A stretch of DNA of 37,604 nucleotides from Clostridiales bacterium (GTDB taxonomy: Bacteria; Bacillota; Clostridia; Lachnospirales; WQUN01): NCBI GenBank assembly GCA_031282635.1, contig JAITDJ010000161.1, positions 1-37,604 on the forward strand, written 5' to 3'. Below the pieces are notes generated by a model. The model worked only from the letters and a program-made list of their open reading frames with translations, was not told where the DNA came from and searched no databases. This document shows positions 1 to 37,604 of the stretch, piece after piece; positions within the stretch are counted from its first letter, which is position 1, and each line of letters begins with the position of its first letter. The position numbers were made by a program, and so were the translations under genes.

Positions 1-233
1 AGCAACTAATATTCGGTTAATATTTGAAGTCTTGTGGTTGGAGTAATACTTTAAGCTTACCACACCCTTTCATGGATTTTCAAATGCTGTTGCCCTGCAC
101 TTATATGGCGGTCGGTATACAACCTTTTTTCTCGGATATATAATTAGCAATTTGAGGATATACGTCGCGATGAAGCCAAATGAAGTACAATTTTTAAGTA
201 CTCCCCCCTCGTTTTGAAAGACCCGTAAAAACC

Positions 234-1325
234 ATGGGTATGCAAGACGCGATCGCCGGGAAATACGGCGACGCCATAACCCTCTGGGTCAGCATTTTCA
301 ACAGGCGCAACAACCTTCGGGCGGCGCAGCGCGGAACGCAGACCATATACGCGGTGATTGTATTCATCTGCATCCCAATGCTTGGTGCCTACTACATGGT
401 TCAGGGCAGCATGGGCGTCGGTACGGTGCTCATGAGCATGCAGGCCGCGGGCATCTTGTCCGCGCCGATCATGAATATTATGTATTCGATGAGGGACATC
501 AACGAATTCAAGGTCAGCGGCGCTCGTATTGCCGAACTGATTGCCGAAACGCCCGAACGCCAAGGGGGCGCGAGCTTTTCTATAGAAGGCGGGGCGCCGC
601 TCGTTGAGCTCGAGCATGTCAGCTTTGCCTACGGGACGGATGAGGCGCTTCGCGTCATATCCATAAAGGTTATGCCGGGCCAGCGCATTGCCCTGGTCGG
701 CGCGTCCGGAAGCGGTAAGTCCACCGCGCTGCGCTTAATGGCCGGGCTGTATGAAGCCTCCGCCGGCAGCGTCCGCTTCGCGGGGCATGACATAAACGTG
801 TGGGATCTCACAGCAATGCGCAGCCATATGGCCTACGTGCAGCAGGATACTTTCCTGTTCCCTGGTTCCCTGCGTGAGAACATTGAGTGCGGTGAGGCAA
901 TCAATAACCTGGACGAAGTAATCAAGTGCGCCCAGCTGGATGACTGGCTGGCCAGGCAGCCGCAGGGTTTGGAAACAGACGTGGGCGAGCGCGGAAATAA
1001 GCTTTCCGGCGGCCTGCGTCAGCGGGTATCCATAGCGCGGGCAATGGCCCGGAAGCCGCTGCTCTATCTCTTTGACGAACCTACGTCTGCGCTGGAGACA
1101 GCTATGGAGGCGGATATTACAGCTGCCATGAAGCAGGCGTCGGAAGGCGCAGCCAGCGTAACGGTCGCCCACAGGCTCTCATCAATAGAAGATTCCGATA
1201 TCATCTACGCAATGCAGGAGGGCCGGGTAGTTGAATCCGGCGGCCATGAGCAGCTAATGAACTCGCGGGGCTATTATTATGAGCTATATACCAAACATGA
1301 TATGGAGGCGGAGCGGATTGGATAA
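234..1325 (+). pseudogene. 5'-truncated ABC exporter half-transporter (partial TMD plus complete NBD)
   Basis: NBD motifs: Walker A GASGSGKST, Q-loop YVQQDTFLF, signature KLSGGLRQR, Walker B LLYLFDEPTSALE, H-loop VAHRLSS. Only the end of the transmembrane domain is present; an in-frame stop lies just upstream (about 192), so roughly 200 N-terminal residues are missing. Confidence 0.75.
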
Positions 1326-2846
1326 TCGTACATTCCGGCGAACCATGTCCGAGTCTTTACATACATTAGGCAGGCTTATCGCCTTTACCAAGGGCGATCG
1401 CGTTCTTTATTTTGCCGGCATGTTTTTAGCGGCTGGGCAAGGCCTTATACAGACCGTGGTTTTCGGTATGGGCATATACTGGATCCTGTCCGCCGCACAG
1501 AGCGGCGACATGGCCCATACCATGCGCGTGGGGATTGCCGTGCTGGCTCTGAGCGTTTTTCTGGTCGTCATATACACGCTTGGCGCATGGATGCTGGATC
1601 ATGGCGTGGTCCGGATATCAGCGAGGGCACGGAAAAGACTCGAGGATCATATGGTAAAGATTCCGGCGCCTTGGTATGATCAGCAGCATTCCGGCGATGT
1701 GATGACGCGCTTGTTTCATGACTATGAAGCCGGTATGGAAAATACGCTGAATGTACCCATCCAGCTGACGCTGAATATCCTCTTGTCCGGCGTGGGTTCG
1801 ATCATCGCCATTGTCGCGCTGGATTGGCGTATCGCCTTATCGCTTTTAGTGATCAGCGCCTTGTCCATGCTGCTGACTTCGCGTTTCGTGGTAGCCAGCC
1901 GCGCAGCCGCAACCGATGTTAGAAAGCAAAACTCGGCCGTTTCCGAACGCTTGTTGGATATCGTGGGCGCGGCCCAGGTCTTGCACGTACACGCGTTATA
2001 TAACTTTGTATTGAACCTGCTGGGAGCGGAGGTAAAAAAAGGGCGGGAATACGCCGACAGACAGGGACGGATCATCGCGCTGCAGGATGCCGCGGGCGAA
2101 GCGGTGACGCTGCTGATCTACGCGGGCGTGCTGTCCGTAGGGCTGGCAGGCATGGTTAACGGATCGGTGAACGCGGCTAAATTAATAGCTATTTTCCAAT
2201 TGTCGCGCGGGCCGATTAATCTGTTCACCAGTTTTGGCAGCATGCTGGTGGATCTGCAAAATGGTTTGGCCGGCGCTGAACGCGTATTCCAGATGTGGGA
2301 CATCACCGAGGAAAACTATGGGCATATCGCAGCGCCCATGCCCGGCGCGCCCGCGGTATCGCTGTCCGGCGTAAACTTTTCTTACAGAGCGGATACGCCC
2401 ATTCTGAGCGGTATTTCCTTGGAAGCGCACGTAGGATCGAAGACAGCGCTTATGGGTGAGAGCGGCTGCGGCAAATCAACTGTGATGAAATTGCTGTCCG
2501 GGTTATACCCTGCTTACGAGGGCAGCGTAAAAGTGTTCGGGCATGAATTGCGTGAATTGCCGCGCAACGCCGTCAATAATCTGTTGGTTTACGTGACTCA
2601 GGATCCGCATCTGTTCATTGGTACAATTGAGGAAAACATCGGGCTGGCTAAGAAGGGCGCTTCTATCGAAGAGATTAAGAAGGCGGCCGAGCTCGCTGAC
2701 GCCCATGAATTTATTGAGAACTTGCCGGGCGGATATGGTTATATGATTTCAGAGCGGGGCGGCGGGCAGGCGGTACGCTGTTCGTGGCGACACACAGGCC
2801 GTCGCTGTTGCAGGTGATGGACAGGATTTTGGAAATTGGATCATAA
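1318..2846 (+). pseudogene. ABC exporter half-transporter with internal deletion and frameshift in the NBD
   Basis: ORF 1279..2817 has an intact TMD and Walker A GESGCGKST, then breaks after MISERGGG. A second frame (2772-2846) resumes with GTLFVATHRPSLLQVMDRILEIGS, the H-loop and C-terminus. The LSGGQ/Walker B/D-loop segment is absent. Start uncertain (TTG near 1318 or ATG 1345). Confidence 0.8.
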
Positions 2847-2935
2847 CTCCCGCCAATTGTCAGGGACATTTTACTAATACGCCAATAAACGTTGGTAATA
2901 CTACCGTCATAAGAAAAAAATGTAGTGACAACGTA

Positions 2936-2964
2936 TTGACAAATGGCAAGTTTTCAGATATACT
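2936..2964 (+). promoter_or_regulatory. Sigma70-type promoter of the toxin-antitoxin locus
   Basis: TTGACA (2936-2941), 17 nt spacer, TATACT (2959-2964), just upstream of the antitoxin start. Confidence 0.7.
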
Positions 2965-2987
2965 GTATCAAGAGGAGATGATACAGT
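2962..2987 (+). promoter_or_regulatory. Perfect inverted repeat, putative TA autoregulatory operator
   Basis: ACTGTATCA (2962-2970) / TGATACAGT (2979-2987), 9-bp arms with 8-nt loop AGAGGAGA; overlaps the -10 box, contains the Shine-Dalgarno and touches the GTG start. Confidence 0.65.
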
Positions 2988-3264
2988 GCCCACAATTCAG
3001 TTCCGAACAGACGAAACAACCAAATCTCAATCCAATAAAATTTTCCAGCAGCTAGGAATTACAATGTCTGACGCTATTAATATGTTCCTGCGTCAATCAA
3101 TATTGCACGGCGGTCTGCCGTTTGAGTTGAAAATACCGAAGTACAGCGATGCCACGCTCGCTGCGCTCGCCGACATGGAACAAAGCAAAGGCAAAGGTAT
3201 TCGAGGGAAAGCGGTTCGCGATGCACTCGCAGATTTAAAAGCAGATGGCGGTGACGACGTTTGA
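2986..3264 (+). CDS. RelB/DinJ family type II antitoxin
   Basis: 92 aa; TIQFRTDETTKSQSNKIFQQLGITMSDAINMFLRQSILHGGLPFEL is typical of DinJ/RelB ribbon-helix-helix proteins; followed by a YafQ-like toxin. Confidence 0.85.
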   Translation: MPTIQFRTDETTKSQSNKIFQQLGITMSDAINMFLRQSILHGGLPFELKIPKYSDATLAALADMEQSKGKGIRGKAVRDALADLKADGGDDV

Positions 3265-3542
3265 ATGTACGTTGACGAAGCCAATTCAAGAAGGACTACA
3301 AGCTGATGATGAAACAAAACAGAGATATTGCCGCGTTGGATGTTGTGATCGAAGAATTGGCTGTTCCAAACCCTTTACCAGAAAAGTACCTTGACCATCC
3401 GCTCAAAGGAGATCACAAGGGGTATAGGGAATGCCATATTGAACCGGATTGGCTTCTGATTTACGGCTATGAAACGCTTAATGTTGATAAAAATCAATTA
3501 CTTCTCGTTAGGACAGGTACACATTCAGATTTGCTTGAATAA
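3261..3542 (+). CDS. YafQ-like RelE superfamily mRNA interferase toxin (N-terminus interrupted by TGA; re-initiation possible at 3306)
   Basis: ORF 3306..3542 keeps DHPLKGDHKGYRECHIEPDWLLIYGY and THSDLL. In the same frame upstream, RSQFKKDYKLMMKQ extends the homology but is cut from LNVR by TGA at 3273. Confidence 0.75.
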
Positions 3543-3595
3543 CCACACTAATCATTACGTGTTGATTAGGAAAAATCAATCTTAATAAATATTTC

Positions 3596-3624
3596 TTGAC
3601 ATTGAGACATTGCGATGATAGCAT
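3596..3624 (+). promoter_or_regulatory. Possible promoter upstream of the GRE cluster
   Basis: TTGACA (3596-3601), 17-nt spacer, TAGCAT (3619-3624, imperfect -10). Confidence 0.35.
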
Positions 3625-3830
3625 TATATAAAGTGACTATAACTTGAGGTTTATAATGTTAGAAACACTAAAAACCCTCCATATGGCATATAGTGGTAAT
3701 ATCAAAAAGCAGAATAATTATTATTTTATTATTTTGAAAAAATTCGTCTGAAATGCCATATTTGGACGACACAAACGGGAGCGAGATCCATCTGTCGGGC
3801 TAAGGGTATAGGTATTCCCATAAAAGCAAT

Positions 3831-3858
3831 CAATAGTCAAAAACTATTGGTTATTTTT
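3831..3858 (+). terminator. Hairpin followed by a T-rich tract upstream of the cluster
   Basis: CAATAGT (3831-3837) / ACTATTG (3843-3849), then GTTATTTTT. Confidence 0.4.
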
Positions 3859-3901
3859 ATGTAAAACTCTTCGCGAAATACATTAATTTACGAGAAAGGC
3901 T

Positions 3902-4957
3902 GTGGTGAGTATGAACCCTGGAATTGCGGTCATTGGTTATGGCGGCATGGGAGGGCATCATGTAAGAAGATTGATGCTGATTCCGGAAGAAGTAAGGGTT
4001 ACCGGTATTTTCGACATAGATCCTGCAAAGGGAAAAGCGGCTCAACAAGCGGGTATAAACGTTTTTTCCTCACAGGAAGAGCTGCTTGCGGATCCCGCGA
4101 CCGATATCGTGATTATCGCGACGCCGAATGATACGCATAAGTCTATAGCTGTTGCCTCTATGGAACGAAAAAAACACGTGATATGTGAAAAACCCGTTAC
4201 TATGTTCTGTGCGGATTTGCGAGAGATGATCGATTGCGCGAATAAAAACGGAGTGATTTTTTCTGTGCATCAAAACCGACGATGGGACGAGGATTTCCTC
4301 ATGGTCAGTAATTTGTATCGGGAGGACGCGCTCGGCCGTGTCTTTACGATAGAATCGCGGGTTCACGGTTCCAGGGGTATACCCGGCGATTGGCGGAAAC
4401 AGGCGTCGAAGGGCGGCGGTATGGTACTGGACTGGGGCGTACACATACTCGATCAGATGCTGTGCTTGATGGGAGATCGCGCTATTGAATCGCTCTACGC
4501 CCAGTATTCTTACGCTTTGGGAGAAGAAGTGGAGGATGGTTTCCGCGCTGATTTTCGCTTTGAAGGCTCGCTGAGTTTTCACCTGGAAGTCAGTACCATG
4601 AATTATATAAATTTGCCCCGCTGGTATATACAGGGCGCTAAGGGTACAGCGGTTATAGAACGTTTTGATTCCGACGCCCGGCTGATGCTGCCCAGAGGAA
4701 AGGCGGACGACGCGACTCCGGTCGTAACGGCGGCCGGTATTACCAAGACTATGGCGCCCAGAGGCGCCGATACTTTGACCGAAGTGATTCGGCCAAAACT
4801 TACTTCCGATGTTAAGGATTATTACAGAAACTTTATTAAGGCTGTTCGCGGCATGGAAGAACAAATCGTCACCCACGCCCAAATGCTGAGAGTTCTTGGA
4901 ATAATTGAGAAAATGCATATATCCGCTGGAGAAAACACAATTATTCGCAATATCTGA
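3902..4957 (+). CDS. Gfo/Idh/MocA family oxidoreductase
   Basis: N-terminal Rossmann motif IAVIGYGGMGGHHVRRL; IIATPNDTHKSIAVASMERKKHVICEKPV is the characteristic EKP motif. Alternative start ATG 3911. Confidence 0.9.
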   Translation: MVSMNPGIAVIGYGGMGGHHVRRLMLIPEEVRVTGIFDIDPAKGKAAQQAGINVFSSQEELLADPATDIVIIATPNDTHKSIAVASMERKKHVICEKPVTMFCADLREMIDCANKNGVIFSVHQNRRWDEDFLMVSNLYREDALGRVFTIESRVHGSRGIPGDWRKQASKGGGMVLDWGVHILDQMLCLMGDRAIESLYAQYSYALGEEVEDGFRADFRFEGSLSFHLEVSTMNYINLPRWYIQGAKGTAVIERFDSDARLMLPRGKADDATPVVTAAGITKTMAPRGADTLTEVIRPKLTSDVKDYYRNFIKAVRGMEEQIVTHAQMLRVLGIIEKMHISAGENTIIRNI

Positions 4958-4965
4958 TTGAAACC

Positions 4966-4995
4966 GGCGATTAAAAATATGGCGATTAAAAATAT
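4966..4995 (+). repeat. Exact tandem duplication of a 15-mer in the GRE 5' leader
   Basis: GGCGATTAAAAATAT repeated directly (4966-4980 and 4981-4995), followed by AAGGAGGAAC RBS. Confidence 0.85.
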
Positions 4996-5010
4996 GATAA
5001 GGAGGAACAG

Positions 5011-7194
5011 GTGAGAAATCGAATCAATCAACACAGTCCTGACGCGCCGATGAGCTATCGCGATCGCATGGCGATTTTACGGCGGCATAAAATCGAAGAT
5101 ACACAAGACAAAAAAGGGCTTCGACAATACGCGGACGGAGACGATTACGGGGCGATAACCCCGCCGGCTGATTTTGAGTTTAAGCCCTGCGTCAACCACC
5201 CCAATGGCGGCTGGTATGGATATGAAGGCTGGTCCAAGACATTTTATAAACTGATGGAAGAGCATCCGGTCTTTATAGATCCCTGCGACGCTTTCCCGAA
5301 TCGGTTTATGGTCTGCCTGTCGTTCGTAAAGCCCATTCCTCCAGTGTTCAATCCGGATTATCCGTACGACGATCTGCGCGAACGTCAGACTAAGTACGGC
5401 ATTATGGGCGGGATCGGCGCGGATTCCCATTTCGGCGGGGATTATCGCGTGGGTTTGGAAGTCGGTTGGGGCGGTTTATTGGAAAAACTTGAAAAATACC
5501 AAGCGATAAATCCCGGCTGTGATGATTTCTACGACGCCGAGATAATGACCGTAAAGGGCGTACAACTCTGGATGAGGCATACCGTCGAGGAGATCGGCAA
5601 GGCCATTCAGCTTGAGACGCACCCCGCGCTTGTCGAGAATCTCAAAGAAATGCGAAAAAATACCGAATTTCTTATAGACCACAAACCGGAAACGCTGCGT
5701 CAGGCGTGCGAGTGGATCTGCTGGTTCAACATGGCGTCTAGGGAGTACAACCGCGACGGCGCCGGCGGCCAGCTTGACGAACTGCTGCGTCCTTATTACG
5801 AGCGGGATCTTGAGGCGGGCGTTGTTAACGAAGAAAAGGCCAAATACTATCTCGCATGCCTGCTGCTTAACGACGCGCATTATTATCAGGTAGGCGGCGT
5901 GACCGCCGACGGATCGGATATGGTCACGTATTTTTCCTATATGATACTTGAAGCGGCCGATTGGCTGGATTCGTCCTGCAATATTACGGTTCGCGTCCAC
6001 AAAAACATTAATCTGGATTTTCTCAAAACATCCGTGGGTTACCTCTTTAAAAACAAGAACGGATGGCCGCGCTTTTCCGGGGACGATGCCCTGACTAACG
6101 GTTTTATGCGCAAAGGCTACCCCAAAGAGCTGGCCGTACAGCGCGTCGCGGTAGGGTGTCACTGGATGAGCCTCCCGGGCATGGAATATTGCCTGAATGA
6201 TTGCGTTAAGCTCAATAACGCCAAGCATTTCCGTATCGCGCTGGACGAGATGATGGTCTCCGACGATGAGAAAAGCACAGCGCGTCTGTGGGAACTGTAT
6301 CGCAGGCACACGCGCAAAGCTATTGAACTGACGGTCGAGGGCATAATGTTTCATCTGAAATATCAAGCTTATAATATCCCTGAACTGATGCTCAACCTGA
6401 TCTGCCATGGTCCCGTGGAACGCGGCCTTGACGTGACGGCGGACGGGGTTGATTATTATAACATGTGTATCGACGGGACGGGTATAGCCACAGTGGCCGA
6501 TTCGTTCGCGGCGATCGAACAGCGGGTGGAAAAGGAAAAACGCCTTACCTGGGAGGATATGTACGCCGCCGTTACCTCGAATTTTGAGGCCATGGGGGGG
6601 GAAGTCACGCGCAAAATGCTCGCGTCAAGCGCTCGTTACGGCGGTGGGAACACAATCGCGGATGTATGGGCGGAGCGCGTCTCGAAGACGTTTGCCGACG
6701 ACGTCGTCAGTATGGATACCGAGAAGGTAAAGTTTATCCCGGGTTGGTTCTCATGGTCAAATACGATTATAATCGGCAAACAAGTTGGCGCGACCCCGAA
6801 CGGAAGAAAAGCCGGCGAGCCGATTAACCACGGCGCGAACCCGCATCCCGGGTTCCGCAAGGATGGGGCGCTGACAGCCATGTCTAATTCCATCTGCGCG
6901 ATTCAACCGGGCTACGGCAATACCTCGCCGATTCAGCTTGAGCTCGACCCCGGTATGGCCCAGGATGAAGAAGGAGTCGCCAAGATTGTGGACTACATCC
7001 GCACAATATGCGAACAAGGCAGCACGCTGCTTAATATCAATATCATTGACGCCAATAAGATCCTCGCGGCGAATGAAAACCCAGACGCTTATCCTGACTT
7101 GGTCGTCCGCGTTACGGGCTTTACCGCGTATTTCTGTCTCCTTACGCCGGAATTCCGTAAACTGGTGGTCGATAGGATTTTGATAGCGGCTTAG
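5011..7194 (+). CDS. Pyruvate-formate-lyase-like glycyl radical enzyme of uncertain substrate
   Basis: 727 aa; C-terminal glycyl radical motif RVTGFTAYF (Gly703 of this ORF) and candidate active-site Cys383 in VGCHWMSLPGMEY; GTG start with strong RBS; activase encoded two genes downstream. Confidence 0.9.
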   Translation: MRNRINQHSPDAPMSYRDRMAILRRHKIEDTQDKKGLRQYADGDDYGAITPPADFEFKPCVNHPNGGWYGYEGWSKTFYKLMEEHPVFIDPCDAFPNRFMVCLSFVKPIPPVFNPDYPYDDLRERQTKYGIMGGIGADSHFGGDYRVGLEVGWGGLLEKLEKYQAINPGCDDFYDAEIMTVKGVQLWMRHTVEEIGKAIQLETHPALVENLKEMRKNTEFLIDHKPETLRQACEWICWFNMASREYNRDGAGGQLDELLRPYYERDLEAGVVNEEKAKYYLACLLLNDAHYYQVGGVTADGSDMVTYFSYMILEAADWLDSSCNITVRVHKNINLDFLKTSVGYLFKNKNGWPRFSGDDALTNGFMRKGYPKELAVQRVAVGCHWMSLPGMEYCLNDCVKLNNAKHFRIALDEMMVSDDEKSTARLWELYRRHTRKAIELTVEGIMFHLKYQAYNIPELMLNLICHGPVERGLDVTADGVDYYNMCIDGTGIATVADSFAAIEQRVEKEKRLTWEDMYAAVTSNFEAMGGEVTRKMLASSARYGGGNTIADVWAERVSKTFADDVVSMDTEKVKFIPGWFSWSNTIIIGKQVGATPNGRKAGEPINHGANPHPGFRKDGALTAMSNSICAIQPGYGNTSPIQLELDPGMAQDEEGVAKIVDYIRTICEQGSTLLNINIIDANKILAANENPDAYPDLVVRVTGFTAYFCLLTPEFRKLVVDRILIAA

Positions 7195-7209
7195 ATATGA
7201 AGGCGATAA

Positions 7210-7258
7210 GATTTGCCAAACGCAAAAACCGCGCTTGGCAAATCCCAGCTTTCGCTGG
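7210..7258 (+). promoter_or_regulatory. Two adjacent hairpins between GRE and the downstream TIM-barrel gene
   Basis: GATTTGCCAA (7210-7219) / TTGGCAAATC (7235-7244), 10 bp perfect; then CCAGC/GCTGG (about 7245-7258). No T tract follows. Confidence 0.5.
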
Positions 7259-7284
7259 TATAAATTAAAAAGGAGCTGGCGTTT

Positions 7285-8172
7285 ATGTACAGACTGGCTA
7301 ATGTGGCGTGGGGTTGGACGCCTATCCCGGAGAATCTCCCAAAGGATGACTCGCTGTTCCGGATTGCCGATAAAATTAAAGAGATTGGTTTTGAGGGCGT
7401 TGATTATTTAACGACTCAGGAGTCTATTGATAAGTACTTCACCGAGCGGCTCAGTAAGGATTTGGGGGATTATTGCCGCTCCATCGGATTGCCGCCTAAC
7501 GTTTTGGTTTATCAGTCTTTTGACTGGCACGGGGAGGCGGATTCGGTCAAAGCTCACTGGGAGCATTTAGAGAAACATATCCAAATCGCGCAGTGGATAG
7601 GCTGTAATATTGTATCCTGTCTGTCTGTGCCGCCACGCGGCGCCGCGCGACCGCACGCGAGTTTTGCCAGCGCGGCTATGAAGCGTTCCTACAACCTGCC
7701 TGACGACTATGACTATGAGGCGGATTGGAACAGTCTCGCGGAGTCCTTCAAAAAGGCGCTGAAATTGGTCAAAACGGCCGGTATGCGTATGTCTATTGAA
7801 TGTTTCCCCGGAACGATGGTTTCAACCCCCGAAGCGATGGTCAAGATGACAAACGATGTGGGCGATCCCGATTTTGGAATTCAACTGGACACGAATCACC
7901 TGGTTCACCAGAGTATTGACCCCGAATTCGCGATTAATATAGTGGGCGGTAAGCGGATCTTCAATGTGCATTGCAAGGATCACGACGGGGTGACCCGCGG
8001 GAATATCCCCTGCGGCACGGGAATTATCGACTATCAGCGTGTAATTCACGCGCTTGAGAAAGTCGGCTATGAAGGCAGTCTGACGATTGAGCAGGAATTT
8101 ACGGATAACCCTCGGCGCTATAATTTACAGGGGTACGAACATATACGCAAGTGCTTGGCGGGTACGTATTGA
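7285..8172 (+). CDS. Sugar phosphate isomerase/epimerase family (xylose-isomerase-like TIM barrel)
   Basis: KIKEIGFEGVDY, SIECFPG, FGIQLDTNHL, FNVHCKDHDG, SLTIEQE: a metal-ligand pattern typical of AP-endonuclease-2/IolE-like barrels. Confidence 0.88.
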   Translation: MYRLANVAWGWTPIPENLPKDDSLFRIADKIKEIGFEGVDYLTTQESIDKYFTERLSKDLGDYCRSIGLPPNVLVYQSFDWHGEADSVKAHWEHLEKHIQIAQWIGCNIVSCLSVPPRGAARPHASFASAAMKRSYNLPDDYDYEADWNSLAESFKKALKLVKTAGMRMSIECFPGTMVSTPEAMVKMTNDVGDPDFGIQLDTNHLVHQSIDPEFAINIVGGKRIFNVHCKDHDGVTRGNIPCGTGIIDYQRVIHALEKVGYEGSLTIEQEFTDNPRRYNLQGYEHIRKCLAGTY

Positions 8173-8246
8173 TTAACCGGCGGAATTCCCATTCAACGTT
8201 GTGATTCTGGCGGAAAATAAAACGCGAAAGGGGAATAATCAGCGGC

Positions 8247-9155
8247 ATGCGGGGAATAGTCACTGATATTATGCGATTTTCTCTCAAAGACGGGCCGGGA
8301 ATCAGGACGACAGTTTTTCTGAAAGGGTGTAACATGGTCTGTAAATGGTGCCATAACCCGGAGACGTTGTCGATAAACCCGCAGATATTGAATTATCCGG
8401 AGAGATGTATTGGATGCTTTAATTGTGCGCGGGCGTGTAAACACGGCTCGATCGTTATCGAAGGGTATGGGGCCGCTTCCAGATTAGCCTTTTATACGGA
8501 AAAATGTATTGACTGCGGCGCGTGCGCCGATGTCTGCTATACCGGAGCGCGGGTCATGTCCGGTAAGGAGATGACCGTTGACGAGGTAATGGCCGAAGTC
8601 TCACAGGATGTAAACTATTATCGGAATTCCGGCGGCGGTGTGACCGTCAGCGGAGGTGAGGCGACGGTACAGCCCGAATTTACTTTAGCCATCCTGGAGT
8701 CCTGTAAAAAGTCCGGGATCTCCACAGCCATTGAGACAAACATGCTGGCGGACTGGCGGGTGTTTGAACAGCTCATACCGGCGTTGGATCTGGTAATGCT
8801 GGATGTCAAGCTGTTTGACAGCGACGCCCACCGAAAGTGGACCGGCGTGGGTAACGGGCGGATTTTGGAAAACGTGAAAAAGATGTCTGCCTGTCTGCCG
8901 ATCATCGTCAGGACGCCCGTAATTCCGGACGTCAATGACACGGCGGGAGAGATCGGTAAAATCGCGTCGTTTGTTAAAGGCTTAGATAATGTTGAGTATT
9001 ATGAGCTTCTTTTGTATAACCCATTGGGCGAGAGCAAGTATCAGGCCCTTGGAATGAAAAATCGGTTTTCGGGGCGAAAGCCGCAGACGGGTGAGGAAAA
9101 AAGACTTCTGACAGAGGCTGCGCAGGCGTGTGGCAAGGCGGTTAGGGTGATGTAA
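8247..9155 (+). CDS. Glycyl-radical enzyme activating enzyme (radical SAM, two extra [4Fe-4S] motifs)
   Basis: DGPGIRTTVFLKGCNMVCKWCHNPE (CxxxCxxC), ferredoxin motifs CIGCFNCARAC and CIDCGACADVC, SGGE motif, DVKLFD. Confidence 0.95.
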   Translation: MRGIVTDIMRFSLKDGPGIRTTVFLKGCNMVCKWCHNPETLSINPQILNYPERCIGCFNCARACKHGSIVIEGYGAASRLAFYTEKCIDCGACADVCYTGARVMSGKEMTVDEVMAEVSQDVNYYRNSGGGVTVSGGEATVQPEFTLAILESCKKSGISTAIETNMLADWRVFEQLIPALDLVMLDVKLFDSDAHRKWTGVGNGRILENVKKMSACLPIIVRTPVIPDVNDTAGEIGKIASFVKGLDNVEYYELLLYNPLGESKYQALGMKNRFSGRKPQTGEEKRLLTEAAQACGKAVRVM

Positions 9156-9227
9156 TCCGATACATATCAAAAATGTGTTTAGGTATAGACAGACGTGTAA
9201 TAAAGGTTAAGAAAGGAAAGTGACGAA

Positions 9228-10433
9228 ATGGAAAGCAAAGAATTGCGCGTTGGGTTCATTGGAACGGGCGTTATCTCGCACCAGCATATGCAGGGATACG
9301 CCGAAGTACCTGGCGTTAAAGTGGCCGCCGCCTGCGACATCGACAAGCCTGTGCTGGACGCTTGGTGCGATAAATACGGTATCCCTGAGGACTGCCGCTA
9401 TACGGATTACAGGAAATTGCTTGAGCGTGACGACATTCAGGCGGTAGACGTCTGCGTCCACAACAACCTTCATACCCCCTTGTCCGTCGCGGTTATGCGC
9501 GCCGGAAAACACTGTTTCTGCGAAAAGCCTATGGCGGCGACTTACGCGGACGCCAAAACGCTGTATGACGCATGGGAGCGCTATCATAAGGAATCCGGCG
9601 TGGAACTGGCCATTCAGATGGCCACGATTTTCCAGAGTCAGACGCGCTTGGCGAAAAAACTCATAGAACAAGGCGATTTAGGCCATGTGTATTTCGCCAA
9701 TGTAATCGGGCACCGCCGCCGCAACCGTCCGGGTCTGGAATCAAACCTCTCCACGAATTTCTTCAACAAACAACTGGCCGGCCGCGGCGCTCTGTATGAC
9801 ATGGGCATATATCATATAGCCCAGATGCTGTTCATCCTTGGCATGCCTGAGCTGGATCGTGTTTCCGGATCCATGTTCTCCGAGATCGAGCCCAGTGAAA
9901 AGCTGCTTAAAGGCAACAAATTTGAAGTGGAAGAGCTGGCCATGGGATTCGCGAAATTCGCCGGCGGGCTTTCACTGAACTTTATGGAATCATGGGCTAT
10001 CCATATGGATACTATCGGGGATACCTATATCGCGGGAAGCAAAGGCGGGCTGAAATTTATTTATGACCCCCCACAGCCATTCGCGCCCCCAATCCCGACC
10101 GCCAGTCTGAAACTCTTTACAACGAAGAACGGGCAGGATGTCGACATAAATATGAACTGCGGCATGAACGCTTTTATAGAGCAGGGCGAGGCGCCTGATA
10201 CGAAATTCTGCAACAATAATAATGTCCATTGGTACGCCGCGCTTACAAAACAAATCGGTTTCCGCTATCCAACCCATAAGATCGCGCTGGAAACCGCCAG
10301 ACTCAGCGAAGGCATTGCGCTTTCAAGCGAACTGAACCGGGAGATTTGCGCTGCCGAAATCGACGAGTTGAGCAAGCCCACGGCGATGCGCAGGCAGGTT
10401 ACCGAATGGGGCGTTTTTGAGTACGAGTTCTAA
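9228..10433 (+). CDS. Gfo/Idh/MocA family oxidoreductase
   Basis: LRVGFIGTGVISHQHMQGYAEV; VCVHNNLHTPLSVAVMRAGKHCFCEKPMA. Confidence 0.92.
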   Translation: MESKELRVGFIGTGVISHQHMQGYAEVPGVKVAAACDIDKPVLDAWCDKYGIPEDCRYTDYRKLLERDDIQAVDVCVHNNLHTPLSVAVMRAGKHCFCEKPMAATYADAKTLYDAWERYHKESGVELAIQMATIFQSQTRLAKKLIEQGDLGHVYFANVIGHRRRNRPGLESNLSTNFFNKQLAGRGALYDMGIYHIAQMLFILGMPELDRVSGSMFSEIEPSEKLLKGNKFEVEELAMGFAKFAGGLSLNFMESWAIHMDTIGDTYIAGSKGGLKFIYDPPQPFAPPIPTASLKLFTTKNGQDVDINMNCGMNAFIEQGEAPDTKFCNNNNVHWYAALTKQIGFRYPTHKIALETARLSEGIALSSELNREICAAEIDELSKPTAMRRQVTEWGVFEYEF

Positions 10434-10459
10434 AGATATACTAATATACAGGAGGGCTT

Positions 10460-11572
10460 ATGGCTAAATACAAAGTCGCCGTTATTGGAAATGGCATGAT
10501 AGCGAATGCCGCCCATATACCCGCATGGCGTGACATTACAGACATCGCCGAAATCGTCGCCGTGGCGGACGATCGCGGCGGTATAGCCCAAGAAACGGCG
10601 GAGCGGTACGGGATCCCCCAACACTACAAAGATTACAATGAACTGCTGGCGAAAGAGCAGCCGGACATCGTTTCGGTCTGCACGCCAAATGTCTATCATA
10701 AGGCGGCGGCAATCGCGTCGCTGAAGGCCGGCGCTCATGTTCTATGCGAAAAGCCCCTCAGTGTCAGCGAGGCCGGCGCGGCAGAAATGTACGACGCCGC
10801 CGAAAAAGCCGGCAAGATTCTATACGCGAATCAGACCATGCGCTTTATGGAACCGATGATTGCCGCAAAAGCCTTCTTTGACGCGGGGTATGTCGGCAAA
10901 CCGTATTATATTGAAGCGAGCGCGGTGCGCCGCAGAGGCATACCCAAATGGGGTTTCTTCCATATGAAGGAGCATAACGCCTGGGGGCCGGGTTTTGACA
11001 TAGGCGTACACGTACTCGACGCGTTGCTGTGGATCGTCGGAGCGCCGAAGGTAAAATCTGTCGTCGGTAAAGCGTACACGGCGTTCGGCGACAAGGACGA
11101 GGGGCTTAAGGAATCGTTGGCCGAGAGCGGTGCGCCGATTGGCGTATTCACACCGAGACCATACAGTTACAAAGAGTTCAATGTCGAGGATTTCATAACC
11201 GGTTTCGTACGGCTTGAGGGCGGCCTGACGCTTAGCCTCAAGGCAAGCTGGGCGATCAACGCGCCGGAAGGCGGCGCCGCTACATTCATTTCCGGGACTA
11301 AAGGCGGGTTGAGCTTATTCCCGGAATTAGAGCTGATTTCAAACATGGCGGGTTATCAGACAAGCGCCAAAGCCAAGGTTCCGACAACAAATAATATTCC
11401 ATTTTCAGGTCATTTCGGAGCGACTAAGCAGATGATCGCCGCAATTGAAGGGCGAGAGGAAATGCTGGTGAAGAAAAGCGAGGTACTTAACGTGCTGCGC
11501 ATCTTAGATGCCCTGTACGCTTCGAGTGAAAGCGAACATGAGGTTGTATTTGAGAGGAGTATGCAAGAATGA
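10460..11572 (+). CDS. Gfo/Idh/MocA family oxidoreductase
   Basis: KVAVIGNGMIANAAHIPAW; VCTPNVYHKAAAIASLKAGAHVLCEKPLS. Confidence 0.93.
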   Translation: MAKYKVAVIGNGMIANAAHIPAWRDITDIAEIVAVADDRGGIAQETAERYGIPQHYKDYNELLAKEQPDIVSVCTPNVYHKAAAIASLKAGAHVLCEKPLSVSEAGAAEMYDAAEKAGKILYANQTMRFMEPMIAAKAFFDAGYVGKPYYIEASAVRRRGIPKWGFFHMKEHNAWGPGFDIGVHVLDALLWIVGAPKVKSVVGKAYTAFGDKDEGLKESLAESGAPIGVFTPRPYSYKEFNVEDFITGFVRLEGGLTLSLKASWAINAPEGGAATFISGTKGGLSLFPELELISNMAGYQTSAKAKVPTTNNIPFSGHFGATKQMIAAIEGREEMLVKKSEVLNVLRILDALYASSESEHEVVFERSMQE

Positions 11573-12300
11573 AGGTAGGGGTACAGTTCTATTCATTTAT
11601 CCCTTTGATTAAAGAGGGCAAATTTGACGAGGCGCTCAGCCTGGCGTCCCGTTGCGGCGTGGATGGGGTAGAGCTATTCAGCTACTATGATATTCCCGCT
11701 ATAAAATATCGCAAGGCTTTTAATGACGCTGGTATTGTATGTTATGGCTCTCATAACCATTTGTCACCGTTACTGAATGATCTGGATCATGTTATGGAAT
11801 ACAATTATATAGTGGGAAATCCGACGATAATCTGTCATTATCTTATGGAGGATGAGCGCGGCGATTTGGATAAGTATCTGTACGCGGCCGAATCCTTTAA
11901 CAAGATCGCTTCGGTACTTAAAACTAATGGTTTCAATTTCGTTTATCATAACCATGACTTTGAGTTCCGGGATGTGTTCGACGGTAAATACGCTCTGGAT
12001 GTAATTTTGGAGAACACAGATCCCAATCTGGTCGGTATGGAGTTGCATATAGGGCAGCTTCCCGTTTTTAATATAGATATTTTAGAGTACATGAAGCGGA
12101 TCGGCAGACGAATTAAAATGTTACACGTTCATTGCGCGGATAGGGACGGCCAGCCGTTCGACAGCGGACCTGCGATTGCTTACGGACGCGAGTTGAATGT
12201 GGAATGGGCCGTGCTGGAGGACGTATATCCCGCGGATGCTGAGCCGGAGCGCGTAAAAAAGGATATTAACTCAATACGCTTAATGGCGTTGGGGAATTAA
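11569..12300 (+). CDS. Sugar phosphate isomerase/epimerase family TIM barrel
   Basis: VGVQFYSF, LASRCGVDGVELFSYY, FVYHNHDFEF, VGMELHIGQL, IKMLHVHCADRD; ATGA overlap with the preceding gene indicates translational coupling. Confidence 0.9.
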   Translation: MKVGVQFYSFIPLIKEGKFDEALSLASRCGVDGVELFSYYDIPAIKYRKAFNDAGIVCYGSHNHLSPLLNDLDHVMEYNYIVGNPTIICHYLMEDERGDLDKYLYAAESFNKIASVLKTNGFNFVYHNHDFEFRDVFDGKYALDVILENTDPNLVGMELHIGQLPVFNIDILEYMKRIGRRIKMLHVHCADRDGQPFDSGPAIAYGRELNVEWAVLEDVYPADAEPERVKKDINSIRLMALGN

Positions 12301-12324
12301 TTGAAATATATCTGGCAAATAAGT

Positions 12325-12364
12325 AAAATGAAGCCCATCGCGTCAACGCGGCGGGCTTCATTTT
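12325..12364. terminator. Bidirectional intrinsic terminator between convergent GRE cluster and sortase gene
   Basis: AAAATGAAGCCC (12325-12336) / GGGCTTCATTTT (12353-12364), 12-bp perfect stem; the sortase stop codon lies inside it. Confidence 0.85.
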
Positions 12365-13266
12365 ATTCTGTAAGCGTGCACTACATACCTGTCGTCGGCA
12401 TCGCGGTTAGTGCAAGTCGATAGAGTAAGAATCCGCGTGTCTTTGGTGAAAGATAGATCAGCCGGGTATTGGGATTTCGCCTTCGTAAGCTCCGCGAATA
12501 TTAAAAATTCATCAACATCACTGAATTTCGTCGTGTTGTAAAGGAAGTCAGTATTTGTCTCGTAAAATGAGAAAACCTCCCATTGCGTATCTTCATATAA
12601 TGTTTGCAGAGAAATTATTTTATGTTCTTTGAAGTATTCCTCATCGCCATATTTGCGCAGATTGTGAAACATGGAACCGTCGCGCATGTTATGAGCGTAG
12701 ATTACGGTGTTGAATCCTAAAGGTTTGATCCGGTTTTCGTAGTCCATAAAGGCCGAACCAGCCGCGTTGTTTTGTTTGCGCAGATCGTGGGTTAAGTAAT
12801 AGACGTTATCGCCGGTGAGCACCACGGGGAAATCTATGTTGCTGCCGTTAATTTTTAAGTACGCCGCTATGTCGTTATTTTGGAATTCGTCCCGCAGGCT
12901 GACTATGGCGGGCATAAACGACGGCATGGACGTTAACGCCGCGCTTTTTTGTATGATTGCCCTGGGGGCCGCGGCCTCGTCGTAGATAAAGCCATCCGGG
13001 GTTTCTGAAAAAGCGGCCTGTTCCGTTATATCGCGCGCGGTCTGATTAATTCTGTTTGCCCGCCACACCTCAATCAAATAACTGGCGTATGAGTATAGCG
13101 TATATGCGGTAATAAAAGAAACGATAATCAACATGATCCGTACAACACCAGATAGTTTTCTGCTTTTTTCCTGTATTTTTTTAAAAAATGTTTTCTTCGC
13201 CTGTTCTTTTATATAAAGATCGAGATCAAATTCATCTTCCATAAATTTACGATGCTTGTTAGCCAT
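12358..13266 (-). CDS. Class B sortase
   Basis: N-terminal TM anchor; YLKINGSNIDFPVVLTGDNVYYLTHD, FNTVIYAHNMRDGSMFHNLRKY, ILTLSTCTNRDADDRYVVHAYR (TLSTC catalytic Cys, downstream Arg). Confidence 0.93.
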   Translation of the reverse strand: MANKHRKFMEDEFDLDLYIKEQAKKTFFKKIQEKSRKLSGVVRIMLIIVSFITAYTLYSYASYLIEVWRANRINQTARDITEQAAFSETPDGFIYDEAAAPRAIIQKSAALTSMPSFMPAIVSLRDEFQNNDIAAYLKINGSNIDFPVVLTGDNVYYLTHDLRKQNNAAGSAFMDYENRIKPLGFNTVIYAHNMRDGSMFHNLRKYGDEEYFKEHKIISLQTLYEDTQWEVFSFYETNTDFLYNTTKFSDVDEFLIFAELTKAKSQYPADLSFTKDTRILTLSTCTNRDADDRYVVHAYRIK

Positions 13267-13561
13267 AGTTCACTCTGGTTCCCCTTTCACCCAGTATCAG
13301 TATTTATTTTATCCTTTACTCATAAGCCTGTCAATCAGAGCATTTTTAGAGTTGATGGCGGAAAAGGAATTTTACCGCGATATTTGCAAATTATGCTAAA
13401 TGTTCTATTATTAGAATGTTGAAAAGGCGAATAATATTCTTTGAGCTTGCGGATCATAAAGCTGAGAAATATATAAAAGGCGGCTGCGTGCGAAGCGAAG
13501 TTTCCTTACGCGGCCGTACACATAAAAACACATCGTGAACTACCCACGAGGGGGGACAGCA

Positions 13562-14356
13562 ATGCGTAAACTGAAGGAAGTTATTAGTACGGAAACGTTA
13601 AGCCATGGCCGACAGACAGACACATCAAGTTTTTATTCCCGGCGGTATCGAAAATTGATATGGGTGGTTAGCGCGTTTGTTTTGATTCTGCTGTACGTCG
13701 TTAACGCGTATGCTATTCAGATGCGGAGCAGCAATGAAGAAAGTACGTCGGACGATGTTATCGGTCAAGTTACTATTACAAATGTGGACAGCGCCGATAA
13801 TTCCATCAGGTTGAATGGATCGCACATTAAAATAACCGACAAGGACACCGGCAACGAGTATACGGATATAATAAAAGATGACGGTACGCTTGTCTACGAA
13901 CTGCCTTTAGGCAGTTATCTGGTTAGCCAGGCGCTTGCGCCTGAAAATTATCAACTGAATGGCAGGGTGTTTGAATTTACCCTGCAGGTACCTCCCGATG
14001 CTGAAGCTTCAAATATTAAAGTAGTGAACGCTTCGGTTATGCTTACAAACGATCCGATAAACGATCCGATGGAAGCGGAGAATACCGAATCGGAAGGAAC
14101 CACAGATCCCGAATCGACAGACACGCCCGCATCGCCGGTTCCTGAACAAGCGGAAGACGAAGCTGAGGAGACTCCGGCAAATACATCCACGCCGGCGCCA
14201 TCCGCGGTTCCCGATCCGGGCGGAAACACGTCCCCAACGGATAAAAATCCTGTGACTGGCGATATTTCAAATATACTATTGGCAATTTCAGTATTTTTAG
14301 GTATAATAGCAATAGGGTGTATAGTTAGCCTGAATCGAATAAACAGTAAATTATAA
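13562..14356 (+). CDS. Cell-surface protein with SpaA-like domain and C-terminal NPVTG sorting signal
   Basis: N-terminal TM/signal; SIRLNGSHIKITDKDTGNEYTDIIKDDGTLVYELPLGSYLVSQALAPENYQL resembles SpaA/Cna-B repeats; Thr/Pro/Glu-rich stalk; NPVTGD followed by a hydrophobic stretch. ATG 13562 with RBS GGGGGG preferred over the ORF-track start. Confidence 0.8.
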   Translation: MRKLKEVISTETLSHGRQTDTSSFYSRRYRKLIWVVSAFVLILLYVVNAYAIQMRSSNEESTSDDVIGQVTITNVDSADNSIRLNGSHIKITDKDTGNEYTDIIKDDGTLVYELPLGSYLVSQALAPENYQLNGRVFEFTLQVPPDAEASNIKVVNASVMLTNDPINDPMEAENTESEGTTDPESTDTPASPVPEQAEDEAEETPANTSTPAPSAVPDPGGNTSPTDKNPVTGDISNILLAISVFLGIIAIGCIVSLNRINSKL

Positions 14357-14363
14357 CATACTG

Positions 14364-14395
14364 CCGGTCGGATTTATTCTGACTGGTTTTATTTT
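14364..14395 (+). terminator. Intrinsic terminator after the surface protein gene
   Basis: CCGGTCGG (14364-14371) / CTGACTGG (14379-14386) with two GU pairs, followed by TTTTATTTT. Confidence 0.6.
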
Positions 14396-14408
14396 GCGGG
14401 GGGCATGT

Positions 14409-15455
14409 ATGACAGCCAGGTTGGTTTTAGAAAATGGAACGGTTTTTGATGGCAGCGCGTTCGGGCATTTAGAGAACACCGCCGGTGAAGTAGTATTTAC
14501 CACCGGTATGACAGGTTATCAGGAAACGCTTACGGATCCGTCTTTTGCCGGGCAAATTGTAACGATGACTTATCCGCTGATAGGCAATTACGGTATTAAT
14601 TCGGATGATATGGAATCGGCGTCCCCAAAACTGCGCGGCTTTGTTGTTCGGGAAAAATGTGACGCCCCCAGCAATTGGCGCTGTGAGATGGACTTGGATG
14701 GCTTTCTGCGCCTGCACGGCGTAATCGGACTGGAAGGGGTGGATACCCGCAAGCTGACTAAAATACTGCGCAGCCAGGGTTCTATGCGCGGGGAGTTGAT
14801 TGTCAACCCGGACAAATCGATTCAGGACTATTCGGAAGCGGACAGACGCTTGGTTCAAAGCGTGACCTGTAAAGAGATATATACGATTCCAAACTCCGAT
14901 AACATTTATCATCTGGCTGTAATAGATTTTGGGTCAAAAAGTAATATACTGCGCGAACTTCACGGTAATGGCTGCGCGCTTACCGTTTTTCCGGCTTTTA
15001 CGCCGGCCTCAGAGGTATTGCGGCATAACCCGGACGCTATATTCTTGACGAACGGTCCGGGCGACCCCAAAGATATACCTGAGGTGGTGGAAAATGTTAA
15101 ACAACTCTGCGAGGTTAAACCTGTATTGGGCATATGCTTGGGGCATCAGCTTATTGGCCTGGCATACGGATGTGACACGGCAAAGCTGACGTTCGGCCAT
15201 CACGGCGGAAACCATCCGGTAAAGGATCTGAGTACGGGACGCGTATATATAACTTCCCAGAATCATAATTATGTAGTCAGCCAATTGAACGAAAATATGG
15301 AGGTCACGCATATTAATGTCAATGATGGCACTATTGAGGGCATAAAGCATAAAACCAAACCTGTTATGAGCGTGCAGTTTCACCCTGAAGCTTCGCCAGG
15401 GCCGGTTGATACCAGGTTTTTGTTCGCGGATTTTCTGAACGCAGTAAAACGCTAG
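14409..15455 (+). CDS. carA: Carbamoyl-phosphate synthase small subunit
   Basis: VLENGTVFDGSAFGHLENTAGEVVFTTGMTGYQETLTDPSFAGQIVTMTYPLIGNYG; class I glutamine amidotransferase triad GICLGHQ and FHPEASPGP. Confidence 0.96.
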   Translation: MTARLVLENGTVFDGSAFGHLENTAGEVVFTTGMTGYQETLTDPSFAGQIVTMTYPLIGNYGINSDDMESASPKLRGFVVREKCDAPSNWRCEMDLDGFLRLHGVIGLEGVDTRKLTKILRSQGSMRGELIVNPDKSIQDYSEADRRLVQSVTCKEIYTIPNSDNIYHLAVIDFGSKSNILRELHGNGCALTVFPAFTPASEVLRHNPDAIFLTNGPGDPKDIPEVVENVKQLCEVKPVLGICLGHQLIGLAYGCDTAKLTFGHHGGNHPVKDLSTGRVYITSQNHNYVVSQLNENMEVTHINVNDGTIEGIKHKTKPVMSVQFHPEASPGPVDTRFLFADFLNAVKR

Positions 15456-15467
15456 GCGAGGCGCGCT

Positions 15468-16013
15468 ATGATATTGATTACAGGCGGCGCCAGGGTAGGA
15501 AAGACAAAGCTGGCTATTAATCTTTGTAAGAAAGCCGGGCCTAGCGTGCTATATCTCGCCACCAGCAAGCCCAGCAATGATTTTTTTGAAAAAGAGATTG
15601 TTCGTCGCAGCCGAAAGCAGAGGCCGTTCAACTGGAATGTCAGGGAAGCGTTTCTGGGGCTTGACGCTATTCTGGATGAAGAAGGCGCTAAATATAACGC
15701 CATTCTTATAGAAAATATTCGTGTACTGGTATCAAACTTAATGGATTATTTCGGACAAGATATAGAATGGACGGATTTAAGGTCGCTGACCCGTGAAATT
15801 GTTGAGGAAATAAATCGTATTATATTAGCCGCGAGAAGGCTAAATTCACTTGTGGTATTCGTAACCAATGAGGTAAATGTACATTCGCCGGACGCGACCG
15901 AAGCGTTTAAAGCCCAAATGGAAATTCTGGGCAGGGTTAACCAGCAGCTTGCCGCGGTCAGCAGCGAAGTATACTGGGTCGCCTCCGGCATTCCTATAAA
16001 GATTAAGCCATAG
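15468..16013 (+). CDS. CobU-like adenosylcobinamide kinase/guanylyltransferase family protein
   Basis: MILITGGARVGKTKLA P-loop, VLYLATSKP, VVFVTNEVNVHSPDATEAFKAQMEILGRVNQQLAAVSSEVYWVASGIPIKI align with CobU motifs. Confidence 0.75.
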   Translation: MILITGGARVGKTKLAINLCKKAGPSVLYLATSKPSNDFFEKEIVRRSRKQRPFNWNVREAFLGLDAILDEEGAKYNAILIENIRVLVSNLMDYFGQDIEWTDLRSLTREIVEEINRIILAARRLNSLVVFVTNEVNVHSPDATEAFKAQMEILGRVNQQLAAVSSEVYWVASGIPIKIKP

Positions 16014-16044
16014 CGGCGGGTTCTAACCATGGGAGGGCTGCTCA

Positions 16045-16461
16045 ATGATGGAACAGGGGCGGGTAATAGAAATACTCCCCGATAATTATGCGAAAATATG
16101 TATGGAGCGCGCGGAGACTTGCGCTAATTGCGGCGCGTGCGCGCTGCCCGGCGAAAATATGACCGTTATTGCCCATAACCCGGAAGGGGCGCGGATTGCG
16201 GATATGGTCAACCTCACCTTGGAATCGAGATATTTTTTATCCGCGGCGTTCATTTTATATGGCCTGCCTTTGCTGGCCCTGTTAACCGGCGCGGGCGTTG
16301 GTTATTACGCCGCAGAGGCGCTGGCTTTAAGCGAAATCAGTCCGATCATAGGGCTGATGACGGGTATCGCTTTAACGGGCTTAACATATTTTTTGATAAA
16401 GGTATTTGATAATAGGATAAAAAAATCATTATATACGCCTACAGCGCATATCAAAATGTAA
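16045..16461 (+). CDS. RseC/SoxR-reducing system family protein
   Basis: GRVIEILPDNYAKICMERAETCANCGACAL plus two TM segments. Confidence 0.75.
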   Translation: MMEQGRVIEILPDNYAKICMERAETCANCGACALPGENMTVIAHNPEGARIADMVNLTLESRYFLSAAFILYGLPLLALLTGAGVGYYAAEALALSEISPIIGLMTGIALTGLTYFLIKVFDNRIKKSLYTPTAHIKM

Positions 16462-16463
16462 CC

Positions 16464-16503
16464 AAACCCTCCTTGTCTAATATATTGTTAGCGAGGAGGG
16501 TTT
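16464..16503 (+). promoter_or_regulatory. Hairpin that sequesters the Shine-Dalgarno of the next gene, also terminator-like
   Basis: AAACCCTCCT (16464-16473) / AGGAGGGTTT (16494-16503) perfect pairing; AGGAGG is the RBS of ATG 16507 and is followed by TTTTTT. Confidence 0.65.
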
Positions 16504-16506
16504 TTT

Positions 16507-16884
16507 ATGAGGGAATTGGCTGTGAAATACTACAGAAAAGGATTTAACTGCTCGCAATGCATATTGAAGGCGGCCAATATAGTTTATAATATAAAGGTAC
16601 CTGAACAATCATTTAATATGTGCCGGGGCGTTGACGCGGGGTTTGGATCGGGCAATCTTTGCTGCGCCCTGGTCGGCGGGGTTATGGTCTTTGGGCTGAT
16701 GTTCGACAAGGATGTTACGAAGTGTATGAGGATTCGGCTGTTTGAATTGTTTCAGCAAAAATACAGCAGTATCCAATGCGCCGCTTTGACCAGGCGTATG
16801 AATGATGGTTGTGAACAGATTGTCGCGGATGCGGCCGCTTTGACTCAGCGGGTAATTGAAGAGTACAGACGCCGCGCCGGGTGA
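16507..16884 (+). CDS. C_GCAxxG_C_C family protein
   Basis: YYRKGFNCSQCIL, GFGSGNLCCALVGGVMVFGL, conserved Cys pattern. Confidence 0.8.
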   Translation: MRELAVKYYRKGFNCSQCILKAANIVYNIKVPEQSFNMCRGVDAGFGSGNLCCALVGGVMVFGLMFDKDVTKCMRIRLFELFQQKYSSIQCAALTRRMNDGCEQIVADAAALTQRVIEEYRRRAG

Positions 16885-16897
16885 ATAGTAAAATTCA

Positions 16898-16939
16898 AAA
16901 AGACCCGAGAGAGCCGCGCTAAACTCTTTCAGGTCTTTT
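16898..16939. terminator. Bidirectional intrinsic terminator
   Basis: AAAAGACC (16898-16905) / GGTCTTTT (16932-16939) between convergent genes. Confidence 0.6.
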
Positions 16940-16984
16940 AATCCGCGGGCGTGACAAGCTGCGCCGTATGCAACGACCGTATCG

Positions 16985-17917
16985 TCACTTCAACCTTTTG
17001 CCGCGCATAGCGGCGAATACGCTCTGAAGAATGATAAACAGGGCAAGCAGCGCGGCGATAAAGATCATCGCCCGCCAGCTGGACATGGACATCGCTCTTA
17101 CAAAGGAATTGATTGTTTCCTGAATCATAACGCCCACAAACGATCCGATTACATTACCCACGCCGCCTGTGAGAGGCGTCCCGCCGATTACCGAAGCGGC
17201 AATCGCGTTCATCTCGAACCCCCTGGCCTGCTCAACGTTGCCCGCTGAGGAATTCAGGCAGAACAGGAAGCCGCCGAACGCTGTCAGAAATCCATTCAGC
17301 GTATACACGATCAGCTTTGTCCGTCTGACATTCAGGCCCATAAGCATTGAACTTTGCTCGCCGCCCCCTACAGCGTACACATTGCGGCCAAATCGCGTGT
17401 ATGACAGCAGAACATAGACGAAAACAAGCCCGGCCATCGCGAAAACCACGTTAGGATGAATAAATGGCTCTAACAATATCCCTTTTTTATTGAGATAACC
17501 GCCGAACGGCAATATCAGTTTTGCGTTGGCTACCGCGGCAAAATCCGCGTTCCTTATAGATATCGTGTCAGCCGTGATTACCGCGGTCATTCCCCGGGCA
17601 AAAAACATACCGGCCAGTGTTACGATAAATGGCTGGAGCTTAAGATATGATATAAACCATCCCTGTATAAAGCCGAATACAACGCCCGTAAGAATAATGA
17701 GCGGCGCGGCTGCGTAAAAACTGATATTTTGACGCTCCATCATAACCGCCAGCATCATGCAGTACATAGCGACCTGCGAGCCGACGGAAATATCAATGCC
17801 GCCTGTTATCAGCACCATTGTCATGCCTGCGGCGATTACAATCAAACCCGCGTTCGAATTTAGCATGTCAAGGAAATGCTGAAGTTTACCATAATTGATT
17901 CCCTTAAATATAATCAT
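16985..17917 (-). CDS. Ribose/galactofuranose-type sugar ABC transporter permease, probably N-terminally truncated
   Basis: GLIVIAAGMTMVLITGGIDISVGSQVA and VIGGTPLTGGVGNVIGSFVGVMI are BPD_transp_2 signatures; the usual first TM segment is missing. Confidence 0.8.
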   Translation of the reverse strand: MIIFKGINYGKLQHFLDMLNSNAGLIVIAAGMTMVLITGGIDISVGSQVAMYCMMLAVMMERQNISFYAAAPLIILTGVVFGFIQGWFISYLKLQPFIVTLAGMFFARGMTAVITADTISIRNADFAAVANAKLILPFGGYLNKKGILLEPFIHPNVVFAMAGLVFVYVLLSYTRFGRNVYAVGGGEQSSMLMGLNVRRTKLIVYTLNGFLTAFGGFLFCLNSSAGNVEQARGFEMNAIAASVIGGTPLTGGVGNVIGSFVGVMIQETINSFVRAMSMSSWRAMIFIAALLALFIILQSVFAAMRGKRLK

Positions 17918-17934
17918 TTCCGCGATATATATTA

Positions 17935-18896
17935 TTATGCTAACTTCTCTTGCTCAACGCGGGACATCAGTCTCAAAGCACCGCGCTTGCTCTGTTCGGC
18001 GAGTATAAGATTTTCGCGTACGGACAGTTCGGCCACAATTCCCTCATCTTTATGATTCTCGGGGCAGAAACCCATTCCGGATTTCATTGAGTCCAGCGGC
18101 GTACGCCCGATATGCCTGCCTTTAACGGTGAGCTCCCCTGAATCCGGATGGTCGGCACCGTAAACCGCGCGGGCCAGTTCTGTACGCCCGCTGCCCAAAA
18201 GCCCCGCCAAGCCGATGACCTCCCCGGGATAGATATCCAGATCAAACGGATGAACGCCGCCGCGCACGCCGAGGCCGGAAACGGAAACGAGCGGCTCGGC
18301 GGCCCTATCCGCGGCTGCCGCTCCATCCCGATAAGGCTGAAAAGGCTCAAAACTTCGTGTTCATCCAGGCTCGAGGTCGGTTCGTCAAGGATAAGCGCGC
18401 TGGCTGAAATATCTACCGCGCGCGCGATGGCGACCATCTGCTGAACCGCAGCCGAATAGACCTCAAACGGTTTCTCCACGTCAATACTGATGCCAAGCTT
18501 TCGCATGACGGCGCGGGCGCGTCGGTTCATTTCATTCCATCTGACAAACCCGGCTCTTCCGGGCTGCCTGCCGACAAAAAGGTTCTCCGCCACAGTCAAA
18601 TTCGTGCAGAGATTAACTTCCTGATACACCGTCGATATACCGCGTGACTGAGCCTCCTGAGGGGAATTGTTAATGACCGGCGTTTCGGAATCGCCCAGGC
18701 GGATCTCACCGGACTCGAAGCTTTCGGCGCCTGTAAGCACCTTAATGAGTGCGGACTTGCCCGCGCCGTTTTCACCCATCAGAGCGTGTATCTCTCCCGG
18801 GCGCAGTGTGAACTCAACGTTGTCAAGCGCGCGTACGCCGGGGAAATTTTTGTTTATGCCACGCATTCGCAGCAGCGTTTTTGGCATTATGTACAC
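17935..18896 (-). pseudogene. Sugar ABC transporter ATP-binding protein (RbsA/MglA-like), internally deleted, frameshifted and C-terminally truncated
   Basis: Frame 1 (18084..18896) runs Walker A GENGAGKSALIK to LILDEPTSSLDEHEVLSLFSLI. Frame 2 (17935..18267) resumes at VRGGVHPFDLDIYPGEVIGLAGLLGSGRTELARAVYG. The segment between is missing, and the end stops at REQEKLA-like SRVEQEKLA before the second-domain signature. Confidence 0.85.
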
Positions 18897-18947
18897 CCTC
18901 TTTCAAAAAAAGATCAGGTGTGCGGGACAATTCACTTCCCGGCACAC
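18897..18947 (-). terminator. Hairpin with T tract on the minus strand between SBP remnant and ATPase pseudogene
   Basis: Minus strand GGTGTGCCGGGA ... TCCCGCACACC followed by TGATCTTTTTTT. Confidence 0.55.
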
Positions 18948-18980
18948 CCGTTGTATTTTTATACCGTATACGTCAGTTCA

Positions 18981-19065
18981 TCAAGATCCGAACGCGTCCG
19001 GAAGATGCGCCTCGGCGTTTTTTATGTCATAGACGCTTTCAACCGAATATGTGATTTTGGTTTCG
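18981..19065 (-). pseudogene. C-terminal remnant of a sugar ABC substrate-binding protein
   Basis: Minus-strand frame ...VHTRETKITYSVESVYDIKNAEAHLPDAFGS-stop resembles the C-terminus of YtfQ-like binding proteins; correct position and strand upstream of the ATPase. Confidence 0.45.
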
Positions 19066-19210
19066 CGAGTATGGACACTTCGTCCCCGGCGGATGTGAGA
19101 TGGCTTTAGACCTGCCCGGCCAGCCTCTGAGCGTCACGCCCGGCCTTACTTGCGTTCGCTGTTTTATTATGTTATCCTGTTTAACGATATAATAAATGCT
19201 GGAGGTAAAA

Positions 19211-20212
19211 ATGGAATCGGAGAAAAAGATTATTTTCAGCGGCATGCAGCCTACCGGAATGCCGCATTTGGGTAATTATCTCGGGGCGCTGAAGAATTGG
19301 GTCGCACTGCAGGATGATTACCGCTGCGTGTATTGCATCGTGGATATGCATTCCTTAACAGTACGCCAGGATCCCCTCGTTCTGCGCAAGCGTTCCCGTG
19401 AATTGCTGCAACTGTATATCGCAATGGGTCTTGACCCTGAAAAGGTGATTATATATTTTCAGTCGCACGTATCAGGTCACGCGGAACTGGCCTGGATACT
19501 CAACTGTTTCACATACATGGGCGAACTCGGCCGGATGACCCAGTTCAAAGAAAAATCGCAGAAAAACGCTGACAATATAAACGCCGGCCTTTTCACCTAC
19601 CCGGTTTTAATGGCGGCCGATATTTTGTTATATAACGCCGATCTGGTACCGATCGGCGAGGATCAGCGGCAGCATATGGAACTCTGCCGGGATATTGCCA
19701 TACGGTTCAATAATATATACGGCGATGTATTTACCATACCCGAACCCTATTTTCCTAAAATAGGCGCTCGCATAATGGGGCTTGCGGAACCGGAAAAGAA
19801 GATGTCTAAATCAGATGGCGCCAATGAAAACAATATTGTCTATCTGCTGGACAGACCGGAGTCTATAATTAAAAAATTCAAAAGCGCCGTTACGGATTCC
19901 GGCCATGAAGTAAAATACTCTCCCGATAAACCGGGTGTCTCTAACCTGCTTACAATTTATTCGGCGGCTGCGGGCGTGGATATAAAGCAGGCGGAAAGCG
20001 CATTCGAAGGGAAAGGCTACGGCGTTTTTAAGCAGGCTGTGGGTGAAGCGGTTATTGAGTTTATAAAACCGATTCAGAGCCGTTTTGATGATCTGAATAG
20101 GGATAAAGCGTATGTGGACGCGATCATCCGGGCAAATGATGAAAGGGCGAACGCCATGGCGGGCCGCATGCTGCGCAGAGTTCAGAAAAAAGTCGGGTAT
20201 CCGGCTGTTTAG
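19211..20212 (+). CDS. trpS: Tryptophanyl-tRNA synthetase
   Basis: FSGMQPTGMPHLGNYLGALKNW, KMSKS; RBS GGAGGT before ATG 19211. Confidence 0.97.
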   Translation: MESEKKIIFSGMQPTGMPHLGNYLGALKNWVALQDDYRCVYCIVDMHSLTVRQDPLVLRKRSRELLQLYIAMGLDPEKVIIYFQSHVSGHAELAWILNCFTYMGELGRMTQFKEKSQKNADNINAGLFTYPVLMAADILLYNADLVPIGEDQRQHMELCRDIAIRFNNIYGDVFTIPEPYFPKIGARIMGLAEPEKKMSKSDGANENNIVYLLDRPESIIKKFKSAVTDSGHEVKYSPDKPGVSNLLTIYSAAAGVDIKQAESAFEGKGYGVFKQAVGEAVIEFIKPIQSRFDDLNRDKAYVDAIIRANDERANAMAGRMLRRVQKKVGYPAV

Positions 20213-20287
20213 ATACAATGGCCGCGCCGGATTGATAATTCAGAATCGGGAATGATCTTCTGATACGTAACATGATACGCGGCAAAA

Positions 20288-20839
20288 TTGATGAGAATGA
20301 AAAATAAAAGTAAGTATGGGGGGATTTTTACGCAAACCGGGAACCTTACCAAGCGTATAGCCATTTCGGGGGTCATTGCGGCCCTATATGTCGTTTTGAC
20401 ATTGGGATTGGCTCCTATAAGCTTTGAAGCCGTACAGTTTCGCATATCTGAGATTTTGAACCTTATGGCGTTTATCGATCCGCTTTACGGCGCCGGGGTT
20501 ATTTTAGGCTGTTTTATTGCCAATTCATTTTCGCCGTTCGGGCTGCCCGATATTATTTTCGGCACTCTGGCGACCGCTGTCGCGATTTTCGCGATAACGC
20601 GCACAAAGAGCCTGTTTATCGCCTCACTGTGGCCAATGTTTGCGAATGTGATCGTCGCTATAGAACTGACTTACATATTACACACGCCTATCTGGTATAA
20701 TATAATTACTGTTTGGATCGGCGAATTCGTTGTGGTTACCTGCGTCGGTTATCCACTGTTCAGAATTATAATGCGGGACAGGCGGATTATGAAAGCGCTG
20801 AGGTTACATGCGGATTCACGAAATAATACGATCAGATAA
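20288..20839 (+). CDS. queT: QueT family transporter (preQ-type substrate ECF S component)
   Basis: RIAISGVIAALYVVLTLGLAPISFEAVQFRISEILNLMAFIDPLYGAGVILGCFIAN. Confidence 0.85.
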   Translation: MMRMKNKSKYGGIFTQTGNLTKRIAISGVIAALYVVLTLGLAPISFEAVQFRISEILNLMAFIDPLYGAGVILGCFIANSFSPFGLPDIIFGTLATAVAIFAITRTKSLFIASLWPMFANVIVAIELTYILHTPIWYNIITVWIGEFVVVTCVGYPLFRIIMRDRRIMKALRLHADSRNNTIR

Positions 20840-20853
20840 CTAGAGGTGGTAAT

Positions 20854-21252
20854 ATGGATGTGGTAAATTGCCCGCACTGCGGTAAAGTTTTCAGACAGAT
20901 AAAAAGCCCTTTCTGCCCCGCCTGCGAGAAAAAGGAAGAATTGATATTTCAATCCATAAAGGAATATATAGAAAAGAATCCAGATTCTACAATCGGCGAC
21001 TTATCGGAAGGCACAGGCGTAAGCTCGAAAAAAATTCTGCGCTATATCCGCGAGGGACGTCTGGATGTATCTGAAGGCATGCGCGGCGATGTGCGATGCG
21101 AAGTATGCGGCCGGCCTATTTCACGTGGTCGTTATTGCGACGCGTGTATGATTAAAATGAACCAGAAGATAACCGATATGTTTTCAAAAAATTTTGATGC
21201 GCCAGGAAAAGACGCTATAATGCACACTTCCCTAAATAGCAAAAGCCGGTAA
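20854..21252 (+). CDS. YvyF/TIGR03826-type flagellar operon protein with two zinc knuckles
   Basis: CPHCGKVFRQIKSPFCPAC, DLSEGTGVSSKKILRYIREGRLDV, CEVCGRPISRGRYCDAC. Confidence 0.8.
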   Translation: MDVVNCPHCGKVFRQIKSPFCPACEKKEELIFQSIKEYIEKNPDSTIGDLSEGTGVSSKKILRYIREGRLDVSEGMRGDVRCEVCGRPISRGRYCDACMIKMNQKITDMFSKNFDAPGKDAIMHTSLNSKSR

Positions 21253-21297
21253 CACCGGTTATTCAGCCTGTCTGAATTTTCTGGTGTTATTTCTTTA
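21250..21297 (+). terminator. Intrinsic terminator
   Basis: TAACACCGG / CTGGTGTTA with inner ATTCAG/CTGAAT, followed by TTTCTTT. Confidence 0.6.
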
Positions 21298-21350
21298 ACT
21301 TGCCGCATATATCTAGTCCCAAAGGGAGTATCGCTATAGGGGTTGGGTAT

Positions 21351-22343
21351 ATGGAAGAGCATAAAAACCTGAAAATCATCGGCGCCATTGCCGTGATTGT
21401 TATTTGCGCCATTGCCGGCGGCTTGCATTACATGACGCGCATTCTCCGCGTCAGTGAAACGGACATAAACATGTACGCCAGTAAAACAGGCGTAAACCCG
21501 CGGCGCAAACACATGATTTTGCAGTCGATTTTGCTGAACACGGGGCAATGGCGTGATTGGGGAAGTATGGATCAAGCAAATGTAAGCGTTATCTTAAGCC
21601 GTATTAAGGGCAGGCAAAAAGACGCGATTATAGTCGCGCGCGGCGGAAACGGCAAGAACGTGGTCGCCCTTTACGAAAAATATAACGGCAGCTATCTGTA
21701 TACAGCTATGGTAGATACCTTCGATGATCTGAGGGATCTGCAGATCATGCCGCTGCGTGAACAGGGCGGGAGTTTGATTGTCGTAAGGGATCACAGTTCC
21801 AACACATTGGAGGATATAATGCATGTTCGAGCGTATGCCTGGGATGAAGGGAAATTTCAGAATGTACTCAATATAACTGAAAATTATAAGGCGTTTTACA
21901 ATGAGCTGTGGGATGGAAACAAGCCGGCCAGCAGTGCTAACTGGATACGGGTATATGAACGTTCAGATATTATATGGGAAAACTCCGACGCCCCGGTGGT
22001 GCATGTGATGCTGCACCAGAACTATGGCTTAAGCGGCAGCGTGAACCAACGGGAACGCCCGGATGAGACAGACTTCGATATTGTACGCAACAGGGATATA
22101 TTGGAGGATTATATATGGTCGGGAAAATGGATGCATTTTATACTGTTTGAAGGTACGGATAGGGAGAACGGCGAGCCCGTGGCCGTGATAGATGATCTTT
22201 CGGGCAGTCCATTCGGGCTGATCGGGCAGTTTGATAAAGCCAGCGGCAAATACCGTGTAAAATATCTTGACGGCGCTATCGAAACAGTGGAAAAAGAACG
22301 GATAAAACCAGGCATTGAGATTAAGAAAACGCGGCGGATGTAA
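21351..22343 (+). CDS. Membrane-anchored protein of unknown function
   Basis: MEEHKNLKIIGAIAVIVICAIAGGLHY N-terminal anchor; long ectodomain; no family recognised. Confidence 0.65.
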   Translation: MEEHKNLKIIGAIAVIVICAIAGGLHYMTRILRVSETDINMYASKTGVNPRRKHMILQSILLNTGQWRDWGSMDQANVSVILSRIKGRQKDAIIVARGGNGKNVVALYEKYNGSYLYTAMVDTFDDLRDLQIMPLREQGGSLIVVRDHSSNTLEDIMHVRAYAWDEGKFQNVLNITENYKAFYNELWDGNKPASSANWIRVYERSDIIWENSDAPVVHVMLHQNYGLSGSVNQRERPDETDFDIVRNRDILEDYIWSGKWMHFILFEGTDRENGEPVAVIDDLSGSPFGLIGQFDKASGKYRVKYLDGAIETVEKERIKPGIEIKKTRRM

Positions 22344-22489
22344 ATTCTGCAGTTTTTCTATACCTGGTATAATAATCTCATCCGCGTGGCGGCGGTCGGC
22401 GCTTTCCGTTTCCGCGCCAAAGGCGTCATGTTACTTCCATGCCCGGCGGCTGCCGGGCACGCTTTCACGCTAATTTCTACCGAGAAATA

Positions 22490-22718
22490 CGGCTAAAAAA
22501 CGCTCTGGCGCCCGGCATGGCCGAGGACTACATAAACTCCTATGTGCAATAAAAGCCGCCATCCCGTCACGCTCTCCGGCGGACAAAAACAGCGGCTTAG
22601 TGTCGCCTGCGGGTTATTTTCGGACAGGGAGACACTGATTTTTGACGAGCCGACAAGCGGGCTTGACGGCGATAATCTTCATATAATTTCAAATGATCTA
22701 TTCAAACGCCTGTTCTAA
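22490..22718 (+). pseudogene. Fragment of an ABC/ECF-type ATPase (helical-domain tail, signature, Walker B, D-loop)
   Basis: 22542..22718 reads HPVTLSGGQKQRLSVACGLFSDRETLIFDEPTSGLDGDNL then stops; just upstream another frame reads LKNALAPGMAEDYINSYV, helical-domain-like. No Walker A. Confidence 0.75.
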
Positions 22719-23978
22719 ATCCCATATAATATCCGCTATATGCTCTATGCCGACAGACAATCTGATGGTATTCGGCTTAATGCCGGCTTCCAGCAGTTCC
22801 TGTTCATTCATCTGCGAATGCGTGGTGCTGGCCGGGTGGATAACCAAGCTCTTTACGTCCGCTACGTTGGCCAGCAGCGAGAATATCTTCAGCCTGTCGA
22901 TATACGCGCGGGCTTCTTCCGCACCGCCTTTAATCTCAAATGAAAAAATTGAGGCGCCTCCGTTGGGGAAATATTTGTCATACAGGGTTTTGTAACCGCT
23001 TTCAGGCATGGAGGGATGGTTTACACGATCTACCTGCGGATGGTTGGACAAAAAATCCAACACTTTTTTAGTATTCTCCACATGCCGCTCAATACGCAAC
23101 GAAAGCGTTTCCAAGCCTTGCAGGAACAGGAACGCGTTAAACGGACTTAAAGCGGCGCCCGTATCGCGCAGCATAATGACACGCGCCGCCGTAATATAGG
23201 CTGCGGCGCCGGCGGCGTCGGTCAGCTTCACACCGTGATAGCTGGGGTTAGGCTGGGACAGGCTGGGGAATTTGTCATTTGCGGCCCAGTCAAAATGACC
23301 GCCATCGACAATTACTCCGCCGATGGACGTTCCATGGCCGCCTATAAATTTGGTCGCGGAATGTACTACGATATCCGCGCCCAATTCCAGCGGACGCAGT
23401 AATACGGGGGTTGCGAATGTGTTGTCCACAATTAGTGGAATGCCATACGCATGTACGGCTTCGGCCAGCTTTTCTATATCAATGATACTGGAGTTCGGAT
23501 TGCCTAGGCTTTCGATATACACGGCCTTTGTGTTGGGTTTAACGGCTTTTATATATCCCTCAATATCATCAGAATTTACAAAAGTAGTTTCTATGCCGAA
23601 ATTCGCGAAGGTATGCGCGAATAGGTTATATGTGCCGCCGTACAGCGTTTGCGCGGAGATTATATGATCGCCTGAATGAGCGATGGTTTGAATAGCGTAA
23701 GCGGTGGCGGCGGCGCCTGACGCCAAGGCCAGCGCGCCGACGCCGCCCTCCAGCGCGGCGATGCGCTGTTCAAAAATCGCGTTGGTAGGATTCATTATGC
23801 GCGTGTAGATGTTGCCCGCTTCCGTCAGCGCGAACCGGGCGGCGGCGCTGGCTGTGTTCGGGAATACATAGGAAGTGGTGGCGTAGATGGGCACAGCGCG
23901 CGCGTCTGTCGCCGGATCCGGTGATTCTTGGCCGGCGTGAAGCTGCAGTGTTTCAAAGCGATACCTTCGGTCGCTCAT
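22698..23978 (-). CDS. metY: O-acetylhomoserine aminocarboxypropyltransferase / sulfhydrylase
   Basis: ETLQLHAGQESPDPATDARAVPIYATTSYVF; SATKFIGGHGTSIGGVIVDGG (PLP lysine); VADVKSLVIHPASTTHSQ. Confidence 0.95.
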   Translation of the reverse strand: MSDRRYRFETLQLHAGQESPDPATDARAVPIYATTSYVFPNTASAAARFALTEAGNIYTRIMNPTNAIFEQRIAALEGGVGALALASGAAATAYAIQTIAHSGDHIISAQTLYGGTYNLFAHTFANFGIETTFVNSDDIEGYIKAVKPNTKAVYIESLGNPNSSIIDIEKLAEAVHAYGIPLIVDNTFATPVLLRPLELGADIVVHSATKFIGGHGTSIGGVIVDGGHFDWAANDKFPSLSQPNPSYHGVKLTDAAGAAAYITAARVIMLRDTGAALSPFNAFLFLQGLETLSLRIERHVENTKKVLDFLSNHPQVDRVNHPSMPESGYKTLYDKYFPNGGASIFSFEIKGGAEEARAYIDRLKIFSLLANVADVKSLVIHPASTTHSQMNEQELLEAGIKPNTIRLSVGIEHIADIIWDLEQAFE

Positions 23979-24024
23979 GTTCTACCTCCTTTACTTATAT
24001 GTTTTATATTATTACGACTATTGA

Positions 24025-24060
24025 ATTATAAGTATTCTATCGGCGTTTGTCAAGACGCCG
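24025..24060 (-). promoter_or_regulatory. Consensus sigma70 promoter of metY with inverted repeat around the -35 box
   Basis: Minus strand TTGACA (24053-24048), 17 nt, TATAAT (24030-24025); CGGCGT (24041-24046) / ACGCCG (24055-24060) flank the -35. Confidence 0.8.
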
Positions 24061-24176
24061 TCACATTTTATAAAATAAAAAAACAGCTATAAAATAAAAA
24101 AGAGAAGGAGAAACATGTGCTGTTACTCCTTCCCTCTTCGTTATTAAATGTAAAGCCGTTATTAAATTTAAAGCGT

Positions 24177-25016
24177 CTATTTGATTACAATATTACCATC
24201 CGTATCAACGGAATACTCCGCGCCCAATACCTTCACAAAGAAGGAGACAGGCACGTAAACAGTTCCATTCTGATTTGTCGGAGGTTCCTCCAAAGGGGCA
24301 ATCTGACTGTCCACAAGATACTCATTCTTGCCGACCGTAACAGAAAAGCGCGCGTCATCTTTGGTGAGAATTACGGAATTTGTGGCGCCTTCCCATGAAA
24401 CGGTATAGCCTAAATTTTCGGCGTGCGTTCTGATGGGAACTAAAACCGGTTCTTCAACCGTTGACTCACCGGCCTGCGCGGATTCCTCCGGAACGGCTGT
24501 TTCCACTGCTTTTTCAGCCTCGGCTGTTTCTTCCGCAGGTTTAATACCGGTGTTATAAGCTTCCTTGGTTATTTCTTCTTTAAGCTCTTTATCAATATAG
24601 TATGTTTTTACTTCATCAAAATTTTCCATTTTGAGAGCGGTGAGTTCATATTTATATGTAACTTCAATCTTGGCGAATTGGCCGCTATTAACCACTGTAT
24701 AGTTGATTTTCAAAACATTTACGGTATCCGTGAAGGTTCTGTCCGTGGCAAGGGCGTAAGCGTCTTCCACATCCTTAAAGATCTTCGCGTTTAAATCGTC
24801 ATAGCCGGAAACGACTGGATATTTGCCGATTTCCGCGTAACGAAGATTGTAAAAACTTTTCTCAGTAACAGTTAAATTTTCATATACCTTGGGCTCCGCA
24901 ACTTTCGCTTCCGCGGTTGTATCGGCGGCGACTTCTTTGGCAAAAACAATGCTAAAACTGCCTAACGATAAAGCGACGGCAATCAGTAACGCCGCCATTG
25001 TACGCACTTTCCTCAT
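24177..25016 (-). CDS. Secreted protein with DUF3298/DUF4163-like region and C-terminal copper amine oxidase N-domain (stalk)
   Basis: Signal peptide; VPIRTHAENLGYTVSWEGATNSVILTKDDARFSVTVGKNEYLVD ... GTVYVPVSFFVKVLGAEYSVD. Confidence 0.75.
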   Translation of the reverse strand: MRKVRTMAALLIAVALSLGSFSIVFAKEVAADTTAEAKVAEPKVYENLTVTEKSFYNLRYAEIGKYPVVSGYDDLNAKIFKDVEDAYALATDRTFTDTVNVLKINYTVVNSGQFAKIEVTYKYELTALKMENFDEVKTYYIDKELKEEITKEAYNTGIKPAEETAEAEKAVETAVPEESAQAGESTVEEPVLVPIRTHAENLGYTVSWEGATNSVILTKDDARFSVTVGKNEYLVDSQIAPLEEPPTNQNGTVYVPVSFFVKVLGAEYSVDTDGNIVIK

Positions 25017-25243
25017 AGCATACCCTCCTAAAATATAAATAATTAGTAATATCTCGGTAGTTTACGCCATAGGCGAACTGCCGCTAAACATACTTATATA
25101 ACAATTTTACATGGATTAGCTTGAATTTCAATGACAAATATATTACAAATATATTATCAAGCCATTTAAGCCGGATCCAGATTGTTATATAAGCTATTAT
25201 AAATCCCCAAAAGCATTTTGTACAGTAATTTGTAAAAAATAAG

Positions 25244-25425
25244 GAGAGCGAATTATTGGTAAGAGATCTGAAGCGGCCTTCGATCGTAAATGCGGGCTAT
25301 GTCCCCAAGCCCCGTGAAGGAATCGGAAAATGCCCGACTCCTTCACGGGGCGTACGCCCGCGCGCCTTTCTTACGCGCGGCGATAGCAGCTTAAGGGCGC
25401 TGTATATTTTTGCTGTTTTTTAACT
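25244..25425. other. Highly structured intergenic region, candidate ncRNA or palindromic element
   Basis: 13-bp perfect stem GCCCCGTGAAGGA (25309-25321) / TCCTTCACGGGGC (25339-25351) continued by TCGG/CCGA; outer GCGGGC/GCCCGC; competing CCGCGCG (25359-25365) / CGCGCGG (25374-25380); upstream GAAGCGGCCTTC hairpin. Confidence 0.45.
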
Positions 25426-25443
25426 TTTGACGCCCCTAATCCG

Positions 25444-26202
25444 CTATTCCTCCAGATTATTATAAGCGCTGGACAACAAAATGATATCAACCCGGCGGTT
25501 TTTACCGCGGCCCTCAAACGTTGCGTTATCCGCGACAGGCTTATACTCCCCGTATCCTACGGCGGACAATTTTTCAGGCGGTATCCCGGCCATATCTATG
25601 AGGAAGCGGACGACTGTTGTGGCTCTCGCCGCTGAGAGCTCCCAATTGGAAGCGAACTGGGCCGTGTTTATCGGGACATTGTCTGTATGTCCTTCAACCC
25701 GTATATAATTATCCTGGGTATTCAACGCCTGCCCGACGGCAACCAGTTCGGCCAGTGCTTCATTTTTGATCGCCGCCTTTCCGGGATCAAAGAGAATAGT
25801 ATCGTTCAGGCTTATGACCAGCCCTCTTCCATCTATATTCATAGATACCGACTTATTTAGACCATGCTCGGTAAAGTAGGTTTTCAACCGTCCCTCCAGG
25901 CCTTCCATATTTTCTAATTCGCCGCCTGCTTTGCCGCCGTCGTTATCCGGCGTCGATTTGGGATTTGACATGGCGCCGCCGCTATCCGGGCTTATTACGC
26001 CGGGGTTCACATCGTCTAAAACGCCCGTCCCCCCGGCCAGGGCCGCGTTAAGCGATTGTGACAGAGCTTCGTATTTACCCGCGTCCACCTTACTCATCGA
26101 ATATAACACGACAAAAAACACCATCAGAAGGGTAATAAAATCCGCGTAGGAAATCAGCCAGCGTTCGGCGTTCTCAGGCGGTTCCGGCTCTTCGCGGATC
26201 AC
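25444..26202 (-). CDS. motB: Flagellar motor stator protein MotB
   Basis: WLISYADFITLLMVFFVVLYSMSKVD plug/TM; OmpA-like VEGHTDNVPINTAQFASNWELSAARATTVVRFL. Confidence 0.95.
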   Translation of the reverse strand: MIREEPEPPENAERWLISYADFITLLMVFFVVLYSMSKVDAGKYEALSQSLNAALAGGTGVLDDVNPGVISPDSGGAMSNPKSTPDNDGGKAGGELENMEGLEGRLKTYFTEHGLNKSVSMNIDGRGLVISLNDTILFDPGKAAIKNEALAELVAVGQALNTQDNYIRVEGHTDNVPINTAQFASNWELSAARATTVVRFLIDMAGIPPEKLSAVGYGEYKPVADNATFEGRGKNRRVDIILLSSAYNNLEE

Positions 26203-26981
26203 GCGTTTTCACTGCTTTCCGTGGCTTCAAACCGGTTAAGCGCGTCCGGATCCAAAAACACTTTGAGTTTTTGGATCATAACTTGAGGGTTGTCACCTGA
26301 CGTTATTGAGAGCACAGCTTCCATTATCATCAATTTTTCTTTCATTTCAGCCGCGTCAAGGGCTTTCAGCTTTCCTCCGAAAGGCAGCCACAAAAGGTTG
26401 GCTGTGCCTATACCATACATGGTCGCCAGGAACGCCGTAGCGATTTGGTGGCCCAGTTCGCCGGCGTTTTCCAGATTGGACAGTACGTGCACCAGTCCCA
26501 TAACCGTACCCAATATACCCATAGTAGGCGCGTATCCGCCCGCTGATTCAAATATTTGTATCTGGGATTTATGCCGTTTGCTGATCTGTTCAATCTGCGT
26601 TTCCATAATGGATTTAATCAATTCAGGGTTTGTGCCGTCTACAGCCAATGATATACCCTTTTTGATAAATGGGTCAACGCCTTCAGCGTTTACGTCGCTC
26701 TCCAAGGCCAGCAAGCCTTCTTTTCTGGCCTTAATGGATAAATCGTTAAAGTATTTGATCAGATCAATAAAATTAGTTTTACGGCTTCCCATAGCAATCG
26801 CGATTAATTTTCCCGCATTCTTTAAAATGCCCAGAGGTATTGTAACGGCGGTCGCGCCTATCGTACCGCCGATAACGATCATAGCGGCGGTGGCGCTCCA
26901 TAGACCGCCGATATGCCCTCCGTCGAGAATAAACGCTACAATTAAAGCGGCGAAAGAGAATATTAAAAAGATAACTGTCAC
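26199..26981 (-). CDS. motA: Flagellar motor stator protein MotA
   Basis: GGTIGATAVTIPLG, ESAGGYAPTMGILGTVMGLVHVLSNLENAGELGHQIATAFLATMYGIGTANLLWLPFGGKLK; overlaps motB start. Confidence 0.95.
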   Translation of the reverse strand: MTVIFLIFSFAALIVAFILDGGHIGGLWSATAAMIVIGGTIGATAVTIPLGILKNAGKLIAIAMGSRKTNFIDLIKYFNDLSIKARKEGLLALESDVNAEGVDPFIKKGISLAVDGTNPELIKSIMETQIEQISKRHKSQIQIFESAGGYAPTMGILGTVMGLVHVLSNLENAGELGHQIATAFLATMYGIGTANLLWLPFGGKLKALDAAEMKEKLMIMEAVLSITSGDNPQVMIQKLKVFLDPDALNRFEATESSENA

Positions 26982-27103
26982 AGAGACGCCTCATTTCATT
27001 ATAGGAGTTATGCTAGTATATAAGGTACAACCTGACATATAGACTTATTTTGTCTTTTTCTATGAAATTTGATACACTATAAAAAAATCAAATGGGGCTG
27101 TCT

Positions 27104-30100
27104 ATGGATATTAATAGCTTTTCACCCGCGACCGCCGAGTGGTTTACGCGAACATTCGGGAAACCGACCGCGGTTCAAGAAGCCGCGTGGCCCGTAATCG
27201 CCTCTGGGCGCCATGTTTTAGTCAGCGCCCCTACCGGCGCCGGCAAAACGCTCGCGGCTTTTCTGGTTTTTATTGATAGAATGATAAAAGACGCGCAAAA
27301 CGGCGGCTTGAAGAATGAACTGTATGTGCTATATCTATCGCCGCTGAAATCGCTGGCGGCGGATATACGTGAGAACCTGAACCGGCCGCTCGACGGGCTG
27401 GCGGCCGCATCGGACACGCCTGCGGGCATCCGCGCCGCGGTTCGCACGGGCGATACCGGGCAGGCCGAACGGCGCGCCATGAACAAAAGGCCGCCGCACA
27501 TCCTGATTACGACGCCGGAATCGTTCTATATCATGCTGACCAGCCATTCCGGTAAAGCTATGCTTAAAACGGCGCGCGCGGTTATTGTGGACGAACTGCA
27601 CTCAGTTATTAATTCTAAACGAGGGGCGCATTTAACCCTATCCCTAGCCAGGCTGGACGTGATGTGCGCCGAGCCGCCGCAGCGGATAGGCCTGTCGGCC
27701 ACTATAACGCCTCTTAATACCGCCGCGGCCTGGTTGTCCCCCGACAGCGCCGTTATAATCGCCCCGAAAATGAAAAAAGAGAGCCGCATTGAAATAATCA
27801 GCCCGTTGAAAGATGAAAACGATCAGCCGGAAGGCTCGATTTGGCCGGATATCGGCCGGGCGGCTCTTGAACACTGTGAAGGCGCGCGCAGCGCGCTCGC
27901 TTTTACGGAAGGCAGAATTCAAGCCGAAAAGCTGGCTTACCATGTTAATCAGCTCGCGGGCGAAGGTTTCGCCGCGGTACATCATGGGAGCGTATCCAAA
28001 GAACGCAGGGCCGAAGCCGAGAACGCCCTGCGCGCCGGCAAATTACGCCTGCTGTGCGCCACATCTTCTATGGAATTGGGCATAGACGTCGGTGAAATAG
28101 ATTTGGTTCTGCAGGTAGGGTTCCCCAATACCATATCGGCTCTGCTTCAACGGTTGGGCCGATCCGGGCATAACCCCGGGCGTACAAGCGTTATGCGTAT
28201 ATTCCCGCGTACGGCCCTTGAGGGCATATACTGCGCCATGATGGCCGAATTGGCTTTACGCGGCCAAATGGAACGCTGCCGCCCGCCGCGTGAGTGCTGG
28301 GACGTGCTGGCCCAACATCTAGTTTCCATGGCGGTAACGGAAACATTTTCTGTTGACGAGGTACTAAAGATTACCGCCCGCGCGTATCCGTTTAAAGGCG
28401 TCGCGGCTGAAACGGTTTACAGCCTGTTGAAAATGCTATCCGGAGATTATGAACACGGCAAGGATATCCCGGCCCGACCGCGTTTGCTGTATGAAAGCGG
28501 TCGCGTGAAGGGAGATAACTACAGCCGGATGCTGGCGTTGAACGCCGGCGGATCTATACCGGATAGGGGGCTCTTTGCCGCTAAAACAGAAACCGGCGTC
28601 AGGCTGGGGGAATTGGACGAGGAGTTCGTGTTTGAGGCCCGCGTGGGCGATAGGTTTCTGCTGGGGGCGTTTGCCTGGAAAATACTCCATATTTCAAAAG
28701 ATACGGTTATAGTAGCGCCCGCTTCGGTAAATGGCGTATCTCCGCCCTTTTGGAAGGGGGATGGGTTTGGCCGTACGTTGGAAACCGGAACCGCTTTCGG
28801 GGCTCTGCTTCGCGGTTTCCAAACATCCTGGGAGAACGGGCTGCTGCCGGAAGCGCTTCGCAGCCTGCGTATGGACAAACTTTCAGCCAAGGGTGCAGCC
28901 GAATTGTTAGACAAACAGCTTAAACTTATGGGATGCCTGCCTTCCGACAAACTGATTATTTTGGAGTATTTTTCCGATGAAACGGGCGCTCGGCAGCTGA
29001 TGGTTCACTCTGTGTTCGGCAGGCCTGTAAACGAACCGATGGCTTTGCTTGTGCGGGAGATTGCGCGGAGCCTGGCTGGCGCCGATGTCTGCGCCTACAG
29101 TGACGACGACGGTTTCCTATTATTCGGGTTGGGGAACCGAAAGCTGCCGGACAGCACGCTTTCGAACATAAGCCCGCGTACGGCGGAAACACTGCTGCGC
29201 CGGATTCTGCCGGCGACGGCGCTGTTTAATATGGCGTTTCGCTACAACGCCGGAAGGGCGCTGATGATAGGAGCGCGCGGCAAAGGACGCCAGCCGCTTT
29301 GGGTGCAGCGGTTTAAGGGCGCGAAGTTACTGGAACTATCAGCGAGTTACGCCGATCACCCGCTTATTGCCGAGACCATCCGTGAATGTATGGAGGACTA
29401 TTGGAGCCTGGACGGATTAAACATGGTACTTTCCGGCATACGCGAAGGCCGTATAGGCGTTGTCGAGCGAGAAACGGAAATGCCGTCGCCCATGTCGCTT
29501 AACCTCCGGCGGGCGGTGGAAGCCAATCAGATGTATAATTACTCACCGACGCCGTCAAATGTGACTGATTCCGCGTATAAGGCCGCGAAGGCGCTGGGGC
29601 GGGAATTGATCAAGCCGGATGCAATAGAACTTTCGCACGTGTCCGGACGGGTGAGAAAGCCTGAAAACGAAAACCGGCTTCACGCGCTGCTGACGGCAGA
29701 AGGTGATTTTACGGCCGATGAACTGGGCGCGCCGGTTGAATGGCTGGAACGTTTGGCGAAAGCCGGCCGTATTTTATATATTGATCCGGGTTTGTGGATC
29801 GCCGCGGAACAGCGCGCGGAATATGAATCGGAAGATCTAACCGGCATTGCGAGAAGATGCCTGCGATACCGAGGCGGGCACACGATTTCAGCGCTGGCCG
29901 GCAGGTATTTTATTGATGAAACCCGCGCGGCGAATATTTTGGAGACGCTGACAGAGCGCCGGGAAGCCGTGCTGTGCGATGGCCTGTATTATCACGCCGA
30001 TATGTTTGAACGCGCGCGCCGGCGGACAATTACAAATCTGCGCGGTCAGGCGCGGACACAGCCTCCGGAGCGGTACGCCGCTTTAATGGCCGGCAGGCTT

Positions 30101-31180
30101 AACAGACAGGGCTCGCCAGCCGAGCAGCTGGCCGGCGCGATGGAAGACCTGCGCGGTCAGGATTTCCCGGCCGCTTTATGGGAAGGCGCATTGCTGCCGG
30201 CGCGGGTTAACGGATATAGACCCGGTCTGCTGGATGATCTTCTGGCCTCGGGGGAATTTTACTGGCATATCACAGACAGCCGAAATGTCGCCTTTGAACG
30301 GTATGACGAATCGGATTGGGATACGGAGGGCCGTCAGCCGGAAAACCTGACGGCGGACGAGACCGTTGTTTATGAAGCGTTATCAAAACGCGGCGCCAGC
30401 TTTTGGCAGAGCTTAAGCGGCGTGCTGAACGGGCGCTCCCCGTATGACGCGCTGATTGGGCTGGCTGAAAAGGGTTATGTCCACGCCGACAGTTTTGTAT
30501 CCGTACGTCAAATGCAGGCCCCGGAGCTCGGTGATGTAAAACAACGCGCCCGAATACGGGCCATCGTACAAACGTCAGGGCGTTGGGCTCTTGTTCCGCG
30601 GCCGCGCGCGCCGGAACCCGAGAAGGCAATGGAGCGCGCTTTCAAACGTTCCCTTGTCGTATGCCGTGAAACGGTGGCGGGCATGACATGGAGCGCGGCT
30701 TTGGAACCGCTGCGTGTTATGGAATATACGGGGCGGGCGCGCAGAGGATACTTTGTTGAGGGGATGTCCGGCGCCCAATTTATCAAAGCGGAGAATTTCG
30801 CGCAAATAACCGCGGCATTGGAACATCCGCCGGAAGAGATTGTGTGGCTGTGCGCCGCGGATCCGAATCAGGTTTGGGGTAAAGCTCTGGCTCACCTGCC
30901 GGAAAGAGCCTTCACTAATATCGCCGGTACTTTTATCGCGATGCGCACCGGTGTTCCGGTAATGGCGCTTGAGAGAAAAGGCCGGATTATGCGGAGTTTT
31001 AATCCGGAGTATATGTGCGCGGCTCTGGAGGCGTTCGTTAAAAATTATGAAAACCGCCGCGTATTACCGCTGCTTAACCGGGTGACTGTGAAGACGTATC
31101 CGCCGGATTCCGGCGAATTTCTGGAGAAAGCGGGATTTACCAAATCCATCAGTGATTATGTGTTATACAGAAAGTATTAA
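27104..31180 (+). CDS. Lhr-type superfamily 2 ATP-dependent helicase
   Basis: SAPTGAGKTLAAFL, DELHSVINSKRGAHLTLSLARL, LSATI, ATSSMELGIDVGEIDLVLQVG, QRLGRSGH, long C-terminal Lhr-like region. Confidence 0.93.
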   Translation: MDINSFSPATAEWFTRTFGKPTAVQEAAWPVIASGRHVLVSAPTGAGKTLAAFLVFIDRMIKDAQNGGLKNELYVLYLSPLKSLAADIRENLNRPLDGLAAASDTPAGIRAAVRTGDTGQAERRAMNKRPPHILITTPESFYIMLTSHSGKAMLKTARAVIVDELHSVINSKRGAHLTLSLARLDVMCAEPPQRIGLSATITPLNTAAAWLSPDSAVIIAPKMKKESRIEIISPLKDENDQPEGSIWPDIGRAALEHCEGARSALAFTEGRIQAEKLAYHVNQLAGEGFAAVHHGSVSKERRAEAENALRAGKLRLLCATSSMELGIDVGEIDLVLQVGFPNTISALLQRLGRSGHNPGRTSVMRIFPRTALEGIYCAMMAELALRGQMERCRPPRECWDVLAQHLVSMAVTETFSVDEVLKITARAYPFKGVAAETVYSLLKMLSGDYEHGKDIPARPRLLYESGRVKGDNYSRMLALNAGGSIPDRGLFAAKTETGVRLGELDEEFVFEARVGDRFLLGAFAWKILHISKDTVIVAPASVNGVSPPFWKGDGFGRTLETGTAFGALLRGFQTSWENGLLPEALRSLRMDKLSAKGAAELLDKQLKLMGCLPSDKLIILEYFSDETGARQLMVHSVFGRPVNEPMALLVREIARSLAGADVCAYSDDDGFLLFGLGNRKLPDSTLSNISPRTAETLLRRILPATALFNMAFRYNAGRALMIGARGKGRQPLWVQRFKGAKLLELSASYADHPLIAETIRECMEDYWSLDGLNMVLSGIREGRIGVVERETEMPSPMSLNLRRAVEANQMYNYSPTPSNVTDSAYKAAKALGRELIKPDAIELSHVSGRVRKPENENRLHALLTAEGDFTADELGAPVEWLERLAKAGRILYIDPGLWIAAEQRAEYESEDLTGIARRCLRYRGGHTISALAGRYFIDETRAANILETLTERREAVLCDGLYYHADMFERARRRTITNLRGQARTQPPERYAALMAGRLNRQGSPAEQLAGAMEDLRGQDFPAALWEGALLPARVNGYRPGLLDDLLASGEFYWHITDSRNVAFERYDESDWDTEGRQPENLTADETVVYEALSKRGASFWQSLSGVLNGRSPYDALIGLAEKGYVHADSFVSVRQMQAPELGDVKQRARIRAIVQTSGRWALVPRPRAPEPEKAMERAFKRSLVVCRETVAGMTWSAALEPLRVMEYTGRARRGYFVEGMSGAQFIKAENFAQITAALEHPPEEIVWLCAADPNQVWGKALAHLPERAFTNIAGTFIAMRTGVPVMALERKGRIMRSFNPEYMCAALEAFVKNYENRRVLPLLNRVTVKTYPPDSGEFLEKAGFTKSISDYVLYRKY

Positions 31181-31192
31181 TGAGGGGATTTT

Positions 31193-34192
31193 ATGTTTAT
31201 CGCTGATTTTCATATTCATTCGAGATATTCCCGCGCCACCAGCAAGGATTTAACGCCTGAAACTCTGGCTTTCTGGGGACAACGGAAAGGGCTGGGGCTG
31301 ATTGGTACGGGCGATTTTACCCACGCCGCGTGGCGCGCAGAAATATCAGAAAAACTGGCGCCCGCCGAAGAGGGGCTGTACAGGCTGAAAGACCCGTCTG
31401 ATAATGGAACGCGCTTTATTATAACGGGTGAAATCAGTTCCATTTATAAAAAGAACGGCAAGATGCGAAAAGTCCATAACCTGATTATACTGCCCGGGCT
31501 TGAAGCGGCGGACAAGCTGTCAAAAAAATTGGAAACCATCGGGAACCTGCATTCCGACGGACGTCCTATTCTGGGGCTGGATAGCCGCGATTTGCTTGAA
31601 ATCACCCTGGACGCCTGCCCAAACGCCATATTCATCCCCGCGCATATCTGGACTCCGCATTTTTCGCTGTTCGGGGCGTACTCGGGCTTTAACGCCATAG
31701 AGGAGTGCTTTGAAGATCTGACTGGCTGTATACACGCGCTGGAAACAGGTTTATCATCGGATATTCCCATGAACGGGCGGCTGTCAACGCTGGATAAGTA
31801 TGTGCTGGTATCAAATTCCGACGCTCATTCGCCGGCTAACCTGGCGCGCGAGGCCAATGTGCTTGATGCTGATATGTCATACACGGCTGTAAAAACGGCT
31901 CTGTCCGGCGGGGAAGGATTTTACGGCACCTTGGAATTCTTTCCCGAACAGGGAAAGTATCATTTTGACGGACATAGAAACTGCGGAGTACGCCAACATC
32001 CGTCTGTTACCGCGGAAACAGGCGGCGTATGCCCCGTATGCGGTAAACAGGTAACAATCGGCGTGCTGAACCGCGTGGAACAGTTATCGGATCGGGCTGA
32101 AATAATCAACCGCCGCTATGAATACCTGGCGCCGCTGACAGATGTAATCCGGGCGTCTACGGGTCGCAGCGCGGCCTCTAAGGGGGGCCAGGCTGTTTAT
32201 AACAATATGCTGGCGCATATCGGGCCGGAACTGGATATTTTACGCATTGCCCCTTTGGAAGATATAAGGCGTTTCGGCGGCGAATTAATGGCCGAGGGAA
32301 TACGGCGTTTAAGGGCGGGAGAGGTGACCTTGGACGCCGGATATGACGGGGAATACGGCAAGGTTCATATCCTCAGCGAATCAGAGATTAGCGTGCTGTC
32401 GGGCCAAATCAGCCTGTCGCTCTCAGGGGATCGCACTGCCGGGGCTAAGAAGAAATCTTTGGATCAAACGGCGGCAAAACCCAAATCCAAGAAAGAGAAG
32501 GCCGGTACGGGCAAAGAACCCGCGCAAGCGCCGGACGCGTTTAACCAAGAGCAATCGCGAGCGGTGCAAAGCGAGCGGCGGGCCGTCATGGTCATAGCCG
32601 GTCCGGGCACGGGCAAGACCAGGACGCTGGCCGGGCACGCAGATTACTTGATAAATCAGATGGGCGTGCCGCCGGAGAACGTGGCGGCCGTAACATTCAC
32701 GAATAGAGCGGCGCGTGAGTTAAGCGAACGGCTGAAGCAGCCCCAAATAATTATTGGCACGTTCCATTCAATAGCTTTGCGGGAAATACGGTTGTATAAA
32801 GATGTTATCTTGCTGGATGAGGCGGCCGCGGCAGCCGTATTATCGGAGGCGCTGGAAGAGTCGGGCGTTAAAGTAAGCGGCGCGGAGGCGGCGCGGGAGA
32901 TTTCTCTGATAAAAAACGGAGCTAAACAGCCGAAAAACGAGGCGATAAATACGCTGTTAAAGGCGTATAACGCTAAGCTGGACTCTTACAATGCCCTGGA
33001 TTTTGACGGCGTTCTGCTTGCCGCGCTTGATTTGCCTCCGATAAAAGCGGAATATTTGCTGGTAGACGAATTTCAGGATATAAACCCTGTTCAGTATGAA
33101 CTCATCCGTCATTGGTCGGTCAAACATTTGTTTGCTATCGGGGATCCGCAGCAGAGTATATATGGTTTCAGAGGCTCGGATCCCGCCGGCGCGGCTTGGT
33201 TCAAAAGGGATTTTCCGGATGCGGAAAACGTGTTCTTGCGGCTTAATTATCGTTCTGTTCCCGCTGTGGTGTCCTGCGCCAACTGGCTGTTAGCCCAGCA
33301 AAACGGGCTGGAGCCGATTCAAAAGGCGGGCCTTCGGGTAAAATTTTTACATTTTCAAGGTTCGTTCGCGGAATCGGTATTTATCGCCAAGGAAATAAAC
33401 CGGATGGTAGGCGGTTTGGATATGACGGACAGCTGGACGGATAATAATGTCCGAGCGTTCTCGGATATCGCCGTACTTTACCGGACGCACAGACAGGCGG
33501 AATTGATAGGAGACTGCCTGACTAAAGAAGGCATACCATTTATGGTTACAGGCCGCGGCAGGTTCCTTACGGCCCCAATGCCCGCGAAGGCGCTGGCATT
33601 TTTCCAATTTATGATAAACCCCGATAACGCTGTCGCTAAACTGACATGTTTGTCTGTAACGGACAAAACGCGGCTGCCAATGCTTATGGAAAAATACCGG
33701 CCGCTGCTGGACTCGACGCCGCCCGCTCAACTGCTGGAGGAATGGCTGAAGGATGTTTCTTTAGAGGCTGATCCTCAAATGGGCTATCTTATCGGCATGG
33801 CTCTTACGCATACACGCCTGAAAGACTTTTTAAACGCCGCGCTCCTGGGGAGCGAAGGCGATGTTTCACGCGTTAACGGAAAAAGCTATTCCGGCGGGGC
33901 GGTTACACTCTCCACTATTCATGCGGCCAAGGGGCTGGAGTATCCGGCGGTTTTTGTATGCGGCGCGGTAAACGGGCTCATTCCGCAGAAAAACAGCTCG
34001 GATATAACGGAGGAGAAGAGACTGCTGTACGTGGGAGTAACCCGCGCGCGAGAAGAACTGATTATAACGGCCGGAGGGGAAATTTCAGAATTTCTGAAGG
34101 GTATTGAAAAGGAGAAATTTGTGGATAATAGGATAAATGGACAAAAAGCGGATAGAACCGGGGATACTTACGTGCAGACAAGTTTGCTGTAA
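31193..34192 (+). CDS. EndoQ-like PHP endonuclease fused to UvrD/PcrA-type SF1 helicase
   Basis: N-terminus FIADFHIHSRYSRATSKDLTPETLAFWGQRKGLGLIGTGDFTHAAW ... CPVCGKQVTIGVLNRVEQLSDR is EndoQ-like; Lys-rich linker; then AGPGTGKT, VDEFQDI, GDPQQSIYGFRGS, LLYVGVTRAREELII. Confidence 0.92.
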   Translation: MFIADFHIHSRYSRATSKDLTPETLAFWGQRKGLGLIGTGDFTHAAWRAEISEKLAPAEEGLYRLKDPSDNGTRFIITGEISSIYKKNGKMRKVHNLIILPGLEAADKLSKKLETIGNLHSDGRPILGLDSRDLLEITLDACPNAIFIPAHIWTPHFSLFGAYSGFNAIEECFEDLTGCIHALETGLSSDIPMNGRLSTLDKYVLVSNSDAHSPANLAREANVLDADMSYTAVKTALSGGEGFYGTLEFFPEQGKYHFDGHRNCGVRQHPSVTAETGGVCPVCGKQVTIGVLNRVEQLSDRAEIINRRYEYLAPLTDVIRASTGRSAASKGGQAVYNNMLAHIGPELDILRIAPLEDIRRFGGELMAEGIRRLRAGEVTLDAGYDGEYGKVHILSESEISVLSGQISLSLSGDRTAGAKKKSLDQTAAKPKSKKEKAGTGKEPAQAPDAFNQEQSRAVQSERRAVMVIAGPGTGKTRTLAGHADYLINQMGVPPENVAAVTFTNRAARELSERLKQPQIIIGTFHSIALREIRLYKDVILLDEAAAAAVLSEALEESGVKVSGAEAAREISLIKNGAKQPKNEAINTLLKAYNAKLDSYNALDFDGVLLAALDLPPIKAEYLLVDEFQDINPVQYELIRHWSVKHLFAIGDPQQSIYGFRGSDPAGAAWFKRDFPDAENVFLRLNYRSVPAVVSCANWLLAQQNGLEPIQKAGLRVKFLHFQGSFAESVFIAKEINRMVGGLDMTDSWTDNNVRAFSDIAVLYRTHRQAELIGDCLTKEGIPFMVTGRGRFLTAPMPAKALAFFQFMINPDNAVAKLTCLSVTDKTRLPMLMEKYRPLLDSTPPAQLLEEWLKDVSLEADPQMGYLIGMALTHTRLKDFLNAALLGSEGDVSRVNGKSYSGGAVTLSTIHAAKGLEYPAVFVCGAVNGLIPQKNSSDITEEKRLLYVGVTRAREELIITAGGEISEFLKGIEKEKFVDNRINGQKADRTGDTYVQTSLL

Positions 34193-34264
34193 AATTTTGA
34201 ATTCTTTACACTGTGACGAATTACTGTATAATATGTATTAAATACATATTTATTAGGGGCTGCC

Positions 34265-36454
34265 ATGTTTAAACGACAGTATATTTGTATTAAGCAGCAT
34301 GATATTTCCGACTGTGCCGTGGCCTGCATAGCGTCCATATCCAAATATTATAAATTGAATCTGCCGTATTCGCAGATACGTGAGAAAGCCGGGACAGATA
34401 AAGAAGGCACCACTGTGTTCGGAACAGTGAAAGCCCTCACAGAGCTTGGCTTTACCGCGAAAGGCGTTAAGGGAGATCAAAAGGCTTTTTTTTCAAAATT
34501 TATGCTGCCATGCATCGCGCATGTCATTACAGACAATCTTTTACATTTCATGGTTATTTACAAGATCCAGCGCGATAAAATTATTGTCGCCGATCCCGCC
34601 AAAGGGATAGTAACATATACCCCTAAACGTTTTTTCAAGATCTGGACAGGCATCTTAATTGTGCTTGCCCCGAATCAATCCTTTCAGAAGGGTTCCGCCT
34701 CGCAGACGACAATCGGGAAGTTTTTTTCCCTGTTAGTGCCGCAGTGGAGGCTGCTTTCAGGCATATTTTTTGTATCTATGATCCTGACGGCCTTAGGTAT
34801 TCTATCCTCGTTTTATTTTAAACTGATGATGGACGAGATCCTGCCCAACCAATTGGAGAAGACGCTGCTGTATATTTCCATAGGGGTTATCGCGCTGCAC
34901 TTATTTAAAGAGGCGCTGAATTTTTTCCGTTCCTATCTGTTGGCTTTTTTAGGGCAGCGATTGGATATTAACCTGATTTTCGCTTATTACAGGCATGTTA
35001 TTAACTTACCGGTATCGTTTTTCGGCTCCAGGCGTATAGGGGAAATCGTTTCACGTTTCACGGACGCGGACAGGGTGCGCGAGGCTATATCGTCCGCCGC
35101 GCTCACCATAATGATTGACACGCTGATGGCTGTTGGCGGCGGGATAATGCTCTTTAACGAAAGCCGGTTTTTATTCGGAATAACCGTAGTAATAGTCATC
35201 TTGGACGCGATTGTTATCTTTCTGTTCAATAAGCCTTTGAAAAAAATTAATGAAACCACTATGGAGAATAATGCTCAGCTCTCTTCATATATGATAGAAT
35301 CGCTTAACGGAATGGAGTTAATCAAGTCCTACAACGCGGAAGATATGGCGGAATATAAAACGGAAAGCCTGTTTGTCAGACTGTTGAAAAGTGTATTTAA
35401 AAACAGGCTGATGAATAATATTCAAGGCAGCCTGGGATCATTGATCAGCGGTATCGGAGGGGTTATAATTCTATGGGCCGGCGCTGACAGCGTGCTGAAA
35501 GGGCAGCTCACCATTGGGGAAATGCTGACGTTTAACGCGTTATTATCATATTTTGTTAATCCCATACAAAATCTGATAAATTTGCAGCCTCAGATGCAAA
35601 CCGCAATCGTCGCGGCGGATCGCCTGGGCGAAATACTGGATCTGGCCGCTGAAGATAAGCAAGGCGGCGTCAATAAACTCAGGCCCAGTCTTAAAGGCGA
35701 TATTCAGGTTAAGAACATCACTTTCCGTTACGGTGGAAGGGCGCCTGTGCTGAATGACATCAGCCTGTTCATACCAAAATCATATAAAGTGGCGTTGGTA
35801 GGTGAAAGCGGTTCCGGCAAGACGTCGCTGGCGAAACTGTTTATGCGGTTTTATTCGATGGAAAAAGGCGAGATTATTATTAACGGCTGCAATATTAACG
35901 ATGTGGATATAAATCATTTAAGGCGGCGGATCGCGTATATTTCGCAGAATGTATTTTTATTCAGCGGTTCAATACTCGACAATATGCGCTATGTTTCGGA
36001 AGACGCCGGCATGGAGGAGATTATAGAGGCGTGCAAAATGGCGCAGGCGCACGATTTTATCAGCCAGCTGCCGCTGCGCTATGAAACGTTTCTTGAGGAA
36101 AACGGCGGCAACCTGTCTGGCGGGCAGCGCCAAAGGCTCTCCATCGCCCAGGCGATTTTAAAAAACCCCGATATTATAATAATGGATGAAGCCACCAGTA
36201 ATTTGGACTCCATTACCGAAAGGGCCATAGAGAAAATCATTTACGAGCATACGGGCGATGTCGCCGTGCTGATGATTGCGCATCGCCTTTCGACCATAAT
36301 GCGCTGCGACTATATCTATGTAATGGACAAGGGCTCGTTGGTGGAAGCCGGCAGGCATAACGATTTAATGGCCAGGCGCGGTTTTTACTTTAATCTTTGG
36401 AAAGATCAAATCCCTGTGGGGGCTGAGGCGATTTATGAACGGAACGCTCATTGA
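34265..36454 (+). CDS. Peptidase-containing ABC transporter (C39 peptidase, PCAT type)
   Basis: QHDISDCAVACIASISKYY catalytic Cys, LLHFMVIYKI His, ADP Asp; TMD; NBD GESGSGKT, LSGGQRQRLSIAQAI, IIMDEATSNLD. Confidence 0.93.
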   Translation: MFKRQYICIKQHDISDCAVACIASISKYYKLNLPYSQIREKAGTDKEGTTVFGTVKALTELGFTAKGVKGDQKAFFSKFMLPCIAHVITDNLLHFMVIYKIQRDKIIVADPAKGIVTYTPKRFFKIWTGILIVLAPNQSFQKGSASQTTIGKFFSLLVPQWRLLSGIFFVSMILTALGILSSFYFKLMMDEILPNQLEKTLLYISIGVIALHLFKEALNFFRSYLLAFLGQRLDINLIFAYYRHVINLPVSFFGSRRIGEIVSRFTDADRVREAISSAALTIMIDTLMAVGGGIMLFNESRFLFGITVVIVILDAIVIFLFNKPLKKINETTMENNAQLSSYMIESLNGMELIKSYNAEDMAEYKTESLFVRLLKSVFKNRLMNNIQGSLGSLISGIGGVIILWAGADSVLKGQLTIGEMLTFNALLSYFVNPIQNLINLQPQMQTAIVAADRLGEILDLAAEDKQGGVNKLRPSLKGDIQVKNITFRYGGRAPVLNDISLFIPKSYKVALVGESGSGKTSLAKLFMRFYSMEKGEIIINGCNINDVDINHLRRRIAYISQNVFLFSGSILDNMRYVSEDAGMEEIIEACKMAQAHDFISQLPLRYETFLEENGGNLSGGQRQRLSIAQAILKNPDIIIMDEATSNLDSITERAIEKIIYEHTGDVAVLMIAHRLSTIMRCDYIYVMDKGSLVEAGRHNDLMARRGFYFNLWKDQIPVGAEAIYERNAH

Positions 36455-37604
36455 CATTAACGACCTATCCGATTCTAAAGAAATGCTGCTTATGAGGCCT
36501 AACCGACTACTAATCATTTTTACGTGCATCATAACATCTTTGCTGGCGATAGCGATCATTTGGATGGCTGTCGGCAAGCTCGACGTTTATGTTACCGCCG
36601 GCGGCCTGGTTCGCGCAAATGAGGATGCCAGCGTGGTACGTGTTATTAACGGGGGCAAAATATTGAATGTAAATGTGTCGGAAGGCCAATACGTATATAA
36701 AGGCGACACACTATTCGGGTTTGACTGTCAGTCATTATACATACAGCGGGAAACCAACAACCGGGATATTGAATCGCTTAAAACGGATATTGATATGCTG
36801 AAGCTTTATCGTGAAAGCATAGGCGCGCTGGAAAATCGTCTTGACAGCGTCGATACGGATAAAGGGCGGGCTTACAGCCTGAAAGTCCAAAGCTTTCTGC
36901 TTGAGCGCGAAACCGCCTTAACCCAAGTCTCCGAGAGTGAAAAAGACATGGAGCTTCAAAGGAAGAGCGCGGAGCTTAAACTAAAAAACGCGCGTGACAG
37001 CTTAGTCAGGCTTCAGTCAGAGCAGGTATGGCTTCAGCGTTACAAGCTGTCCACAGAAAACGGACAGGACATGATCAGCCTGGAAAACGGCGATAACGCT
37101 TTGAAGAGCAATTATGTCTCAATGTATCAGAAATACGCGGTAGGTTTGGATGCGCTGGAAAAGGATAAAGATTTGGCGCAGGAAAATCTGCGCAAAATTA
37201 CAGCTTTGTATGAAATGGGCGAGGCAGCCCAGAAAGATCTGGAAGACGCCCGGAACACGATGAGTGCCGCCGACAGCAAAATTAAATCATACCGCCAGGC
37301 GGAATTGGCTGCCGCTGACGCGCAAATCGCCGCGATGGACGTTAATATTAGTGACGCGAAAAAGTCTATCGGCGCGTATGAACAGGATCTCAGTTTGTTT
37401 TCAGAAACCAAAGTCTCCCCGCTGATGCAGGTGGAGCAAGCGCAAATTAGCCTGATGTCTCAAATAGACAGCCAGATACAGCAGACTCTGGACGATATTG
37501 ATAAACTCTCGGCAGGTATTGCGGCGCTTGACGCGCAGATTAATGATTCCCAGGCAGTGGCGCCGATAGAAGGCACGCTGAACCTGAATACCGAGATAAC
37601 CGAG
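36435..37604 (+). CDS. HlyD-family bacteriocin/peptide secretion adaptor (runs past window end)
   Basis: Open frame from ATG 36435 without stop: single TM, VYVTAGGLVRANEDASVVRVINGGKILNVNVSEGQYVYKGDTLF biotinyl-lipoyl-like motif, long coiled coil; overlaps the C39 ABC gene. Confidence 0.85.
   Translation, partial: MNGTLIDINDLSDSKEMLLMRPNRLLIIFTCIITSLLAIAIIWMAVGKLDVYVTAGGLVRANEDASVVRVINGGKILNVNVSEGQYVYKGDTLFGFDCQSLYIQRETNNRDIESLKTDIDMLKLYRESIGALENRLDSVDTDKGRAYSLKVQSFLLERETALTQVSESEKDMELQRKSAELKLKNARDSLVRLQSEQVWLQRYKLSTENGQDMISLENGDNALKSNYVSMYQKYAVGLDALEKDKDLAQENLRKITALYEMGEAAQKDLEDARNTMSAADSKIKSYRQAELAAADAQIAAMDVNISDAKKSIGAYEQDLSLFSETKVSPLMQVEQAQISLMSQIDSQIQQTLDDIDKLSAGIAALDAQINDSQAVAPIEGTLNLNTEITE

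Follow-up and report, generated by a model that had tools for sequence, protein, structure and literature searches.

The question raised by this locus is how an oxygen-sensitive glycyl radical enzyme (GRE) might work without the glutamate two residues past its radical cysteine, a residue treated as a hallmark of GRE eliminases. The gene lies at 5011..7194 on the forward strand of the window, by which we mean the whole 37,604-nucleotide stretch analysed (a contig from a Clostridiales bacterium). It has a GTG start with AGGAGG directly 5' of it, and its 727-residue product matches the Pfam families PF02901 (E=1.3e-87) and PF01228 (E=9e-15). The PFL-like domain, the glycyl radical domain, the Cys loop and the Gly loop are all present. 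An AlphaFold2 model, built with 47 family members as input, has a mean pLDDT of 92.1 and a pTM of 0.92; the PDB matches listed by Foldseek are GREs, headed by PflD with 1,5-anhydromannitol-6-phosphate (8id0, E=6e-37) and followed by E. coli PflD and CutC. By its domains, fold and loops, and by the activase encoded nearby, the protein is a member of the PFL-like GRE superfamily. Every NCBIfam model falls far under its cut-off for this protein, the top one, TIGR01774, scoring 233 against a cut-off of 678; the nearest equivalog, NF007437 (PRK09983.1, PflD/YbiW), reaches 191 bits and is likewise below its cut-off of 1109. The same assembly holds one further protein with a weak glycyl radical domain match and the sequence GCRTRV, which we take to be NrdD-like.

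The cysteine loop and the remaining catalytic frame

Numbered from the GTG at 5011, the codon of Cys383 occupies 6157-6159, in the context V-G-C-H-W-M-S-L-P-G-M-E-Y. The preliminary description of this DNA had placed the motif at 6151-6186; the motif exists, but 6151-6186 translates as VGCHWMSLPGME, and the Cys loop GCHWMSLPGMEY lies one codon later, at 6154..6189 (+). When the CxW family profile, GCnWmslPGleytlnD, is aligned with PflD GCVELSIPGRTYGLHD (297 bits), GCxW falls on GCVE with zero gaps. Trp385 therefore sits at the position of the CXE glutamate, and the loss of the glutamate at +2 is real. The description had also reported this absence, with the nearest glutamate nine residues past the cysteine, and here it was right: Trp385 and Glu392 (+9) are both invariant among 117 relatives. 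The CXE motif is conserved among GRE eliminases, its glutamate is generally believed to be the base, and in trans-4-hydroxyproline dehydratase (HypD) the CXE Glu436 is essential by mutation (PMC7077986). As judged from the alignments, CxW takes the place of this hallmark in all 117 relatives. Since the CXE feature was tested for and is absent, the window protein is a GRE that stands outside the CXE eliminases, though it may still work like one. Pyruvate formate-lyase was rejected as an identity: the adjacent Cys418-Cys419 pair is absent, and a lone cysteine is followed by H/N/Q-W. The possibility that another cysteine faces the glycyl radical, which had been raised as a way in which the assignment could fail, is unsupported because no cysteine other than Cys383 is invariant.

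Two further elements of the active site can be placed by alignment. His140-x3-Asp144 (5428..5442, +), invariant in the CxW family, aligns with glycerol dehydratase His164 and HypD His160, and Asp397 of Asn396-Asp397 (6196..6201, +) aligns with Asp447 of glycerol dehydratase. In the latter enzyme we take His164 and Asp447 to be the acid pair near the leaving group, and Glu435 to be the CXE glutamate. The histidine and aspartate that eliminases have by the leaving group are thus both retained, as His140 and Asp397, and elimination with the help of another base may still be the reaction catalysed. Asp249, which aligns with HypD Asp278, is conserved in only 85 of the 117 relatives and is therefore excluded as a general base for the whole clade. 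Glu392 aligns with a glutamate that HypD-type GREs carry besides the CXE one; as that residue is absent from the named active-site residues of HypD (PMC7077986), Glu392 need not be a relocated base.

The glycyl radical loop, RVTGFTAYF (7108..7134, +), contains Gly703, the predicted radical site by sequence and conservation. Gly703 is found in 114/114 letters among the CxW relatives and Thr702 in 113/113, apart from one X. An aminoacyl radical enzyme, in which the glycine is changed to Ala, Ser or Thr, is ruled out by this invariance. The loop had been called conventional; in fact RVTGF is confined to the CxW branch, the 42 other GREs sampled having RVAGY, RVSGY, RVGGF or similar sequences in which T never precedes the glycine.

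The C-[HNQ]-W clade

Cys383, Trp385, Pro389, Gly390, Glu392 and Asp397 are each conserved in 117/117 relatives, and His140, Asp144 and Asp256 are invariant wherever aligned (His140 in 116/116 letters). Position 384 varies (N in 69, H in 45, Q in 3), so that the motif first written GCHW is really C-[HNQ]-W. This variation rules out His384 as a key residue; the emphasis that had been put on it, and on the invariance of GCHW, has to be moved to Trp385, the invariant replacement. Eighty of the 117 relatives came from a scan of genome contigs with patterns that include the motif and are thus biased towards its conservation, which is why it was rechecked on sets gathered by whole-protein similarity. 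Among class-level relatives obtained in this way, 28/30 carry GC[HN]W (the window copy counted) and the two most distant GCQW; all six near relatives (6/6) carry GC[HN]W. The invariance of Trp385 is far beyond chance, the motif-free sets included.

The other GREs sampled (n=42, a set that leaves out the CxW protein L162) have CXE in 35 cases and CVV in 7; the partial L014 reads GCQW. Seven CutC-like GREs have GCVVP instead of GCVEP and a glutamate at the place equivalent to His140, making this a second Cys loop devoid of glutamate, with a possibly compensating one elsewhere; one of them, L019, scores about 490-540 bits against CutC. An unrooted tree of 82 sequences, in which some branches are long, separates all 41 CxW proteins from the rest by a single branch (SH-aLRT 98). 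Members occur in at least seven phyla (Bacillota, Bacteroidota, Planctomycetota, Lentisphaerota, Verrucomicrobiota, Spirochaetota, Chloroflexota, Armatimonadota), and their identity to the window protein drops to about 36-45%. The change from glutamate to tryptophan is thus the signature of a widespread clade, not of a single odd protein. No characterised member of the branch was found in the databases and literature searched. The literature covered, which was chiefly open-access, gave no assignment for a GRE linked to GH92 or mannose, to DgpA, to 3-keto sugars or to operons with Gfo/Idh genes, so that a prior assignment is possible. As to the altered chemistry or substrate proposed at the outset, a distinct function and an acid/base arrangement unlike that of known eliminases are supported by the clade-wide invariant loss of the glutamate in an uncharacterised branch; altered chemistry is inferred, not shown.

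Genes around the enzyme and its relatives

In the window, the GRE belongs to a run of seven genes on the forward strand (3902-12300, gaps of at most 90 bases) that encode three Gfo/Idh dehydrogenases, two TIM barrels, the GRE and its activase. The latter (8247..9155) is a radical-SAM GRE activating enzyme with a ferredoxin domain, matching TIGR02494 at 332 bits (cut-off 174). The Gfo/Idh/MocA dehydrogenase at 3902..4957 has a full-length match to DgpA2 (9m37, 169 bits), outscored by 3e18, which is named just 'oxidoreductase'; those at 9228..10433 and 10460..11572 both have DgpA (7xr9) as their top PDB match, at 114 bits and, over the full length, at 218 bits. DgpA is described as a glycoside 3-dehydrogenase (PMC11239390). 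The first xylose-isomerase-like TIM barrel (7285..8172, PF01261) is epimerase- or IolE-like: it scores 56.6 bits with the IolE model, far under the cut-off of 290, its PDB matches to L-ribulose and D-psicose 3-epimerases are weak, and the PDB comparison gave no match to DgpC. The second such barrel (11569..12300) matches PF01261 at 34.8 bits (cut-off 31.1). No RNA element was detected in the window with Rfam, and the promoter and terminator scans gave results near chance. Just 5' of the operon, two small ORFs (2986-3542, +) resemble, by eye, a DinJ/RelB antitoxin and a YafQ-type toxin; further upstream, an ABC transporter (1279-2817, +) departs from the expected C-terminal sequence past ISERGGGQ, probably because its ATPase domain is frameshifted or truncated.

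Among the CxW relatives, a profile-based count places an activase near the GRE in 73/81 loci; a gene of the neighbourhood map ('cluster 6') that lies over the activase on the opposite strand was taken as an antisense shadow. In Bacillota, the same dehydrogenases and barrels recur beside the activase, relatives of the 10460-11572 dehydrogenase adjoining it in five loci, and sugar transport of the ABC type is represented by 15 BPD_transp_1 permeases and 5 SBP among 111 neighbour proteins. In Bacteroidota, RhaT-type or MFS sugar importers lie near the CxW GRE, and about half of the loci carry GH92 or GH47 alpha-mannosidases. Against a background of 2.2 GH92 genes per Mb in 14 Bacteroidota genomes with CxW loci, GH92 is enriched, being found within about 12 kb in 7/23 loci (binomial P about 1.5e-6, a rough value, as the loci are related, the GH92 genes clustered and the counts made by eye). 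No PTS family was found in the operon genes or among the top 25 neighbour families listed.

Other neighbours differ from one group to another. In 18 Bacteroidota loci, a cupin of about 138 residues is encoded immediately 3' of the GRE; it has zero Pfam matches, and since its sole strong PDB relative, CA_C3497 (3d0j), is uncharacterised, it is uninformative on the substrate. In four loci, mainly of Lentisphaerota, a conserved cupin-like protein of about 251 residues follows the GRE; neither Pfam nor NCBIfam matched the copy in L054, and the Lentisphaerota double cupin had no significant match. In Puteibacter, the GRE module comes after genes like those of inositol catabolism (TPP enzyme, aldehyde dehydrogenase, TIM barrel, Gfo/Idh). 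Because the neighbour sets differ between subclades, one substrate for the whole clade is unlikely, and the low identities within it likewise suggest that subclades may differ in substrate.

Proposed reaction, alternatives and known systems

We propose, with a probability of about one half, that the window gene encodes a working GRE of the uncharacterised C-[HNQ]-W clade, which acts on a carbohydrate within a sugar-catabolic operon and lyses a C-O bond without the CXE glutamate. The activase would generate the radical on Gly703, from which it would pass to Cys383, and the thiyl radical would abstract hydrogen at a carbon of its substrate, an unphosphorylated sugar of the hexose type; in the window operon, the DgpA-like dehydrogenases would probably supply it as a 3-keto or anhydro sugar. 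His140 and Asp397 would protonate the leaving oxygen, so that the C-O bond breaks. A carboxylate base could be dispensable if a carbonyl beside the radical centre activates the substrate; alternatively, another residue could deprotonate it, Asp249 where present, or His140. The product would pass to the TIM-barrel or cupin isomerases. The stacking of tryptophan on sugar rings is common in carbohydrate-binding sites, and the packing of Trp385 on the ring, at the place of the eliminase glutamate, would account simply for the substitution. Retention of the His/Asp pair fits the loss of an oxygen leaving group, and the missing glutamate fits either a substrate activated by a neighbouring carbonyl, which DgpA-like enzymes would introduce, or another base. 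C-O elimination itself is assumed by extension from the closest characterised enzymes, and these are remote (about 20-21% identity in structural alignments).

The enzyme could instead be an ordinary CXE-type sugar lyase whose base has relocated to Glu392 or to another carboxylate and which performs a conventional diol-type elimination. The invariance of Glu392 (117/117), the conservation of His140, Asp144 and Asp397, and the position of PflD as closest characterised relative agree with such an enzyme; however, the +9 glutamate of HypD-type GREs coexists with the CXE one and is not named in the HypD active site (PMC7077986), which suggests a structural role, and we judge the relocation unlikely. 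The missing base could also mean that nothing is eliminated, as the C-C-cleaving GRE pyruvate formate-lyase is likewise without CXE and DgpA-type partners are known from C-glycoside catabolism; the enzyme would then break a C-C bond of a sugar derivative (for example a C-glycoside or keto sugar) by radical chemistry, or would act as an epimerase or isomerase. Such a reaction seems improbable, given that the His/Asp acid pair of C-O leaving-group chemistry is retained, that the PFL-type double cysteine is absent and that no aglycone-handling genes were seen in the operon; an epimerase would, moreover, lack a second invariant cysteine as hydrogen donor. Fumarate addition by an X-succinate synthase-like enzyme would dispense with the CXE base as well, its proposed mechanism needing just the Cys and Gly radicals (PMC12358834), but we regard it as highly improbable: the CxW family profile matches TutD/MasD at 122-135 bits against 297 for PflD, the operon has no genes for small Fe-S accessory subunits, and the neighbours are sugar genes.

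A wider reading is also conceivable: CxW proteins may form a separate GRE class that, lacking a CXE carboxylate and with the tryptophan stacking on the sugar, deoxygenates keto or anhydro sugars that carry no phosphate, or opens them, in the anaerobic breakdown of glycosides and alpha-mannosides in many phyla. This we put forward tentatively, and it is rather doubtful. A large clade that lacks the glutamate while keeping the rest of the catalytic frame nevertheless offers a natural experiment on the role of this residue, and the steady link with sugar genes (alpha-mannosidase loci in Bacteroidota; DgpA-like operons in Bacillota, e.g. in Neglectibacter timonensis) points to an unrecognised step in anaerobic carbohydrate breakdown.

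Among known systems, the closest by fold and by top profile and structure match are PflD, the 1,5-anhydromannitol-6-phosphate C-O lyase (E. coli, S. dysgalactiae; 8yjo, 8id0), and YbiW. PflD and YbiW convert anhydro sugar phosphates into 1-deoxyfructose-6-phosphate by ring-opening C-O cleavage, the phosphorylated anhydro sugar being supplied by the PTS (PMC12441222). PflD and the CxW GRE share His-x3-Asp, a GCxxxxxPG loop followed by Asp and, presumably, a sugar-type substrate. PflD differs in having GCVELSIPG (CXE) and RVAGY, in its low identity (19-21% when the structures are aligned), and in using a PTS-made phosphate, whereas the surroundings of the CxW genes examined showed no PTS gene. 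The CxW GRE keeps the His164 and Asp447 places of B12-independent glycerol dehydratase (1r8w; 17% identical by structural alignment), with Trp385 where that enzyme has Glu435. The likeness to HypD lies in the His160 place, in the glutamate at Cys+9 and in Asp278, the counterpart of Asp249; HypD differs by its CXE Glu436, its substrate class and its operon. Finally, the best functionally named PDB matches of the three Gfo/Idh operon partners are DgpA and DgpA2, glycoside 3-dehydrogenases of C-deglycosylation; the DgpABC scheme, as summarised in the literature covered, includes no GRE, in contrast with the window operon, which has one.
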